Made by a program: the position numbers and the translations under genes. Positions 1-64,000 of a stretch of DNA of 64,000 nucleotides are shown here, piece after piece (position 1 is the first letter of the stretch; each line of letters begins with the position of its first letter). Origin of the DNA: Dyella dinghuensis (GTDB lineage: Bacteria > Pseudomonadota > Gammaproteobacteria > Xanthomonadales > Rhodanobacteraceae); NCBI RefSeq assembly GCF_003977615.1, contig NZ_RYZR01000003.1, forward strand, positions 682,001-746,000, given 5' to 3'. The notes under the pieces were generated by a model, which saw nothing but the letters and a program-made list of their open reading frames with translations, was not told the origin of the DNA and did not search any database.

Positions 1-2621
1 CGCACAACCCGCGTTCGACGGTCGGCACGATTACCGAGGTCTACGACTACCTGCGCCTGCTGTACGCGCGCGTGGGTACGCCACGCTGTCCTGATCACGG
101 TATTCCGCTGGAAGCGCAAACGGTCAGCCAGATGGTCGACACCACGCTGGCGATGAATCCGGACAAGCGCTTCATGTTGCTGGCGCCGGTGATCCGCGAA
201 CGCAAGGGCGAGCACGTGCAGGTGTTCGAACAGCTGCGTGCACAGGGTTTCGTGCGTGCGCGTGTCGATGGCACCGTGCATGACCTCGATGCCGTGCCTG
301 CGCTCACGCTGAGACAGAAGCACACCATCGAAGCGGTGATCGATCGCTTCCGTCCACGCGATGACATCAAGCAACGCCTGGCCGAATCATTCGAAACGGC
401 GCTGCGTCTGGGCGACGGTCTGGCCATCGTCGTGGACATGGACGACGCCAAGGCGAACGAACAGTTGTTCTCCTCGCGCTACTCCTGCCCGGTTTGCGAT
501 TACTCGTTGCCTGAACTCGAGCCGCGCCTGTTCTCGTTCAACTCGCCCGTGGGCGCATGCCCGTCGTGCGATGGTCTGGGCGTGACACAGGTGTTCTCGC
601 CCGACCGTGTCGTGGGTCATCCGGAATTGTCGCTGGCAAGCGGCGCTGTTCGCGGGTGGGATCGCCGCAACGCGCATTACTTCCAGTTGATCATGTCGCT
701 GGCCAACCACTACGGCTTCGATGTCGACACGCCGTGGCAGAAGCTCAACAAGACCGTGCAGCAGGCCATTCTGTACGGGAGCGGCAAAGAGAAGATCGCC
801 TTCCGCTATCTCACCGAGCGCGGCGGAAAAGTTACGCGCGAGCATGCATTCGAGGGAATTCTTCCGAACCTCGAAAGGCGCTACAAGGAAACCGAATCGT
901 CAGCGGTGCGCGAGGAGCTGGCGAAATACATCACCGACAATCCGTGTCCGGAATGCAACGGTCAACGCTTGAATCGTTCAGCACGCAACGTATTCGTTGC
1001 CGATCAAGCGTTGCCCGTACTCACGGCACGCTCTATCGACGATGCGCTGGGCTTCTTCGACACCTTTAAGCTCACCGGCTGGCGCGGCGAGATTGCCGTG
1101 AAGATCGTGAAGGAAATTCGCGAGCGCCTGAGCTTCCTCAACGACGTGGGCTTGAATTACCTCACGCTCGATCGTCAGGCCGATACGTTATCGGGCGGCG
1201 AAGCGCAGCGCATTCGTCTGGCCTCGCAAATCGGTGCAGGTCTCGTCGGCGTCATGTACGTGCTGGACGAGCCGTCGATCGGTTTGCATCAGCGCGACAA
1301 CGAACGCCTGCTCGGCACGCTGACTCGCCTGCGCGATTTGGGTAACACAGTGATCGTCGTTGAACATGACGAGGATGCGATTCGCGCGGCCGACCACGTT
1401 CTGGATATTGGACCTGGCGCAGGCGTGCACGGCGGCGAAATCGTTGCGCAGGGGACGATGAAAGATATCCTCGCATCGCCGCGTTCCGTCACCGGTCAAT
1501 TTCTCTCCGGCAAACGCGGCATCAAAATACCTGAAGAGCGCCGCGAACAGTTGGATAAAGACTCGTGGCTCTATCTGAAAGGCGCGACCGGCAACAATCT
1601 GAAGAACGTCGATCTGGCCATTCCTGCAGGTCTGTTTACGTGCGTCACGGGCGTATCCGGATCGGGCAAGTCGACGCTGGTCAACGACACGTTGTTCGCG
1701 CTTGCCGCCGCCGAACTGAATGGTTCGAGCACACAGCCTGCGCCGTACAAATCCATCGAAGGCATGGAACTGTTCGACAAGGTGGTGGACATCGACCAGT
1801 CGCCCATCGGACGCACGCCGCGTTCGAATCCGGCCACGTACACGGGTCTTTTCACACCGCTGCGTGAGCTGTTCGCGCAAGTTCCCGAATCGCGTGCGCG
1901 CGGCTACACACCCGGTCGTTTCAGCTTCAACGTTCGCGGTGGCCGATGCGAAGCCTGCGAAGGCGACGGCATGATCAAGGTGGAAATGCACTTCCTCCCC
2001 GACGTGTACGTACCTTGCGACGTCTGCCACGGCAAACGCTACAACCGCGAGACGCTGGAGATTCTCTACAAGGGTCACACGATTGCCGACGTGCTCGGCA
2101 TGACGGTGGAAGACGCGTCCAAGCTGTTCGAGAACGTGCCTACGATTGCGCGCAAACTCGATACGCTGCGTGCCGTGGGGCTGGATTACATCAAGCTTGG
2201 GCAGAGCGCGACGACGTTGTCGGGTGGTGAAGCGCAGCGCGTGAAGCTGTCGAAAGAGCTTTCCAAGCGCGACACCGGGCGCACGCTCTACATTCTCGAC
2301 GAACCCACGACAGGCCTGCATTTCCACGACATCGAACAGCTGCTCGACGTGCTGCATCAGTTGGTCGAACAAGGCAACACGGTGGTCGTGATCGAGCACA
2401 ATCTCGACGTCATCAAAACGGCCGACTGGATTGTCGACCTGGGACCGGAAGGTGGCTCCGGCGGCGGCCGGATTCTCGTGACGGGTACACCGGAAACTGT
2501 GGCCAGCACGCCCAACTCGCATACTGGGCACTTCCTGGCGCCGCATCTGAAACCGGTCAAAGCGGCCAGCGCAAGATCCGGTCAAAGCACCACCAAGGCC
2601 AAACGCAAGGTAGCGTCGTAA
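1..2621 (+). CDS. uvrA: UvrA excinuclease ABC subunit A (5 prime end outside window)
   Basis: DNA-damage recognition ATPase of nucleotide excision repair, acting as a dimer with UvrB. The frame is already open at base 3 and reads HNPRSTVGT, so about 70-95 N-terminal residues, including the first Walker A, lie upstream of the window. Visible in order: a zinc module (CPVC at about 488 and CPSC at about 560), a further CPEC pair near 945, ABC signature [11 protein letters not shown] with Walker [12 protein letters not shown] (about 1190-1290), second Walker [10 protein letters not shown] (about 1648), zinc module CEAC/CDVC (about 1950-2030), and second signature [11 protein letters not shown] with [10 protein letters not shown] (about 2218-2320). 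All motifs are intact and the order matches the family. The following thioesterase starts 3 bp after the stop. Confidence 0.98.
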
Positions 2622-2623
2622 GC

Positions 2624-3058
2624 ATGAGCTCGAACGATTCAAACAATGAAGCCGTATTGCTATACACGGCGTCGATCAGTGTGCGCTGGCGTGATCTCGA
2701 TGCGTTCAATCACGTCAACAATTCAAGCTATCTCACCTTTCTGGAAGAAGCGCGTCTGCAATGGCTGCAGCACTTGCCGGGAACGTGGATGACCGGCAAT
2801 GCAGCGCCGGTGATGGCGGCCAGCGAGATCAACTATCGCCGCCCCATCGAATGGCCAGCGCAGCTGGTCGTTCAACTGCTCTGCACCCGGCTCGGCAATA
2901 GCTCCATGACGATTGGCCATCGCATTGTCGATGCCAGCGATGAGAGCCAGCTTTATTGCGATGGCCACGTGGTCATGGTCTGGATGGACCCGGCCAGCGG
3001 CAAGTCCGTGCCGCTTCCCCAAACGGTTCGCGAATCGGCCACCGGAGCAGCTGCTTAA
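2624..3058 (+). CDS. Hot-dog fold acyl-CoA thioesterase (YbgC/FadM type)
   Basis: Protein of 144 residues. Its N-terminal stretch VRWRDLDAFNHVNNSSYL is the signature of the 4-hydroxybenzoyl-CoA thioesterase/YbgC/FadM group, with the catalytic Asp in RDLDAFNHVNN and the EEAR helix following. It probably hydrolyses acyl-CoA thioesters in the cytoplasm; the substrate cannot be read from sequence. There is no signal peptide. The ATG lies 3 bp after the uvrA stop, so the two are probably co-transcribed. The length is normal for the family. Confidence 0.85.
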   Translation: MSSNDSNNEAVLLYTASISVRWRDLDAFNHVNNSSYLTFLEEARLQWLQHLPGTWMTGNAAPVMAASEINYRRPIEWPAQLVVQLLCTRLGNSSMTIGHRIVDASDESQLYCDGHVVMVWMDPASGKSVPLPQTVRESATGAAA

Positions 3059-3123
3059 ACCGCGTACGGCGTTCACACAGCATCGTTATGATGGCGGCGG
3101 ACCCCTGCCGATGGAGCGCCCCC

Positions 3124-4590
3124 ATGACGATTCAACATCGAACCGCCCTCGCCGTTGCCTGTGCCGTTTTTTGTTTCGCGTCGCTGGTTAACGCAGCGGA
3201 CAATGCATCGATAACGCTCTATCGCAGCGACAACCCCGGCCTTTACGCGAGCAACGGTAGCGGCTCCATCGACGAGGGGTACGCGGTCGTGCGCGAGCAG
3301 CGCAGCGTATCGTTGCAATCCGGTGTGCACGACATCGTTATTGGGGATTTGCCGAATAATCTCGACGCCGAAGCCATGGCGCTGGGTTTTCCCGGCGGCG
3401 AAGCCAAGGTCGTCTCGCAGCGCTTGCTGTTGGGCCAGGGCGCCAATGCTGCGCTCACCGGCCTGACCGGCAGCACGATCAGTGTGCTTGGCGACAATGG
3501 CCAACCGCTCGCGAGCGGCACGCTGCTTCGCGCGGGTGATGACGGGCTGGTAGTGAACAACACCAGCGGTGGAACCACACTCGTACGCAACTATGCCGCG
3601 GTAAACACCGGCAGCAACAGCTTCCCTACCGGCTCAAGCCTGCGCTTACGCGTCGATGCATCGCGTAGCGGCGATGCAAATGCCGTGCTGAGCTATCCCA
3701 CGTCGGGCATCGGTTGGCGCGCCGCATATGTGGCGACGCTTCAATCGGGTAGCGCTTGCAGCGCGCAATTTGAGTCGCGCGCAAGCATCGCCAACCGCAG
3801 CGGCCGGGACTGGCACGATGCGAAGGTGACACTGATCGCCGGTGAACCGAATTTCGCCAAGCCTTCAGGACCGCGTCCGATGATGATGGCGAAAGCCGTT
3901 CCCGAGGGAACGATCCTGGGAGGCGCCATGCCAGAACAATCCACGCTGGCCGACTATCGCAGCTACGCCCTGCCCGCTCCCGTCGATCTCCCTGATGGCA
4001 GCATCAGCCAGGTGCCGCTCTACGCCACGCGAACCATGACGTGCGAGCGCACGGCGCTTTACGAGAACGGTGGCAACTGGATGCCGCCGCAGCCGATGTT
4101 GAACGATCAATTCAACACCGACAACAACACCAGCATCACCAGCACATTTCGCCTGACAGCATTTGATAGCTTGCCGGCCGGCTATCTGCGCGTATTGACG
4201 GCGGATCGCAACGGCGTACCGCAATTCATCGGCGAAGGACGTATCACCGACACGCCGAAAGGTGCAGATGCCACCATCACGCTCGGCACCGCTTTCGACC
4301 TTCGCGGTAACCGCGAGCGCACCAGCTTCCACGTCGACAAAGCCGGGCGCACACTGGACGAGGCATTTCGCATCACGCTGACCAACACTGGCGACACGGC
4401 ACGCACGGTGCTGGTGCGCGAACATCCCAATCGCTGGCGCCAGTGGACGGTGACGTCCTCCACGACCAAGCCAAGCAACCAGACAACCGATACGCTGGAG
4501 TTCCGTATCAACGTACCGGCGAACGGAAAAGCAACGCTCGATTACGCCGTACGCTACACATGGACGGCCGACGATCAGCCTCAATCCTGA
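3124..4590 (+). CDS. Secreted DUF4139 domain protein
   Basis: Protein of 488 residues of the DUF4139 family (function not established). The start at 3124 was chosen because it gives a clean Sec signal peptide: hydrophobic ALAVACAVFCFASLV, then NA before ADNAS. The open frame upstream of it overlaps the thioesterase gene. The middle contains SYPTSGIGWRAAYVATL (about residues 180-200), the conserved core of the family, after an N-terminal segment resembling DUF4140. The C-terminal third looks like a beta-sandwich (VLVREHPNRWRQWTV, LEFRINVPANGKATLDY). It is probably a periplasmic or surface protein. The next gene starts 20 bp downstream with its own Shine-Dalgarno sequence. Confidence 0.8.
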   Translation: MTIQHRTALAVACAVFCFASLVNAADNASITLYRSDNPGLYASNGSGSIDEGYAVVREQRSVSLQSGVHDIVIGDLPNNLDAEAMALGFPGGEAKVVSQRLLLGQGANAALTGLTGSTISVLGDNGQPLASGTLLRAGDDGLVVNNTSGGTTLVRNYAAVNTGSNSFPTGSSLRLRVDASRSGDANAVLSYPTSGIGWRAAYVATLQSGSACSAQFESRASIANRSGRDWHDAKVTLIAGEPNFAKPSGPRPMMMAKAVPEGTILGGAMPEQSTLADYRSYALPAPVDLPDGSISQVPLYATRTMTCERTALYENGGNWMPPQPMLNDQFNTDNNTSITSTFRLTAFDSLPAGYLRVLTADRNGVPQFIGEGRITDTPKGADATITLGTAFDLRGNRERTSFHVDKAGRTLDEAFRITLTNTGDTARTVLVREHPNRWRQWTVTSSTTKPSNQTTDTLEFRINVPANGKATLDYAVRYTWTADDQPQS

Positions 4591-4610
4591 CCTTCTCTTT
4601 GGAGCCAACC

Positions 4611-5366
4611 ATGCTCAATCTCGTCAAGCACGATGCCATCACCGAAATCCAGATGGCTCGGCCGCCCGTCAACGCGCTCAACATCGATCTGCTGCGCGCG
4701 ATTCAAAACGGAGTGAATGAAGCGGTTCAAGGCGGTGCGCGCGGTATCGTGCTATCGGGTACGCAAGGCATGTTTTCCGCGGGCGTGGATGTCCCCACCC
4801 TGCTCACACTCGACCGTGCCGGCGTGCGCGGATTCTGGCGCGAATTCTTCGTCACCTGCGCGGCATTGGCGCATTCGCCGGTGCCCGTTGTTGCGGCGAT
4901 TACCGGTCATAGTCCCGCAGGCGGCGCCGTGCTTTCGCTGTTCTGCGATTACCGTGTGATGGCCGAAGGTCCGTATCGCATCGGCCTTAACGAAGTGCAG
5001 GTCGGGCTGATTGCACCGGACTGTATTCAAATGGCGTTGCGCCGCATCGTCGGGGCCTATCGCGCGGAGCGCTTGTTGGTATCGGGAGCGTTGATCGATG
5101 CGCAGCAAGCCTTGGCGTGCGGCTTTGTGGATGAACTCACCGCCATCGATCAGGTCACCACGCGTGCGCTGCATTGGCTCAACGGCATGCTGGCACTCCC
5201 TGCGCACGCGATGCTTGGGACTCGCCAAATTGCACGTGCCGATTTGATGGCGGCGTACGCCGACGTCGATGCGCTGCCGATCGATACCTTCGTCGACGCG
5301 TTCTATCACCCGGAAACGCAAACCACCCTGCAGCAACTGGTGGCGCGCCTGAAGAAGAAGGACTGA
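4611..5366 (+). CDS. Enoyl-CoA isomerase of the ECI1 type (crotonase superfamily)
   Basis: Protein of 251 residues; start ATG at 4611 preceded by GGAG at 4601. Crotonase oxyanion-hole segments are present: FSAGVDVPTLL (about residues 57-67) and GHSPAGGAVLSLFCDYR (about 100-116). The segment IGLNEVQVGLIAP (about 124-136) matches the mitochondrial short-chain delta3,delta2-enoyl-CoA isomerase pattern LNETQLGI(V/I)AP rather than the hydratase pattern PEINLGLIPG. One active-site Glu (LNEVQ) is kept and the second hydratase Glu is replaced. The likely role is isomerisation of 3-enoyl-CoA to trans-2-enoyl-CoA in oxidation of unsaturated fatty acids. A generic enoyl-CoA hydratase-like label would be the alternative. 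Confidence 0.8.
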   Translation: MLNLVKHDAITEIQMARPPVNALNIDLLRAIQNGVNEAVQGGARGIVLSGTQGMFSAGVDVPTLLTLDRAGVRGFWREFFVTCAALAHSPVPVVAAITGHSPAGGAVLSLFCDYRVMAEGPYRIGLNEVQVGLIAPDCIQMALRRIVGAYRAERLLVSGALIDAQQALACGFVDELTAIDQVTTRALHWLNGMLALPAHAMLGTRQIARADLMAAYADVDALPIDTFVDAFYHPETQTTLQQLVARLKKKD

Positions 5367-5381
5367 CGCAGTCTTCGACGA

Positions 5382-6245
5382 TTACGAGTTGCCGGTGCTA
5401 CCGGCACTCGTTTCGATGGGCCGCGAAGAATCGCTCACCCATCCGCTCCAGGACGGCGCGTAAAGACGCGAACCGGAAAGTCCGGCGTGCTCCATGGCGA
5501 GAAGGTTATGGCAGGCCGTCACGCCCGAGCCGCACATGTGGACGACCTGATCCGGTGCGTGATCGCCAAGCACGGCGAGAAATTCCCGCTTGAGTGCCGC
5601 AGCAGGCTTGAAGCGTCCATCGGCATCAAGGTTCTCGGTGAACGGCCGATTCGCCGCACCCGGCACATGACCCGCTGCACGATCGAGCGGTTCTACCTCG
5701 CCGCGATAACGCGGTGTGGCGCGCGCATCCAGCAGCAACTCCTGCTTCAAATGACCCGCAGCAGCGTGATCGATAAGGTACTGATTCGCGTCGTAGTGCA
5801 ACGACACGTGCGTCGACTGGCGTTGCGGCGCCGCTTGTTCGACGGGTTTCCCCGCTGACTTCCATGCAGCGAAACCGCCATCGAGCACGGCGACATCCTT
5901 TACGCCCGTCACGCGCAGCAACCACCACAATCGCGCAGCCGCCAGCGCACCATTCCCAGCGTCGTAGCAAACCACCTGTAGGCCCGGACGCCAGCCCCAT
6001 TTTCCAAGCGATGCGGAGAATGCTTCTTCTGAAGGCAACGGATGGCGCCCGAGGCCAAGCGGTATGCGGCCAAGATCCGCCAGATCGTGATCGAGGCTCG
6101 CGAAGACAGCGCCCGGAATGTGCTCGGCGTGATAATCGCGCTCACCCTTTTGCGCATCGAACTGGTCGTAGCGGCAATCGACGACCAATACATCGTCAGG
6201 TTTCAGTGCAGCGAGTTCAGCGACGGAAATCAGCGTACTTTTCAT
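5382..6245 (-). CDS. sseA: 3-mercaptopyruvate sulfurtransferase (two-domain rhodanese)
   Basis: Protein of 287 residues with two rhodanese domains: an inactive N-terminal one (about 5-130, containing DVLVVDCRYD and RDYHAEHIPGA) and an active C-terminal one (about 165-280). The active-site loop is CGSGVTACHN (about residues 237-246). CG(S/T)GVTA is the mercaptopyruvate sulfurtransferase form of the loop, in contrast to CRxGx(R/T) in thiosulfate sulfurtransferases. Cytoplasmic. The start codon overlaps the stop of the upstream nudL in an ATGA arrangement, indicating translational coupling in a three-gene operon. Confidence 0.92.
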   Translation of the reverse strand: MKSTLISVAELAALKPDDVLVVDCRYDQFDAQKGERDYHAEHIPGAVFASLDHDLADLGRIPLGLGRHPLPSEEAFSASLGKWGWRPGLQVVCYDAGNGALAAARLWWLLRVTGVKDVAVLDGGFAAWKSAGKPVEQAAPQRQSTHVSLHYDANQYLIDHAAAGHLKQELLLDARATPRYRGEVEPLDRAAGHVPGAANRPFTENLDADGRFKPAAALKREFLAVLGDHAPDQVVHMCGSGVTACHNLLAMEHAGLSGSRLYAPSWSGWVSDSSRPIETSAGSTGNS

Positions 6246-6838
6246 GCGTGCTCCATCCTCTGCAACAGGTTTTCCAGCATCGCGGCGGTGGCACCCCAGA
6301 TGCGGTGGCCGCTATGGTCGAACTCCACCATCTCACGGCGATGTCCTCGAAACTCCATGGTGTAGCGCTTGAGGTTGTCTCGTTCAAGGAAGAACGCGAG
6401 TGGCACTTCGAATACTTCGGCCACTTCATCCGGTGCGGGACGAAAACGTGCTTCGGGTGCAATGCGCGCAACGACCGGCGTAATGCTGAAGCCGCTGATC
6501 GTCTCGAAGCAATCCAGATAACCCATCGGCGTGACCAATGTTCGGTCGAGCCCGATTTCTTCCTCGCTTTCGCGCAGCGCAGTGGTTATCGCGTTTTCGT
6601 CGCCGGGATCCGTACGGCCGCCGGGAAACGACACCTGCCCGGCGTGCGAACTCAGATGATCGGTACGCACGGTGAACACCATGCGCGGTTCGTCGCCGTC
6701 GCGCAAACCGATCAGCACGGCAGCCGGAAGACGCTCGGTATTGCCCAGCAGATCCGACATCTGCGCATGGTTCCAGCCAGGCGCTGACGGCGGTTGCGAC
6801 AGCGGGCGCAACGCGCGTTGCACCACGTCCATCATCAT
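6242..6838 (-). CDS. nudL: Nudix hydrolase, CoA pyrophosphatase (NudL/YeaB type)
   Basis: Protein of 198 residues. It has the full Nudix box GGRTDPGDENAITTALRESE followed by EEIGL (GX5EX7REUXEEXGU), preceded by RTDHLSSHAGQVSFPGG, the UPF0035 motif that marks coenzyme A diphosphatases. It is expected to split CoA or its derivatives into 3,5-ADP and phosphopantetheine. The first of three tandem ATG codons (6838) was chosen because it makes a 4-bp ATGA overlap with the DUF1289 gene; a longer frame to 6907 would overlap that gene further. It also overlaps sseA at its end. Confidence 0.88.
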   Translation of the reverse strand: MMMDVVQRALRPLSQPPSAPGWNHAQMSDLLGNTERLPAAVLIGLRDGDEPRMVFTVRTDHLSSHAGQVSFPGGRTDPGDENAITTALRESEEEIGLDRTLVTPMGYLDCFETISGFSITPVVARIAPEARFRPAPDEVAEVFEVPLAFFLERDNLKRYTMEFRGHRREMVEFDHSGHRIWGATAAMLENLLQRMEHA

Positions 6839-7026
6839 GCGATCTCGCGTGCGGGAAGCACTACGTCCATATAGTGGGAGCGCTCGGTCTCGCTCATGCT
6901 CCGCCAACGGGCGATTTCATCGCCTGTGCGATAGCAACCCAGACAGTAGCCCTGCGGATCGAGCTGGCAGATGCCGATGCACGGGCTAAGAATGGCTTGA
7001 GCGGGAAGCGGGGAAATGTTCGACAT
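6835..7026 (-). CDS. DUF1289 small cysteine-rich protein
   Basis: Protein of 63 residues. The family pattern is SPCIGICQLDPQGYCLGCYR: four cysteines spaced C-x3-C-x7-C-x2-C, probably a small metal or Fe-S site, followed by the conserved DEIARWRSMSETER. The function is not established. It is the first gene of a minus-strand operon with nudL and sseA, overlapping nudL by 4 bp. No export signal is present. Confidence 0.85.
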   Translation of the reverse strand: MSNISPLPAQAILSPCIGICQLDPQGYCLGCYRTGDEIARWRSMSETERSHYMDVVLPAREIA

Positions 7027-7075
7027 GCGCCCGATATGCTAACGCAGGCGCCCTTCCGGTACACGGAAATTTGGC

Positions 7076-7840
7076 TTACGGGCCGGCAGATTGAGGATTC
7101 GGCGGCTTGATGTCGAGTAGTTCGATGTCGAACACCAGCGCCTGGTTGGGGCCGATGCGTGGCAACGCGCCGTGCTCGCCGTAAGCCAGCTGTGGCGGAA
7201 TCACCACCTTCCAGCGATCGCCCACGTGCATGCGCGGAATGACGTACTGCCAGCCTCGGATGACGCGGTCCACGGTGAAACTTACGGGTGAGCCGTGCGC
7301 CCAGGTGCTATCGAACTCGGTGCCGTCGATCAGCATGCCGCGATAGTTCACCGTCACCAGGCTATCGACACCGGGATTGACTGAACCGTCACCTTTCTTG
7401 ATCACCGAATACTGAATGCCGGACGGCAACTGCACCACGCCAGGCTGCGTGCCGTTGTGCGTCAGGAAATCCGTACTCTTGCGCGCGTTGTCGGCAGCAA
7501 TGCGATTGAATTCCGAGACGGCCTCGTCGCGGATGTGCTCACCCAAGCCCGACAATTGATCGAACATGTCTTGCTTGGTGACGGTCGGCGGACGCTTTTC
7601 GTAACCATCTTCCATGGCCTTTCGCACCACGTTGATATCCACGCCTGCCGGGAAATCGCCACCGGAGAGCTGGGTACCGAGGTGATAGCCGATCGCGTAG
7701 GAAAGCTTGTACTTGTCGATCTTGACCGGCGGCGGAGGCGGTTGCTTCGGCGGCGGGCTGGGGGCAAGCGGTCCCTGTGCCTGAACCGCATACGCGGCAA
7801 GCAGCAAGAAAACCGGGACCAGCCATCGCGTGTATGCCAT
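7076..7840 (-). CDS. Exported FKBP-type peptidyl-prolyl isomerase (FkpA/Mip-like)
   Basis: Protein of 254 residues. The ATG at 7840 was chosen because GGAGAAAG lies 5-6 bp upstream and gives an immediate signal peptide (WLVPVFLLLAAYAVQAQ). A proline-rich linker (APSPPPKQPPPPPVK) follows. Residues about 45-135 form the N-terminal helical dimerisation domain (YAIGYHLGTQL, AMEDGY). The FKBP catalytic domain covers about 145-245 with VTVNYRGMLIDGTEFDST, VIRGWQYVIPRMHVGD and YGEHGALPRIGPNQALVFDI. It is a periplasmic or outer-membrane associated folding factor, similar in layout to FkpA and Mip. Confidence 0.92.
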   Translation of the reverse strand: MAYTRWLVPVFLLLAAYAVQAQGPLAPSPPPKQPPPPPVKIDKYKLSYAIGYHLGTQLSGGDFPAGVDINVVRKAMEDGYEKRPPTVTKQDMFDQLSGLGEHIRDEAVSEFNRIAADNARKSTDFLTHNGTQPGVVQLPSGIQYSVIKKGDGSVNPGVDSLVTVNYRGMLIDGTEFDSTWAHGSPVSFTVDRVIRGWQYVIPRMHVGDRWKVVIPPQLAYGEHGALPRIGPNQALVFDIELLDIKPPNPQSAGP

Positions 7841-8016
7841 TACTTTCTCCATGGCGGCAAGCATACGGCCAAAGCCGCCATCCTAAGCGGTTCGGCCATT
7901 TCTTGCAGCTGTGCCATCGATTCAGCACCGTCAATCAAGGTCTGTCTAAGAAAGCGCGGATCGGCAAAGGTTCCCGCTGCTAAAATCAGTGCTTTATCTT
8001 CGATACGGAGTCGACC

Positions 8017-8799
8017 GTGGCCTACCGCAACCTTGAAATCGGCAATCGCGATGCCGTTCGCACGATTACCGTCAATCGGCCGGACAAGCTCAATGCGCTC
8101 AACCGCGACACCTTGAACGAGCTGACCCTGGCGTTCGCGCAAGCCGCGCAGGACGACGCCGTGCGCGCTGTGGTGCTGGCCGGATCCGGTGAAAAGGCCT
8201 TTGTCGCCGGCGCGGACATCAGTGAGATGCATGGCTATACGCCTATGCAAGCGCAAAGCTTCTCGCGCACCGGTCAGCGCTTGATGAGCAGCATTGAACG
8301 ACTTGGCAAACCCGTCATCGCGCGCATTCAGGGTTTTGCGCTCGGCGGCGGCATGGAGTTGGCGATGGCCTGCCATCTGCGCATCGCCAGCGAGAAGGCC
8401 AGGTTCGGTCAGCCGGAAATCAATCTTGGCTTGATTCCCGGCTTTGGCGGTACGCAACGCCTGCTGCGTCTGGCTGGCCGCAGCGCGGCCTTGGAGCTTT
8501 GTCTGACGGGCGCCACGATCACGGCACAGCGCGCCTATGAGCTGGGCGTGGTGAATCGCGTGGTCGCACCCGAGGCGCTGGACGAAACCGTCAACGCGCT
8601 AGCCGACCAACTGGCTGCTGCTGCGCCTTTGGCTGCTGCAGGCATTCTCGATGCCGTACTGCAGGGTGGTGAAACGTCGATCGATCAGGGACTCGAATTC
8701 GAAACGCAGGGGTTTGCACTGGCGTTCTCGACGGAAGATATGCGCGAAGGCACCAGCGCATTTCTGGAGAAGCGCAAGGCCATGTTCAAAGGAAAGTAA
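8017..8799 (+). CDS. Enoyl-CoA hydratase (crotonase)
   Basis: Protein of 260 residues starting at GTG 8017, with CGGAG 7 bp upstream. Both hydratase glutamates are present: GFALGGGMELAMACHLRIAS (about residues 105-124) and FGQPEINLGLIPGFGGTQRL (about 129-148). The oxyanion-hole segment GEKAFVAGADISEM lies near 58-71. It is expected to hydrate trans-2-enoyl-CoA in beta-oxidation or in a short-chain acyl-CoA pathway. It stands alone between the divergent FKBP gene and a convergent DUF1684 gene, with a strong stem-loop directly after the stop. Confidence 0.9.
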   Translation: MAYRNLEIGNRDAVRTITVNRPDKLNALNRDTLNELTLAFAQAAQDDAVRAVVLAGSGEKAFVAGADISEMHGYTPMQAQSFSRTGQRLMSSIERLGKPVIARIQGFALGGGMELAMACHLRIASEKARFGQPEINLGLIPGFGGTQRLLRLAGRSAALELCLTGATITAQRAYELGVVNRVVAPEALDETVNALADQLAAAAPLAAAGILDAVLQGGETSIDQGLEFETQGFALAFSTEDMREGTSAFLEKRKAMFKGK

Positions 8800-8808
8800 T
8801 CGCACATG

Positions 8809-8852
8809 CGCTGCATCGTCATTCGGCTTTATGCCCGAATGACGATGCAGCG
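8809..8852. terminator. Perfect 18-bp inverted repeat between convergent genes
   Basis: The arms at 8809-8826 and 8835-8852 are perfectly complementary, with an 8-base loop. The element lies 10 bp after the crotonase stop and 11 bp before the convergent DUF1684 stop, so it probably ends or protects both transcripts. There is no clear U tract, so it may act as an mRNA-stabilising hairpin rather than a classical intrinsic terminator. Confidence 0.65.
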
Positions 8853-8862
8853 AAACAGCCTG

Positions 8863-9783
8863 TCAGTGACCGCCGCGATATTTTTTTTCGCCCGCGGTAA
8901 TGCGCAAATCCAATCGGTTTTCCGGCGGCGCCAGCGGGCACGTGGCGAATGACGTGAACGCGCACGGCGGGTTGTAAGCCTTGTTGAAATCCAGCACGAC
9001 CTTGCCGTTCACCGGCAATGCGGCATAGAGAAAGCGCGCCGCGCCATACGTTTCGTGACCCGACGTGCGGTCGGCCAGCACAAAGAACAACTCACCGCCC
9101 GGCTCTTCCTGATACGGAAGCAACTCGTATGTGTGCCCGTCATGCGTAAACACGGCCTTGCCGGGCACCTTGACGGTATCGATCGTGCCAATCACCGAAC
9201 CGATCTGAAGATCGTGCGGCGGATCGAACGGCACCCAGTCGGCGACGATGTGCCATGACGGATCGATCGGAAAATAATCGATGCCGAGAAAGTGCTGCCG
9301 CGTCGCCGAGGTGCTGTCCTTCACGCGCAATGCCTTGCGGCCTTCGCGGTCGATGACATAAAAGTTTGCGGTACCGAATGCGACAAGCGTCGGCGATGCA
9401 CCGCCCGTGACGTGCGCATCGTCGATCAGCGTTGCGTCGCTGACGGATTTGCCGTCAACCGTTGCGTCGCTTCCCGGTGCAAGCTTGATATGAATTTGCC
9501 CTGCCTTATCCAGCGTCACCACGCCCAGGTGCGCGGGGCCGGCCTGCAGCACAATGTCGTTATCCGCAGCGCTGCCGACGCGATTGGCACCTTCCTGCAA
9601 CCACTCAAGACCGATCAGGCTGAGCCAGCCATCGGGAGCCGTCAGCCGAGCCGTGCGATCGGCTCGCCATTTGTCGATGCTCTGCGTGTAGTTATCCGGC
9701 GCAACGGCGTGGGTGGGGGTATCGGCATGCACGAGGGCTACTCCAGTACTCAAAATCAGTCCGGCCAGGACATTACGCCACAT
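8863..9783 (-). CDS. Secreted DUF1684 protein
   Basis: Protein of 306 residues with a signal peptide (VLAGLILSTGVALVHA, then DTPTH). The body matches the DUF1684 family: WRADRTARLTAPDGWLSLIG at the start of the domain and DFNKAYNPPCAFTSFATCPL near the C-terminus, the latter carrying two conserved cysteines. The function of the family is unknown. GGAG lies about 10 bp upstream of the ATG. It is transcribed toward the crotonase gene. Export to the periplasm is expected. Confidence 0.85.
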   Translation of the reverse strand: MWRNVLAGLILSTGVALVHADTPTHAVAPDNYTQSIDKWRADRTARLTAPDGWLSLIGLEWLQEGANRVGSAADNDIVLQAGPAHLGVVTLDKAGQIHIKLAPGSDATVDGKSVSDATLIDDAHVTGGASPTLVAFGTANFYVIDREGRKALRVKDSTSATRQHFLGIDYFPIDPSWHIVADWVPFDPPHDLQIGSVIGTIDTVKVPGKAVFTHDGHTYELLPYQEEPGGELFFVLADRTSGHETYGAARFLYAALPVNGKVVLDFNKAYNPPCAFTSFATCPLAPPENRLDLRITAGEKKYRGGH

Positions 9784-9852
9784 GGGGTTTGCTCCGCCCG
9801 TTGCAAGAAGGCTTCAGTATGGCCATCCGTTTGCGGGTGTTACAAGCCGTTC

Positions 9853-11670
9853 TTAACGACCGCGAAGAAATAGCTTATCCAGTTCGCTCATGTTGATCTG
9901 TACCCAAGTGGGGCGGCCGTGGTTGCACTGGCCGGATCGCTCGGTCGCTTCCATCTCGCGCAGCAGTGCGTTCATTTCCGTCACCGTGAGACGACGGCCG
10001 GCACGCACGGAGCCATGACAGGCCATGGTGGATAGCAATTCGTTTTCGACTTCCTGCAATTGCCGCGAACTTCCATGTTGCGCAAGCTCGCCAAGAACAC
10101 TGCGTGTCAGTTCCGCCACATCGGCGCCTTCGAGCAATGCGGGGATGCGTCGCACGACAACCGCAGAGGGGCCGCTGCGCGACAACTCCAGCCCCCAATC
10201 CGCGAGTGCTTCGCCATGCTCTTCGGCCGCCGCGGCCTCCTTTGCGCTTACGGCAACCGACAACGGCACCAGCAGCATTTGCGAACGGAGATTGCTGCAC
10301 GCGCGGCCGGACTTGAGCTTTTCATACGTGATGCGTTCGTGTGCGGCATGCATGTCGACGAGGACGAGTCCATGCGCATTCTCGGCAAGAATGTAGATCG
10401 TCTTCAATTGCGCAATGGCATAGCCGAGCGGCGGAACATCGTCGTCATTGGCCGAAGGTATCGGTTGCACGGCACTGACCTGCAACGCTTCGGGCTCTCC
10501 CAGCAACGCGGCGTACCCGGCCAATGGCTCGTCGCGTACACCCAGCTGCAAGCGGCTCTGCGTGTGATTGCTCTGCCAGCTGTTGCTGCTATACGACGGG
10601 ATGGTTGGCGTTGAAGCCATCGGCGTCGGCGTCCACGTCGTACTTTCAGGTTGCGAAACCACCTGCCCTGCACGCGTTTCGGCGAGTGCTTCGTGCAAAG
10701 TGCGGAACAGAAAATCGTGAACCAGACGTTGTTCGCGAAAACGCACTTCGCTTTTCGCCGGATGTACGTTCACATCGACGCCCACCGGATCAAGATCGAG
10801 GTAAAGCACAAAAACAGGGTGCCGTCCGTGGAACAGCACATCCGCGTACGCCTGCCGGACCGCATGAGCGACAACGCGATCGCGCACCAATCGTCCATTC
10901 ACATAGAAATACTGCGAATCCGCCTGTGGACGCGAGGCCGTAGGTAAACCCACCCAACCCGAAAGACGCATGCCCGCCGTAGCGTGATCAATGCGCAGGC
11001 TTTGCTGAGGGAAGTCATCGCCCAATACTTCGGCAACGCGCATCAGCATGGACTGATCGTCGCGCGCGGCTTTCCAGACACGCACGGACTTGCCGTTGTG
11101 ACTCAACCGGAATTCGACCTTGCTGCGCGCCAGCGCAAGCGACTTGAGCAGATCGTCGATATGCGCGAATTCCGTGCGTTCGGCGCGAAGAAATTTGCGT
11201 CGCGCCGGCACGTTGTAAAACAGATCGCGCACTTCGACACTGGTACCTTGCGGATGTTGCGCAGGACGTGCCGCCTGCATGCGCCCGCTATCGACCTCGA
11301 TGCGAAACGCATTGTCCTGTCCGCGCAAGCGCGACGTCATGGCAAAACGTGCCACCGACGACATGGATGCCAGCGCTTCACCGCGAAAACCCATGCTCGC
11401 AACGTGTTCAAGATCGTCGAAACTGCCGATCTTGCTGGTCGCATGCGATGCCACCGCCAGCGGCAAATCATCGGCGGCGATACCATCGCCGTCGTCGCGA
11501 ACGCGAATCAGCCGGGCGCCGCCCAGCTCGATGTCGACCTCGACGCGCGTGGCACCTGCATCGAGACTGTTTTCGACCAGTTCCTTGACGACCGAAGACG
11601 GCCGTTCGATGACTTCGCCAGCGGCGATCTGGTTGATGAGGTCGGAGGGAAGCGGTTTGATGCGGGGCAT
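9853..11670 (-). CDS. mutL: DNA mismatch repair protein MutL (endonuclease-type motifs)
   Basis: Protein of 605 residues. The GHKL ATPase domain (1-330) has ELVENSLDAGA, RDDGDGI, ATSKI and GFRGEAL. The central linker (about 340-400) is Ser/Thr-rich. The C-terminal dimerisation domain carries DMHAAHERITYE (about 435-446), a one-residue variant of the DQHA(X)2E(X)4E metal-binding motif of endonuclease MutL proteins, together with ACHGSVRAG, CNHGRP and the terminal FLRGR. These sites are lost in E. coli-type MutL partners of MutH. It is the last gene seen of the nnr-tsaE-amiC-mutL group, the same order as in E. coli. Confidence 0.96.
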   Translation of the reverse strand: MPRIKPLPSDLINQIAAGEVIERPSSVVKELVENSLDAGATRVEVDIELGGARLIRVRDDGDGIAADDLPLAVASHATSKIGSFDDLEHVASMGFRGEALASMSSVARFAMTSRLRGQDNAFRIEVDSGRMQAARPAQHPQGTSVEVRDLFYNVPARRKFLRAERTEFAHIDDLLKSLALARSKVEFRLSHNGKSVRVWKAARDDQSMLMRVAEVLGDDFPQQSLRIDHATAGMRLSGWVGLPTASRPQADSQYFYVNGRLVRDRVVAHAVRQAYADVLFHGRHPVFVLYLDLDPVGVDVNVHPAKSEVRFREQRLVHDFLFRTLHEALAETRAGQVVSQPESTTWTPTPMASTPTIPSYSSNSWQSNHTQSRLQLGVRDEPLAGYAALLGEPEALQVSAVQPIPSANDDDVPPLGYAIAQLKTIYILAENAHGLVLVDMHAAHERITYEKLKSGRACSNLRSQMLLVPLSVAVSAKEAAAAEEHGEALADWGLELSRSGPSAVVVRRIPALLEGADVAELTRSVLGELAQHGSSRQLQEVENELLSTMACHGSVRAGRRLTVTEMNALLREMEATERSGQCNHGRPTWVQINMSELDKLFLRGR

Positions 11671-11990
11671 TGAGCAAGCTTAACAGCGCCCGGCTTAGGG
11701 ATGCTCTGATGCATTCTGCGCAGGCGTCACCGGCTCTATCCGTTCGCAGACCGCAGGACCATCGGCGAAGGCAGACTGGCTGTCTGTCAAGACGATGATC
11801 CGAAGGTATGCGGACGGATAGAGCCGGCCCCAACGCGTTGAATTTGAGTGATGGGGTGATATCCAGAAGGCTCGCAGGCTGCGCCGCACGGCTTGGCAAG
11901 ACAGCCAGTCTTCCCGGCGCCGCGCAACACACCCTGCGAGCCTTCTGGATATCATGCCGCCTGCGCAGAATGCATCAGAGCATCCCTAGA
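11671..11990. repeat. Intergenic paired-hairpin element with 30-bp terminal inverted repeats (11696-11988)
   Basis: This gap between amiC and mutL holds no credible gene. A perfect 30-bp inverted repeat (11696-11725 against 11959-11988, beginning TAGGGATGCTCTGATG) bounds two independent hairpins. Hairpin 1 has outer arms 11730-11743/11814-11827. Hairpin 2 has outer arms 11857-11878/11933-11954. Each hairpin is centred on the same 13-mer, AGACTGGCTGTCT, at 11773-11785 and, in inverted orientation, at 11899-11911. Between outer arm and centre, hairpin 1 shows many further paired bases; hairpin 2 shows fewer. The outer arms of the two hairpins share no sequence, so pairing is kept while sequence is not. 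The left end is 25 bp from the mutL ATG and the right end 2 bp from the amiC stop. Confidence 0.85.
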
Positions 11991-13550
11991 TCAACTATCC
12001 GGAATTTCCAGCATGGTGCCGGGACGAACGCTATTGCTGCTGATGCCGTTGATGCTCTTCAGGGAATCCACGCTCACGCCGTATTGCTTGGCGATGCTGC
12101 GCAGGCTTTCACCCGATTCGACGCGGTGCATGTCACGAACGTCGGCATCGGCTGGGGCCGAGGTGTCACTGTCAGCTACTTTCTCTGCCGGCTTGCCGGT
12201 CGATGCCACTTCAGTTCCGCCATCGACCGAAATGCCCTTGCGGCGCGCCGCTTCCACCGCAAACCACGTGCCGGGCGGCGGATTGTTCAGAAAATAACTC
12301 TTCAGACCATCCATGACGGCGGTAGCCAGTTCCTGCTGATGACCCGGATCACGCAACTTGTGCTCTTCAGACGGATTGCTGATGAATGCCGTCTCGACCA
12401 GGATCGACGGGACATCCGGCGAACGCAGCACTACGAAGTTCGCATGCTCCACGTAGCCGCGATGGGTCGGGCCCAAGGCCGACAACGCGTTCAACACATT
12501 CTGCGCAACCGTGTCGCTCGCCTGCACCGCCCAGCCCTGCTGCATATCGAGCAGAACGGAGGCCAGACTGTCGTTCTCGGAGGCCAGTGAAACGCCACCG
12601 ATAAGGTCGGAACTGTTTTCGCGATCGGCCAGCATCTGTGCCGCGACCGAGCTCTTGCCGCGCGAGGACAACACCCAAACCGATGAGCCGCGGGCGTCGC
12701 TGCTGGTGTAGGAGTCGGCGTGGATGGCGATGAACAGATCGGCCTGATTCTGGCGCGCAATTTCGTAGCGCTGCTTCAACGGAATGAAGTAGTCGCCATC
12801 GCGTGTGAGGATGGCTTTCATCCCCGGCTGGCGATTGATCTGTGCCGCCAGGTCGCGCGCCACGGCGAGCGTCACGTCTTTTTCGAGCGTGCCGTCGGGG
12901 CCGTGCGCGCCTTGATCCTTGCCGCCATGGCCGGCATCCACCGCCACGATGACCTGACGCTGGCTATTCATCAGCAGCGCGGCCTGTCGCAGATTGATGC
13001 CCTTGCGGGATGACTTGCTGACGGGAGCCGCCACGACGGGAGGCGGGGCAGCGCTGTCGTCGGTATCGGCTGTCGAAACTGAACTTGCGGGCGCCGGCTG
13101 GCTCACTTCAGCGACCGGATTAGCCGGAGCCGGCTTGTGCGACGGCGCCGCACCAGCTGCGCCCGGATAAAGATCCAGCACCAGGCGATAACCCGCCGAA
13201 CCCGACGGGCCGAGGACAAAGCTCTTGGTCTGGCTGCCCGGCGTCACCGAGGCCATCAGGCGAATGCCGCTGCCCTGACGCGCGCTGCTCAGGCTTTTCA
13301 GCAGCCCCTGCGCGGCTGCATCAAAGCTCGCCACGACGCGGCTGTCGCTCAAATCGAGCAAAACGCGATCGCCGTCGCGGCTGAGTTTGTAGGACGTGGG
13401 GCCGGAAAGATCGAAGACGACGCGGGTGTATTCGGGACCTGCCCAGACGCGGGCATTTTTCACGTCGCCGGCGTGCAGCACGCTGCTGGCCACCGCGAAG
13501 AGAAGCGCGGTACCAGTCAAACAGGTAATGCGGGTGATCAGTCCCCTCAT
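11991..13550 (-). CDS. amiC: N-acetylmuramoyl-L-alanine amidase (AmiB/AmiC type) with AMIN and LysM domains
   Basis: Protein of 519 residues. Start ATG 13550 places a signal peptide at the N-terminus (LITRITCLTGTALLFAV then ASSVLHA); an upstream in-frame ATG at 13610 would add 20 residues before it. Domains: AMIN septal-targeting domain about 30-130 (NARVWAGPEYTRVVFDLSG), Pro/Ala linker, Amidase_3 catalytic domain about 200-420 (VAVDAGHGGKDQGAHGP with zinc His, and later ETAFISN), and a C-terminal LysM (HRVESGESLRSIAKQYGVS). It cleaves the stem peptide from peptidoglycan at division. Upstream is tsaE; downstream is the paired-hairpin element and mutL. Confidence 0.94.
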   Translation of the reverse strand: MRGLITRITCLTGTALLFAVASSVLHAGDVKNARVWAGPEYTRVVFDLSGPTSYKLSRDGDRVLLDLSDSRVVASFDAAAQGLLKSLSSARQGSGIRLMASVTPGSQTKSFVLGPSGSAGYRLVLDLYPGAAGAAPSHKPAPANPVAEVSQPAPASSVSTADTDDSAAPPPVVAAPVSKSSRKGINLRQAALLMNSQRQVIVAVDAGHGGKDQGAHGPDGTLEKDVTLAVARDLAAQINRQPGMKAILTRDGDYFIPLKQRYEIARQNQADLFIAIHADSYTSSDARGSSVWVLSSRGKSSVAAQMLADRENSSDLIGGVSLASENDSLASVLLDMQQGWAVQASDTVAQNVLNALSALGPTHRGYVEHANFVVLRSPDVPSILVETAFISNPSEEHKLRDPGHQQELATAVMDGLKSYFLNNPPPGTWFAVEAARRKGISVDGGTEVASTGKPAEKVADSDTSAPADADVRDMHRVESGESLRSIAKQYGVSVDSLKSINGISSNSVRPGTMLEIPDS

Positions 13551-13738
13551 ACCGCGGAATTGAATATCAGTGCTCTCTCGATTGCAAGAGTTTTTTCTTT
13601 GATTTTCCATAACCTGCGGGCTATTTGTCAGGCCAGCTCAAGCTATCGGCCATAAGCCACGCATTTTGAAGGCACACCCGCCGGGGCCTTCTCGTTCAGT
13701 TTTCTTATGCCGGACGAACACTTACGACTGCTTGCGTC

Positions 13739-14197
13739 TCACCTCAGACGAGCCAGCAGTTGCTGGCCCCGGACCGTGTTGGGCCGCAAAGCGGCGCTGC
13801 GGCCGGCGCCGCTGTAGGCCAGTTCGAGCACCAGATCGGACGCTGGCAATGCCCCCTTCCCACGTTCCGGCCATTCCACGAGCACCACGGCATCTTGATC
13901 GGACAAGGCATCCAACCCGAGCCATTCCAGTTCACCCGGATCGGCGATGCGGTAAAGGTCTAGGTGCCACGCAGGACGTCCCTTCGCCTGATAGCCCTCG
14001 ACCAAACTGTAGGTTGGACTCTTGATGCGCTCGCCCACGCCGAGTGCTCTTAACAATGCGCGCGCGAAACTTGTCTTGCCCGCACCGAGTTCACCGTGCA
14101 AATAAATGACGATGCCGCCATCGAGTGCATCGGCAACACGCACGCCGAATGCGTGCGTGGCATCTTCATCGGCAAGTTCCCAACGCTGCTCAACCAT
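13739..14197 (-). CDS. tsaE: tRNA threonylcarbamoyladenosine biosynthesis ATPase TsaE
   Basis: Protein of 152 residues with Walker A HGELGAGKTSFARALL (about 34-49), the conserved SPTYSLVEGY and HLDLYRI segments, and VLVEWPER. It is the P-loop component of the t6A modification complex with TsaB and TsaD. The start is taken as ATG 14197, overlapping the nnr stop by 8 bp; a TTG two codons earlier is possible. Translational coupling to nnr is likely. The gene order nnr-tsaE-amiC-mutL is conserved across gammaproteobacteria. Confidence 0.93.
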   Translation of the reverse strand: MVEQRWELADEDATHAFGVRVADALDGGIVIYLHGELGAGKTSFARALLRALGVGERIKSPTYSLVEGYQAKGRPAWHLDLYRIADPGELEWLGLDALSDQDAVVLVEWPERGKGALPASDLVLELAYSGAGRSAALRPNTVRGQQLLARLR

Positions 14198-15674
14198 GCG
14201 CAAGTCCGTTCACGAGTGTACGCAAGGGTTCCAATAAATCGCTCGCAAGCAAACCGCGCTCACCACCGCGCGCAGCCAAATCGCCTGCGCGTGCGTGCAA
14301 GCCCACGCCCATTCGCGCCGCCTGCCATGCGTTGCAACCTTGCGCCATCAATGCAGCTATCACGCCTGTCATCAGATCGCCCATACCACCCGAACCCATG
14401 CCAGGATTCCCCCAGATACAGACGTCCAGACGTCCATCCGAATCGGCTATCAGACTACCCGAACCTTTCAATACGACGACCGCGCTGTAGCGTTGCGCCA
14501 ACGCACGTGCAGCGGTGAAGCGATCTTTTTGAATGTCTGCGGTCGTCGTCGAAAGCAGCCGTGCGGCCTCACCGGGATGCGGCGTCAATACGGTAGGCGC
14601 GCTGAACTTTCGCGGTTCGCGTGCAAGCAAATTGAGTCCATCCGCATCGAGTACCAACGGTTTGTTGCTATCGAGCGCCGTGAGCCATAAGGCGTGCCCC
14701 CAGGCTGTTTGGCCCAAGCCGGGCCCCACCGCCAAAACCGTGGCGCGATCGAGCAAAGACTGCAGCTCTTGCGGACCGTGCACTGCGTGCGGCATCAATT
14801 CCGGTCGCGCGGCATTCAGTGCAAAAAGATTCTCGGCGCGCGTGGCGACGCTAACCAACCCTGCACCGCTGCGCAGCGCCGCTTCACTACACAAACGAAT
14901 CGCGCCAGCCGTGCCTTGATCGCCGCCGATAGCGAGTACATGTCCGCTATCGCCCTTGTGGGCATCGCGTGCACGGGGTGGCAAATGTGCCGCTTCCAAC
15001 AATGCAGCGTCGGTTGGCATGCCTTGCCAGAGAATCTCGGGCAAACCGAGCGCATCGACAACCAGGGCACCAACCTTCGTCGCCGCTTGTCCCGTATACA
15101 TGCCGCGTTTGGCCGCGATGAAACTCACGGTCAGTTGCGCAACGATGGCCGACCCCGGGCAATGCCCCGTATCCGCGTTCAATCCGGAGGGCACATCAAG
15201 TGCCATCACCGGCACGCCTGAGGCATTGATACGATCGATCAGCGACGATGCCGATGCGTCGGGCGCACGATTCAATCCTGTGCCGTAGAGCGCGTCGACG
15301 TAGACATCGGCATGTGGCAACGATCCATCCTGATGCCAGCGATGTGTGATGCCCGCGCTGCGTATCCATGTCTCGCGCGCGGATTTCGCATCGCCCTGCC
15401 GAACGTCGCTCAATTCGACCACTTCGACGCCGAGTCCCGCACCATGCGCGAGGGCGGCGACCAGATAACCGTCGCCACCGTTATTCCCAGGCCCGCAAAA
15501 CACCACCAGACGCCGCGCTTGCGGCCATTGCCGGCAAAGGCAGGCAAATGCCGCCGTGGCGGCCCGGCTCATCAGCTCGAAACCGCTGATACCCAAGTCA
15601 TCGATCGCACGCCGGTCGAGCGCACGAACCTGCTCGACGGTATAGAGATCGTGGTCGTGTGTCATGGCATGCAT
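14190..15674 (-). CDS. nnr: Bifunctional NAD(P)HX repair enzyme (epimerase plus ADP-dependent dehydratase)
   Basis: Protein of 494 residues. The N-terminal YjeF_N/NnrE domain (about 10-215) has FCGPGNNGGDGYLVA and VYVDALYGTGLNR. The C-terminal NnrD carbohydrate-kinase-like domain (about 225-490) has HKGDSGHVLAIGGDQGTAGA, LTPHPGEAARLL and GNPGMGSGGMGDLMTGVIAA, the nucleotide and hydration site. The enzyme repairs damaged nicotinamide cofactors. Start could be ATG 15674 or ATG 15665 (MTHDHDLYTV). It is divergent from queG across only 33 bp and overlaps tsaE downstream. Confidence 0.94.
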   Translation of the reverse strand: MHAMTHDHDLYTVEQVRALDRRAIDDLGISGFELMSRAATAAFACLCRQWPQARRLVVFCGPGNNGGDGYLVAALAHGAGLGVEVVELSDVRQGDAKSARETWIRSAGITHRWHQDGSLPHADVYVDALYGTGLNRAPDASASSLIDRINASGVPVMALDVPSGLNADTGHCPGSAIVAQLTVSFIAAKRGMYTGQAATKVGALVVDALGLPEILWQGMPTDAALLEAAHLPPRARDAHKGDSGHVLAIGGDQGTAGAIRLCSEAALRSGAGLVSVATRAENLFALNAARPELMPHAVHGPQELQSLLDRATVLAVGPGLGQTAWGHALWLTALDSNKPLVLDADGLNLLAREPRKFSAPTVLTPHPGEAARLLSTTTADIQKDRFTAARALAQRYSAVVVLKGSGSLIADSDGRLDVCIWGNPGMGSGGMGDLMTGVIAALMAQGCNAWQAARMGVGLHARAGDLAARGGERGLLASDLLEPLRTLVNGLAHG

Positions 15675-15707
15675 CAGCCGATTATAGGCAGCGATTACAC
15701 TAGACGC

Positions 15708-16784
15708 ATGTCAACGCAAGCACAGCCGGACTACGCCGCACTCGCCAGCGATATCAAACGCTGGGCGCGCGAGCTCGGCTTCGCCGAAGCGGGCATCAGC
15801 GGTGTCGAACTGGCCCAGGACGAGCAGCACCTGAAGAATTGGCTCGATGACGGCTATCACGGCGAGATGGAGTACATGGAGCGCCATGGCACTCGTCGCA
15901 GCCGCCCCGATGAGCTGGAACCAGGAACGCAACGCGTGATTTCGGTGCGCATGGATTACATGCCACCGGGTACCGAACATGCGTGGGATGTGATCAACGA
16001 TGCCGAAGCAGGCTACGTAGCACGTTACGCGTTGGGCCGCGATTATCACAAGCTGATGCGCAATCGATTGCAAAAGCTGGCCGAACGCATTCGCGGTTCG
16101 ATTGGCGATTTCGGTTATCGCGCCTACGTCGATTCAGCACCGGTGTTGGAGAAAGCGCTGGCGCGCAATGCGGGACTGGGCTGGATCGGCAAGCATACGG
16201 TATTGATCAACAAGCAGGGCGGTTCGTATTTCTTCCTCGGCGAGCTGTACACCAACCTGCCGTTACCCATTGATGAACCGGCAAGCGCGCATTGCGGTAC
16301 TTGTCGAAAGTGCATCGATATCTGTCCGACGCAGGCGATCATCGGTCCGTATCGACTTGATGCACGTCGCTGCATTTCTTATCTGACGATCGAGTTGAAA
16401 GGCTCGATTCCGGAAGAACTGCGCGCACCGATGGGCAACCGCATTTTCGGTTGCGACGATTGCCAGCTCATCTGCCCGTGGAACAAATTCGCTCAGGACA
16501 CGGCGGAACCGGATTTCGCGCCTCGTCATCGGCTGGACGGCGCGAAACTGGTCGAGCTATTCGCGTGGAGCGAAGCGGAGTTCCTGCAACGCACCGAAGG
16601 CATGGCGATCCGTCGCACGGGTTACGAAGGTTGGTTGCGCAACATCGCCGTGGCGCTGGGCAATGCGCCACCGTCGGATGCTGTTCGAAACGCGCTCACG
16701 GCACACCGCGATCATCCATCGGAGATCGTGCGCGAACACGTTGCGTGGGCGTTGAAGCAGCAGGCGGCCGATACAGCCGCCTGA
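15708..16784 (+). CDS. queG: Epoxyqueuosine reductase QueG
   Basis: Protein of 358 residues. It catalyses the last step of queuosine synthesis in tRNA, using cobalamin and two [4Fe-4S] clusters. Cluster ligands are in CGTCRKCIDICPTQAI (about 199-214) and CDDCQLICPWNKFA (about 250-263). The N-terminal half (GFAEAGISGV, YHGEMEYMERHG) is the cobalamin-binding DUF1730 part, and the C-terminus is HEAT-like. ATG 15708 was chosen over longer in-frame extensions, which would overlap the divergent nnr. This is the same arrangement as E. coli yjeS/yjeF. Confidence 0.95.
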   Translation: MSTQAQPDYAALASDIKRWARELGFAEAGISGVELAQDEQHLKNWLDDGYHGEMEYMERHGTRRSRPDELEPGTQRVISVRMDYMPPGTEHAWDVINDAEAGYVARYALGRDYHKLMRNRLQKLAERIRGSIGDFGYRAYVDSAPVLEKALARNAGLGWIGKHTVLINKQGGSYFFLGELYTNLPLPIDEPASAHCGTCRKCIDICPTQAIIGPYRLDARRCISYLTIELKGSIPEELRAPMGNRIFGCDDCQLICPWNKFAQDTAEPDFAPRHRLDGAKLVELFAWSEAEFLQRTEGMAIRRTGYEGWLRNIAVALGNAPPSDAVRNALTAHRDHPSEIVREHVAWALKQQAADTAA

Positions 16785-16797
16785 CGAGAAAGGCTTC

Positions 16798-17184
16798 TTA
16801 GGCCGCAGCCATCTGCTTGGGAATCGAGCGATTCGTGTGGCTGATGCGATTGCCTTCGCCCACATAGACGAGCGTCGGCTGGAACTTCTCCAGCTCGGCT
16901 TCGTTCAAGTGCACGAAGGCTGCGACGATGACCAGATCACCCGGCTGCGCGCGATGGGCGGCGCTGCCGTTCACCGAGATGATGCCGGAGCCTTCTTCAG
17001 CGCGCAGCGCATAGGTCACAAAGCGCTTGCCGTTGTTGATGTTCCAGGCATGAATTTGTTCGTACTCGCGAATGCCCGACGCATCGAGCAGCAAGCCGTC
17101 GATGGCGATGGAGCCCTCATAGTGCAGCTCCGCGTGGGTCACGGTTGCACGATGGATCTTCGCCTTCAGCATGTTGAGTTGCAT
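16798..17184 (-). CDS. panD: Aspartate 1-decarboxylase PanD
   Basis: Protein of 128 residues that makes beta-alanine for pantothenate. The self-cleavage site Gly-Ser is in [15 protein letters not shown] (Ser near residue 26); the new N-terminal Ser becomes the pyruvoyl group. Other family marks are [32 protein letters not shown] and [15 protein letters not shown]. Start ATG 17184 has AGGAA about 9 bp upstream and matches the family length; the frame stays open further upstream. It is the last gene of the panB-panC-panD set and converges on queG with a 13-bp gap. Confidence 0.95.
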
Positions 17185-17281
17185 GACTTCAATTCCTGCA
17201 GGAACTGCCTGCATGACGGATATTATCGAGCCGCCGCCGTTGCGCCGCAACATCGGCTTACGGGCGCTAGATGGGGATGGC

Positions 17282-18127
17282 CTAATCGAACAACAAGTTG
17301 TCGATCAGGCGGGTGGTCCCGAGCTTGGCGGCGATGAGGGCAACCAGCCCTTCCCGCTCGGTCTCGGCAGGCTCGGCAAGGTCTTCCGCACGCCGGATGG
17401 CAGCGTAATCGGGGACAAAGCCGGCACGTTCCAGCTTGGACGCGGCCGCCTGCTCCACCACCTTCGGATGGTGGCCCTTGGCGACCAGATCGCGCATTTG
17501 TTGCAGGGTCTCGTAAATGGTCACGGATAGGGCGCGCTCTTCCGGTGACAAGTACTGATTTCTGGAGCTGAGCGCCAAACCGTCGTCCGCGCGCTGGGTC
17601 GGCGCGCCCATCACTTTCACAGGCAACCCAAGGTCCCGCACCATGCGCTCGATCACCTTGAGCTGCTGGAAATCTTTCTGTCCGAATATCGCGATATCCG
17701 GTTGAACCAGGTTGAACAGTTTACACACGACCGTGGCGACGCCGTCGAAATGACCCGGCCGATACTCGCCCTCCAAGGTGTCGGTGATCTGCGGCAAGTG
17801 AATGCTGACGCTGTGCTCCGGGCCAAATGGATACATGGTGGCGACATCCGGCGCGAACAGCAGATCGCAACCCGATTCGGCCAGACCCGCCTGATCCTGC
17901 GTCATGGTGCGCGGATAACGCTCGAAATCTTCGTTCGGCCCGAACTGCGTAGGGTTGACGAACACGCTTGCCACGACACGATCAGCGCGCGCGCGCGCCA
18001 GTTTCACCAGCGAATGATGACCAGCGTGCAGGTTGCCCATGGTCGGCACGAAGCCGACCGTGTGCCCCTGCGATCGCCAGCCACGGATGGTGGCTCGCAA
18101 TCCCGCTGCGTCTTGCAAGGTTTGCAT
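17282..18127 (-). CDS. panC: Pantothenate synthetase PanC
   Basis: Protein of 281 residues; ATP-dependent condensation of pantoate with beta-alanine. The nucleotidyl-transferase motif is [14 protein letters not shown] (HxGH, about 28-41), with [23 protein letters not shown] and the KMSKS-like region LSSRNQYLS. Cytoplasmic and of normal length. It lies 23 bp after panB on the minus strand and 97 bp before panD, so a single pan transcript is plausible. Confidence 0.96.
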
Positions 18128-18150
18128 GAATACTCGCTCTTTGAACGGAT

Positions 18151-18987
18151 TTAATTGAAGCTGTGTTCGGCGGCCGGAAAGGCACCGCTACGAACATCGG
18201 CGGCATACGCTGCGATCGCCTCGCTGACCGATTGGCGGCCGGCGAGAAAATCCTTGCTGAACTTTGGACGCTTGCCGGGCGTGATGCCCAGCATGTCATA
18301 GATCACCAGCACCTGTCCGTCACACTGCGGGCCAGCGCCGATGCCAATGACGGGGATTTTAAGCGCCTTGGTTATACGCTCGCCCAACGCGGCAGGAACG
18401 CCTTCCAGGACGAGCAAGTCTGCACCGGCGTCCTGCACGGCCAGCGCTTCGTTGTAGACGCGCTCGGCCGCGTCATGCTCGCGGCCCTGAATCTTGAATC
18501 CACCAAACTTGTGCACCGATTGCGGCGTAAGCCCGAGATGCGCGCAGACCGGAATGACGCGCTCGGTCAGCGCATGAATGGCTTCGAGGATATGCGGTGA
18601 AGCACCTTCGATCTTGAGCATCGCGGCGCCCGCTTCGCCAACCAGACGCGCGCCGGCTTCCAATGCGTATGCAGCATCGCGATCGGCGAGAAACGGAACA
18701 TCGGTGACCAACAACGTCGTCGACAAACCACGCGCCACTGCGGCGGTGTGATAAACCATCTGATCGAGCGTGACCGGCAACGTGCTGCGATGCCCCTGAA
18801 CCACCATGCCCAGCGAATCGCCAACCAGCGCGATATCCACACCGGCCTGCTCCACCTGCGTGGCGAAGCTCGCGTCGTATGCGGTAAGCATGACGATCTT
18901 GCGCCCTTCCGCCTTCATCGCATGCAGACTCGGTACGGTCACCGGCTTGCGAGCGGGAGCGCTTGCGTTTTCGACGTACACGGCCAT
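18151..18987 (-). CDS. panB: 3-methyl-2-oxobutanoate hydroxymethyltransferase PanB
   Basis: Protein of 278 residues; first committed step of pantothenate synthesis (ketopantoate from alpha-ketoisovalerate). Family motifs: MLTAYDASFATQVEQAGVD, VGDSLGMVVQGH (metal Asp), HLGLTPQSVHKFGGFKIQGR and PVIGIGAGPQCDGQVLVIYD. Complete length. It follows folK by 48 bp and precedes panC by 23 bp on the same strand. Confidence 0.96.
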   Translation of the reverse strand: MAVYVENASAPARKPVTVPSLHAMKAEGRKIVMLTAYDASFATQVEQAGVDIALVGDSLGMVVQGHRSTLPVTLDQMVYHTAAVARGLSTTLLVTDVPFLADRDAAYALEAGARLVGEAGAAMLKIEGASPHILEAIHALTERVIPVCAHLGLTPQSVHKFGGFKIQGREHDAAERVYNEALAVQDAGADLLVLEGVPAALGERITKALKIPVIGIGAGPQCDGQVLVIYDMLGITPGKRPKFSKDFLAGRQSVSEAIAAYAADVRSGAFPAAEHSFN

Positions 18988-19035
18988 TCCTTCAATGCTG
19001 CGGTGAACAATTATCCGGCTTGGGACGGCAAAGGC

Positions 19036-19515
19036 TCAAGCCATTGCCTCACAGCCTTGCGTATCAACGGCTCGCAGCAGGTTACTCACGCGGCCTTGCC
19101 CGGGAATTTCAAGATCGGGCGCCACATCGTTGAGCGGCAGCAACACGAATGCCCGCTCGGAAATATGCGGATGCGGCAAGGTGAGTCGTTCATCGTTCAC
19201 CGTTTGGCCCATCACGTGGAGCAGATCCAGATCGAGCGTGCGCGGCCCCCAACGTTCGCCAAGACGCGTGCGTCCTGCTTCGCGTTCGATCTCAAGCAAC
19301 GCATCGAGTAAGTCATGCGGCGGCATCGGCGTTTCAAATGCCACCACCGCGTTCAGAAAATCAGGCTGCTCGACGTTGCCCCACGGCGGCGTGCGATAAA
19401 GACGCGAGCGAGCCAGCACGTGAGAGTTCGGAAGGCGCGACAACTTCTCGATCGCGTCGAGAAGTTGCTGCCTGGAATCGCCGAGATTACTGCCAAGCGC
19501 GATGTAAGCGCGCAT
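19036..19515 (-). CDS. folK: HPPK, 2-amino-4-hydroxy-6-hydroxymethyldihydropteridine pyrophosphokinase
   Basis: Protein of 159 residues with ALGSNLGDSRQQL at the N-terminus, TPPWGNVEQPDFLNAVV, and the catalytic loop GERWGPRTLDLDLL carrying the two metal-binding aspartates. It pyrophosphorylates the pterin in folate synthesis. The ATG at 19515 overlaps the pcnB stop by one base (TGATG), so translation is probably coupled. The order pcnB-folK-pan is as in E. coli. Confidence 0.95.
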   Translation of the reverse strand: MRAYIALGSNLGDSRQQLLDAIEKLSRLPNSHVLARSRLYRTPPWGNVEQPDFLNAVVAFETPMPPHDLLDALLEIEREAGRTRLGERWGPRTLDLDLLHVMGQTVNDERLTLPHPHISERAFVLLPLNDVAPDLEIPGQGRVSNLLRAVDTQGCEAMA

Positions 19516-20894
19516 CAAGTGGTTCCTGATTTACCCGCGGGTTTACGGCGACGCTTGCGTTTGCGCGGCGCGGTGCTGCGCACCAGTTCGACCTCGCCCG
19601 CGGCGTTCGTGCTCTGCAACGGCAGCGCCGCTGCAAGGGTTTCATGCGGCAATTGCTGCGCATGTGCCCACCATTGCCCGAGCTCGCCCATGGCGGGCGA
19701 TTCGGCCGAACGTAGTAACAGAAAATCGAATGCCGCGCGGAAACGCGGATGCGTCAGCAGGCGAAACACCTTCTTGCGCTGAATCTGTTCGAAGCGCGGT
19801 TGCAGCGACCAGATCTCTTCCATCGTGATCGTAAAGCGGCGTGGAATCGCCACGCGCTGGCATTGTTCGGCTACGACATGCGTCGCTGCACGCGACCATG
19901 CTTCGTTGGCGTCTTTGCCCTGCGTGGTCCAGGTGTGCGCCAGATCGCGTACCTCGCCCCACAGCAGTACCGCGAACAGAAATGCCGGCGTGACCGATTT
20001 GCCGTCACTGATGCGTGCGTCGGTGCTTTCCAGGCCCTGCTCGACCAACTCGCGCAACGCCTTGTCGCCACGCTTGAGCGCGCGCGCCGTGGCCGGGAAC
20101 ATGAATTTGAGCAGCCCGCATTGCTCCAGCATGCGGAAACTCTTCAAGCCATGCCCGGTGAGAAACATCTTGAGCGATTCGTCGAAAAGCCGCGCTGGCG
20201 CCACTGAGCTGAGCAACGGCCCCAGCTCCGCAAACGGTGCCGACGCCGACGAATCGATACGGAAATCGAGCTTTGCGGCAAGGCGTGCCGCGCGCAGCAT
20301 GCGCACGGGATCTTCGCGATAACGCGTGGCTGGGTCGCCAATCAGGCGCAGCACGCGATCTTGCAGATCCTGCATGCCGCCGACGTAATCGCGCACGGCG
20401 AAATCGTTGATGCCGTAGTACATCGCATTGACGCGGAAGTCGCGGCGCAGCGCATCTTCCTCGATCGTGCCCCAGACGTTGTCGCGCACGATGCGCCCAT
20501 CGACGATGTGCCGATCACCCTCGCCTTCTTCCTCGCTGGTGCCGCGGAAGGTGGCCACCTCGATGATCTCCGATCCGTACACCACGTGCGCGAGGCGGAA
20601 GCGGCGACCGATCAGTCGGCAGTTGCGGAAGAGTTTCTTCACATCGTCCGGCGTCGCATTGGTGGCGACGTCGAAGTCCTTCGGGTGACCGCCGAGCAGC
20701 AGATCGCGCACGGCGCCACCTACCAGATAGGCGTCGTAACCGGCCTCATTCAGACGATAGAGCACACGCAACGCAGCTTTGCTGATGTTCTTGCGAGAGA
20801 TCGTGTGCTGCTCGCGCGGAATGATGCGCAGCGCGTGCTTGGCGTCGTTCCTGGCTTTGGAATTCAAGCGATCAAAGTCCTTGGGAGCATTCAT
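19515..20894 (-). CDS. pcnB: Poly(A) polymerase I
   Basis: Protein of 459 residues of the class II nucleotidyltransferase family. The head domain has YLVGGAVRDLLLGG, KDFDVATNATPDDVKKLF (catalytic DxD), RFRLAHVVYG and FRVNAMYY. The neck has RYREDPVRMLRAARLAAKL. The C-terminus is strongly basic (RKRKRRRKPAGKS), as usual for PcnB and useful for RNA contact. PcnB rather than CCA-adding enzyme is favoured by RNCRLIGRRFRLAH and by linkage to folK. Start ATG 20894 was chosen over an upstream TTG. Confidence 0.93.
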   Translation of the reverse strand: MNAPKDFDRLNSKARNDAKHALRIIPREQHTISRKNISKAALRVLYRLNEAGYDAYLVGGAVRDLLLGGHPKDFDVATNATPDDVKKLFRNCRLIGRRFRLAHVVYGSEIIEVATFRGTSEEEGEGDRHIVDGRIVRDNVWGTIEEDALRRDFRVNAMYYGINDFAVRDYVGGMQDLQDRVLRLIGDPATRYREDPVRMLRAARLAAKLDFRIDSSASAPFAELGPLLSSVAPARLFDESLKMFLTGHGLKSFRMLEQCGLLKFMFPATARALKRGDKALRELVEQGLESTDARISDGKSVTPAFLFAVLLWGEVRDLAHTWTTQGKDANEAWSRAATHVVAEQCQRVAIPRRFTITMEEIWSLQPRFEQIQRKKVFRLLTHPRFRAAFDFLLLRSAESPAMGELGQWWAHAQQLPHETLAAALPLQSTNAAGEVELVRSTAPRKRKRRRKPAGKSGTT

Positions 20895-21001
20895 CTTCCA
20901 ATGGCATGGCCCAAACAAGCCTGCCGGCTTGGCCCGATTATCGCGGCCAAATGCATTGTCCTGTGAGCGTATCCAACAGTGCTCGTCACCGCCCTAGCGC
21001 G

Positions 21002-21029
21002 TTGCCGGGCGGGACAATTCAGCTATACT
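21002..21029 (+). promoter_or_regulatory. Sigma-70 promoter of the tRNA-Glu gene
   Basis: TTGCCG at 21002-21007 and TATACT at 21024-21029 are separated by 16 bp. The expected start is near 21035, about 15 bp before the tRNA. The G+C-rich stretch ACCGCGCC just after the -10 resembles the discriminators of stringently controlled stable-RNA promoters (inference). Confidence 0.65.
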
Positions 21030-21049
21030 ACCGCGCCTTGCAGCAATAC

Positions 21050-21125
21050 GCTCCCATCGTCTAGCGGTCTAGGACACCGCCCTCTCAAGGCGGGAACACG
21101 AGTTCGAACCTCGTTGGGAGCGCCA
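21050..21125 (+). tRNA. tRNA-Glu (anticodon CTC)
   Basis: A 76-nt cloverleaf with encoded CCA (21123-21125). The acceptor stem GCTCCCA pairs with TGGGAGC (21050-21056 with 21115-21121). The anticodon stem CCGCC/GGCGG (21077-21081/21089-21093) frames the loop CTCTCAA, giving anticodon CTC at 21084-21086, which reads GAG. The T loop GTTCGAA(C) is at about 21102-21109. A single tRNA, transcribed toward fdxA. Confidence 0.97.
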
Positions 21126-21173
21126 CCCTTCCATTATGATCGGACTTCCGATCCAAAGCAGGCACACGGCAGC

Positions 21174-21497
21174 ATGACTTTTGTCGTCACTGATAACTGC
21201 ATCAAATGCAAATACACCGATTGCGTTGAAGTCTGCCCTGTCGACGCATTCCATGAAGGTCCCAACTTCCTGGCCATCAATCCCGACGAGTGCATCGATT
21301 GCACGTTGTGCGAACCCGAGTGCCCGATCAACGCGATTTATCCGGAAGACGACGTGCCCGCCGGGCAAGAGTCCTTCACCGCGCTGAACAAGGAACTGGC
21401 CAAATCCTGGCCGGTGATCACGCAGCGCAAAGACGCCTTGGCCGACGCGAAAGAATGGGAAGGCAAGCCCGACAAGCTCAAGCTACTCGAGCGCTGA
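21174..21497 (+). CDS. fdxA: 7Fe ferredoxin FdxA (3Fe-4S plus 4Fe-4S)
   Basis: Protein of 107 residues. Cluster ligands are [18 protein letters not shown] (about 9-26) and [16 protein letters not shown] (about 40-55). The extended C-terminal tail ([19 protein letters not shown]) is typical of the Azotobacter FdI-like/FdxA group. It is a cytoplasmic low-potential electron carrier. The frame upstream of the ATG overlaps the tRNA, supporting this start. A strong terminator follows. Confidence 0.94.
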
Positions 21498-21512
21498 GCC
21501 GTTTCACGAACA

Positions 21513-21542
21513 AAAAAGCCGCCCATTGGGCGGCTTTTTTTA
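21513..21542. terminator. Bidirectional intrinsic terminator between fdxA and bamC
   Basis: A six-A run, stem GCCGCCC/GGGCGGC around ATT, then seven T. Because both flanks carry A/T runs it can work in both directions, between the convergent fdxA (+) and bamC-like (-) genes. Confidence 0.92.
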
Positions 21543-21567
21543 TCTCTTGCGAGGACTGAGCGCTCGC

Positions 21568-22158
21568 TCAGCCCTTGCCGCCCAGGCGAGACTTCAAGCT
21601 GTCGACCACCTTGGCCACAGCAGCGGCTTCGCCCTGTGCGCGAACCTGGCTCGAACCCTGACCGCTATTGGTCACGCTAACCACAATCTGGCGCGGAGCG
21701 ACCGTCGGACCGCTGGAGCTGCTGCCCTTGCCGAACATGCGGCCGAAGAAGCCTGCTTTTTCCACCGGCTGGTCGGAAGCCATCACGCTGATCGTGTAGC
21801 TAAGCGCTGTGTCGTCGTGGCTTTGCAGCGTTCCAAGATCGCCGTTGGCCAAAGCCTCGCCTACGCGGCGGTAGGTGTCCTGCGGATTGTCGGCCATGAT
21901 GAAGCCGTCCGTAATCGTCCCCGGATTGTTGCCCACGCGCGCCGTCGCACCGTTCGCCGAGGGCTGATTGCTGCCTTCCGGCGGAATCACCAGCGCCGCG
22001 CTGGCCGAAGGTGTATCCATGCCCGGCGGGATCTGCAGCGGGGATTCCTGCTTAGCGTTCTGCCACGCGCGCTCACTACGGAACATGCCGCAGCCCGAAA
22101 GTAGCAGGCCAGAGAGAGCCAGGGCCGGCAGGGCAACGGCGAGAGAAAATTTCTTCAT
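21568..22158 (-). CDS. bamC: Lipoprotein downstream of dapA, probable BamC (NlpB) homologue
   Basis: Protein of 196 residues with a lipoprotein signal (LALSGLLLSGC, lipobox LLSGC with Cys at about 23). The mature part begins with a segment resembling the BamC N-terminal tail (LQIPPGMDTP), followed by one compact domain with ADNPQDTYRRVGEAL and a C-terminal VSVTNSGQGSSQVRAQGEA. E. coli BamC is 344 residues with two such domains; this one is shorter, perhaps one domain. The dapA-bamC order supports the call. It would be an accessory lipoprotein of the BAM outer-membrane assembly complex. An unrelated lipoprotein is possible. Confidence 0.62.
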   Translation of the reverse strand: MKKFSLAVALPALALSGLLLSGCGMFRSERAWQNAKQESPLQIPPGMDTPSASAALVIPPEGSNQPSANGATARVGNNPGTITDGFIMADNPQDTYRRVGEALANGDLGTLQSHDDTALSYTISVMASDQPVEKAGFFGRMFGKGSSSSGPTVAPRQIVVSVTNSGQGSSQVRAQGEAAAVAKVVDSLKSRLGGKG

Positions 22159-22215
22159 GTAGAGGGATTCCGTGATGTTCCGTAGTGAATTATTGAAGTC
22201 GGGACAGCCAATCGT

Positions 22216-23109
22216 TCAGGCGGCATCCGCCAAGGATGCCAGAGTCGCCAGGGCCTTGCGCAACTGTTCACGTGCCGGACCCTGTTCCAGCTCGACCAAC
22301 GGCAACCGCGGCACGGCGGTTCCCAGCCCCAGATCGGGCAGGCCGGCCTTCACCGCGATCGGGTTCGGCGCGCAATTGAGCGCCTGCACCAGCGGATCGA
22401 GGGCGGCATTGCAGCGCGCTGCCGCCGCGCGGTCGCCCGCGGTGGCCGCATCGCACAGTGCACGGAAAGCCCTGGGCACCAGGTTGGCCACGACCGAAAT
22501 GGTACCCGCTGCACCCTGCAGCATGGCATCACCCGCCGTCTGGTCGTCACCGGACAGATAGACGAAATCCGAACGAACAAGTTCCGCAGTTTGCTTGATG
22601 CGCTCGGCATCGCCGCGCGCTTCCTTGATGCCGACGATCGCCGGATGATCGCGCAGCACCGCCGTGATATCGGGCGAAATGTCGCAGGCGGTGCGGGTCG
22701 GCACGTTGTACAGCAGCGTCGGCAGACCACCGTGTTCGGCCACTTCGAGGAAATGACGGCGCAGACCTTCCTGCGTGGGGCGCACGTAATACGGGGCCAC
22801 CACGAGTGCCACATCGGCACCCAGAGAACGGGCGCGTTTCGTGAGAGCCACAGTTTTTGCCGTGCCCGCCTCGCCGGTTCCAGCGATCACAGGGATGCGA
22901 CGAGCAACGCGCTCGACCGCAAAGGCCAGCAATCGATCGTATTCATCATGTTCGAGCATGTGAGCTTCGCCGGTGGAACCAGCGACGACCACTGCCTGGG
23001 TGCCCCCTGCGATCTGGAAATCGAGCAGGCGGCCGAATGCCGCAAGATCGAGCCCCCCATCCGGACCGAACGGGGTAACCAGCGCGCAGATGCTTCCGCG
23101 AATATCCAT
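22216..23109 (-). CDS. dapA: 4-hydroxy-tetrahydrodipicolinate synthase DapA
   Basis: Protein of 297 residues; the first lysine/diaminopimelate-specific step, condensing pyruvate with aspartate semialdehyde. Motifs: VVVAGSTGEAHML (GTTGE-type pyruvate site), LLYNVPTRTACDIS (catalytic Tyr) and VGIKEARGDAERIK (Schiff-base Lys about 160). A divergent gcvR lies 114 bp upstream, and the bamC-like lipoprotein gene follows 57 bp downstream. Confidence 0.95.
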   Translation of the reverse strand: MDIRGSICALVTPFGPDGGLDLAAFGRLLDFQIAGGTQAVVVAGSTGEAHMLEHDEYDRLLAFAVERVARRIPVIAGTGEAGTAKTVALTKRARSLGADVALVVAPYYVRPTQEGLRRHFLEVAEHGGLPTLLYNVPTRTACDISPDITAVLRDHPAIVGIKEARGDAERIKQTAELVRSDFVYLSGDDQTAGDAMLQGAAGTISVVANLVPRAFRALCDAATAGDRAAAARCNAALDPLVQALNCAPNPIAVKAGLPDLGLGTAVPRLPLVELEQGPAREQLRKALATLASLADAA

Positions 23110-23223
23110 GGTGCGATCCGCACAAAACTGAGCCCTGCATATTACTTGCGGGCTCGCGGGACGGGCAAGTAAGCTCGGCTATCGTCTGTCGTCGTCCCGC
23201 ACGACACGGGATCGCCATTTTCC

Positions 23224-23787
23224 ATGTCCACCACTCCTTTTTCCGCGCGATCCAGCAACGACCATCACCTAGTGATCCAGACGCTGACTCCCGCGGCACG
23301 CACGCCGTTGCTCGCGCTGGCCCGTCGTATCGCCGATGCCGGTTGCAACCTGTCGGATGCGCGCGTCTCCACCGTCGGTATCGATACATCGCTCACCCTG
23401 CTCGCGACGGGCGCCTGGGACGCGGTGGCGAAACTGGAAACGGCGCTGACCAAGCTGGCGCGTGAAGAAGAACTGCGCCTGACCTACTACCGCACGGTGC
23501 CACGCGAACCCAGCGGCCACCTGCTGCCCTACCTCGTGGAAGTGGTGTCGTCCGATCGGCCCGGCATCCTGGTGAAGATCGTCGATTTCTTCAGCCGCCA
23601 CGAAATCAGCGTCGAGCAATTGAGCTCGATGCGCTATCAGGCCATGCAGACAGGCGCCGCGATGTTCCAGGCGCAGTTCACGATCGGGGTGCCGGATAAA
23701 ATCCACATTGCCGCTTTGCGCGACGATTTTCTCGAGTTCTGCGATGGCCTGAATCTGGACGCCATCATGGATCCGGTGAAGTTCTAG
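23224..23787 (+). CDS. gcvR: Double-ACT-domain regulator, GcvR family
   Basis: Protein of 187 residues with two ACT modules: LVIQTLTPAARTPLLALARR (about 16-90) and PYLVEVVSSDRPGILVKIVD (about 100-185). This matches the glycine cleavage repressor GcvR, which in E. coli binds GcvA and senses glycine. Position directly upstream of bcp is the usual gammaproteobacterial arrangement. Whether it controls gcv genes here cannot be told. No DNA-binding domain is present. Confidence 0.82.
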   Translation: MSTTPFSARSSNDHHLVIQTLTPAARTPLLALARRIADAGCNLSDARVSTVGIDTSLTLLATGAWDAVAKLETALTKLAREEELRLTYYRTVPREPSGHLLPYLVEVVSSDRPGILVKIVDFFSRHEISVEQLSSMRYQAMQTGAAMFQAQFTIGVPDKIHIAALRDDFLEFCDGLNLDAIMDPVKF

Positions 23788-23892
23788 GATGCTCCGCTAG
23801 GATCAATCTGACAAGGCTGTTTTCCACTGCCCGACACGCGCTAGTCTCCATCCCAGGCAAGCGCAAAACTCAGTCAGGCTTCCGGAGAACTC

Positions 23893-24354
23893 ATGCCCGA
23901 CCTAGGAAAGAAAGTTCCTAAGCTGCAAGGCGTCACTGGCGACGGCAGCACGCTGAAACTGGATTCACTGAAGGGACAATGGGTAGTCGTCTACTTCTAC
24001 CCGAAGGACAGCACCCCCGGTTGCACCAACGAAGCGAAAGACTTCCGCGACCTCTATCCGAAATTCCGCAAACGCCATGCCGAAATCGTCGGCGTTTCGC
24101 GCGACTCCGTAAAATCCCACGCCAATTTCGCCAGCAAGCAGGGGCTGCCGTTTCCGCTTGTTTCCGATGCTGAAGAAACCTGGTGCAACGCCTTCGACGT
24201 GATTCACGAGAAGGTGCTGTACGGGAAACGTCACATGGGCGTGGTACGCAGTACCTTTCTGATCGACCCCGACGGCAAGCTCGCCGCGGAGTGGCGGGGC
24301 GTGAAAGTGCCCGGTCATGCCCAGGCGGTGCTCGACGCGATACCCAGCCGGTGA
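23893..24354 (+). CDS. bcp: Thiol peroxidase Bcp (peroxiredoxin Q)
   Basis: Protein of 153 residues. The peroxidatic Cys is in DSTPGCTNEAKDF (about Cys45). There is no Cys five residues later, so the E. coli Cys50 resolving position is missing; another Cys is present in ETWCNAFDV (about 98). A thioredoxin fold is supported by WVVVYFYPKD and GVVRSTFLIDPDGKLAAEW. It reduces hydrogen and organic peroxides in the cytoplasm. ATG 23893 follows CCGGAGAA. It lies downstream of gcvR and upstream of the phoH-like gene. Confidence 0.93.
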   Translation: MPDLGKKVPKLQGVTGDGSTLKLDSLKGQWVVVYFYPKDSTPGCTNEAKDFRDLYPKFRKRHAEIVGVSRDSVKSHANFASKQGLPFPLVSDAEETWCNAFDVIHEKVLYGKRHMGVVRSTFLIDPDGKLAAEWRGVKVPGHAQAVLDAIPSR

Positions 24355-24424
24355 TTTCCACGTCTCACGCATTCACCAACGTGCTACGTCCCTCTAACCT
24401 CCAGCCCTATGAGGTTCCTTCCGC

Positions 24425-25804
24425 ATGACCGGAAGCAAGCGCATCTACGCCCTCGATACCAACGTGCTGTTGCATGATCCCACCTCACTGTTCCGCTTCG
24501 AAGAACACGACGTCTTCATTCCGATGACGGTGCTGGAAGAACTGGATGAAAAGAAGAAAGGCGCTTCGGAAGTTTCGCGTAATGGCCGCCAGGTCAGCCG
24601 CTTTCTCAATGAGCTGATCGAACGCGGCAACGGTCATGGCATCAGCAACGGTCTGGAGTTGACCAACCCGCAAGGCGTCACGCTCAAGCGCGGCGGCGCG
24701 GTCGGCCGCCTGTATTTCCAGCAGCGCACCAGCAACGGTCACGGCAAAGCCGATAACCAGATTCTCTCGTCGGTCATCGAACTGCGCGATCAGAATCCGG
24801 AACGCTCGGTGATTCTGGTCACCAAAGACATCAACCTGCGCATCAAAGCCAAGATCTACGGCATCGATGCGGAGGATTACGAAAACGATCGCGCGCTCGA
24901 CGATTTCGCCCTGCTCTACACCGGCTCGACCGAGTTGCCGGAAAACTTCTGGGACAAGCATCCGGAAGTGCAGTCGTGGAACGAGCGTGGTCGCACCTTC
25001 TACAAGGTCGATCGCAGGGAAGATGAAGATTGGTATCCGCAGCAATGTCTGTTCCTGCCAGGCGAAAACAGCGTTGAATTGCGTGTGCTGCATGTCGACG
25101 AGCAACGCGCAACACTGGTGTTGCTGGACGATCACAGCCACAGCAATCACAGCGTATGGGGCATCGCCGCGCGCAACCGCGAGCAGAATTTCGCGCTCAA
25201 CGTGTTGATGGATCCTGATGTGGATTTCGTCACGCTGCTCGGCACGGCCGGCACCGGCAAGACCTTGCTTGCACTCGCTGCCGGCTTGGCGCAGGTAATG
25301 GATCAGCAGCGTTATCGCGAAATCATCATGACCCGCGCAACGGTTTCTGTCGGCGAAGACATCGGCTTCCTGCCAGGTACCGAAGAAGAAAAGATGACGC
25401 CGTGGATGGGCGCACTCACCGATAACCTCGAAGTGCTCGCCAATCCGGAAGAAGGTGGCAGCTGGGGGCGTCAGGCCACCAACGACCTGCTCGCTTCGCG
25501 CATCAAGATCCGCTCGCTCAACTTCATGCGTGGCCGCACATTCCTGTCGCGTTATCTGATCATCGACGAAGCGCAGAACCTGACGCCGAAACAGATGAAA
25601 ACCTTGATTACGCGCGCAGGTCCCGGCACCAAGATCGTCTGCTTGGGTAACGTCGAGCAGATCGATACGCCCTACCTGACCGAAACCACGTCGGGCCTGA
25701 CTTACGCCGTCGACCGTTTCAAGCATTGGTCGCATTCGGCGCACATCACGCTGCGTCGCGGTGAACGTTCGCGCTTGGCTGATTTCGCCTCGGAGGCGCT
25801 GTAG
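24425..25804 (+). CDS. PhoH-family ATPase with N-terminal PIN domain (PhoH2/YlaK type)
   Basis: Protein of 459 residues. An N-terminal PIN RNase domain (about 5-150) has YALDTNVLLHDPTSL, PMTVLEELDEKKKG and ILVTKDINLRIKA. A C-terminal PhoH ATPase (about 225-455) has Walker A LLGTAGTGKTLLALA, RYLIIDEAQNLTP (Walker B) and CLGNVEQIDTPYL. Related PIN-PhoH proteins unwind and cut RNA. It sits 70 bp after bcp and may share its transcript. Its 3 prime end lies 14 bp from a REP-like repeat. Confidence 0.9.
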   Translation: MTGSKRIYALDTNVLLHDPTSLFRFEEHDVFIPMTVLEELDEKKKGASEVSRNGRQVSRFLNELIERGNGHGISNGLELTNPQGVTLKRGGAVGRLYFQQRTSNGHGKADNQILSSVIELRDQNPERSVILVTKDINLRIKAKIYGIDAEDYENDRALDDFALLYTGSTELPENFWDKHPEVQSWNERGRTFYKVDRREDEDWYPQQCLFLPGENSVELRVLHVDEQRATLVLLDDHSHSNHSVWGIAARNREQNFALNVLMDPDVDFVTLLGTAGTGKTLLALAAGLAQVMDQQRYREIIMTRATVSVGEDIGFLPGTEEEKMTPWMGALTDNLEVLANPEEGGSWGRQATNDLLASRIKIRSLNFMRGRTFLSRYLIIDEAQNLTPKQMKTLITRAGPGTKIVCLGNVEQIDTPYLTETTSGLTYAVDRFKHWSHSAHITLRRGERSRLADFASEAL

Positions 25805-25817
25805 TAAGGCTCTTGAT

Positions 25818-25873
25818 CGTCATTGACCGGCTGCGCCGTTGAAAAGCGCTTCGGCGCAGGCCGGAATCCAGTG
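25818..25873 (+). repeat. Long REP-like palindrome, left bracket of the GIY-YIG gene
   Basis: A 56-bp imperfect palindrome: CGTCATT, then CTGCGCCG...CGGCGCAG, then GGCCGGAATCCAGTG. Its exact reverse complement occurs at 29639-29694. Its ends (CGTCATT and GGCCGGAATCCAG) are shared with the shorter elements at 26180-26207 and 29523-29550. Confidence 0.88.
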
Positions 25874-26179
25874 GAGACAACGCCATGGATTGGCGACAAT
25901 CCTTGTGTTTATATGCTTGCCAGTAGCAAAAATGGCACGTTGTACATCGGCGTGACTAGCGACTTGGTGAAGCGCGTATGGCAACACAAGAGTCATGCGG
26001 TTGAAGGATTCACTCATCGCTACAATGTCGATTTGCTCGTTTGGTACGAACTGCACCCCACTATGGAATCCGCCATACTTCGCGAAAAAGCATTGAAGGG
26101 GTGGAAACGTCTCTGGAAAAATCGCCTTATCGAAGGCGAGAACCCTGAGTGGTCCGATCTTTATCCAACCTTGCTGTAA
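25871..26179 (+). CDS. Small GIY-YIG domain endonuclease (UPF0213-like)
   Basis: A single GIY-YIG domain of about 102 residues from GTG 25871. Active-site elements are present: VYML...LYIGVT (the two catalytic tyrosines), LVKRVWQHK (Arg) and AILREKALKGWKRLWKN (Glu). The start is uncertain: the frame is open from TTG 25823 inside the left repeat, and the first ATG (25913, MLASSK) would cut the first beta strand. Proteins of this type are small stand-alone nucleases of unproven function. The gene fills the space between two inverted REP-like repeats: the stop codon is directly followed by the right repeat, suggesting gene and repeats form a unit. Confidence 0.85.
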   Translation: METTPWIGDNPCVYMLASSKNGTLYIGVTSDLVKRVWQHKSHAVEGFTHRYNVDLLVWYELHPTMESAILREKALKGWKRLWKNRLIEGENPEWSDLYPTLL

Positions 26180-26207
26180 CTGGATTCCGGCCTACGCCGG
26201 AATGACG
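26180..26207 (-). repeat. Short REP-like palindrome, right bracket of the GIY-YIG gene
   Basis: A 28-bp element whose hairpin ATTCCGGC-CTAC-GCCGGAAT sits at 26184-26203. On the minus strand it reads CGTCATTCCGGCGTAGG then CCGGAATCCAG, so it is inverted relative to the left repeat. It begins one base after the GIY-YIG stop and ends 10 bp before the thiD GTG. Confidence 0.88.
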
Positions 26208-26217
26208 AGCGAAGAGC

Positions 26218-27006
26218 GTGGCGCGTACGTTAAATCCACCCATAGCACTGACCATCGCCGGATCCGATTCCGGCGGTGGTGCAGGCATTCAAGCGGATCT
26301 GAAAACATTCCATGCGCATGACGTGCATGGCCTGTCCGTTATCGCCGCGATTACCTCGCAAAACACGCGCGGCGTTACTGCTGTACACGCTGTTCCGCTC
26401 AAACATATCCAAAGCCAGATCGAAGCGCTGTTCGACGACTTCCCCATCGCCGCCGTAAAAACCGGCATGCTCGGCAATGCGGCGACGGTCGGCCTCGTCG
26501 CTCGTGAATTGCGCAAACGCAAACCGGCGTGGCTGGTGGTCGATCCGGTGATGATTTCCACCAGCGGCTCCCGGCTACTGGATGAGGACGCCATCGATGC
26601 CATGGTCAATGAATTGATTCCGCTCGCCGATGTGCTCACTCCCAACTTGCCGGAAGCCGAAGCCTTGATCGGTTGCCCGCTGCGCACGGCGAACCAAATG
26701 GTGAATGCCGGGGAAACGTTGCGCGCCCTCGGCGCCCGCACGATCTTGCTGAAAGGCGGCCACGCACGAGGCGACGAGGTGATTGATCGCTTCTTCGACG
26801 AAAGCGGAATGATGGAAGTCCGCCACGCCAGGCTGCCTGTCGAAGGGCATGGCACCGGCTGCACCCTGGCATCGGCCATTGCCGCCGAACTGGCCAAAGG
26901 CCATACCGCACGATCCGCGGTGCGCCGAGCCACGGCGTACGTGCATCGGGCGCTGAAACGCGGGTACAAGCCGGGCGGCGGCGATCTTTACGTGCTGAAT
27001 CATTAA
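26218..27006 (+). CDS. thiD: Hydroxymethylpyrimidine/phosphomethylpyrimidine kinase ThiD
   Basis: Protein of 262 residues, GTG start at 26218. It phosphorylates HMP and then HMP-P in thiamine synthesis. Motifs: LTIAGSDSGGGAGIQADLKT at the N-terminus, VKTGMLGNAATV, PVMISTSGSRLL, LTPNLPEAEALIG and the anion hole GHGTGCTLASAIAAELAKG near residue 215. No TPP riboswitch was recognised; the upstream space is the REP-like repeat. An lpxO-like gene follows. Confidence 0.95.
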   Translation: MARTLNPPIALTIAGSDSGGGAGIQADLKTFHAHDVHGLSVIAAITSQNTRGVTAVHAVPLKHIQSQIEALFDDFPIAAVKTGMLGNAATVGLVARELRKRKPAWLVVDPVMISTSGSRLLDEDAIDAMVNELIPLADVLTPNLPEAEALIGCPLRTANQMVNAGETLRALGARTILLKGGHARGDEVIDRFFDESGMMEVRHARLPVEGHGTGCTLASAIAAELAKGHTARSAVRRATAYVHRALKRGYKPGGGDLYVLNH

Positions 27007-27095
27007 TCGGCAAAAAGCCGTAAAATCATTGCGCAATGGCCAACCGGCCACATATTTCGATCCTGCGCCTGGCGCGACCCGAGCCGTTATTCCCG

Positions 27096-28043
27096 ATGGA
27101 TTTCCTCAGTCCCCGCTTCATCATCCTTTACGTGTTGCTGGCCTTCGCCCTGTGCGTGCTGCTGGTGCATCTGCGTGGACGCGCGCGCTTGCGCTTCGAT
27201 CGCCAACTGGTCGATCACTCCGCCATCTTCGCGCCGTACAACCTGCTGATGTATGCGTTCTCGGCGGTCCCGGCCAAACCCATTCTGGATCGTCGCGGTT
27301 TCCCTCAATTGGATCTGTTGCAAGCCAACTGGAAAACCATCCGCGAGGAGGCGCTGCAGCTGTTTGACGACGGGCATATCCGCGCCGCAGAAAAAAACAA
27401 TGACGCAAGCTTCAATAGTTTCTTCAAGCAGGGCTGGAAACGTTTTTACCTGAAGTGGTACGGCGAGCCACTGGCCTCCGCCGAAACGTTGTGCCCGCAA
27501 ACCGTCGCGCTGCTCAAATCGATTCCGAGCGTAAAAGCCGCTATGTTTGCGACGCTGGCACCGAACAGCAAACTCAATCCGCATCGCGATCCCTTCGCCG
27601 GCTCGCTGCGTTATCACCTTGGCCTGATCACCCCCAACTCGCGCGACTGCCGCATCTTCGTCGACGGAGAAGAACACGCGTGGGGCGACGGCAAAGACGT
27701 CGTGTTCGACGAAACCTACGTGCACTGGGTCGAGAACAAGACCGATCAGACACGCGTGATTCTGTTCGCCGATGTCGAGCGCCCGCTGCGCACCGGTTTC
27801 ATGAACGCGATCAACCATCGCGTCGGTGCATTCATGGGCAAGATCACCGCTTCGCCCAACACCGAATCGCCGGAAGAAAAGACCGGTTTCGTCAATCGCA
27901 TGTTTGCGCTGAATCAGCGCAGCCGCGAACGCAACCGCGCCTTCAAGCGGAAATACCCGCGCCTGTTCCGCGCAGTGAAGTACACGGGCATGCTGATCTT
28001 CATCTGGCTGGTGTTCCTGGCACCCTGGCCGTTCGTGCACTGA
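27096..28043 (+). CDS. LpxO-like Fe/2-oxoglutarate dioxygenase (aspartyl/asparaginyl beta-hydroxylase family)
   Basis: Protein of 315 residues. An N-terminal membrane anchor (FIILYVLLAFALCVLLV) is followed by HLRGRARLRF. The jelly-roll catalytic domain (about 80-240) has NPHRDPFAGSLRYHLGL (iron HxD) and DETYVHWVENKTDQTRVILF (distal His and the 2-oxoglutarate Arg). A hydrophobic C-terminal end (YTGMLIFIWLVFLAPWPFV) is a second membrane segment. Length and layout match LpxO, which 2-hydroxylates a lipid A acyl chain at the inner membrane face. Start ATG 27096 puts the anchor at the N-terminus; ATG 27036 is in frame. Confidence 0.82.
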   Translation: MDFLSPRFIILYVLLAFALCVLLVHLRGRARLRFDRQLVDHSAIFAPYNLLMYAFSAVPAKPILDRRGFPQLDLLQANWKTIREEALQLFDDGHIRAAEKNNDASFNSFFKQGWKRFYLKWYGEPLASAETLCPQTVALLKSIPSVKAAMFATLAPNSKLNPHRDPFAGSLRYHLGLITPNSRDCRIFVDGEEHAWGDGKDVVFDETYVHWVENKTDQTRVILFADVERPLRTGFMNAINHRVGAFMGKITASPNTESPEEKTGFVNRMFALNQRSRERNRAFKRKYPRLFRAVKYTGMLIFIWLVFLAPWPFVH

Positions 28044-28046
28044 ACC

Positions 28047-28073
28047 CGTCACGTTTTCGGTGCGTGGTACGTC
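28047..28073 (+). promoter_or_regulatory. Candidate ECF41-type promoter (autoregulatory)
   Basis: CGTCACG at 28047-28053 and CGTC at 28070-28073 are separated by exactly 16 bp. Established ECF41 promoters follow TGTCACA-N16-CGTC; five of the seven -35 bases and all -10 bases match. It lies 27 bp before the ATG of the ECF41 sigma gene, where autoregulation is expected. Confidence 0.75.
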
Positions 28074-28100
28074 CTAGTTACAGGTCACCGGAAAACGGTC

Positions 28101-29000
28101 ATGGACAACCACACCGAGTATTTTCAAAAGCAACGGCCTCGTCTGCTTGGGCTTGCCTACCGCATGCTCGGCACCCCAGCCGATGCAGAAGACGTACTGC
28201 ACGATGCGTGGATGCGCTGGCACGCGCAGGATAAAAGCCAGCTGGACGATCCCGAAGCCTGGCTGGTTTCGGTCACCACGCGCCTTGCACTGGACCGTCT
28301 TCGTCACGCAAAAGTCGAGCGTGCCCACTACACCGGCCCTTGGCTTCCCGAACCACTGATTGAAGCCAGCGAGCAACCGGAAGAACAAGCCGAGCATGCA
28401 GAAACGCTCACTTTGTCGTTTCTTCTTTTGCTGGAGCGGTTGAGTGCGGAAGAGCGTGCTGCGTTCCTGTTGAACGAGGTCTTCGACTATAGCCATGCCG
28501 AAGCGGCGGCCATGCTGGGCATTACCGAGGACACCTGCCGGCAGCGTGTCCATCGCGCCCGGCAGCGTGTGCGTCAGGATCGGCCGCGCTTTACGAGTGA
28601 CGCAAAAACGCAGCAACATCTGCTGGAGCGTTTCGCGGCGGCTCTGGAGCAGCCCACGGAAGAGAATCTGCACGCGCTGCTCGCCGCCGATGCGGTGCAC
28701 GTTGCGGATGGCGGCGGCGCCGTCACGGCCACGCTGCGTCCGCTGCACGGTGCGGAACGCATCGCGCGCCTGTATCTGCAGATCAACCTCAAGGAACAAG
28801 GCCATCAGATCCAGCGCCAGCTGCAGGTGGTCAACGGCGCCCCCGCTCTGCTGACGTGGGCTGATGGCAAGCTCGTTACCGTAATCTGGATCGAGTGCAA
28901 CGACGATCAGATCGTGTCCATGCAAGTCCTTCGCAACCCCGCCAAACTGGCTCGACTGGAAGCTGTCACGAAATCGCAGGCTGGCACGTCCTTGCATTGA
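28101..29000 (+). CDS. ECF41-group RNA polymerase sigma factor with fused SnoaL-like domain
   Basis: Protein of 299 residues. Sigma region 2 (about 8-75) has RLLGLAYRMLGTPADAEDVL and TTRLALDRLRHAKVER. The linker carries GPWLPEPL, an ECF41 hallmark. Region 4 (about 110-165) has RAAFLLNEVFDYSHAEAAA and CRQRVHRARQRVR. The C-terminal NTF2/SnoaL-like domain (about 175-290) has the group motifs VADGGGAV and NGAPALL. In this group the extension replaces an anti-sigma factor and modulates activity. The next gene, an AhpD/carboxymuconolactone decarboxylase-like enzyme, is the typical ECF41 partner, 39 bp downstream. Confidence 0.93.
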   Translation: MDNHTEYFQKQRPRLLGLAYRMLGTPADAEDVLHDAWMRWHAQDKSQLDDPEAWLVSVTTRLALDRLRHAKVERAHYTGPWLPEPLIEASEQPEEQAEHAETLTLSFLLLLERLSAEERAAFLLNEVFDYSHAEAAAMLGITEDTCRQRVHRARQRVRQDRPRFTSDAKTQQHLLERFAAALEQPTEENLHALLAADAVHVADGGGAVTATLRPLHGAERIARLYLQINLKEQGHQIQRQLQVVNGAPALLTWADGKLVTVIWIECNDDQIVSMQVLRNPAKLARLEAVTKSQAGTSLH

Positions 29001-29039
29001 ACGACCCAAATGGGTCGCCTTTCACACGAGGATTCCCCC

Positions 29040-29507
29040 ATGTCAGCCCGTTTTTCCTATTTTGACAATCCTGAAGCCCTTAAGCCGCTGTTTGCGATGA
29101 AGGCGTATATCGATCATTCCGGGCTTGAGAAGAGCCTGGTGCATCTGGTGATGTTGCGCGCTTCGCAGCTGAACGGCTGTGCGTATTGCATCGATATGCA
29201 CAGCAAGGAAGCGCGCGCCGATGGTGAGACCGAACAACGGTTGTATCTGCTGCAGGCCTGGCGCGAAGCGCCGTTCTATAGCGCGCGTGAACGTGCGGCG
29301 TTCGCATGGTGCGAAGCGGTGACGCGGCTGGATCCGGTGCACGGCGTTCCCGATGATATCTATGAGCAGGCGCGTGCCGAGTTCAGTGAGCGTGAGCTGA
29401 TGGATCTCAATTTGTTGGTGATCATGATCAATAGCTGGAATCGGATTGCGATACCGAGCAAGACGGAAGCGGGTTCATTCCAGCCGGTCACTCGCAAGGT
29501 CGCCTAA
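29040..29507 (+). CDS. Carboxymuconolactone decarboxylase/AhpD-family protein, ECF41 partner
   Basis: Protein of 155 residues. The redox motif is NGCAYCIDMHSKEAR (CxxC with His three residues on, about 53-67), as in AhpD-type alkylhydroperoxidases. The remaining helices match the family (AWREAPFYSARERAAFAWCE, LMDLNLLVIMINSWNR). The ATG at 29040 has CGAGGA about 8 bp upstream and is the start that fits family alignments; an upstream in-frame start would add ten residues. It is probably in one operon with, and the main target of, the ECF41 sigma factor. Its substrate is unknown. Confidence 0.88.
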   Translation: MSARFSYFDNPEALKPLFAMKAYIDHSGLEKSLVHLVMLRASQLNGCAYCIDMHSKEARADGETEQRLYLLQAWREAPFYSARERAAFAWCEAVTRLDPVHGVPDDIYEQARAEFSERELMDLNLLVIMINSWNRIAIPSKTEAGSFQPVTRKVA

Positions 29508-29522
29508 CCATCGCCTCTGCGC

Positions 29523-29550
29523 CGTCATTCCGCCGCAGGCCGGAATCCAG
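29523..29550 (+). repeat. Short REP-like element (left arm of an inverted pair)
   Basis: 28 bp: CGTCATTCCGCCGCAGG then CCGGAATCCAG. It differs from the element at 26180-26207 (minus strand) by only two substitutions. It faces the long element at 29639-29694 across 88 bp of non-coding sequence. Confidence 0.85.
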
Positions 29551-29638
29551 TGGCGACATGGCGTCGATTTTTGCATTAACGCTGACTTCGTAATGCGTAT
29601 TTTATTTCCGGCATGTCGCGAAAACCGAGCGATACAGT

Positions 29639-29694
29639 CACTGGATTCCGGCCTGCGCCGAAGCGCTTTTCAACGGCGCAGCCGGTCAATGACG
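29639..29694 (-). repeat. Long REP-like element (right arm), exact inverted copy of 25818-25873
   Basis: 56 bp identical to the reverse complement of the repeat left of the GIY-YIG gene. With 29523-29550 it forms an inverted pair around a non-coding spacer, the same outline as the pair around the GIY-YIG gene but without the gene. Confidence 0.88.
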
Positions 29695-29736
29695 GCACTG
29701 TAGAAGCGTGTGGAATATTGGGAAGTCTGCGAAAAG

Positions 29737-29768
29737 AAAAAGCCGCCTTTATAGGCGGCTTTTTTTGC
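29737..29768. terminator. Bidirectional intrinsic terminator between the ahpD-like gene and the isocitrate dehydrogenase gene
   Basis: Stem AGCCGCC (29741-29747) with GGCGGCT (29754-29760), T6 on the right and an A-rich run on the left. It serves the minus-strand isocitrate dehydrogenase gene, which ends at 29783, and can also stop plus-strand transcripts from the ECF41 unit. Confidence 0.9.
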
Positions 29769-29782
29769 GGGTGATCACACGA

Positions 29783-30796
29783 TCAGGCTTTAACGCGCTT
29801 CGCAATCGCCTCGCCGAAACTCTGCGTATTGCCTTTGCCACCCAGATCCGGCGTCACATGATCGCGATCATTCGCCATCGTGTCGCGAATCGCCTGACGC
29901 AGCTTGGTGCCCTTCTCGACCATGCCAAGGTGATCAAGCATGTCCGCAGCAGCCAGCAACAGCGCACACGGATTGGCAACGCCCTTGCCGGCGATATCCG
30001 GCGCAGAACCATGCACCGCCTCGAAGATCGCCGCGTTCGCGCCGATGTTGTCGCCCGGAGCAAGCCCAAGGCCACCCACCAAACCCGCGCAAAGATCGGA
30101 AAGAATGTCGCCGAAAAGATTCGTCGTGACGATCACATCGAACTGCTCCGGACGCATCACCAGCTGCATGCAGGCGTTGTCAACGATCATCTCGTTGAAC
30201 TCGATCTGCGGGTATTCCTTGGCGATTTCACGCGCCACATTCAGGAACAGCCCCGAAGCGGTCTTGATGATGTTGGCCTTGTGCACCGCGGTGACTTTCT
30301 TGCGGCCTTTCTTGACCGCCATCTCGAAGGCGTAACGCACGATGCGCGCACTACCCTTTCGCGTGTTGCGGATCATCGAGGTCGCTACTTCACCGTCTTC
30401 CGACAGCGTCTGGCCTTCGGCCAGATACGCGCCTTCGGTGTTCTCGCGCACGGTGATGATGTCGATGTTCTCGTAGCGCGCCTTGGTGCCCGGGAAGCTG
30501 ATCGCCGGACGCACATTGGCGTACAGGTCGAAGTGGCGGCGCAGTGTGACGTTGATGGAGGTGAAACCACCGCCCACCGGCGTGGTCAGCGGCCCCTTCA
30601 GCGCCACCTGATGCTTGGCAATCGCCTCAAGTGTTGCCTTGGGCAGCAGATCGCCATGCTTTTCCAGCGCGATCATGCCCGCTTCGACCGTGTCGTAGCT
30701 CAAGCCGCATTCGAGCGCATCGAGCACGTGCAACGTAGCGCTCATGATCTCCGGGCCGATACCGTCGCCCGGGATCACCGCGATGGTCTTGCTCAT
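29783..30796 (-). CDS. NAD-dependent isocitrate dehydrogenase (LeuB/IDH family)
   Basis: Protein of 337 residues from ATG 30796 (AAGGAG 8 bp upstream). The substrate loop reads SINVTLRRHFDLYANVRP, keeping the Ser, Asn and Arg residues that bind the isocitrate gamma-carboxylate, so isocitrate rather than 3-isopropylmalate is expected. The cofactor loop is GSAPDIAGKGVANP: Asp-Ile where NADP enzymes have Lys-Tyr, which indicates NAD. Active-site NLFGDILSDL carries the metal aspartates. TCA-cycle enzyme of the short NAD type found in Xanthomonadales. It ends at a strong terminator. Confidence 0.88.
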   Translation of the reverse strand: MSKTIAVIPGDGIGPEIMSATLHVLDALECGLSYDTVEAGMIALEKHGDLLPKATLEAIAKHQVALKGPLTTPVGGGFTSINVTLRRHFDLYANVRPAISFPGTKARYENIDIITVRENTEGAYLAEGQTLSEDGEVATSMIRNTRKGSARIVRYAFEMAVKKGRKKVTAVHKANIIKTASGLFLNVAREIAKEYPQIEFNEMIVDNACMQLVMRPEQFDVIVTTNLFGDILSDLCAGLVGGLGLAPGDNIGANAAIFEAVHGSAPDIAGKGVANPCALLLAAADMLDHLGMVEKGTKLRQAIRDTMANDRDHVTPDLGGKGNTQSFGEAIAKRVKA

Positions 30797-31121
30797 GGGG
30801 AAACTCCTTGGATTGAAGCGGGGGACGCCAGCGCGAGGGGAATGGGCGCCAGGCTGAAAACCCGTCAATTATCGCCGATGCGGCTGTCGTCGAACAGCCC
30901 GAAACGGGACTGGAGCGTTGGAAATCCTCGCACGGAGCGTTGCATCAGATCGAATAAGGATGGCTCTTTGCATTCGCCTCCTCTCCCCTGCGGGGAGAGG
31001 ATTGAGGTGAGGGGCCACGCTCGCGATGACATGCATCGGAGCCGGCTTTGAATCACCACTTACGCAAGATTGTTCCCCTCATCCCAGCCCTCTCCCCGAT
31101 GGGGAGAGGGAGCAAAAGCGT
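30797..31121. repeat. Intergenic region with an inverted pair of CTCTCCCC-hairpin repeats (30980-31109)
   Basis: 325 bp without a credible gene. It holds two related 35-bp elements in opposite orientation: 30980-31014 (CCTCTCCCC-TGC-GGGGAGAGG, then GGTGAGGGG) and 31075-31109 (its inverted, partly diverged copy). They are 60 bp apart. Each has its own 9-bp hairpin, and the two can also pair with each other. The same architecture recurs at 55953-56061. The promoter of the isocitrate dehydrogenase gene should lie near its start, but no convincing hexamers were seen. Confidence 0.75.
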
Positions 31122-31511
31122 TCACGGATGTTCGCTGCAGTTTTCGCCCTGGGTGGTGCTGCCGGATTCCAGCTGATCCAGGAAATCCACGGCACGGCGA
31201 AGATGCGGGATCACAATCGACCCACCCACCACCAGGCCCACGCTGAACACTTCGAAGAACTCTTCGCGCGTCACGCCCGCTTCCTTGCATTGCGCGACGT
31301 GATAGCTGATGCAGTCGTCGCAACGCAGCACCATTGATGCGACCAGACCAAGCATTTCCTTGGTCTTCACATCCAGCGCGCCGGCTTTGTACGTTTGCGT
31401 ATCGAGCGCGAAGAAGCGCCGCACGACCTGGTTGTCTTCACCCAGGATGCGTTCGTTCATGCGTTGACGAAAAGCGGTGAATTCGGCGAGGCGATCCTTT
31501 TCGCTGCTCAT
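31122..31511 (-). CDS. Carboxymuconolactone decarboxylase/AhpD-family protein
   Basis: Protein of 129 residues with the CxxC motif VLRCDDCISYHVAQCKEAGV (about 70-90) and the helices EFFEVFSVGLVVGGSIVIPH expected for the family. Probably a thiol-dependent peroxidase or related enzyme. The ATG at 31511 overlaps the glutaredoxin stop by 4 bp (ATGA), so the two are co-translated. A thiol-reducing glutaredoxin beside a CxxC enzyme suggests a functional redox pair, which is an inference. Confidence 0.85.
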   Translation of the reverse strand: MSSEKDRLAEFTAFRQRMNERILGEDNQVVRRFFALDTQTYKAGALDVKTKEMLGLVASMVLRCDDCISYHVAQCKEAGVTREEFFEVFSVGLVVGGSIVIPHLRRAVDFLDQLESGSTTQGENCSEHP

Positions 31512-31771
31512 GCCATTTCGCCCAGAAGTGCCGTCAGCTTGCCGCTGCGATCGGCAGCGACCAGATCGTCGTAACCGCCAACGTGGTGATTGTTGACGAA
31601 AATCTGCGGCACCGTGCGACGGCCGCCGCTGCGTTGGAGCATCAGATCGCGCTGCGCCGGATCGGTGTCCACACGCACTTCCTCCCAGGCAAGGCCCTTG
31701 GCCTTCAGGAGGTTCTTGGCGGCCACGCAGTAAGGGCATACCGCGGTGGAATAGACTTCGATCTTGGGCAT
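31508..31771 (-). CDS. grxC: Glutaredoxin 3 (GrxC type)
   Basis: Protein of 87 residues: active site VCPYCVAAKNLL (dithiol CPYC, about 11-14), cis-Pro loop TVPQIFVNNHHVGGYDDL, and glutathione contacts as in GrxC. The start at 31771 has GGAG about 8 bp upstream and matches the family; the open frame upstream adds an unrelated extension. It is coupled by a 4-bp overlap to the AhpD-like gene and divergent from bepA. Confidence 0.93.
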   Translation of the reverse strand: MPKIEVYSTAVCPYCVAAKNLLKAKGLAWEEVRVDTDPAQRDLMLQRSGGRRTVPQIFVNNHHVGGYDDLVAADRSGKLTALLGEMA

Positions 31772-31887
31772 TGCAAAACTCCGAAATAACCTGCGCAGGA
31801 AATGGCGGTTACAGCCTTTAAAAACAACCCGCTTGGGGCTGAACTGCAACCTCGCCGTAAGGTCACAAGTGATATTGTCGTTCATCT

Positions 31888-33639
31888 ATGACCATGGCAC
31901 CACGACATCTGCGTAAACGCCTGCTGACCACTCTGGTCCTGACTGGCCTGACCCTGGCTGCCGGTGCCCAGGACAAGCCGGACGACATCCGCCTGCCCGA
32001 CCTTGGCAGCTCGGCCAACGCCCTGGTTTCGGATCAGGAGCTGAAGGATTACGGCCAGGAAATGCTCGAGGAGATGCGCGCGCTCGACATGGTCGTGGAC
32101 GATCCGCTGCTGAACGACTACATCAACAATCTTGGCTTCCGTCTGGTTGCCAATTCGGCCAAGCCGAAGGATCATTTCGCGTTCTTCATCGCCAAAGACC
32201 CGGTGATCAATGCGTTCTCGGCTCCGGGCGGTTATATCGGCATCGATTCGGGTTTGATCACCATCACGCGCAGCGAAGACGAACTCGCCGCAGTGATGGC
32301 GCATGAAATCGGCCACATTACGCAAAACCATCTGCAGCGCGCCTACGAATCGGCACGAAAAGATGAGCCACTGATGGCGCTGGTTGCGTTGGGCGCGATT
32401 GCTGCCGGCGGCGTTTCCAATGGCGGCGCAACCGCGGCGTTGCTGGAAGGCGGCATGGGTGCGATTGCGCAGAAAGAAATCAACTTCACGCGCAAGGATG
32501 AAGCCGAGGCCGACCGCACCGGCATTACCACGCTATCCAAGGCAGGCTTCGACCCGAACGCCATGGCCGAATTCTTCCAGCGCATGGAAGATGAAATGAG
32601 CGCGGATTCCGGCGGCATCCAGGTGCCATCGCTGTTGCAGGATCACCCGGTCACCGCCGACCGCATTGCCGACGCGAAAGCGCGCGCGACAGCGCTGATC
32701 GCTGCACAGAAAACACAACCGAACGGCAATCTGCTCGACAAGACCAACTGGGAAGGCATCACAGCGCCGATTGCTTACGTCAAAGATCCCACCACGCTGC
32801 TCAACGTGAAAGGTGAAGATCCGAACGGCCCCAGCACCTATCTGCTGATGCGTGAACGCGTGCGCGTGCTGGCTGACGATCCGTATCACATGGCGACGTA
32901 CTACGGTTCATTGCTCGCCGCCAACAAGCCCGGGAGCGACACGGCGGAAAATCACTACGGTTATGCGTTGGCACTCACGCGCACCGGCCAAGGCATCAAA
33001 GCGATTCCTCAGTTGCAGCCGTTACTGGTCAAATATCCGCAGAGCATCATCCTGCGCCTAGGGATGGCCGATGCACGGTTGCAGGCTGGCGAGCGTGCTG
33101 CGGCGCTAGATATTTACGCCGCACTCAACACGCAATCGCCGCACAACAAGGCCATTGCCGTCGCTTATGCCAACGCGCTGACCCAGGGTGGTTCCGTCGC
33201 TCAGGCCGCCCAGGCCGCAGACCTGCTTCGCCCGATGCTGGAAGACACCGACGAGCCCGATATCTTCACCGCCTACGCACGCGCCAGCGACCGGGCCGGC
33301 GACCCAATCCGTTCGGGCGAAGCCTATGCCCAGGCCAGTTATCTCTCGGGCCGGCCCTTCGACGCGATGGAGCAGCTCAAAGGCCTGCTCAAGCGGAAGG
33401 ATCTGGATTATTACGCGCGGGCACGCATTCAGGCCCACATCGCCGAACTCACCCCGCTGGTGATGGAACTGCGTAAACGCCACGTTTCGACCGACGACAA
33501 CCCGGATGGGAACAACCAGACACCCCAGTTAAACGACCACGATTCGGCCGTTGAAGGGCTTCAGCAGGAGCGGCAGATGCTGGACGGGTCGCCCTGCGGC
33601 CTGCCAGGATGCCTGAGTATTTCAACCCAGAAATACTGA
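31888..33639 (+). CDS. bepA: Periplasmic M48 metalloprotease-chaperone, BepA family
   Basis: Protein of 583 residues. A signal peptide (LLTTLVLTGLTLAAGAQ) comes first. The M48 peptidase domain (about 45-265) has zinc motif VMAHEIGHITQNH, third ligand in RKDEAEADRTGI, and FSAPGGYIGIDSGLI. TPR repeats follow (about 330-530). BepA helps outer-membrane protein assembly (LptD) and degrades misfolded ones. The last 45 or so residues (VSTDDNPDGNNQTPQ onward, ending in two Cys) look unstructured and go beyond the usual end of the family; they may be lineage-specific or result from a small frameshift. Start at ATG 31888 or 31894. Confidence 0.92.
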   Translation: MTMAPRHLRKRLLTTLVLTGLTLAAGAQDKPDDIRLPDLGSSANALVSDQELKDYGQEMLEEMRALDMVVDDPLLNDYINNLGFRLVANSAKPKDHFAFFIAKDPVINAFSAPGGYIGIDSGLITITRSEDELAAVMAHEIGHITQNHLQRAYESARKDEPLMALVALGAIAAGGVSNGGATAALLEGGMGAIAQKEINFTRKDEAEADRTGITTLSKAGFDPNAMAEFFQRMEDEMSADSGGIQVPSLLQDHPVTADRIADAKARATALIAAQKTQPNGNLLDKTNWEGITAPIAYVKDPTTLLNVKGEDPNGPSTYLLMRERVRVLADDPYHMATYYGSLLAANKPGSDTAENHYGYALALTRTGQGIKAIPQLQPLLVKYPQSIILRLGMADARLQAGERAAALDIYAALNTQSPHNKAIAVAYANALTQGGSVAQAAQAADLLRPMLEDTDEPDIFTAYARASDRAGDPIRSGEAYAQASYLSGRPFDAMEQLKGLLKRKDLDYYARARIQAHIAELTPLVMELRKRHVSTDDNPDGNNQTPQLNDHDSAVEGLQQERQMLDGSPCGLPGCLSISTQKY

Positions 33640-33661
33640 AAAACCCGCGCTGTTCAAGTCT

Positions 33662-33680
33662 TTGACAATTAAATTTCACA
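33662..33680 (+). promoter_or_regulatory. Weak candidate PHO box / -35 region upstream of phoB
   Basis: TTGACAATTAAATTTCACA contains two 7-bp units, TTGACAA and ATTTCAC, at 11-bp spacing with an A/T spacer. They match the CTGTCAT/CTGTCAC PHO-box halves at 4 and 5 of 7 positions. TTGACA is also a perfect sigma-70 -35. A further TGTCAT follows at 33684. Autoregulation of phoB is common, but the match is imperfect. Confidence 0.35.
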
Positions 33681-33750
33681 TTGTGTCATTGCCACGTAAC
33701 ATTGCACCGCTGCAATATTTGCGTCATAGGCAAACCCCATTGGACCCAGC

Positions 33751-34440
33751 GTGCACAAACGCATCCTGATCGTTGAAGACGAAGCTTCCATCCGCGACAT
33801 GGTCGCTTTCGCCCTGCGCAAGGCCGGTATGGATACCGCCCAGGCTGCCGACGCACGCACAGCTCAGATGTCCATTGCCGAGCAGGTTCCCGACCTGATT
33901 CTGCTGGACTGGATGCTGCCGGGCACCAGCGGACTGGACCTGGCCCGCCGTCTGCGCAAGGAAGAACTCAGCCGCGAAGTGCCCATCATCATGCTCACCG
34001 CACGCGGCGAGGAAATGGACCGCGTGAATGGCCTGGAAGCCGGCGTGGACGACTATGTCGTCAAGCCCTTCTCCACCCGTGAGCTGATCGCCCGCATCAA
34101 GGCCGTGCTTCGCCGCAGCCAGGGTGATGACGGTTCGGGCATGGTGGAACTGGGCCGCCTGCGCATCGATGGCCCGGCGCACCGCGTGTTTGCGGGCGAC
34201 GAGCCGGTGCCGATCGGCCCGACCGAATACCGCTTGCTGTACTTCTTCATGACCCATCCCGAACGCGTCTACTCCCGCGCCCAGCTGCTCGACCACGTGT
34301 GGGGCGGCAGCGTGTACGTGGAAGAACGCACCGTCGATGTGCACATCCGGCGCCTGCGCAAGACACTCGAGCCGTGGAAGCTCGAAGACATGGTGCAGAC
34401 GGTCCGGGGTGCAGGCTATCGATTCTCGGCAAGCCCCTGA
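33751..34440 (+). CDS. phoB: Phosphate regulon response regulator PhoB
   Basis: Protein of 229 residues with GTG start. Receiver domain 1-120: acidic pocket VEDE, phospho-acceptor Asp in [20 protein letters not shown] (about 53), Thr in [10 protein letters not shown] and Lys in [10 protein letters not shown]. OmpR-type winged helix 130-229: [20 protein letters not shown] and [14 protein letters not shown]. It is followed 13 bp later by phoR and then by ppk1 and ppx, which supports the phosphate-starvation assignment over other OmpR-type regulators. Confidence 0.94.
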
Positions 34441-34453
34441 CGCCCACCCCGCC

Positions 34454-35755
34454 ATGAACCGCTTGCTCGACAGCGCCTGGAAACTCCCATTCGCGCTAGT
34501 CGTCGGCTTGCTTGCAGGCGGTTTGGCGGGTTGGTTGGCCGGAGGCCATGTCGCCACGGGTGTGGCGCTCGTCGCTGTAGCAGAGATTGTCTTGCTGCTG
34601 ACGCACTTGCGTCACATAGCTAAGACAATGATTAACTCGTCCACCCCCGACAAGAACAACGACCCCGACCAACCCCGGCATGACCGATTCATGATGCGCT
34701 CCCGACGCCTGGCCGCCAATTTGCACGATCTGCGCAGAGCCGCTGGCAATCTGCCGGACGCGATTGTGCTGCTCGATCAGGACCAGCACGTACGCTGGTT
34801 CAACCATGCGGCGGAGAGCTTACTGGGTCTGCGTCGTCCGCAGGATCGCGGCATCGTGCTGCGCGACAAGTTGCACAATTCCGAACTCGCCGGTTGGCTG
34901 GAAGAGCCCTCGCCCGAACCGCTCAACGACGTCAGCGCGCCAGGGCAGCCAAGCCGCCATATCAACGTGACCATGCTGCCTTTTGGCCAGCGCCAGCGTC
35001 TGCTGCTTGCACGCGATATCAGCCATATGTCGCGTCTGGAACAGATTCGCCGCGACTTCGTGGCGAATGTGTCGCACGAACTACGCACGCCGCTTACGGT
35101 AATTCACGGTTATCTCGAATTGCTCGATCCGGAAGATGTGCCGCATCTGGCGCCGGTGCTCGGCGAAATGCGCGCACAGTCCAAGCGCATGGGTCAGATC
35201 GTCGAAGATCTGCTGACCTTGTCGCGCCTGGAAACACAGGACCACGTCAGCGAAGAACGTGTGCAGATGGCGCCGCTGTTGGCAACGCTGCGCAAGGAAG
35301 CCGAAGCGCTTAGCCAAGGCCGCCACACCATCACGGTGGAATCGACGGCCGAACTGGATCTGCTCGGCTCGCCGAAGGATTTGCACAGTGCGCTCTCCAA
35401 CCTGGTGAGCAACGCGGTGCGTTACACGCCGACCGGCGGACGCATCACGGTTCGCTGGGAACGTACGGCCGAAGGCGCCAACTACTCGGTAACCGACACG
35501 GGTTACGGCATTCCTGCCGATCATCTGTCGCGCCTCACTGAGCGCTTCTATCGTGTTTCCTCAAGCCGTTCGCGCGACAGCGGCGGCACCGGTCTTGGTC
35601 TCTCCATCGTGAAACACGTGCTCGGCTTGCATCAGGCACGTCTGGATATCCGCAGTACACCGGGTCAAGGTTCCACCTTCACTTGCTGCTTCGGTCCCGA
35701 GCGCCTGCTGACGCCAGAAGTCCACGACGTCAGCAAACCGCTCGACGTTCACTGA
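34454..35755 (+). CDS. phoR: Phosphate regulon sensor histidine kinase PhoR
   Basis: Protein of 433 residues. Two N-terminal membrane spans with a very short loop (FALVVGLLAGGLAGWLA and VALVAVAEIVLLL) and no large periplasmic sensor, as in PhoR. Then a PAS domain (about 95-190, PDAIVLLDQDQHVRWFNHAA), HisKA with phospho-His in VANVSHELRTPLTVI (about 207), and HATPase_c with LSNLVSNAVRYTP, DTGYGIP and GGTGLGLSIVKHV. It works with PhoB and is normally controlled by the Pst system, which is not in this window. Confidence 0.94.
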   Translation: MNRLLDSAWKLPFALVVGLLAGGLAGWLAGGHVATGVALVAVAEIVLLLTHLRHIAKTMINSSTPDKNNDPDQPRHDRFMMRSRRLAANLHDLRRAAGNLPDAIVLLDQDQHVRWFNHAAESLLGLRRPQDRGIVLRDKLHNSELAGWLEEPSPEPLNDVSAPGQPSRHINVTMLPFGQRQRLLLARDISHMSRLEQIRRDFVANVSHELRTPLTVIHGYLELLDPEDVPHLAPVLGEMRAQSKRMGQIVEDLLTLSRLETQDHVSEERVQMAPLLATLRKEAEALSQGRHTITVESTAELDLLGSPKDLHSALSNLVSNAVRYTPTGGRITVRWERTAEGANYSVTDTGYGIPADHLSRLTERFYRVSSSRSRDSGGTGLGLSIVKHVLGLHQARLDIRSTPGQGSTFTCCFGPERLLTPEVHDVSKPLDVH

Positions 35756-35809
35756 GCGATTGACACAAAAGCGTAGGCGTAAAGGTAGTTGATAGGCGAG
35801 AATGCGCGG

Positions 35810-37915
35810 ATGCCGCGCCGCCCAGCCATCCAACCCGTCGTGAACGAAGCGCCCAAGCCCGAGCTTTTTCTGAGCCGCGAACTGGGTGCGCTTGAATTCA
35901 ACTTCCGCGTACTCGCACAAGCGCGCGATCCGAGCACGCCCGTGCTTGAACGTCTGCGCTTTCTAAGCATCGTCGCGAGCAATCTCGACGAATTCTTCGA
36001 AGTACGTGTGGCGATGCTTAAGCATCACCATCAATTCGGTTCGGCAGCGCCGGGGCCGGATGGCGTCGCGTCCGGCGAACTGCTTGCGCATATCCGCGAA
36101 CGCGTGCTCGATCTGGTCGGCGCGCAGTATGCCACATGGCATGACGAACTGGGGCCTGCACTGGCGGCCGAAAACATTCACTTCCTCACGCGTAAACAGT
36201 GGACAACGCGGCAACGCCGATGGTTGCAAGGCTATTTCGAAAACGAAGTGTTGCCGGTGCTTTCACCGCTAGGTCTCGATCCGGCGCATCCCTTCCCACG
36301 CATTCTCAACAAGACGCTGAACATCGCCGTGGTGCTGCAAGGCCGTGACGCATTCGGCCACGAGGGCCACATGGCGCTGGTGCGCGCGCCGCGTTCGCTG
36401 CCGCGCATCATCCGCATTCCGGATGAAGTGGGCGGCACCGGCGATCACTACGTCTTTCTCGCCGAATTGCTGCAGGCGTTCGTCGATATGATGTTCCCCG
36501 GTTTCAAGGTGGCTGGCGCCTATCAATTCCGCGTGACGCGTAACAGCGAGCTGATCGTGGAAGAGGAAGTCGACAACCTCGCTCGCGCGCTGACCGAAGA
36601 ATTGCTCGGCCGCGGTTATGCGCGCCCCGTTCGATTGGAAATCGGCAACGACTGTCCGCAATCCATCGTGTCGATGCTGATCTCCAACTTCCAGTTGGAA
36701 GAGACCGACGTCTATCGCTGCAACGGGCCGGTGAACATCATTCGCGTCGGCACGGTGTACGACGACATCGATCGCCCCGACCTGAAATTTCCGCGCTTCA
36801 CACCCGCCATATCGCCCGGGCTCAATGGTGCCAAGCGCATCTTCGACGTGCTGAGCCAGCGCGACATATTGCTGCATCATCCCTACGAATCGTTCTCGGC
36901 CGTTGTCGATCTGCTGCGCGAAGCCGTACAGGACCCGGACGTTCTCGCCATCAAGCAAACGCTATATCGCGCAGGCAAAGACACGCCACTCGTGGATCTG
37001 CTGGTCGAGGCCGCGCGCAAAGGCAAAGACGTCACCGTTGTAATTGAACTGCGCGCACGCTTCGACGAAGAAGCCAATATCCGCTTTGCCACGCGGCTAC
37101 AGGAAGCCGGCGTGCAAGTGGTGTATGGCGTGGTCGGCTTCAAGACGCACGCCAAGATGATGCTGATCGTGCGGCGCGAAAACGGCCATCTGCGCCGTTA
37201 TTCGCATTTGTCGACGGGCAACTACCATCAGGCCAACAGCCGCCTGTACACCGACATCGGCCTGATGACGGCCGATCCGGAAATTGGCGAAGACCTGCAC
37301 AAGGTGTTCCAGCAATTGTCGGGCTTGGGCCCGATGATCAGCCTGAAGCGTTTGCTGCATTCGCCGTTCACGCTCTACAAGAGCATCATCGAGAAGATCG
37401 AGCGAGAAGCAACGCATGCGCGCAATGGTCGTCCTGCGCGCATCGTCGCCAAGCTCAATGCACTCAATGAAGCGCATGTTATTGAAGCGCTTTACGCGGC
37501 AGCGCAAGCTGGCGTGGATATCGACCTGATCGTGCGCGGCGCGTGCACGCTGCGTCCAGGTTTACCCGGCATATCCGAACGCATTCGCGTTCGCTCCATT
37601 GTTGGACGTTTTCTCGAGCACAGTCGCGTTTACTGGTTTGCCAACGATGGTCAACCGGAAATCTACTGCGCCAGCGCGGACTGGATGGAACGCAATCTGA
37701 TGCGGCGCATCGAGATCGCCTTTCCCATCATCGATCCGCAACTGGCGAAACGCGTTCACGATGAAACGCTCGCCAACTATCTCGCCGATAACACACAGGC
37801 ATGGCTGCTCGACAGCGATGGACATTACGAACGCGCCACTCCCGGCGCACACGCGCCGTATACCGCGCAGCAGGTATTGCTTGAACGCTTGAGCGGCCTC
37901 AACGCTTCCACGTAA
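35810..37915 (+). CDS. ppk1: Polyphosphate kinase 1
   Basis: Protein of 701 residues; builds polyphosphate from ATP. N-terminal domain LSRELGALEFNFRVLAQARD and IVASNLDEFFEVRV. The autophosphorylated His is in YSHLSTGNYHQANSRLYTDI (about residue 470). The second HKD-like site lies further on (SADWMERNLMRRIEIAFPI). ATG 35810 was chosen; a TTG seven codons upstream is possible. Between phoR and ppx, consistent with phosphate control of polyphosphate turnover. Confidence 0.95.
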   Translation: MPRRPAIQPVVNEAPKPELFLSRELGALEFNFRVLAQARDPSTPVLERLRFLSIVASNLDEFFEVRVAMLKHHHQFGSAAPGPDGVASGELLAHIRERVLDLVGAQYATWHDELGPALAAENIHFLTRKQWTTRQRRWLQGYFENEVLPVLSPLGLDPAHPFPRILNKTLNIAVVLQGRDAFGHEGHMALVRAPRSLPRIIRIPDEVGGTGDHYVFLAELLQAFVDMMFPGFKVAGAYQFRVTRNSELIVEEEVDNLARALTEELLGRGYARPVRLEIGNDCPQSIVSMLISNFQLEETDVYRCNGPVNIIRVGTVYDDIDRPDLKFPRFTPAISPGLNGAKRIFDVLSQRDILLHHPYESFSAVVDLLREAVQDPDVLAIKQTLYRAGKDTPLVDLLVEAARKGKDVTVVIELRARFDEEANIRFATRLQEAGVQVVYGVVGFKTHAKMMLIVRRENGHLRRYSHLSTGNYHQANSRLYTDIGLMTADPEIGEDLHKVFQQLSGLGPMISLKRLLHSPFTLYKSIIEKIEREATHARNGRPARIVAKLNALNEAHVIEALYAAAQAGVDIDLIVRGACTLRPGLPGISERIRVRSIVGRFLEHSRVYWFANDGQPEIYCASADWMERNLMRRIEIAFPIIDPQLAKRVHDETLANYLADNTQAWLLDSDGHYERATPGAHAPYTAQQVLLERLSGLNAST

Positions 37916-37982
37916 CGATGCAACTTCAGATCATTTACCCGACCATGCGAGTATCCCAGCCAGTCCCGACCAGGAGCGATGC

Positions 37983-39500
37983 GTGAGCCTCGGCGACCAG
38001 ACGCAGATCAAGGATGGCGAGCTGATGGCCGCCGTCGATATGGGTTCGAACAGTTTCCACATGGTCGTGGCGCGCATGGAGCACGGGGAACCGCGCGTGA
38101 TCGACCGCCTGCGCGACAGCGTGCGCATGGCGGCCGGCCTTCGCGCCGACGGCACGCTGGATGCGGAACACCGCGCACGCGCATTGAACTGTCTTGCCCG
38201 CTTTGGTCAGCGCATCGCCGGCATTCCTACCGCGCGCGTGCGCGCCGTGGCGACGAATACGGTGCGGCGGCTGGCTTCACCGCAAGCGTTCCTCACCGCA
38301 GCGGAAACCGCGCTGGGTCACCCGGTAGAAGTCGTATCCGGCCGTGAAGAAGGCCGACTGATCTTTCTCGGTGTCGCACACGATCTTTCCGCATCGCGCG
38401 AACCGCGTTTGGTTATCGACATCGGTGGCGGCAGTACCGAATTCATCATTGGCCGCGGGCTGGCACCGATGCACACGGAAAGCGTGCAGGTCGGTTGCAT
38501 CGCTACCACCGCGCGCTTCTTCCCCGGCGGCAAGCTCACACGCAAACGGTGGCAGCGTGCACGCGGCGAAATCGGCGTGTTGCTGCAGCAGTTCTCCGAG
38601 GAATATCTGGAGTCCGGTTGGGTCGATGCGTTCGGCTCCTCCGGCAGTGCGAAGGCCATCGGCGCTGTCGTGCAGGCGATGAAACTCTCCGACCACGGCG
38701 TAACGCCCGCATCGCTTGCTTCGTTACGCGATGCGCTGCTTGAGCAAGGGCAAATCGGCACACTGAAACTACCGGGCCTGGCCGAAGAGCGCGCGCCGGT
38801 ATTCGCCGGTGCCGTGGTGATTCTCGAAGCTGCATTCGCCGCGCTGGGCATTCAGCGCCTGGAAGTGTGCGAAAGCTCAATGCGCGAAGGACTGCTGTGG
38901 GACCTGATCGGTCGCGCAGGCGGCAGCGATCCGCGCACCGCCAGCATTGATGCATTGGCCAGTCGCTATGGCGTCGATCGTGCCCAGGCACGTCGCGTGG
39001 AATCCACGGCGCTGATGCTGTTCGATCAGGTCGCCGCAACGTGGAAGCTCGATGCCGAAGCACGCGAATGGTTGTCGTGGGCAGCTCGCGTGCACGAAAT
39101 CGGCCTGGCGATCGCACATAGCCAGCACCATCATCACGGTGCCTACATTCTTCGCAATGCCGATCTGGCCGGTTTCTCCAAGCAGGAACAGCACCTGCTG
39201 GCCGCGATCATCCAGGCCCACCGCCGCAAGCCGGACAAAACCAGCTTTGCATCGCTGCCCCAGCGTTACCGCCAGCTCGCCAGGCATATCACGGCGCTGC
39301 TGCGCCTCGCCGTGCTGTTCCGGCGTGCGCGGCGTGCGGAATCCCTGCCGCCCTTGCGCCTGGCTGCAACCACCCAGCGACTGACCCTGCAACTTCCTGC
39401 AGCGTGGCTCGAGCAACATCCGCTGAGCCAGGCAGATCTGGAGCAGGAAATCACGCCCATGACCGAACTGGGACTTGCGCTGAGCGTGTCCGCACAATGA
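37983..39500 (+). CDS. ppx: Exopolyphosphatase / pppGpp phosphohydrolase (Ppx/GppA family)
   Basis: Protein of 505 residues, GTG start with AGGAG 8 bp upstream. The actin-like ATPase fold shows AAVDMGSNSFHMVVAR (P1 loop), VVSGREEGRLIFLGVA (catalytic Glu region) and LVIDIGGGSTEFIIG. The C-terminal part (about 310-505) is the HD-like helical domain (HEIGLAIAHSQHHHHGAYIL). It degrades polyphosphate from its ends. Position 67 bp after ppk1 supports Ppx over GppA. Confidence 0.93.
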   Translation: MSLGDQTQIKDGELMAAVDMGSNSFHMVVARMEHGEPRVIDRLRDSVRMAAGLRADGTLDAEHRARALNCLARFGQRIAGIPTARVRAVATNTVRRLASPQAFLTAAETALGHPVEVVSGREEGRLIFLGVAHDLSASREPRLVIDIGGGSTEFIIGRGLAPMHTESVQVGCIATTARFFPGGKLTRKRWQRARGEIGVLLQQFSEEYLESGWVDAFGSSGSAKAIGAVVQAMKLSDHGVTPASLASLRDALLEQGQIGTLKLPGLAEERAPVFAGAVVILEAAFAALGIQRLEVCESSMREGLLWDLIGRAGGSDPRTASIDALASRYGVDRAQARRVESTALMLFDQVAATWKLDAEAREWLSWAARVHEIGLAIAHSQHHHHGAYILRNADLAGFSKQEQHLLAAIIQAHRRKPDKTSFASLPQRYRQLARHITALLRLAVLFRRARRAESLPPLRLAATTQRLTLQLPAAWLEQHPLSQADLEQEITPMTELGLALSVSAQ

Positions 39501-39590
39501 CGCGAAGCCAACCTGACATGGCCAAAAGAGGCACAGCGGCTCCGGGCCGCGTATGATGCCCCGATATTTCCGCCGCTCCGCCCAATCGTC

Positions 39591-40247
39591 ATGCCCAAGT
39601 ACCTGCTGACTGCCCTCTTTCTGCTCGCTACGCCGCTTGCCTTCGCGCAGACTTCTGCGCCAGCTGCGAATGCGGCGACGCCTGCTGCAGCCAATCCGAC
39701 GGTTGTGCTGCACACCTCGCAGGGCGACATCACGCTGGAACTGTTCGCCGACAAAGCACCCAAGAGCGTCGCCAATTTCTTGCGCTATGTGCATGAGGGC
39801 TTTTACGCCGGCACGGTGTTCCATCGCGTGATTCCCGGTTATCTGATCCAGGGCGGCTTGTATACGAAAGATCTGCAGCCACGCCGCACGCACTCGCCAG
39901 TGGCCAGCGAAGCGGACAACGGCTTGTCGAATCTGCGTGGCACCATCGCCGTGGCGCGCGGCGGCGATCCCAACTCGGGCACAGCGCAGTTCTTCATCAA
40001 TCTGGTCGACGATCGTCGGCTGGACTATGCCGGCAATCAAAGCGGATTGACCTGGGGTTACGCGGTATTCGGCAAAGTCATCAAAGGCATGGACGTCGTC
40101 GACAAGATCGCCGCCCTGCCGACCCATGCACAAGGCCCCTTCTCTGCCGACGTGCCCAATCCGCCCGTGGTGATTGACGGCGCGAACGTGCTCGGCGAAG
40201 AAACGCCCGCAGCCGCATCGAGTGGTACCTCACGCAAATCGCCATGA
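39591..40247 (+). CDS. ppiA: Periplasmic cyclophilin-type peptidyl-prolyl isomerase
   Basis: Protein of 218 residues with a signal peptide (LLTALFLLATPLAFA then QTSAP). Cyclophilin domain about 38-205: VVLHTSQGDITLELFADKAP, FHRVIPGYLIQGG and PNSGTAQFFINLVDD. The short Ala/Ser-rich C-terminal tail is likely flexible. The stop overlaps the lpxH start in ATGA, so the two are coupled. A cytosolic paralogue (ppiB) is at 48 kb. Confidence 0.92.
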   Translation: MPKYLLTALFLLATPLAFAQTSAPAANAATPAAANPTVVLHTSQGDITLELFADKAPKSVANFLRYVHEGFYAGTVFHRVIPGYLIQGGLYTKDLQPRRTHSPVASEADNGLSNLRGTIAVARGGDPNSGTAQFFINLVDDRRLDYAGNQSGLTWGYAVFGKVIKGMDVVDKIAALPTHAQGPFSADVPNPPVVIDGANVLGEETPAAASSGTSRKSP

Positions 40248-40972
40248 GCACGTTGTTCATTGCCGATCTGCATCTGGACGACAGCCGGCCGCACATCACT
40301 TCGTTGTTCGAAAACTTTCTGGCCAGCGATGAAGTTCGCCACGCCGATGCGCTGTACATTCTCGGCGATCTGGTCGAAGCATGGATTGGCGACGACGACG
40401 ATGCAGAACTGCCGCAACGCATTGCTCGCGCCACGCGCGCGTTACGCGATGCAGGTGTGCCGGTCTACTTCATGGTCGGCAATCGCGACTTTCTGTTAGG
40501 CGAAGCGTTTGCCGAACGCGCCGGCTTCACACTGCTCGAAGACGGCACGGTGCACGATCTGTACGGCAAGCCTACGCTGCTGATGCATGGCGATGTGCTG
40601 TGCACGGACGATGTCGCTTACCAGACCGTGCGCCGCAACGTACGCACGCCGGAATGGAAAGCGCAGGTTCTTTCCATGTCGCTGGATGCGCGTCGCGCTT
40701 TTGCCGCGAAGGCGCGGGAAGACAGCCGCGCGCATACGGGCAGTACGAAAGAAACCATCATGGACGTCAACGCCGATGCCGTGGCCCAGGCCATGCGCGA
40801 CGCTGGCGTGCAGACCGTTATACATGGCCATACGCATCGCCCCGCCGTCCACCGTTTTGAACTCGATGGCTCTCCGGCAACCCGTATCGTTCTTGGCGAT
40901 TGGTATGAACAGGGTTCGCTGCTTCGGGTGACACCCGCAGGTGCCGAACTTCAAGCGCTACCAACGCCGTAA
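40244..40972 (+). CDS. lpxH: UDP-2,3-diacylglucosamine diphosphatase LpxH
   Basis: Protein of 242 residues; Mn-dependent calcineurin-like phosphoesterase making lipid X in lipid A synthesis at the inner membrane. Metal ligands: FIADLHLDD, LGDLVEAWIGDDD, MVGNRDFLLG, LMHGDVLCTDD and IHGHTHRPAVH. All family motifs are present, including RNPxW-like region RRNVRTPEWK. Start overlaps ppiA. Nothing like a strong terminator follows. Confidence 0.95.
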   Translation: MSTLFIADLHLDDSRPHITSLFENFLASDEVRHADALYILGDLVEAWIGDDDDAELPQRIARATRALRDAGVPVYFMVGNRDFLLGEAFAERAGFTLLEDGTVHDLYGKPTLLMHGDVLCTDDVAYQTVRRNVRTPEWKAQVLSMSLDARRAFAAKAREDSRAHTGSTKETIMDVNADAVAQAMRDAGVQTVIHGHTHRPAVHRFELDGSPATRIVLGDWYEQGSLLRVTPAGAELQALPTP

Positions 40973-41049
40973 ACGATTTCACGCCAGCTGCCGAAAAAAT
41001 AATACGCAAAACTGACGTTTGGCCGTCTATACGGCCCAAGCCAACTGTG

Positions 41050-41066
41050 TGAGGTTGATAACCTCA
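41050..41066. promoter_or_regulatory. Inverted repeat TGAGGTT-GAT-AACCTCA, candidate operator
   Basis: A perfect 7-bp dyad with 3-bp spacer, 220 bp upstream of the repeat lipoprotein gene in a 297-bp non-coding stretch (40973-41269). It has the size of a dimeric repressor site. No dedicated regulator gene is adjacent. The rest of the stretch shows no open frame with family features. Confidence 0.4.
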
Positions 41067-41097
41067 AGTGTAGACAATGTCTGCACCATGTCTTCAC

Positions 41098-41111
41098 GTG
41101 ACGCGCATCAC
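41098..41111. promoter_or_regulatory. Candidate CRP/Clp-type site GTGA-N6-TCAC
   Basis: GTGACGCGCATCAC matches the core of the CRP/Clp consensus (TGTGA-N6-TCACA), with the outermost T/A pair replaced. It is 158 bp upstream of the lipoprotein start. In Xanthomonadales, Clp commonly controls surface and adhesion genes, so this would be a reasonable target. Confidence 0.45.
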
Positions 41112-41269
41112 GCTTTTTACGCCCGATTCCCGCTCTTGCAGGTACGTGGCTTCTATCCAAATAACCGGAAAAGGCAGGGGCCGGTCGGGAGGGATAGATG
41201 TCTACCTCAGCGCATCCACTACAGGTGGAACGCCTACATGGAACGCACAGCGTTCGTGGAGTGACGATC

Positions 41270-42772
41270 ATGCGTAGCACTTCTTCGGGCAACTTAGTCA
41301 AACAAACATGTCTTGCGTCGGCAATCATGGTCGCGGTGATTTCACTGGCGGCCTGCAGTGGTTCGGGTTCCGTCCGATCCTCCGGGGGAGGGTCTGCAAT
41401 CAGCCCAAGCAGCACTGGCTCGGGCGGCAGCACAGGAAGCGGCTCCGGTAGCGGTACGTCCGGCAGCAGCGGCAACAGTGGCACCGGTTCGGGCAGTGGC
41501 AGTGGAACGGGGACAGGCACCGGATCGGGTGGTGGTGGCATTACGGGTACCGGTGGCGGTGGATCGGGTGGTGGCGGATCCGGCGGTGGCTCGGGCGGAG
41601 GTTCCGGTAGCGGCGGTGGCTCCGGAGGGGGATCGGGTTCGGGAGGCGGTGGCGGTACGCCGCAACCTACGAGTCTGGTTGGCAGTGTCGCCACAGGTCT
41701 CGGTAACGTCGTGTCCGGCGCGGGTGGCGCGATCAGTACCATCGGTTCGCAAATACCCAATCAATCGCTGCTTGGCGGCAACACGCCAACCACACAGGGC
41801 TTGGCTGGTGTGATCACTAACACCGGCAACGCGGTATCGACGCTGGGTAATGGCGTCACCAGCGGTCTCGGTCAAATTGGCAACACCGGCAATCCCGTGG
41901 GTACGACGGTCGATAGCCTCGGCGGCGTGGTGGATGACTCCGGCAAAGCCGTCAACTCACTGGGCGATACGGTAACCAGCGTTGGCGATTTCCAAGGCTC
42001 GCCCATTCAACCGATCACATCGACACTTGGTGGCGCGGTCTCGATGGTCGGCAACGGCGTATCCGACGGAAGCACCCCGCTTGAGAACGCACTGAGCACC
42101 GGTGCCGTCAAAGCGGTCACGCAGACGCTCAGCAATGTGGTGACGCCGGTTGCCATGCTTGGGCAAAGCAACAGCCCGGGCAATGGCAATCTGATCGCTG
42201 CCGTTTCGCAAGTAGGCGGTGCAGCAACCAGCGGCACAGGCAATGTCGTCTCTGCAGTGGGTTCACAGATCGCCGGCTCGTCCGTACCGGGTGCATCTCC
42301 CATTACGCAATTCGTCGGCAACACCGTGCAAGGCACGGGTGGCGCTGTGACGACTCTGGGTAATGGCATTACCAGCGGTCTGGGACAGACTGGCAGCATC
42401 AGTAATCCGGTTGGTGTGACCGCAGTGGGCGCGACTACTTCCGTGACGGGCGTAGGCCAGACCCTGGCGACGACAGGTCAAACGTTGGCCGGTGCCACGG
42501 GTTCCGGCCCTGCAGCAGCCATCAACCCAGTCACCAGCACGGTGGGATCGGTGGTGAGCACAGCAGGTTCGGCCGTAGCTACGGTGGGAACGAACACAAC
42601 TGCTGCCGTGAATGGCCCACTGCAACCGGTCACCCAAGGCGTGAGCAATCTGCTTAACGGCGTGAGTGGACTGACCGGTGACAGCGGCACCGGCAACCTG
42701 CTCAGCACGCTTGGCAATACCACCGGCGGTAGCAACGGCAAAGGCGGCCTGCTCGGCAAGCATACGCTTTAA
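41270..42772 (+). CDS. Gly/Ser-rich repeat lipoprotein (bacterial collagen-like middle-region type)
   Basis: Protein of 500 residues from ATG 41270 (GGAGTGA upstream). Lipoprotein signal: AIMVAVISLAAC, lipobox LAAC with Cys29. Residues 30-130 are nearly pure Gly/Ser/Thr, a flexible stalk. Residues 135-500 are Gly/Val/Thr/Asn/Ser-rich, lacking Cys and almost lacking aromatics, built from loosely repeated phrases such as TLGNGVTSGLGQ (about 192) and TLGNGITSGLGQ (about 363), each followed by an NPVG phrase. This composition is like proteins annotated as collagen-like triple-helix repeat or Collagen_mid, although no strict G-x-y tract is present. It precedes a TpsB transporter gene, which may export or display it. 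Function unknown. Confidence 0.8.
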   Translation: MRSTSSGNLVKQTCLASAIMVAVISLAACSGSGSVRSSGGGSAISPSSTGSGGSTGSGSGSGTSGSSGNSGTGSGSGSGTGTGTGSGGGGITGTGGGGSGGGGSGGGSGGGSGSGGGSGGGSGSGGGGGTPQPTSLVGSVATGLGNVVSGAGGAISTIGSQIPNQSLLGGNTPTTQGLAGVITNTGNAVSTLGNGVTSGLGQIGNTGNPVGTTVDSLGGVVDDSGKAVNSLGDTVTSVGDFQGSPIQPITSTLGGAVSMVGNGVSDGSTPLENALSTGAVKAVTQTLSNVVTPVAMLGQSNSPGNGNLIAAVSQVGGAATSGTGNVVSAVGSQIAGSSVPGASPITQFVGNTVQGTGGAVTTLGNGITSGLGQTGSISNPVGVTAVGATTSVTGVGQTLATTGQTLAGATGSGPAAAINPVTSTVGSVVSTAGSAVATVGTNTTAAVNGPLQPVTQGVSNLLNGVSGLTGDSGTGNLLSTLGNTTGGSNGKGGLLGKHTL

Positions 42773-42808
42773 GCCGAACGATCCACTGACAACGAGAACG
42801 CAAGTCGC

Positions 42809-42835
42809 AGGGAGGTGGCGCTGAGCCACCTCCCT
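42809..42835 (+). terminator. 11-bp stem-loop between the repeat lipoprotein and TpsB genes
   Basis: Arms 42809-42819 and 42825-42835 (AGGGAGGTGGC/GCCACCTCCCT) with a five-base loop. Only a weak T stretch follows, so it may be a partial terminator or processing site that lowers expression of the downstream transporter relative to the lipoprotein. Confidence 0.6.
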
Positions 42836-42906
42836 CTTATGGGGCCGGCACGCGATCTGCCGTACTAGCGCGTGTCGTGATGGAAGACGACAAACAGGGG
42901 CAACGC

Positions 42907-44592
42907 ATGAAGGCATGGATCGGCCCGGCTATTGGCATGTCGCTCGTCATGTCCGTGCAGGCGCAAGCGCAATTTCGCCCGCCGACGACTGCCAATCCGC
43001 TACAGAATTTGCCGCGCGTCGAAACGCCGAATGCGCCGCGCGTCAACACGCAAGTGCAGACCCAGGCCGCGAATCCACGTTTGGCCGCCCTGCTCGCCAC
43101 GCAGATCACGCCGCAACGTTTCGACGTAACGGGCGTGCATGCCGTGCCGTTCAAGGAGATCGCAGCGTTGTTCACTCCGATGCGTGGCAAGACGGTTACC
43201 GTCGGAGATGTGCTTGCAGCGGCTGCGAAGATTACGGTTGTCTACAAGGCACACGGATATGCGTTGTCATTCGGCTATGTTCCCACCCAGAATTTCGCGG
43301 ACGGCACCGTGCATGTCACCGTGGTCGAAGGCTACGTCGCTGATGTGGTCATCAAAGGCGATGCGGGAAACATGGAGCGAAAAATCCGCGCCATTGCCGC
43401 ACATATCGTCAAGGACCGTCCGCTTCGACAGAAAACGTTCGAACGGTATCTACAGGTGCTCGGCATGCTACCGGGCATACACGTCAATGCGAACGTTCCC
43501 GCACCGACGACAACCGACGGCGCAACGCGTTTGGTAATCGATGTGACGCGTACGCGCTTCAACGCAACCACCGGCGTCGACGTCAACCATCCCGGCGTTC
43601 AAGGCTTGACTGCGGTCACGGAGAACGGTTTTACACCGCTTAGCGAACAGCTGACGTTTTCCACGCTGCTGCCTTCCGGCCCCGGTGATCAGCGACTGTA
43701 TTCACTCGCCTACATGCAACCGGTTGGTGCAGACGGCTTGATGCTCCATGTGAGTGGTTCGCACTACCAGGGCAATCCGGACACGGACAATCAGCTGCCT
43801 TCGTATCTGCAACAGAGCATGGATCAGGATCAATATGCGATCAGTCTCTCTTATCCGCTGCTGCTGGATAGCCGCACCAATCTGACACTCACCGGCGGCG
43901 CGTACGCCACCGATCTGCAGGAGCGCTATACCAACACCGTGACCGGCGCGAGCGTGCTGCAGCAATACGATTTGCGTGTGCTCGATGCAAAACTCGATTA
44001 CGTCAAGGCGCACGACAACAGCACGCAGAAGATCGATCTGGAAATCGCGCACGGACTGAATGCGCTGGGTGCCAGCGCGAGTGTCGTCACGCAGGTGGGT
44101 AACAACGTGCTGGTGACGCCTGCCAATGCCGAGTTCACGCGCTATGACGCCACGTTTATCCAAAGCAATGCGTGGCCACAGCGATTTGGAACGGTGTTCA
44201 ATATCACCGGGCAACACAGCAACGATACGTTGCCTACCACCGAACAGATCAGCTTTGGCGGCCCGCGTTATGGGCTTGCGTACGATCCCGGTGAAACCTC
44301 AGGCGACAGTGGCTGGGGCGCGTCGATCGAAGTGAATCGGCACTACGATCTTTCCAACACGTGGGTGCGGCAAGTGACGCCTTACATCATCGGCCAATTT
44401 GCACGCGTGTATCTCAACGTGGGCGTGCCTTCGTTGGCGAAGCTGGGGACGGCGGGCGTGGGTGTGCGTTGGACGGATAAGCGTTATTACGCGTTTGACC
44501 TTACGGTGGCCGAGCCGGTTGGCGATGTTCCGATGGGTGCTCCGCATCGGGAACCGCGGGTGGATTTTTCTTTTAGCTACCAGTTGCATTGA
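42907..44592 (+). CDS. ShlB/FhaC/HecB-family (TpsB) outer-membrane transporter
   Basis: Protein of 561 residues. ATG 42907 follows AGGGG and opens with a signal peptide (GPAIGMSLVMSVQAQAQ). Region 75-155 is a POTRA_2 domain (FDVTGVHAVPFKEI, VHVTVVEGYVADVVIKGD) and 155-225 a second POTRA-like part. Residues 225-561 form the 16-strand barrel (SLAYMQPVGADGLMLHVSG, ISFGGPRYGLAYDPGE) ending in FSFSYQLH. Such proteins export one large partner (TpsA) across the outer membrane. No gene with a TPS secretion domain is nearby; the upstream repeat lipoprotein is the only candidate partner. A convergent terminator follows. Confidence 0.87.
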   Translation: MKAWIGPAIGMSLVMSVQAQAQFRPPTTANPLQNLPRVETPNAPRVNTQVQTQAANPRLAALLATQITPQRFDVTGVHAVPFKEIAALFTPMRGKTVTVGDVLAAAAKITVVYKAHGYALSFGYVPTQNFADGTVHVTVVEGYVADVVIKGDAGNMERKIRAIAAHIVKDRPLRQKTFERYLQVLGMLPGIHVNANVPAPTTTDGATRLVIDVTRTRFNATTGVDVNHPGVQGLTAVTENGFTPLSEQLTFSTLLPSGPGDQRLYSLAYMQPVGADGLMLHVSGSHYQGNPDTDNQLPSYLQQSMDQDQYAISLSYPLLLDSRTNLTLTGGAYATDLQERYTNTVTGASVLQQYDLRVLDAKLDYVKAHDNSTQKIDLEIAHGLNALGASASVVTQVGNNVLVTPANAEFTRYDATFIQSNAWPQRFGTVFNITGQHSNDTLPTTEQISFGGPRYGLAYDPGETSGDSGWGASIEVNRHYDLSNTWVRQVTPYIIGQFARVYLNVGVPSLAKLGTAGVGVRWTDKRYYAFDLTVAEPVGDVPMGAPHREPRVDFSFSYQLH

Positions 44593-44645
44593 TGCTGGCA
44601 CTTATCCCAAAGGGAAAAGGATTCAAGCTGCAAAGCTTCAAAACA

Positions 44646-44673
44646 AAACGGCCGCCAGCAGGCGGCCGTTTTG
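44646..44673. terminator. Bidirectional intrinsic terminator between tpsB-like gene and mdh
   Basis: Stem ACGGCCGCC/GGCGGCCGT (44649-44657/44662-44670) around AGCA, with A and T runs on the two sides. It is placed between the convergent TpsB (+) and mdh (-) genes. Confidence 0.92.
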
Positions 44674-44692
44674 ATATCACGAATAACCAAAA

Positions 44693-45679
44693 TTACTTCT
44701 TGGCGAACAGATGCTCGACACCGGCGCGCTCTTCGCGCAGTTCTTTGTCGGTGGCATCCATGCGGGCACGCGAGAAGTCATTGATCTCCAGACCCTGCAC
44801 GATCTCGTACTTACCGTTCTTCACCGTCACCGGGTAGCCGTAGATCACGCCCGGCTTGATGCCATACGAGCCGTCCGACGGAATGCCCATCGACACCCAG
44901 TCGCCTTCCGACGTGCCCAGCGCCCAGTTGCGCATGTGATCGATGGCTGCAGAAGCTGCCGACGCCGCCGAGGAAGCACCGCGTGCCTTGATGATCGCTG
45001 CGCCGCGCTGCTGCACGGTCGGGATGAAATCCTTCTCGTACCAGTTTTGATCGACGAGGCTGAGCGCAGCCTTGCCGCCGACGGTCGCGTGATGCAGATC
45101 CGGATACTGCGTGGAGCTGTGGTTGCCCCAGATGGTGACTTTCTTGATGTCGGTCGTGTGCTTGCCGGTCTTCTCGGCGAGCTGCGACAGCGCACGGTTG
45201 TGGTCCAGGCGCACCATCGCGGTGAAGCACTTCGGATCGAGATCCGGTGCGTTCTGCTGCGCAATCAGCGAATTGGTGTTGGCCGGGTTGCCGACCACCA
45301 GCACGCGCACATCACGCTTGGCGTGATCGTTCAGTGCTTTGCCCTGCGGCGAGAAGATCGCGCCGTTTGCTTCGAGCAGATCCTTGCGCTCCATGCCCGG
45401 GCCACGCGGACGTGCGCCGACGAGCAATGCGTAATCGACGTCCTTGAAGGCGACGTTCACGTCATCGGTGGCGACCACGCCAGCCAGCGTCGGGAATGCG
45501 CAGTCGTTGAGTTCCATCACCACACCCTGCAGCGCAGGCAGCGCCGGGGTGATTTCGAGCAGGTGCAGGATCACCGGCTGATCCGGACCGAGCATGTCGC
45601 CGGCAGCAATGCGGAACAGCAGGGCGTAACCAATCTGGCCGGCAGCGCCGGTCACGGCAACACGAACGGGTGCTTTCAT
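44693..45679 (-). CDS. mdh: Malate dehydrogenase (LDH-like dimeric type)
   Basis: Protein of 328 residues from ATG 45679, preceded by AAGGAG. Rossmann start [19 protein letters not shown], substrate loop [20 protein letters not shown] (catalytic Arg), [26 protein letters not shown] and the catalytic His in [12 protein letters not shown]. This is the MDH type 2 family of many proteobacteria, distinct from the E. coli enzyme. TCA cycle, NAD-linked. The open frame continues far upstream but without family features. Confidence 0.96.
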
Positions 45680-45744
45680 CGTGGGAACTCCTTCAGGTGC
45701 ATAAAACGAGGCCCGCATCCTTACGACGCGGGCCGGTAAATAAA

Positions 45745-46944
45745 TCAGGTCAGTTCGGCAAAGAATTGGGTAATGCGATCCAGTCCCGGCTGAAGTTGTG
45801 CGGTGGGACAGGTGTAGGAAATGCGCATCGCAAGCGGCTCGCCGAATGCGGAGCCCGGCACGCAGGCCACGCCCTTCGCTTCCAGCAACGCTGCGCATAC
45901 ATCGACGTCGTTCTCCAGACGCTTGCCGTTGTGGCTCTTGCCAAACGCCACCGAGATATCCGGGAATGCATAGAACGCGCCTTGTGGACGCGGACACACC
46001 ACACCGGGAATCGCTTTCAGCGCATTGACGACAATATCGCGCTTCTCGGCAAATTCCTTGCACTTCGCCTGCGGAATATCCTGCGGGCCACTGAACGCCG
46101 CGACGGCCGCGGCCGTGATCACTTCCGGCACGCTGGTGATGTGATTGGAGTTGAGCGTGGTGACCGCTTTCGCCACCGACTCGGGACCTGCAATCAAACC
46201 CACGCGCCAGCCCGGCATGCCGTAGGTCTTGGATACCGAGTCGACAAACACGAGACGATCGCGCAATTCCGGACGCGCGAAGACAAAGTTGTGATAACCG
46301 ATACCGTCGAACACCATCGAGTTGTAGATGTCGTCGGTGACAATCCACGTATCCGGATACTTCACCAGCACATCGGCCAGCGCAGCGATTTCTTCGCGCG
46401 TGTAAACCATGCCGGTGGGATTGGACGGATTGTTGAACAGGAACACTTTCGGCTTGCGCGCCAGTGCGGTTTCGAGCTGCGCCGGCGTGAGCTTGTAGTT
46501 CTGCGACGGGCCGCAATGCAGCACGTTCGCCTTGGCGCCGACGATGTCGGCGATGTCGTGATAGGTCGTCCAGTACGGCGCGGCAAAGCAGATCTCGTCG
46601 CCTTCGTTGAGCATCGCCTCGGCCAGGTTGTACAGCACCTGTTTCGCGCCAATGCCGATCGAAAGATTCGCACGGCCATAACCGCTAAAACCGAGCGCTT
46701 CGATGTGTTTCAGGAAGGCATCGAGCAACGCATCGGCGCCGCGATTGCTGCCGTACTGACCGCTATCGTGCGAAAGCGCCTCGCGGGCCGCCTGATAGAC
46801 GTGATCGCCGGGCAGAAAATTCGGCACGCCGATGGAGAAACTGATGATGTCGCGGCCGGCAGCCTTGAGCTGCTTGGCCTTTTCGGCAATGACCATGATC
46901 GCGCTGGGTTTGGCGCGGCCGACACGCTGGGCGAGCTGGGGCAT
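45745..46944 (-). CDS. Class I PLP-dependent aminotransferase (probable aspartate aminotransferase)
   Basis: Protein of 399 residues. ATG 46944 follows GAGGAAG. Family motifs: [64 protein letters not shown], and the PLP lysine in [20 protein letters not shown] (about 235). The pattern fits group I-beta/gamma aspartate aminotransferases, linking oxaloacetate and aspartate; location next to mdh is consistent. Exact substrate range is not readable. Divergent from the glsB-like gene over about 200 bp. Confidence 0.88.
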
Positions 46945-47145
46945 GGCTTCCTCGGAGGGGGACGGAAACAACAAACCCGGCAATTTTAGCATGCGGCGCC
47001 GCGTCAATCGCGGCCCCTGCCCCGGCTTCAAAAACTCCTATTGTTCCGTCACGTTCCGCTGGCATGATGAAGCGCCCCCGCAGCGCGGGGCGAAAGACGC
47101 CGTCCGACCAGCAGTTTGAATCACTGACTCAAGGAGTAGGTGCGT

Positions 47146-47403
47146 ATGCTCAACTTCATCTGGTTCATCATCGTCGGTTTCTTCGTTGGCCTTATTGCCA
47201 GGTGGGTGGTCCCTGGCGAGAACCATATGGGCTTCCTCATGACCACGGTCGTGGGCATCGTGGGCTCCATCATCGGTGGCCTGATCGGTTATCTGTTCAA
47301 GCGGCCGCCGCCGGGCTCCAAGTTCCATACCGCCGGCTTTCTGATGTCGATCGTGGGCGCGATCATCCTGATGTTGCTGCTGCGCTATTTCAATCCGCAA
47401 TAA
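47146..47403 (+). CDS. GlsB/YeaQ/YmgE family small membrane protein
   Basis: Protein of 85 residues with three membrane spans (FIWFIIVGFFVGLIARWVV, GFLMTTVVGIVGSIIGGLIG and FLMSIVGAIILMLLLRYF), as in the transglycosylase-associated family. Usually stress-induced; molecular function unknown. ATG 47146 is preferred over GTG 47140 because AAGGAG at 47131-47136 is 9 bp from it. A terminator follows. Confidence 0.9.
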   Translation: MLNFIWFIIVGFFVGLIARWVVPGENHMGFLMTTVVGIVGSIIGGLIGYLFKRPPPGSKFHTAGFLMSIVGAIILMLLLRYFNPQ

Positions 47404-47421
47404 CCTCACGCGACTGCGCAT

Positions 47422-47458
47422 AAAAAAGCACGGCGGGTTGCCCTGCCGTGCTTTTTTC
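47422..47458. terminator. Bidirectional terminator between the YeaQ-like and YidB-like genes
   Basis: A6, then stem GCACGGC...GCCGTGC with inner GGG/CCC pairs and a one-base bulge, then T6. It separates convergent genes. Confidence 0.9.
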
Positions 47459-47475
47459 GTGGAAGAGAAAAACGA

Positions 47476-47922
47476 TCAGGCTGTATCGGTGTGCGGGCCA
47501 AACAGCTTGCCGGCCAGTCCCGCCAAGGACGATAGATCCAAGCCACTGCCATTGCTGGGCACCTGACCATTGGGGGTCAAGTGATCGACGGCATGCGGCA
47601 GCACCTGCGCAAGTCCGTTCATCACCTGGTCCTGGCTCATGCCCAATTTGCTTGCGGCTTCGGCAACGACCGAATTCAAACCGCCATTCTGCAACGCCTG
47701 TCCGAGTTGACCACTGGAAATGGCTTGATTGGCGCCGTTGCCAACCCACGATTGCACGGCGTCACTCATGCCGTGTTGCTGCAGAAGGTTGGTCAACCCC
47801 TGGATGCCGCCGGCTTGCTGGATCAATTGACCGGCCACCGAAACGAGCGATGCTCCACCTGCCGCCGCATCAGTCTGGTTACCGCCACCGAACAAACTGC
47901 CCAAATTTCCGAGGATGGACAT
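47476..47922 (-). CDS. YidB-like DUF937 protein
   Basis: Protein of 148 residues. Gly/Gln-rich N-terminus (SILGNLGSLFGGGNQ), then the conserved helical core LIQQAGGIQGLTNLLQQHGM, VQSWVGNGANQAISSGQL, MSQDQVMNGLAQVLPHAVDH and a TPNG motif. Family function is unknown. ATG 47922 has AAGGAG 9 bp upstream; the upstream extension lacks family similarity. No signal peptide. Confidence 0.88.
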   Translation of the reverse strand: MSILGNLGSLFGGGNQTDAAAGGASLVSVAGQLIQQAGGIQGLTNLLQQHGMSDAVQSWVGNGANQAISSGQLGQALQNGGLNSVVAEAASKLGMSQDQVMNGLAQVLPHAVDHLTPNGQVPSNGSGLDLSSLAGLAGKLFGPHTDTA

Positions 47923-48011
47923 CGCAGCACTCCTTTTCATCGCGTAATGAGGGGGCCCAGCGTCCGGATTGTAGGTCGACATCGGCTACACGAAAGTGAC
48001 CATTCCGTGAA

Positions 48012-48050
48012 GAAGAAAGGCCGCCGGAGAAGCCCCGGCGGCCTTTTGTT
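48012..48050. terminator. Terminator downstream of ppiB
   Basis: Stem AAAGGCCGCCGG/CCGGCGGCCTTT (48016-48027/48035-48046) with a seven-base loop, A/G-rich on the left and T-rich on the right. It lies 25 bp beyond the ppiB stop on the minus strand. Confidence 0.88.
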
Positions 48051-48071
48051 TTTCTTGGGGAAGTGGAGCGA

Positions 48072-48581
48072 TCAGGCGCGCTGATCGAGCACTTCGTTCC
48101 ATTCCTTTACCCGATCGGCCTGCTTGGCGAGCAGTGCATCGACATCGCCTTCCACGGTGACCTTTTCAATGATGTCGCCTTGCTTGATGGCATCGACCAC
48201 GGCCTGATCTTCCGCACCAACGATTTCGCCGAACACGCTGTGCTTGCCGTCCAGCCACGGCGTGGCGCCATGGGTGATGAAGAACTGGCTGCCGTTCGTG
48301 CGCGGGCCGGCATTGGCCATCGACAGAATGCCCGGCTTGTCATGACGCAGCGACGAATGGAATTCGTCCTCGAAACGATAGCCCGGACCGCCACGGCCGC
48401 TGCCTTCCGGGCAACCGCCCTGGACCATGAAGTCGGCAATCACGCGGTGGAACGCCAAACCATCGTAATAACCGCGGCGCGCCAGATTGACGAAACTCGC
48501 CACGGTGACCGGGGTTTTGTCGTCATGAAGACGCAGATGAATCGGACCGCGGTTGGTGGTGAGCGTCACATTGATGGCCAT
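48072..48581 (-). CDS. ppiB: Cytosolic cyclophilin-type peptidyl-prolyl isomerase
   Basis: Protein of 169 residues without signal peptide. Cyclophilin core: [56 protein letters not shown] and [13 protein letters not shown]. It catalyses proline isomerisation in the cytoplasm; the exported paralogue is ppiA at 39.6 kb. An A/G-rich ribosome binding site (AAGAAGGATT) precedes the ATG. Confidence 0.94.
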
Positions 48582-48675
48582 GGATAATCCTTCTTTGTCA
48601 GAGCTGAAACGATGCGTCCGGACGTCGGGCGCCTAATAGCCAAGGATAACGCCAGTAGCTCGGTGGGGACAGAAT

Positions 48676-50424
48676 TTAGGGTAAATCCAGCATGAGCGCC
48701 TGCAATGGCCCCGCACCACGAGGCGCGCCGGCGGGTGCCGGGATATCGCTCGGCCAGGGTTGCTCCGCGTAGAGATGCGCGTAGAGCCGATCCAGCGCTG
48801 CGTAGCCGTAGGGCAGCAATGGCAAATGCCTGTCACCAAACCCGGGGAATGGCAGGAATGCATCGAAGTGCTGCGCGTGCGGGATTTTCCAATACAACGG
48901 CTGGCGTCCTTCATCGTGCAGCCACGCGATATAAGGTTCGGAGGTGAATGTCGTCGGCAGCAAACCATCGTCTGCACCGTGCACTACCCATAGCGGAAGA
49001 CCGGCGCGCGGCAGCCTCGCAGCGAGTGCATTCACCGATGCATGCAGTGCAACCGCGTCGGCGTCGTTGCCTGTCCATAGCCGACGCAAGCATTCGGTAC
49101 CGACAAATTGCGGATCGTCAGATGTATCCGTACCGCCGAACAAGCCCACGCCATTGCCGGGCGGAATGCCCGATGCGTCGGCCCACCAGCTTGCGCGCGT
49201 TGCATCGTCGGCAACGGCAGGTTTGCCCGCTGCGGTTATGGCTTCATAGCGATAACCACATGGCATGTCTTCGGAGCCGCGACGCAGATAAGCAGAGGCG
49301 TAGGCCGCGCCGATCACACGCCACAGATCCAGCGCCGTGGACGACGCGCCGGTAGCCATGGCCTGATCGGTCCACCCTCTGCTGCACAAATGTTCGTATG
49401 CCTCAGCGGCCTGTGCTTGCAGCGTGGATGTCTTCAGCAAGCCTTGCGTATGCAGGCGCGCGCAACGCGTCACCCATGTTGCATGCGGTTTGCCCTGCGC
49501 ATCGCGTGCGAACGGCGTCGAAGCGAAACGTTCGTCCAGCAATGCACACGGCAACCACATCGCCGCCTCGGTCATGTAGTCGAAGAGTGCCGGGCCGTTG
49601 GGCGTGTGCACATTCGGTTCCAATGCAACAACACCGGCCAGCATGTGCTGATCGTCCAAACCAGCCGCCTGCAATACCGCACCGCCGCCGTTGGACAAAC
49701 CCGTTGCGATGATCTTTGTATTCTGCGGTGTGAAAGGCGCCTGATCCGGAAAAGCACGATCAAGCATCGCTAGACCAAACTGCGCGGCCTGCAAAACGTG
49801 ACGCCCCCAGTCGGCCTCCGGGTTATCGCCGGAATGCGCATGCTTTATCGCAATGCCTTTGCTGGCTGACGGCGACGGTTCGAATTCCAGCATCGCGGTG
49901 CCGCGTATGGCGCGCCGACCGTCCAGTGCGACGCCCGTGTCGTCGGCATAGTCGAAGTAACCCGATCCGGTTCCTTTATCGGTGTACGCCACCGCGCAAC
50001 CGCGTGACAGGCCCCATGCACCGGCCAACGCAATCGCGCCGTAAATGCCGCGCGATCCGGACGACGCCGTGACGATAAGACACCGGCGTGCCTTGTCGAA
50101 ATGGTCCGGTACCTGCAGCAAGACGCGATGCGGCGCATGTGCGCCTGGAATTTTCGCAAACGCCTGATACTCGCGGCCGGGCACATCGGGAACGGCACCA
50201 TAAACAGAACCGTAACCGCCAAGCGGGCCCAAATCGGCGATCCCCGCCCAGCTCGTGCGGATCGCCCGGCATCGCAACTCCTGCACGGTGGGATGCTGTG
50301 GATCTGCAAAAGGGGCCGGAGGCGCCCTGAGCCCAGCCAAACCCAGACCACCACTGAGCAAATCGTCATGGTCGCGATGCTCGGTGACGCAGACATCGCC
50401 CTGAACGAAATCGATCCCTTGCAT
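48676..50424 (-). CDS. D-3-hydroxybutyrate oligomer hydrolase family protein
   Basis: Protein of 582 residues matching the 3HB-oligomer hydrolase family: DDLLSGGLGLAGL at the start of the domain, VTASSGSRGIYGAIALAGAW, AVAYTDKGTGSGYFDYAD and the nucleophile elbow ATGLSNGGGAVLQAAGL (Ser about 228). C-terminal LWVVHGADDGLLPTTFTSEP and AQHFDAFLPFPGFG carry the likely Asp and His. The family degrades 3-hydroxybutyrate dimers and oligomers from polyhydroxybutyrate. No signal peptide is seen, so it would be cytoplasmic, unlike the secreted members. No other PHB gene is in the window. Confidence 0.85.
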   Translation of the reverse strand: MQGIDFVQGDVCVTEHRDHDDLLSGGLGLAGLRAPPAPFADPQHPTVQELRCRAIRTSWAGIADLGPLGGYGSVYGAVPDVPGREYQAFAKIPGAHAPHRVLLQVPDHFDKARRCLIVTASSGSRGIYGAIALAGAWGLSRGCAVAYTDKGTGSGYFDYADDTGVALDGRRAIRGTAMLEFEPSPSASKGIAIKHAHSGDNPEADWGRHVLQAAQFGLAMLDRAFPDQAPFTPQNTKIIATGLSNGGGAVLQAAGLDDQHMLAGVVALEPNVHTPNGPALFDYMTEAAMWLPCALLDERFASTPFARDAQGKPHATWVTRCARLHTQGLLKTSTLQAQAAEAYEHLCSRGWTDQAMATGASSTALDLWRVIGAAYASAYLRRGSEDMPCGYRYEAITAAGKPAVADDATRASWWADASGIPPGNGVGLFGGTDTSDDPQFVGTECLRRLWTGNDADAVALHASVNALAARLPRAGLPLWVVHGADDGLLPTTFTSEPYIAWLHDEGRQPLYWKIPHAQHFDAFLPFPGFGDRHLPLLPYGYAALDRLYAHLYAEQPWPSDIPAPAGAPRGAGPLQALMLDLP

Positions 50425-50730
50425 CGGAGGCTCCGTAGACGACCGCCCGACAATATACGCAGCGACGCCTGTTAGGGGGCAAACCCGTGCCGATGCTCGG
50501 CTACAGCCTTACCGGCGGCCAACCCGAAGCCCTCACATTTGTGAATAAACAGCCCTTCATCCCCAGACCGAGGCGACCCACACTGACGGCAACCCAGCAC
50601 GCCGCAACCCTCGCGCGGCACTGCGTTATGCAGATATCAAGCAAGCTGTCACATAACTCCGTATAATTGGCGGGTTAACCCTAACCGAAACCTGCGCGGC
50701 GATCTTACGGCTCGCCCAAGCCCTATATCC
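50425..50730 (+). promoter_or_regulatory. Intergenic region with typA promoter (-10 at 50662-50667)
   Basis: 306 bp between the divergent 3HB-oligomer hydrolase and typA genes, with no credible gene. A perfect -10 TATAAT stands at 50662-50667, with no good -35 at 16-18 bp; it predicts a start near 50674 and a leader of about 57 nt for typA. Nothing else was recognised. Confidence 0.55.
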
Positions 50731-52563
50731 ATGTCCATCGAAAACCTGCGCAATATCGCCATCGTCGCTCACGTCGACCATGGCAAAACCACCCTCGTCG
50801 ACCAGCTGCTGAAGCAGTCGGGCACGCTGTCCGAACGCACGGTGCTCGCCGAACGCGTGATGGACAGCAACGATCAGGAAAAAGAACGCGGCATCACCAT
50901 TCTTGCCAAGAACACCGCGATCACCTGGCGTGGCAACCGCATCAACATCGTCGACACCCCAGGCCACGCGGACTTCGGCGGCGAAGTGGAACGTGTGCTG
51001 TCGATGGTCGATACCGTGTTGATTCTCGTCGACGCGATGGACGGCCCGATGCCGCAGACGCGCTTCGTCACGCAGAAGGCGTTCGCGATGGGCTTCAAGC
51101 CGATCGTGGTGATCAACAAGATCGACCGCCCGGGCTCGCGCCCGCAATGGGTTGTGGACCAGGTGTGGGATCTGTTCGATCGCCTCGGCGCCACCGCCGA
51201 GCAGATGGACTTCCCGATCGTCTACGCGTCGGCGCTGGGTGGCTATGCCAGCCTTGAAGACTCGGCTCGCGAAGGCGACATGACCCCGCTTTACCAGGCG
51301 ATCATGGATCATGCGCCGAAGCCGGAGGTCGACCCGAACGGCCCGTTCCAGATGCGCATCAGCCAGCTGGACTACAACAACTTCGTTGGCGTCATCGGCA
51401 TTGGTCGCATCCAGCGCGGCACGCTGAAGAAGAACATGCCGGTCGCCGTGATCAATCGCGAAGGCAAGAAGCGCCAGGGCAAGGTGCTGCAGGTGCTCGG
51501 CTTCATGGGCCTGGAGCGCATCGAGCAGGACAGCGCCGAAGCGGGCGATATCGTCGCCATCTCCGGCATCCAGGATCTGACCATTTCCGACACGGTCTGC
51601 GCGCTGGATACCCCGGAAGCGCTACCGGCCCTGACCGTCGACGAACCGATGATCAGCATGACCTTCCAGGTCAACAACTCGCCGTTCGCCGGCAGCAAAG
51701 ACCTTTCGGGCGGCAAGTTCCTGACCAGCCGCCAGCTGAAGGATCGTCTGGACCGCGAACAGGTGCACAACGTGGCCCTGAAGGTCGAGCAAGGCTCCGA
51801 TGCCGACAAGTTCCTCGTCTCCGGTCGCGGTGAATTGCATCTGTCGGTGCTGATCGAGAACATGCGCCGCGAGGGCTACGAACTCGCCGTATCGCGCCCC
51901 GAAGTGATCATCAAAGAGATCGACGGCCAGAAGATGGAGCCGATCGAACAACTCGTGGTCGACGTCGAGGAAATTCACCAGGGACCGGTGATGGAGCGCC
52001 TTGGCATCCGCAAGGGCCAGCTGAAGAACATGGAGTCGGACGGCAAGGGTCGTGTGCGTCTCGAATACCAGATCCCGGCACGCGGCCTGATCGGTTTCCA
52101 GAATCAGTTCAAGACCCTCACCCAGGGTTCGGGCCTGCTGTTCCACGTGTTCGACCACTACGGTCCGAAGGAAGAAGGCCAGATCGCCAAGCGCCTCAAC
52201 GGCGTGATGATCGCCAACGCGGCCGGCACCACGCCCGCTTACTCGTTGGGGCCGTTGCAGGATCGCGGCAAGTTGTTCGCGGCGGAAGGCGATTCGGTCT
52301 ATGAAGGCCAGCTCGTCGGTATTCACGCCAAGGACAACGACCTCACCGTCAACGCGATCAAACCCAAACCGCTGACCAACATGCGTGCGTCGGGCAAGGA
52401 CGATGCTATCCAGCTGACTCCGGCGATCAAGTTCTCACTGGAACAGGCATTGGATTTCATCGACGACGATGAGCTGGTGGAGATCACCCCACGAGAGATC
52501 CGTTTGCGCAAGAAGCACCTCACCGAAAACGATCGCAAGAAAGCGTCGCGCGGCGCGGGATAA
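50731..52563 (+). CDS. typA: Translational GTPase TypA/BipA
   Basis: Protein of 610 residues. G motifs: [17 protein letters not shown] (G1), [12 protein letters not shown] (G2), [20 protein letters not shown] (G3) and [16 protein letters not shown] (G4). EF-G-like domains II, III and V follow, then the BipA-specific C-terminal domain ([20 protein letters not shown]). It is a ribosome-associated factor for 50S assembly and stress or cold growth. Good match over the whole family length. A GNRA-loop terminator follows. Confidence 0.97.
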
Positions 52564-52585
52564 ATGCATCGCTGCCAAGACAACG

Positions 52586-52611
52586 AAAGGCCACCGCAAG
52601 GTGGCCTTTTT
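52586..52611 (+). terminator. Intrinsic terminator of typA
   Basis: Stem AAGGCCACC/GGTGGCCTT closed by GCAA (a GNRA tetraloop), then T5. It starts about 20 bp after the typA stop. Confidence 0.93.
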
Positions 52612-52696
52612 GTTGGACGTCTTTTCGTTGACACACTCGCTTGCAGCTTGCAGCATGAGCGGTGCACCGGCGATTGGACGTCCGCAACCTTCACTC

Positions 52697-54043
52697 ATGA
52701 TCACCACGTTTCAACGCCGCGCCCGTCGCAACATCTTGTCGTGCCTGCTGATCGCCGCAGCGCCCTTGGCCGCTCACGCCGATGATGCGCCGCTGTTCGT
52801 GCCGCAATGGCTCGGCGCGCAATACACCTTCGTCGATCAAAATCAGTCGCGCGTGCACGCGCCCTACAGCGGCCCGTTGAGCCTCAATCCCAATGGATCG
52901 ACAGCACGCTCGCACACGTTTGGCACGTATTTCGGCATCCAGCTTCCGGAACGTCTGCAGTTTTATCTCGACGTGGAAATGTTCAAGGGCGAAGGTGTAA
53001 GCGGCGCTACCGGTCTGGCTGGTTTGACGAATGGCGACATCATTCGCTCCGGCGTTGCTAGCCTTGGCAAACGTCCCTACGTCGCTCGCGCTTATTTGCG
53101 CTGGACGGTCCCACTCGGCGACCAGATGACGACCATCGAGCGCGGACAAGATCAGCTGCCGGGCCAAGAAGCGGCCAAGCACATTGAAATCAAAGTCGGC
53201 CTGATGGCGGTCAATGATGATTTCGACAAGAACCGTTACGCGAATTCGACACGCACGCAGTTCATGAACTGGTCGCTATGGAACAACACCGCCTGGGACT
53301 TTGCGGCTGACACGCGCGGTTACACCGACGGATTAATGGTTGGCTGGATCATGCCCGGATGGAGTCTGCGTTATGGCATCTATCGCATGCCGATCGAGGC
53401 TAACGGACAACCGCTGGAAGAATCGTTGAATGTAGCGAGCGGTCAGCAACTCGAATGGACGCTGCAACCGAAGCCCGATGGCTGGGCGCTACGTTTTCTG
53501 GGTTTCTACAACACCGGAAACATGGGCATTTATCAACAGGCCATCGATATCGCCGAAGCAACCGGTCAGCAGCCGAATGTTCACGACGACGATGCGCCCG
53601 GACGCCACAAGTTCGGCTTTGGCATCAACGGCGAACTTCCGCTGGCCGACAATGGCGACACCGGACTTTTCATGCGTGCAGGCTGGAACGACGGACACAC
53701 CGAATCGTTCGTGTTTACAGAAGTCGATCGCGTGCTCAGCGGTGGCTTTCAATTATCCGGCGCGCATTGGGGCCGTTCCGACGATCGAGTCGGTTTGGGC
53801 GTTGCCATCGAAGGGCTATCGCGCATTCACTCCGAATACCTCACCCTGGGCGGCGACGGATTCCTGCTGGGCGACGGCACGCTGCGTTACGGTCCGGAAC
53901 AGATTGCCGAGGCGTATTACAGCATCGCGGTGATCAACCACCTGACCATCACACCGGACATTCAATTCATTCGCAATCCCGGCTACAACCGCGATCGCGG
54001 CCCGGCGCGCTTTGCCGGTCTGCGCGCGCACATCGAATTCTGA
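52697..54043 (+). CDS. OprB-like carbohydrate-selective porin
   Basis: Protein of 448 residues. Signal peptide ILSCLLIAAAPLAAHA, then DDAPL. The body reads like a beta barrel with short amphipathic strands, including RAYLRWTVPLGDQM, LMAVNDDFDKNRYANSTR, NWSLWNNTAWDFAADTRGYT and GWALRFLGFYNTGNMGIYQQ, ending in GLRAHIEF with a terminal Phe. These are features of the OprB family, which passes sugars across the outer membrane. Start ATG 52697 is chosen for the signal peptide; ribosome-binding sequence is weak and ATG 52655 is in frame. It converges with the GH35 gene (2 bp between stops) and may belong to the same sugar system. Confidence 0.75.
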   Translation: MITTFQRRARRNILSCLLIAAAPLAAHADDAPLFVPQWLGAQYTFVDQNQSRVHAPYSGPLSLNPNGSTARSHTFGTYFGIQLPERLQFYLDVEMFKGEGVSGATGLAGLTNGDIIRSGVASLGKRPYVARAYLRWTVPLGDQMTTIERGQDQLPGQEAAKHIEIKVGLMAVNDDFDKNRYANSTRTQFMNWSLWNNTAWDFAADTRGYTDGLMVGWIMPGWSLRYGIYRMPIEANGQPLEESLNVASGQQLEWTLQPKPDGWALRFLGFYNTGNMGIYQQAIDIAEATGQQPNVHDDDAPGRHKFGFGINGELPLADNGDTGLFMRAGWNDGHTESFVFTEVDRVLSGGFQLSGAHWGRSDDRVGLGVAIEGLSRIHSEYLTLGGDGFLLGDGTLRYGPEQIAEAYYSIAVINHLTITPDIQFIRNPGYNRDRGPARFAGLRAHIEF

Positions 54044-54045
54044 GT

Positions 54046-55923
54046 TCAGCCCTGCAAACGATTGCTGCAGCGAATGGGCGCGGCGCTGACACGATGCATA
54101 TCGAACACGAGCAACTCGTTGTGTCCGTGCTTGAACCATGACGCGGGGCAATACAGGCGCTGCTGCGGGCCGATTTGCCAGTAACGGCCAAGCGGCTTGC
54201 CATTGACCCACAGATAGCCTTTGTTCCACTCGCTCATGTCGATGTAGCAATCGCCCAGCTGGTCGAGCTTGACGATGGCCTTGAAGAACATGCCGGGACG
54301 AAGCGCAGAAGGCGAATTCCGTTCCATCGGCGGAAGGCCTGCGATATAGGCCTCATCCAGCGGCAGGCTATGCGCTTGCCAATCGTGCAGCTCTTCGCCG
54401 TTGAGCGTTACCGCGCCGACGATGCCCTTGAAGTCGTACATCGCTTGCCCGTAACCGACATGGCCGAAACTGTCGACCAGAATCTCCACCATCGCACCCA
54501 CGCCGTTGGCGGGTGGCGGAATATCCACGTATTGCCGCACGTGCAAACCGGGTTTGTTCACGCGCGACACATAATCCAGGTATTTCCCGTCGCTCGATAC
54601 CGTGCCGTAATCGCGCAGGCCTTCCATATTCAGCATGCCGCCGCTCAACAGCGTCTTGCGGTACAACACCATGCCTTGATTCTGCGCAAACAGGATTTCA
54701 TTCGGATCGGGCTTCTTCACCTGCCGCGACGGCATCGGAAAGTTGTCCCAGATCGATGCATAGGGATGCGCCATCACATCATCAAAATGGATGGTCGGTG
54801 GCGCGGGCGGTGGATCCGAGACTGGCGCCGGCAGATGTGCCGTAATCACGGAACGGAAAGCGCGGTAATCGCGCGTCGCTTCGCCGCGCTCGTTTATCGG
54901 CGCACCGTAATCGTAGCTGGTGATGACCGGTTCGAAATTCGCGTAGTCGTTACGCGCGTTGGCACCGGCGGTGAAGCCGAAGTTGGTGCCGCCATGTACC
55001 ACGTACATGTTGAACGAGCGGCCTTCGGCCATGAGCTTGCGCAAGGTCGGCAGATAATTGCCGCTTTGAAAAAACAGATCGCCCCAGTGCGTCAACCAGC
55101 CGGGATAACCCTCGCCGACCCACACTGGCGCGTCGCCCGCAATCGCCTGCGCGGCGGCAAAATCGGTATCGCCATCCAGGCCTAGTGCAGCGCCCGGCAC
55201 ATACGTGCCTGCTTTCTGGATTTGGTCCAATCCATCGGAGACCGAGAACGGTCCTTCGATGCCGTTTGCTTGCCACATCGTACGCAAGCGCAGCAGATAC
55301 TCGCGATCGTGGCCAAACGATGCGTATTCGTTCTCGATCTGCATCATCAGGATCGGGCCGCCACGGTTGGCCATCAGCGGCGCAATCTTGGGACCCACCG
55401 CTTCCATGTAGCGTTGCACAGCGTGCATGTAGCGCGCGTCGTCTTTGGTGCGCACGCGAATGGAAGGATCGCGCAACAGGTATGCCGGCAGACCACCCAA
55501 ATCCCATTCCGCGCAAACGTAGGGGCCTGGGCGCAGATAAACCCACATGCCTTCCTGCTGACACAACTTGATGAAACGGACGAAGTCGCGGCGCTCGGTC
55601 GTGAAGTCGAACACGCCCGGCTCGCTTTCGAAGTAGTTCCACATCAAGTAAATCGCGATGGTATTGAGTCCCATCGCCTTGGCCATCTGAATGCGGTGCA
55701 GCCAGTATTCGGCGGGAATGCGCGCGGGATGCATTTCACCGCTGCGTATCTGGAACGGTGTGCCGTCGAGCAGGAAATGTTGGCGGCTGAGCTCGAAACG
55801 ATGCGGCTTGCCATCGGGGATGGGTTCGATACCGGATGCTTTGTCCGTTTCGCCATAAGCAACCGGCATGGCTGCAGCCAGCGGTGTCAAAAGCGCAAAT
55901 CGAAGAAAATCGCGACGCTCCAT
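54046..55923 (-). CDS. GH35 beta-galactosidase with Tat signal
   Basis: Protein of 625 residues. N-terminus ERRDFLRFALLTPLAAAMP is a twin-arginine (Tat) signal. The TIM barrel has FQIRSGEMHPARIPAEYW, RPGPYVCAEWDLGGLPAYLL, the acid/base Glu in QIENEYASFG (about 195) and the nucleophile Glu in VGEGYPGWLTHWG (about 270). The C-terminal beta domains carry WNKGYLWVNGKPLGRYWQIG, usual for GH35. It should remove terminal beta-galactose in the periplasm. ATG 55923 follows GAGGAATTC. Downstream of the alpha-galactosidase-like gene, with a repeat pair between. Confidence 0.93.
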   Translation of the reverse strand: MERRDFLRFALLTPLAAAMPVAYGETDKASGIEPIPDGKPHRFELSRQHFLLDGTPFQIRSGEMHPARIPAEYWLHRIQMAKAMGLNTIAIYLMWNYFESEPGVFDFTTERRDFVRFIKLCQQEGMWVYLRPGPYVCAEWDLGGLPAYLLRDPSIRVRTKDDARYMHAVQRYMEAVGPKIAPLMANRGGPILMMQIENEYASFGHDREYLLRLRTMWQANGIEGPFSVSDGLDQIQKAGTYVPGAALGLDGDTDFAAAQAIAGDAPVWVGEGYPGWLTHWGDLFFQSGNYLPTLRKLMAEGRSFNMYVVHGGTNFGFTAGANARNDYANFEPVITSYDYGAPINERGEATRDYRAFRSVITAHLPAPVSDPPPAPPTIHFDDVMAHPYASIWDNFPMPSRQVKKPDPNEILFAQNQGMVLYRKTLLSGGMLNMEGLRDYGTVSSDGKYLDYVSRVNKPGLHVRQYVDIPPPANGVGAMVEILVDSFGHVGYGQAMYDFKGIVGAVTLNGEELHDWQAHSLPLDEAYIAGLPPMERNSPSALRPGMFFKAIVKLDQLGDCYIDMSEWNKGYLWVNGKPLGRYWQIGPQQRLYCPASWFKHGHNELLVFDMHRVSAAPIRCSNRLQG

Positions 55924-56129
55924 GAATTCCTCAGCCAATAGCTCTACACATACTCCCTCCCCTGCTTGCAGGGGAGGGCCGGGGAGGGGTCAATCAATCT
56001 TGCCGCAACCATCACGGCTTCACCCCACCCCAACCCTCCCCCACTGCACGTAGGGGAGGGAGCGCGTTGCGGCTAGATCGAAAACTTACGCTCGCACCGC
56101 ATCACTAACAACGGAGGCCGGAGGGTACA
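55924..56129. repeat. Inverted pair of CTCCCTCCCC-hairpin repeats (55953-56061)
   Basis: Two related elements face each other: 55953-55989 (CTCCCTCCCCT...AGGGGAGGG, then GGGGAGGGG) and 56022-56061 (inverted copy, partly diverged). This is the same architecture as 30980-31109. It lies between the alpha-galactosidase-like gene and the GH35 gene, where folding in the transcript could separate their expression. Confidence 0.75.
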
Positions 56130-58163
56130 TCAAGGCGTCAATTCAAGGGTCAATACTTCGAATGGCGCCAGCGTGATCGTGCTCACATGATCGGCATCGA
56201 GCTGCTTCGGAGCGCCACCGCTGTTCCACACGTCACGAACGTGGAACTGCCGCACCGCGCCTTTCGGCAATTCCAATTGCCGTTGCAGATCGATGACAGC
56301 CGTCTGTGCGTGTGAATCCGGATTGCGTAGCGTGATAATCGATTTGTTCGGCGACCACGACGCCCAACCGTAGACATCCAGCCGCCCCGGATCGCCGCCG
56401 ATCCAATGCGAGTCGCGCAAAACATCCGCGTTACTGCGAGACCATTTGGCCGCTTCGGCCAGCGAATCCCAGTTGTCTTTGCTCAGCAGCGACGGCGTGA
56501 TATACATCTCCTGCAGCTGCGTTCCTGTCCCGAAATAGGAATGCACTTCATTGGCGAAGTCGTGCCCGGGATCAGTATTGAGGCGCGTATTCTTCTGCGC
56601 ATAGATGATGCCGTGAAGCATCAGCGAGTTGATCGGATACAGCGGACCTTGAATGACGATGTTTTCGTAAGTCTGCTGATCGCGATAAGTGATCCACTGC
56701 TCGCGCTCGGTACCCACACCCGCATGCCAGTCGTCTTCTCCGCCACGCCAGATGGAATCGGCATAGCGCAACCAGAATGGCGATGCCCAGGTACCGGTCG
56801 TGAGATTGATATAAGTTTCCGGATGAGAAGCGCGAATATCTTCGATCAGCGCAATCGCTGCAGAGAAGTCGCTATCGAAACGGCTGCCCGGAAATACGCT
56901 GTCGGCGTTACCGGTGCCATCGAACTTGAATTGGTTGATGCCGTCTTTGTCGAGCATTTCCATAACCGCATCATGGAAACGCTGGTAATACGTCGGACCA
57001 GAGAGCGCGAAGCCATCGTCGATGATTTCGTAGCCGGCTGCCTTGCCATTCTTCACACGCTCATCCTTGGGCGGCCCGTAACCGCCCCAAGGCGACAGCC
57101 ACATGCCCGGCGCGGCACCGTATTTCGCCGCGGCGTCGCGCAACGGCACAAAGCCATGCGGGAAATCCTTGCTGAAATGCCAGCTGCCGGATCGATCATC
57201 CCAGCCATCGTCGAACAGGAAAGAGTCGAGCTTCACGCCGCGCTTGACGCTGAGCTCCTCACCGAAAGTGTTGATGCGATCGAGCGCCTGCGTTTCGGTA
57301 TAGGGCGTGAAGTAACCGATGTCGTACCAGGAGTTGTAATGCAGGAAGGGGCGATAGGGATGCGCGCGCTCCCGCTCCACATATGTCGCAAAATCGCGCC
57401 GCAACTGACCATCACGAACGGCACCGACAACCGCCGAATACGTGATCGACTGATCTTTGCGAAGCGGCAGCGTACGCGCCATGCTGAGCACTACATGCTT
57501 GCCACGCACATCGCTATCCGACAATGGGTTCTCAAACCCCATATACATCCGCCCCGCCACCACTGGCGAACCTTTGACGGTGCCGTCGACTTCCGCATGA
57601 TCGATGGTCGACGGAATTAGCGACACACTGGTAAGCGGCTCGTCCTGCTTCAAGGCGGTGACGGTGACGATTTCGCGCAGATAGGCCGAACCGTCGCGCT
57701 GCACAAGTTGCCAGTCAACACGAAAGCGCCCATCGGCATCGCCAAAGCTTGCGCTTACCGCCTTACCTGCCGAACGTTCCGCCAGATTCGGCGATTTTGG
57801 ATCGGCCGGCAGCGCACGCTCGGACGGAGCTGCCAGCAAATGCATATCGCCGGCCTTGATGGATTGCTTGTTCCGCAAGGTCAAATCGAACAGCGCGTCG
57901 ACTTTCAACGCCTGGCCATTGTCGCGATCCGTGATGGTCAAGCCAGTCAGACGATTTTGAGCGACCACCCAGGCCGCCTCGACAGCGGCATTGCCAAAAT
58001 GCGCCTGCCCGGTCTGAACCGCGTAGACGGGCGCTCCGGGATTGAGAATCGCCGCATCGTCCGCATGCGCCAACGACGAACCACCCAAACACGCACCTAT
58101 CAGGCCGATGGCGAGACCCGTCCTGCGCATCGATAGCAACTTGTTGCGATACACGTGAAACAT
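56130..58163 (-). CDS. Secreted clan GH-D alpha-galactosidase-like glycoside hydrolase
   Basis: Protein of 677 residues with a signal peptide (GLAIGLIGACLGGSSLAHA). An N-terminal beta-sandwich (about 40-270) is followed by a barrel with YNSWYDIGYFTPYTETQALD, FLFDDGWDDRSGSWHF, the probable nucleophile Asp in NQFKFDGTGNADSVF (about 435) and WASPFWLRYADSIWRGGEDD. This arrangement resembles GH36/GH27 melibiases, with KFDG replacing the usual KWD/KxD pattern. Related proteins are sometimes labelled enterotoxin, an uninformative name. Substrate could be alpha-galactosides or alpha-N-acetylgalactosaminides. C-terminal beta domain (ITLAPFEVLTLELTP). GAGG precedes ATG 58163. Confidence 0.72.
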   Translation of the reverse strand: MFHVYRNKLLSMRRTGLAIGLIGACLGGSSLAHADDAAILNPGAPVYAVQTGQAHFGNAAVEAAWVVAQNRLTGLTITDRDNGQALKVDALFDLTLRNKQSIKAGDMHLLAAPSERALPADPKSPNLAERSAGKAVSASFGDADGRFRVDWQLVQRDGSAYLREIVTVTALKQDEPLTSVSLIPSTIDHAEVDGTVKGSPVVAGRMYMGFENPLSDSDVRGKHVVLSMARTLPLRKDQSITYSAVVGAVRDGQLRRDFATYVERERAHPYRPFLHYNSWYDIGYFTPYTETQALDRINTFGEELSVKRGVKLDSFLFDDGWDDRSGSWHFSKDFPHGFVPLRDAAAKYGAAPGMWLSPWGGYGPPKDERVKNGKAAGYEIIDDGFALSGPTYYQRFHDAVMEMLDKDGINQFKFDGTGNADSVFPGSRFDSDFSAAIALIEDIRASHPETYINLTTGTWASPFWLRYADSIWRGGEDDWHAGVGTEREQWITYRDQQTYENIVIQGPLYPINSLMLHGIIYAQKNTRLNTDPGHDFANEVHSYFGTGTQLQEMYITPSLLSKDNWDSLAEAAKWSRSNADVLRDSHWIGGDPGRLDVYGWASWSPNKSIITLRNPDSHAQTAVIDLQRQLELPKGAVRQFHVRDVWNSGGAPKQLDADHVSTITLAPFEVLTLELTP

Positions 58164-58281
58164 GGAAACCTCTTGAAGAGCGGCAGCCTTTGGCGCCTTG
58201 GTAGCACTCGAAGCGATGATTTTTGTTCAAGCGGCGAGGCTGCAAAGATTTATACCCCTTGCAGACCTCGCCTTTGTCACA

Positions 58282-61200
58282 TCAGAACTTCTGTGAATAA
58301 CGCACGTAGACATAGCGGCCAAGGTCATACGACGAGTTGTAGTCGTACGGCGTATCGCCGCTCTGATAACCACCGTACACGTTCGGGCTGACGCGATTGA
58401 AGATGTCGTTCGCTCCAAGCGAGATCGTGGCATGCCACGGCGCGTTCCAGTACACCTGCAGATCGTTAAACGTGATGGATGGAATCTGCGTCTGCGGCAC
58501 CACGCCGACACCCGGTGCATAGTAGTTGGGTAGCGTGCACGGGAACGCCGTAATACCCGTCGACGGCGCATAGGCGCAATCCACCTTGTACGGCGAGAAG
58601 TAACGCACCGTCCAGCTTGCACCGAAATCGTGCCAGCTCCAGTTCAGTGTCACGTTGTCGCGCAAACGCCACGATGTGTAGTAGTTCTGCGTGTTACCCG
58701 CCATGTAGATGACGTTCGAGCCGATCGTCGGCAACATGTTGAACGCTGCGATGTACGTACCATTCATGCCCAGCTTGAAGTTGCCGACCGGTGTCTCGGG
58801 GAAGCGGTAGTTGAACGAGAAATCGTAGCCGCGCTCCTTCAACCAACCTGCGTTCGTTTCCAGATTCAACAGATCGTAGATCTGGCCGGTAGTTGGATTG
58901 CGCTTGAACTGACCGCACGCCGACTGGATGCTGTACTGATAACAATCGGCGATGAGCTGATCGTTGCTGATGCCCGTGATCAGGTTGCGGATGTTGTACG
59001 TCCACCAGTCGACGGTCGCGTCGAAACCGGGCAACCATGCCGGACTGTAAACAAGGCCCACGTCACCGTTGTAGGACGTTTCCGGGCGCAGGTTCGGGTT
59101 GCCGCCGGTCCAGTTGGTCGTTGGCTCGGCACCCTCACCGCTAGGCGATGTAATGGGAGCGCCGGTGTTGTCGGTCTGGCGGAAATTCGCCGGCACACCC
59201 TGGATACCGCCATAACCGGTCAAGCAACGTTGTGCGACAAGCGCGTTGTTGCCGTACGCGGAGAGGCCATACACCGAGTCGCACGGGTCGGTGAACGTAC
59301 CAGCGGGATAACGGCCCTGGAAAAGATCGTTGACCGTCGGCGCGCGGAAACCAGTGCCGTAACTTGCACGCACCAGCACGTCGTCGATCGGCTTCCACGT
59401 CAATTTGAACGAGCTGTTGGTCGTGCTGCCGAAGTTGCTGTAGTGCGAATAGCGTGTCGCCACATCGAGGCTGAGGCTTTGCGCACCGGGCAAATCTTTC
59501 AGCAGCGGCGCGTTGACTTCCGCGTACGCCTCGTTGAGATCGTAACTGCCGCTATTGGGACCTACGCCACCGTCGGTCGAATAACCCGCGTAGGCAAACG
59601 GATCGGGCGAGTCATAACCGGACTCATCGCGATGCTGCACACCCGTGGAGAACGTCAGATCGCCGCCCGGCAACTCCGCCAGATCGCCGCCAAAGTCGGC
59701 AACCCATGCGCGCTCGTTGCTGCCGTAATGTTCGATGCTGTTGATTGCGATGTATTTGAGCTCCTGCGGCGTGAGCGGCGCAAGCGGATTGATGGGCACG
59801 CATCCGGCAATCACGTTGCCCGGTGTGCCACACACCACAGTGCCACCCTGTGAGAACGAAGGGCCCAATGCATTGGCAACGTTGATCAGGTTGAAATAAC
59901 CGGTGCGCGTGTTAACACCGCTGATCTTGCTGTCGTACGTGTACACATCCCAATTGAATTCGTGTTCGCCGATGCTGAAGACGCCATCCAGGCCAAAGCT
60001 GTAACGATAGTTCTTGTTATCGTTCCAGCTGATATAGCTGTCCTCTGGCGCATAGCGGGCGAACTGGACCGGCTGAATACCGTAAAGCGGATTGTAGTAA
60101 CTGTATTCGGAAAGCACTGAAGGATACGCGCCGTTCGAGCCCATGCCCGAATAGAAATAGGGCGAGCCCGATTGCGCGGTTTCGTAGTCGGCGTTGTACC
60201 CGTAGTTGAACTTGAACGTGATGTTGTCGGTGATCTTGTAATGCGCATCGAGGTACAGGTTCTTGGTCCTGTCCTCCGTCAGCAACATATTCGTGCGACC
60301 GGCGTAGGGGTTGTAATTCTGGTCGCCCGCATTCGCGAGGCTGGTGATGTTCCCGTTTGCTGCGTACGTCGGATACACGTAAGGATGGTAATCGTTGATG
60401 TTCATCGGATTACCACCCGCATTGAGCACCCACGGTTGAACCGCGCCGTTGACGGTGGCGGCGCCCGGATAGTTGAGGATCTGCGCCTGTGGACCAGTCT
60501 GATTCAAGCCGTAATACGGATACTGCGACGTATAGGGGTACGCCGAGAAACTGCGATCGTCCGCCCAGACGGCGCTCTGATTCTGAAACGACGCACTGAA
60601 CACAACGCCACCGCGATCATTGCTCTTGCCTGCGGTAAAACTGTTCTGCGTCTGACGGCCATCCGCATGCGGCATATATTCGCCGTCGTACGTATCGAGC
60701 TGAACGCCGTTGAAGTTCTTTTTCGTGACGATGTTGATCACACCGGCGATGGCATCGGAACCGTAAACCGCAGAGGCACCCGTCGCAAGAATGTCGATGT
60801 GATCGACAATGGATGTCGGGATGACGTTGATATTGGTGTAACCGCCATGTGCGGCACCAATGCGTTGACCATCCACCAGCACCAGCGTACGCATGGCACC
60901 CAGACCGCGAAGATCGATGAACGAACCGCCCTGGTTAGGGCCCAGATCACCCGGTGCGGATCGGCTGAGATCCGGCGGCGACATCGACGATACGTTCTGC
61001 AACAACTGACCGACCGTCGCGAAACCCTGCTTCTGGATATCCTGCGCAGTGATCGTGACTACGGGCTGCGCCGCCTCGACATCCACACTGCGAATGTTCG
61101 AACCCGTCACGGTGACAGCTTCAAGGTTGACGGCCTTCTTCGTCGAAGGCGGATTCGCTTGCGTGGCCTGACTCGTCTGGCTGCTGCTCACGTTGGACGA

Positions 61201-61362
61201 CTGGGTCGTCGACGATGTCTGGGCAACCGCAGCACCGGCAAATGCAAACCCTGTCAAAGCGATTGCGACGTGAAGCGAGAGCAGCGTTTTCTTGATCGTG
61301 GGGCGAGTGAACCGTTCCGTGCCGCGTTCGGTGCCGCGGCAACTTGTTTTTGTGGTGTGCAT
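58282..61362 (-). CDS. TonB-dependent outer-membrane receptor of the glycan locus
   Basis: Protein of 1026 residues. ATG 61362 has GGAGGAAGGG upstream. A long signal region (LLSLHVAIALTGFAFAGAAV) is followed by a Gln/Ser/Thr-rich spacer and the TonB-box-like AVTVTGSNIRSVD. Plug domain about 90-220: GFATVGQLLQNVSSM, RTLVLVDGQRIG and GASAVYGSDAIAGVINIVTK. Then the 22-strand barrel to the terminal YVRYSQKF. This is the large TonB receptor type used by Xanthomonadales for plant or host glycans. It sits in the same strand and order as two glycosidases and the sugar kinases. Downstream gap to the alpha-galactosidase-like gene is 118 bp. Confidence 0.93.
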   Translation of the reverse strand: MHTTKTSCRGTERGTERFTRPTIKKTLLSLHVAIALTGFAFAGAAVAQTSSTTQSSNVSSSQTSQATQANPPSTKKAVNLEAVTVTGSNIRSVDVEAAQPVVTITAQDIQKQGFATVGQLLQNVSSMSPPDLSRSAPGDLGPNQGGSFIDLRGLGAMRTLVLVDGQRIGAAHGGYTNINVIPTSIVDHIDILATGASAVYGSDAIAGVINIVTKKNFNGVQLDTYDGEYMPHADGRQTQNSFTAGKSNDRGGVVFSASFQNQSAVWADDRSFSAYPYTSQYPYYGLNQTGPQAQILNYPGAATVNGAVQPWVLNAGGNPMNINDYHPYVYPTYAANGNITSLANAGDQNYNPYAGRTNMLLTEDRTKNLYLDAHYKITDNITFKFNYGYNADYETAQSGSPYFYSGMGSNGAYPSVLSEYSYYNPLYGIQPVQFARYAPEDSYISWNDNKNYRYSFGLDGVFSIGEHEFNWDVYTYDSKISGVNTRTGYFNLINVANALGPSFSQGGTVVCGTPGNVIAGCVPINPLAPLTPQELKYIAINSIEHYGSNERAWVADFGGDLAELPGGDLTFSTGVQHRDESGYDSPDPFAYAGYSTDGGVGPNSGSYDLNEAYAEVNAPLLKDLPGAQSLSLDVATRYSHYSNFGSTTNSSFKLTWKPIDDVLVRASYGTGFRAPTVNDLFQGRYPAGTFTDPCDSVYGLSAYGNNALVAQRCLTGYGGIQGVPANFRQTDNTGAPITSPSGEGAEPTTNWTGGNPNLRPETSYNGDVGLVYSPAWLPGFDATVDWWTYNIRNLITGISNDQLIADCYQYSIQSACGQFKRNPTTGQIYDLLNLETNAGWLKERGYDFSFNYRFPETPVGNFKLGMNGTYIAAFNMLPTIGSNVIYMAGNTQNYYTSWRLRDNVTLNWSWHDFGASWTVRYFSPYKVDCAYAPSTGITAFPCTLPNYYAPGVGVVPQTQIPSITFNDLQVYWNAPWHATISLGANDIFNRVSPNVYGGYQSGDTPYDYNSSYDLGRYVYVRYSQKF

Positions 61363-61497
61363 CAAAACCCTTCCTCCCGTGTTGTGATGTCGCATCACCG
61401 GCAATCGTGTTGCCGCGTGCGAATATTGATCGTCGGGCGAAAGCTCCCCTTGCGCCCGACACTCAGTGTTCTGTTCCCTACTTGCGTTTGCTATGCA

Positions 61498-62460
61498 TCA
61501 TCGTGGTGATGTGCTGTGCGCTTTCTCCGGTTCCCGGAGACGGCTTACCTTTACCGAGGGAAGCAACGACTCCACGCTGCTTCGTTCTGCAAAACCTGTT
61601 TCTTCCGTCTGCGCGTTGGCCATGCCGCTGGCGACCGCCAACCGCAATGCTTCATCGAGCGGCATATTTCGCTTCAGCGCCACCGCAAAGCCGGCGAGAA
61701 AGCAATCGCCGGAACCGACGCTGTTGCGCACACGTATCGAGCTCCCTTGCGCATGCCAGACGCCGCTTTCATCAGCGGCCACGGCGCCGAGCTCGCCCAT
61801 CGTGACAACCGGCACGGCAACGCCGCGCTCGCGCAAGGCCACTGCCGCGCGTTCGGCAGCCAACAAATCATTGACTGGCTGACCGATCCATTCGCTGATC
61901 TCATCGCGATTGGGCTTGACCATGAACGGTTTTGCGTCGATGGCATGCCGCATGGCATCACCGCTTGCATCGACAAGACAGCGCTTGCCGCGTTGCCGCG
62001 CGTATTCGACGAGGCCGGCGTAGACCGTCGCGGTCAGTCCGCGCGGCAAGCTTCCGCAGAGAATCACCAGCTCGCTTTCATCGATGCTGCGCCGAAAATG
62101 CTCTAGCAGCGCCTCGCATTCGGATCGCAAGAGTTCCGGACCCTGCCCCAATATTTCCGTGATCGTGCCGCGTGCATCGCGTAGTGCCAGGCAATGGCGA
62201 AGTTCGCCACCCACATCGACGCCGTGAAACGCAACACCGCGCTCACGCATGCGGCGATCAATCAAAGCGCGATGCGTAGCATCCACCAAGCCGATCAGTT
62301 GCACGCGCTCACCCAGCGCCGCAATGGTTTGCGCAACGTGCACACCCTTCCCACCGGGATAAACATGTTCAACCTGGACCCGATGCACCTCGCCAGGATT
62401 CAGCGCTTCGAGCTGAATAAAACGATCGATAGCCGTGTTGAATCCGGCGACTGTGATCAT
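61498..62460 (-). CDS. PfkB-family hexose-phosphate kinase (tagatose-6-phosphate kinase/1-phosphofructokinase type)
   Basis: Protein of 320 residues. N-terminal VAGFNTAIDRFIQLEALNPG and PGGKGVHVAQTIAALG are typical of the LacC/FruK branch; motif II is RNSVGSGDCFLAGFAVALKR with the catalytic Asp. The LacC branch phosphorylates tagatose 6-phosphate or fructose 1-phosphate. Next to an AgaS-like gene, tagatose 6-phosphate is the more probable substrate, an inference. The start overlaps the stop of the second kinase gene by 4 bp. Confidence 0.82.
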   Translation of the reverse strand: MITVAGFNTAIDRFIQLEALNPGEVHRVQVEHVYPGGKGVHVAQTIAALGERVQLIGLVDATHRALIDRRMRERGVAFHGVDVGGELRHCLALRDARGTITEILGQGPELLRSECEALLEHFRRSIDESELVILCGSLPRGLTATVYAGLVEYARQRGKRCLVDASGDAMRHAIDAKPFMVKPNRDEISEWIGQPVNDLLAAERAAVALRERGVAVPVVTMGELGAVAADESGVWHAQGSSIRVRNSVGSGDCFLAGFAVALKRNMPLDEALRLAVASGMANAQTEETGFAERSSVESLLPSVKVSRLREPEKAHSTSPR

Positions 62461-63398
62461 GGCTTTGCCGCCATCATGGACATGGCTTGATCAGCCGTGG
62501 CTTGTGCTGCCGTGCCACCCATGCCGCGGGTGGAAAGACTTCCGCACGCGCTACCCCACCGCATGGAATCCAGCCACGACGCCTTGCGTAGCCACGCATG
62601 CAAGAAACCGGCGTCGAATGAATCACCGGCGCCCGTGCTGTCGATGGCGTCGACGGGATAGGCGGGTACATCAACCTTCAAGCCATCGTCCAGGCTGGTG
62701 CATCCGTCGCTGCCGCGCTTTACGACAGTGCGAGTGCGGCCGTTTTGTACGGCAGCCAATGCTTCGCCCAGATCGTCACGGCCCGTGATCGCTTCCAACT
62801 CCTGCGCGTTGGGTAGAAACACATCGACGTGTTGCAAAGTCTCAAGCACGTCGCCTTCCCACTTTTGCTCGGGATCGAAACCCGGATCGAGCGATGTGGT
62901 GAGGCCTAATGCGGTGGCGCGCTCGAACAATCGGCGACAACCGGGCCGCAATGCCTTCTGCAGGAAGTAGGAAGAGATGTGCAGATGAGTCGCTTTTCGC
63001 AGCCACTCGTCCTGCACTTCATCGGCACGCAGTTCGGCCATGGCGCCTGCGAATGTGACGAGTGCGCGGTCGTTCGGTGTCGACAATGAAGCGGTGACAC
63101 CGGTGCGCAGCGACGCATCGGGTCGCAGCGAAGAGGTATCGATTCCGGCGTCGCGCAATGCACGCAGGCAATACTCGCCGGACGCATCCGAGCCGAGTCT
63201 CCCGTGAAATGCGACATGATTTCCGAGCTTCGCCAAGCCCATCGCGCAAATCATCGATGAGCTGCCCGGCGTCATCACGAAGTCGTCGGCAAGCACTTCC
63301 TTGCCCGGCATCGGTAGCGCACGGCAGCCCTTGAAGACGAAATCCACGTTGATCTCGCCAACCACCAGGATGCGTACGGGCTGCTGGGTCGTCTTCAC
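62457..63398 (-). CDS. PfkB-family sugar kinase (ribokinase-like)
   Basis: Protein of 313 residues. N-terminal VVGEINVDFVFKGC and TPGSSSMICAMGLAKLGNHV, then DPGFDPEQKWEGDVLETL, FLPNAQELEAITG and the C-terminal IDSTGAGDSFDAGFLHAWLR with the catalytic Asp. It belongs to the ribokinase branch and differs from its neighbour, so the operon has two kinases for two steps. A sugar such as galactosamine/N-acetylgalactosamine or another released sugar is possible. Coupled by ATGA overlaps to both the agaS-like gene and the LacC-like gene. Confidence 0.82.
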   Translation of the reverse strand: MKTTQQPVRILVVGEINVDFVFKGCRALPMPGKEVLADDFVMTPGSSSMICAMGLAKLGNHVAFHGRLGSDASGEYCLRALRDAGIDTSSLRPDASLRTGVTASLSTPNDRALVTFAGAMAELRADEVQDEWLRKATHLHISSYFLQKALRPGCRRLFERATALGLTTSLDPGFDPEQKWEGDVLETLQHVDVFLPNAQELEAITGRDDLGEALAAVQNGRTRTVVKRGSDGCTSLDDGLKVDVPAYPVDAIDSTGAGDSFDAGFLHAWLRKASWLDSMRWGSACGSLSTRGMGGTAAQATADQAMSMMAAKP

Positions 63399-64000
63399 GG
63401 CGATGCTCCGTGAATGGCGAAGTCCTCGACAACACGAGTCAGCACACCTTCGGATGGCGCATCGGGTTTGCAGCCCAAGTGCAGGCAGCGGAAAAATGCC
63501 AGCAGTTGTGTCGCCACCACATCGGTAAGTACAGCAGCGGTATCGGCATTGGATGTCGCGAAAGGTGCGTCGACATAAACGTCGTTAACGCTAATCACTT
63601 CTGATGGCACGTCCGCACCGACGATCAGCTTGGCCAAGCCAAGCCGCTTGCGCGACACCTCACGCAACACATCCAATTCATAACGGCGAACATCGGCCTT
63701 GGGCGACAACAACGCCACAATCAACGTCGACGGATGGATGAACGACATCGGTCCATGCCGGAGGCCAAGGAATGTTTCCGCCATGGTGACGACCCTGCCA
63801 CCGGTCATCTCCAGCATTTTCAGCGCGCCTTCGCGTGCGGCGCCAAACGCAGGCCCGCTACCGAGATAGACCACCGATGCGATATCGCGCTGCGCCAGCG
63901 CGGCCACGCTGTCGGACGACGTATCGAAAACCCGCCGCACATTCGACGCAGCCTGATCGATGGCGTCTTCGACCATCGCATCGCGCGTACGCTGCAGCAA
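63395..64000 (-). CDS. SIS-domain sugar isomerase/deaminase, AgaS-like (5 prime end outside window)
   Basis: The frame runs off the window end; 201 residues are visible, roughly the C-terminal half of a protein of about 380. The visible part is the second SIS domain: VVYLGSGPAFGAAREGALKM (sugar-phosphate Ser/Gly loop), MAETFLGLRHGPMSFIHPST and SVNDVYVDAPFATSNADTAA. LRHGPMS with this layout is typical of AgaS, the galactosamine-6-phosphate deaminase/isomerase giving tagatose 6-phosphate; GlmS-like or glucosamine deaminase-like relatives are the alternative. First visible gene of the minus-strand operon agaS-like, kinase, kinase. Confidence 0.8.
   Translation of the reverse strand: MLQRTRDAMVEDAIDQAASNVRRVFDTSSDSVAALAQRDIASVVYLGSGPAFGAAREGALKMLEMTGGRVVTMAETFLGLRHGPMSFIHPSTLIVALLSPKADVRRYELDVLREVSRKRLGLAKLIVGADVPSEVISVNDVYVDAPFATSNADTAAVLTDVVATQLLAFFRCLHLGCKPDAPSEGVLTRVVEDFAIHGASP

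Follow-up and report, generated by a model that had tools for sequence, protein, structure and literature searches.

A repeat between amiC and mutL of Dyella dinghuensis, best read as an IS5-type MITE with a four-way-junction fold and a possible gene-start role

What is the 287-bp element that lies between amiC and mutL in Dyella dinghuensis, by what route might it have arrived there, and what might it do for the genes beside it? The element occupies positions 11699-11985 of the window (the whole 64,000-nt stretch of DNA that was analysed), with GGATG...CATCC ends as read and counted from the sequence, and both flanking genes—amiC (Amidase_3 + LysM) and mutL—are on the minus strand. The element's CATCC end is 5 nt away from the amiC stop codon, its GGATG end 28 nt away from the mutL start codon, and it is flanked by two copies of a YTAR target site, TTAG on the left (11695-11698) and CTAG on the right (11986-11989, 1 nt from the amiC stop codon), which are not identical to each other. 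Terminal arms of 34 nt (11696-11729 and 11955-11988) are 97% complementary and enclose hairpin 1 (11730-11827, own sense plus; arms 11730-11764 and 11793-11827, 35 nt, 83% complementary) and hairpin 2 (11857-11954, own sense minus; arms 11857-11892 and 11919-11954, 36 nt, 86% complementary), the latter being the first hairpin that a transcript running from amiC into mutL would meet. The perfect part of the terminal arm is 30 long in the real sequence, and a perfect 12-mer inverted pair appeared in 287 of 2000 base shuffles of a 501-bp stretch. The two hairpins have a common centre (11770-11785, inverted copy at 11899-11914), with a 13-mer falling by base count at the midpoint of each. This anatomy bears out a sequence-only reading of the locus, which had described a perfect 30-bp inverted repeat around two hairpins centred on one 13-mer in opposite orientation, placed between co-directional genes and containing no transposase frame (the longest mechanical ORF in the element alone is 86 aa).

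The same reading had treated the hairpins as two separate structures, and here it needs correction, as a small middle stem makes the whole a four-way junction. Folding of the copies joined four helices without unpaired junction bases: the outer stem P1, hairpin 1 (P2), the middle stem P3 (11828-11856, with an AT-rich loop, CCCC at 11828-11831 pairing with GGGG at 11853-11856) and hairpin 2 (P4). The left arm of P1 (11699-11729) opens with 11-12 bases, GGATGCTCTGAT, identical to the terminal inverted repeat that PF01609 insertion sequences carry, and beyond these it varies among copies with pairing retained; the right arm (11955-11985) finishes in ATCAGAGCATCC. Both hairpins are capped in their own sense, on opposite strands, by AGAC-TGGCY-GTCT, and the shared 13-mer is better described as a stem of 4 bp capped by a 5-nt loop than as a plain centre: the hairpin 1 apex AGACTGGCTGTCT (11773-11785, plus strand) has a TGGCT loop, and the inverted copy in hairpin 2 (11899-11911, minus strand) shows AGCCA on the plus strand. 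Among the apex loops tabulated in 85 copies, TGGCC/GGCCA was commonest. When the consensus of hairpin 1 was aligned with inverted hairpin 2, the score was 50, compared with a shuffled mean of 27 (sd 6.7) and a best of 55 in 500 shuffles.

The four-way junction is kept across copies by paired changes. Copies were collected by searching with either the window element or a single apex pattern, which biases the set toward similar copies (300 profile hits in the fetched loci, 114 covering the core, 86 distinct, 85 used for structure), and counts from it are of copies or cells rather than of independent events. In a hand-picked set of 40 copies, 97.4% of cells were paired, compared with 84.5% after shuffling and 33-37% in slid structures, while double-sided changes affected 74/107 pairs (40 in shuffles) and 518 cells were changed on both sides (123 in shuffles). 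A separate structure prediction gave 102 pairs, 73 of them with a double change, and in P1 alone, 98.7% paired, 25/30 pairs had double changes. One core is surrounded by at least three sequence types of P1 (GGATGCTCTGATC..CTGCGYAGG, GGATGCTCTGATC..CACGTACCCG and GGCAACGCTGATCAAG..GTCGTCA), and a 205-nt core occurs in 15/86 copies, P3 being reduced to a tiny-looped CCC/GGG stem in the short-core copies that were read (e.g., L006, L030, L047). Stem covariation in a structured repeat family, as had been proposed, was thus recovered in strength; the further proposal that the two loops kiss is less well supported: the loop-loop helix (helix 6) is paired in 91.5% of cells, with just one of its five pairs showing a double change, two showing one-sided variation and two departing only by unpaired cells. 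The variable loop bases were associated at p = 0.027 in 66/85 copies, the 19 copies with other loops being excluded and the copies not being independent, and the complementarity of the loops arises partly because the two hairpins have opposite orientation; kissing is therefore weakly supported.

Element matches were present in 22/61 genomes—15/16 of the genus, 7/21 of other genera of the family and 0/24 of other families—and in none of the plasmids and phages searched. The window genome has six full copies that are 82-100% identical to the window copy, and a seventh with a like core but a different outer stem (L007/L064). Records with the apex pattern came from Dyella, Rhodanobacter, Frateuria, Mizugakiibacter and Lysobacterales or Lysobacteraceae bins (among the matches listed, 80/116 loci). 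The sole exception among the matches listed was a bin named Candidatus Eremiobacteraeota (L093, CAJCJD010000239.1), which looks misnamed, since its flanks are 100% identical to those of L027 from the window's genus. Among the literature matches listed, no such repeat in Dyella or Rhodanobacter appeared in the titles and opening lines of abstracts.

These dispersed copies refute a one-off rearrangement, and empty sites are common. An amiC match was found in 15/16 genus genomes, and the amiC-mutL junction lacked the element in 12 of these 15, being occupied in the window genome, in G009 (worn copy L187) and in G010 (worn single-hairpin copy L186). A copy with the GGCAACGCTGA end type (L181) lies before mutL at a different point of the same intergenic stretch, and some element-free junctions contain other short repeats, two of them (L198, L199) palindromic and of the GTAGGTTGGG type. 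At thyA the element was present in 2/16 genomes and absent from 14 (120 nt examined); at sdaA it abuts the start codon in the window genome, lies further upstream in G013 and is missing from 14. Two sdaA intergenic copies in two genomes (L003 and L127) have opposite orientation and different insertion points. We also observed copies with altered architecture: in L048, L186, L237 and L241, from three genomes, a hairpin apex is replaced or extended by a small module, GCACGCGGGGA - hairpin - TTGAGGAGCGAGGAAGGC or a near form; in L238, L240 and L242, REP-like GTAGGCTGGGATG...CATCCCAGCCTAC repeats are nested in the element, with the remaining stems still paired; and five short derivatives (L231-L235, 108-151 bp between ends) keep the outer stem intact with hairpins lost or shortened, and look like separate deletions, as their breakpoints differ. 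In G012, nine contigs (C1, C2, C6, C7, C27, C38, C39, C43, C46) carry the end motif 37-109 nt from the contig start (three starts were read), as if the assembly had broken within long palindromes.

We turn to the ends and the target. In its outer 11-12 bp and its YTAR flanks the element agrees with insertion sequences of relatives that have a PF01609 (DDE_Tnp_1) transposase. These insertion sequences of the same bacterial family, together with their MITEs, are the closest known systems, alike in the end GGATGCTCTGA(T/A) and in the YTAR target; the insertion sequences have TTAG, CTAG or CTAA at the equivalent place. The PF01609-gene elements sharing the repeat's end are ~1.15-1.2 kb long. One of them reads TTAG-GGATGCTCTGAAC...ATCAGAGCATCC-CTAG (L253, with a stop within its PF01609 match) and another TTAG-GGATGCTCTGAAC...ATCAGAGCATCC-TTAG (L358, without one), while two found by similarity to the L253 protein (L297 and L298; 69%, no stops) read CTAA-GGATGCTCTGAT...ATCAGAGCATCC-CTAA from the sequence. 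TTAG/CTAG flanks recur in L251, whose right end is partly altered, TTAG stands at both flanks of L321 as read from the sequence, and the shorter remnants L261 and L268 have TTAG on both flanks, the latter starting with GAATG. Elements in G032 and G116 have GGATGCTCTGAT at both ends, and those in G003, G005 and G158 have GGATGCTCTGA followed by A or T. The likeness extends to the outer 11-12 bp only, with no counterpart of the four-way junction in the insertion-sequence end stretches read.

Among the 70/86 copies with both ends called, flanking 4-mers were identical in 17, while 2000 shuffles averaged 5.5 and never exceeded 13. TTAA/TTAA flanks occurred in 12/26 copies of one end type, and the CATCC end type had identical 4-mers in only 4/44 copies under an automatic end call; the terminal base of the element tracks the target (both flanks CTAG, or both TTAA), which is what duplication of 4 bp would lead one to expect. 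PF01609 matches occurred in 10/16 genus genomes, and five of the six without them have element copies. At E <= 1e-40 nothing in the window genome matched the L253 transposase, and no PF01609 match turned up there either, so its copies seem to be stranded. A partner for the GGCAACGCTGA end type was looked for around PF01609 matches in 20 genomes, 5 of which had any, without success, and the fetched loci gave no convincing inverted end pairs of this type, 24 loose pairs being judged chance. Because its outer 11-12 bp and flanks match PF01609 insertion sequences—a group that we take to be the IS5 family, with YTAR as the IS5 target—the best reading of the element is an IS5-type MITE: it has terminal inverted repeats in common with an autonomous element, a 4-bp YTAR duplication in a share of its copies, and the short, dispersed, transposase-less form with empty sites expected of the MITE-like element that the sequence-only reading had suspected. 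We classify it as a new family of IS5-type MITEs whose fold is unusual.

Copies of the element also have a characteristic position before genes. An ATG lies 0-4 nt past the hairpin-1 end in 17/86 copies, compared with 5/86 at the hairpin-2 end (p = 0.011), and the excess is confined to the very end, since ATGs in the 5-29 nt bins number 32 at the hairpin-1 end and 47 at the hairpin-2 end. Gene context was counted for 61/66 tabulated copies, those with no gene call over the element, using gene calls from a home-made codon score. In co-directional gaps the hairpin-1 end points toward the downstream start in 28/38 copies (p = 0.005; 26/36, p = 0.011, after removal of two orthologue twins), and convergent contexts account for 6/61 copies compared with 25/122 control gaps (p = 0.09). 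Genes starting <=6 nt from the element include thyA, dnaX, dnaQ and folK, and among the products of genes behind the hairpin-1 end are RluD, L-serine ammonia-lyase, RNase PH, RapZ, thymidylate synthase, DnaQ, FolK, a PBP1A-family protein, MprF, DnaX, a cyclo-ligase and MutL. A family was assigned at E <= 1e-8 to 23/30 downstream proteins and none to the other 7, with superoxide dismutase, Kup and a few other assignments falling under the curated cut-off. A replication/folate regulon (thyA, folK, 5-formyltetrahydrofolate cyclo-ligase, dnaX, dnaQ, mutL) was considered and rejected, as other downstream genes do not fit, among them those for RluD, L-serine ammonia-lyase, RNase PH, Aat, RapZ, MprF, superoxide dismutase, SpeA, a Kup-like transporter and AsnS.

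At both thyA and sdaA, the element lies between the start codon and a promoter-like motif kept in element-free relatives: thyA sites without it have GCGTAAACT or a close form 6-7 nt 5' of the ATG, and GCGTAGAAT occurs at each of the 15 sdaA sites outside the window genome. The outward end of P1 reads GCGYAGAAT in many copies, and a promoter score built on sigma-70 weights was higher at the hairpin-1 end than at the hairpin-2 end in 66/86 copies, with a small difference in means (3.91 vs. 3.32; shuffles ~1.4). The commonest promoter-like sites were CAGACA-18-YAGAAT (16) and CAGACA-17-GATACT (11), then CAGAGA-17-GATACT (9), with another register, GTGACA/G-18-GAGCAT, best in at least 12/86 copies. 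In the window copy, the family pattern places a candidate -10 (CAGAAT, 11713-11718, minus strand) and a weak candidate -35 (CGGATA, 11737-11742, minus strand) in an outward promoter toward mutL, a weak CGGATA-18-CAGAAT site, and a consensus scan of this copy returned no promoter and no terminator. Judging from sequence and position, the element is most likely a mobile insulator/promoter leader, which is our best-supported guess, and it may serve as a portable gene-start element.

The main alternative is that the element is a purely selfish IS5-type MITE with no gene function, its arms kept complementary by template switching or gene conversion and its place in front of genes being simply what selection tolerates. 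Much in the outer stem agrees with such a history: double changes of transversion type equal or outnumber transitions in P1 (187 vs. 121 cells in the inner part, 87 vs. 79 at the tip; cells are inherited and not independent), and mismatches are few (103/2610 cells) with G-T and A-C deviations similar (34 and 43), as expected of DNA copying between arms. Between the orthologous thyA copies L021 and L043, 7 pairs have double Watson-Crick changes, one of them A-T -> C-G, and 4 have single changes or are broken, and for L022/L046 the figures are 7 and 8, four pairs in this comparison having been added by hand; gene conversion with other copies is a possible source of these double changes. The hairpins are unlike the outer stem, with transitions exceeding transversions among double changes in both hairpin 1 (189 vs. 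93) and hairpin 2 (160 vs. 80), and with G-T far exceeding A-C among hairpin 1 deviations (232 vs. 22, 142 of the 232 G-T coming from two pairs whose most frequent state is G-T). In hairpin 2 the balance is reversed (A-C 61 vs. G-T 17), so that G-T is in excess when the opposite strand is read. By these counts, wobble in the own-sense reading is tolerated in both hairpins, and P1 has no preference. Copying between arms should moreover erase near-invariant unpaired and G-T positions at the apex, yet these persist (G-T in 83/85 copies at one pair), and the orientation and start-codon bias of the copies also speaks against pure selfishness, which we therefore consider unlikely, if a serious contender. 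Our reading is that a DNA process keeps P1 symmetric, and that the hairpins are maintained through selection acting on single strands, each according to its own sense.

Could the fold instead be the selected function, in a cis-regulatory or trans-acting structured RNA spread by transposon ends? The strong covariation, the conserved apex AGACTGGCYGTCT and the own-sense G-T excess (32 vs. 10 pair columns by hand count, p = 0.0009, the columns not being independent) would all suit an RNA, but the wobble preferences of hairpins 1 and 2 are opposite on one strand, so that no single transcript accounts for both. The named downstream genes have no common pathway and some copies miss a hairpin; Rfam, for its part, gave only one tRNA in the window and, within the element, five miRNA scores far below threshold with none above a curated one. 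We regard this explanation as improbable, behind the selfish one.

Two inverted hairpins between genes also recall REP/BIME elements, described in the excerpted text of PMC3733652 as 20-40 bp palindromes with a tagged end, and PF01797 (Y1) matches occurred in 13/16 genus genomes. Single-stranded movement by a RAYT (Y1) transposase is very improbable all the same, and RAYT as a required partner was rejected, because G006, G011 and G013 carry copies but no PF01797 match, and the ends and target fit PF01609 elements instead. An IS630-type MITE with a TA target, like the Correia elements, which are IS630-type MITEs, would explain the TA at the centre of the YTAR flank but has next to no chance of being right, since an IS630 partner was rejected on the finding of PF13358 in only 1/16 genus genomes (G008), the one without an element match, and the terminal base goes with the 4-bp target. 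In proposed action, the Correia (CREE/nemis) elements of Neisseria are nonetheless the most similar system, being small mobile repeats 5' of genes with promoters at their ends and paired ends that are RNase III substrates (excerpts of PMC2649163); they measure 69-157 bp (PMC2649163) and have TA at their termini (PMC2229807, in excerpt), whereas the Dyella element has 287 bp, other ends, two extra hairpins and base-paired arm divergence. The Caulobacter CIR repeats (PMC2229807, section 7) likewise have two long arms with a linker and, in a terminal loop, an exposed conserved motif, but are ~110 bp long, have no 5'-3' closing stem, carry a GANTC motif and are of unclear mobility; the Dyella element differs in closing stem, length and motif, with no GANTC in the apex 13-mer across the loops of 85 copies.

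The explanation that we favour as a whole, and hold to be probable by a modest degree, is that of an IS5-type MITE mobilised in trans, folding into a four-way junction and acting after insertion as an insulator and leader. A PF01609 transposase, to judge from the kinship of ends and target, would recognise GGATGCTCTGAT at both ends together with a YTAR target and move the element in trans, and the two oppositely oriented hairpins, with the middle and outer stems, close into the junction that paired changes maintain across copies. A transcript from the upstream gene would first meet the outer stem and the hairpin in its own sense, where it would likely be stopped or cut by RNase III, and the hairpin-1 end, given its sequence and its position before start codons, could restart transcription toward the next gene, from a putative promoter whose -10 (YAGAAT or GATACT) belongs to the outer stem and whose -35 (xxGACA) lies in the base of hairpin 1. 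More tentatively, and at less than an even chance, we propose a mobile gene-start cassette: transposon ends would bring the element before genes, the junction would insulate, and the hairpin-1 end would supply promoter and short leader even for thyA, dnaX and folK, which we take to be essential genes, with the arms drifting freely and the conserved apex motif being read in each hairpin's own sense.

The element unites features that are generally met separately: a transposon-borne repeat on the one hand and covariation of stems, here very strong, on the other. Because P1 behaves like DNA copied between arms and the hairpins more like a selected single strand, it also warns that covariation in mobile repeats need not imply RNA function. 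If the leader role is true, housekeeping genes of several Dyella species would have swapped their start regions for a mobile one.
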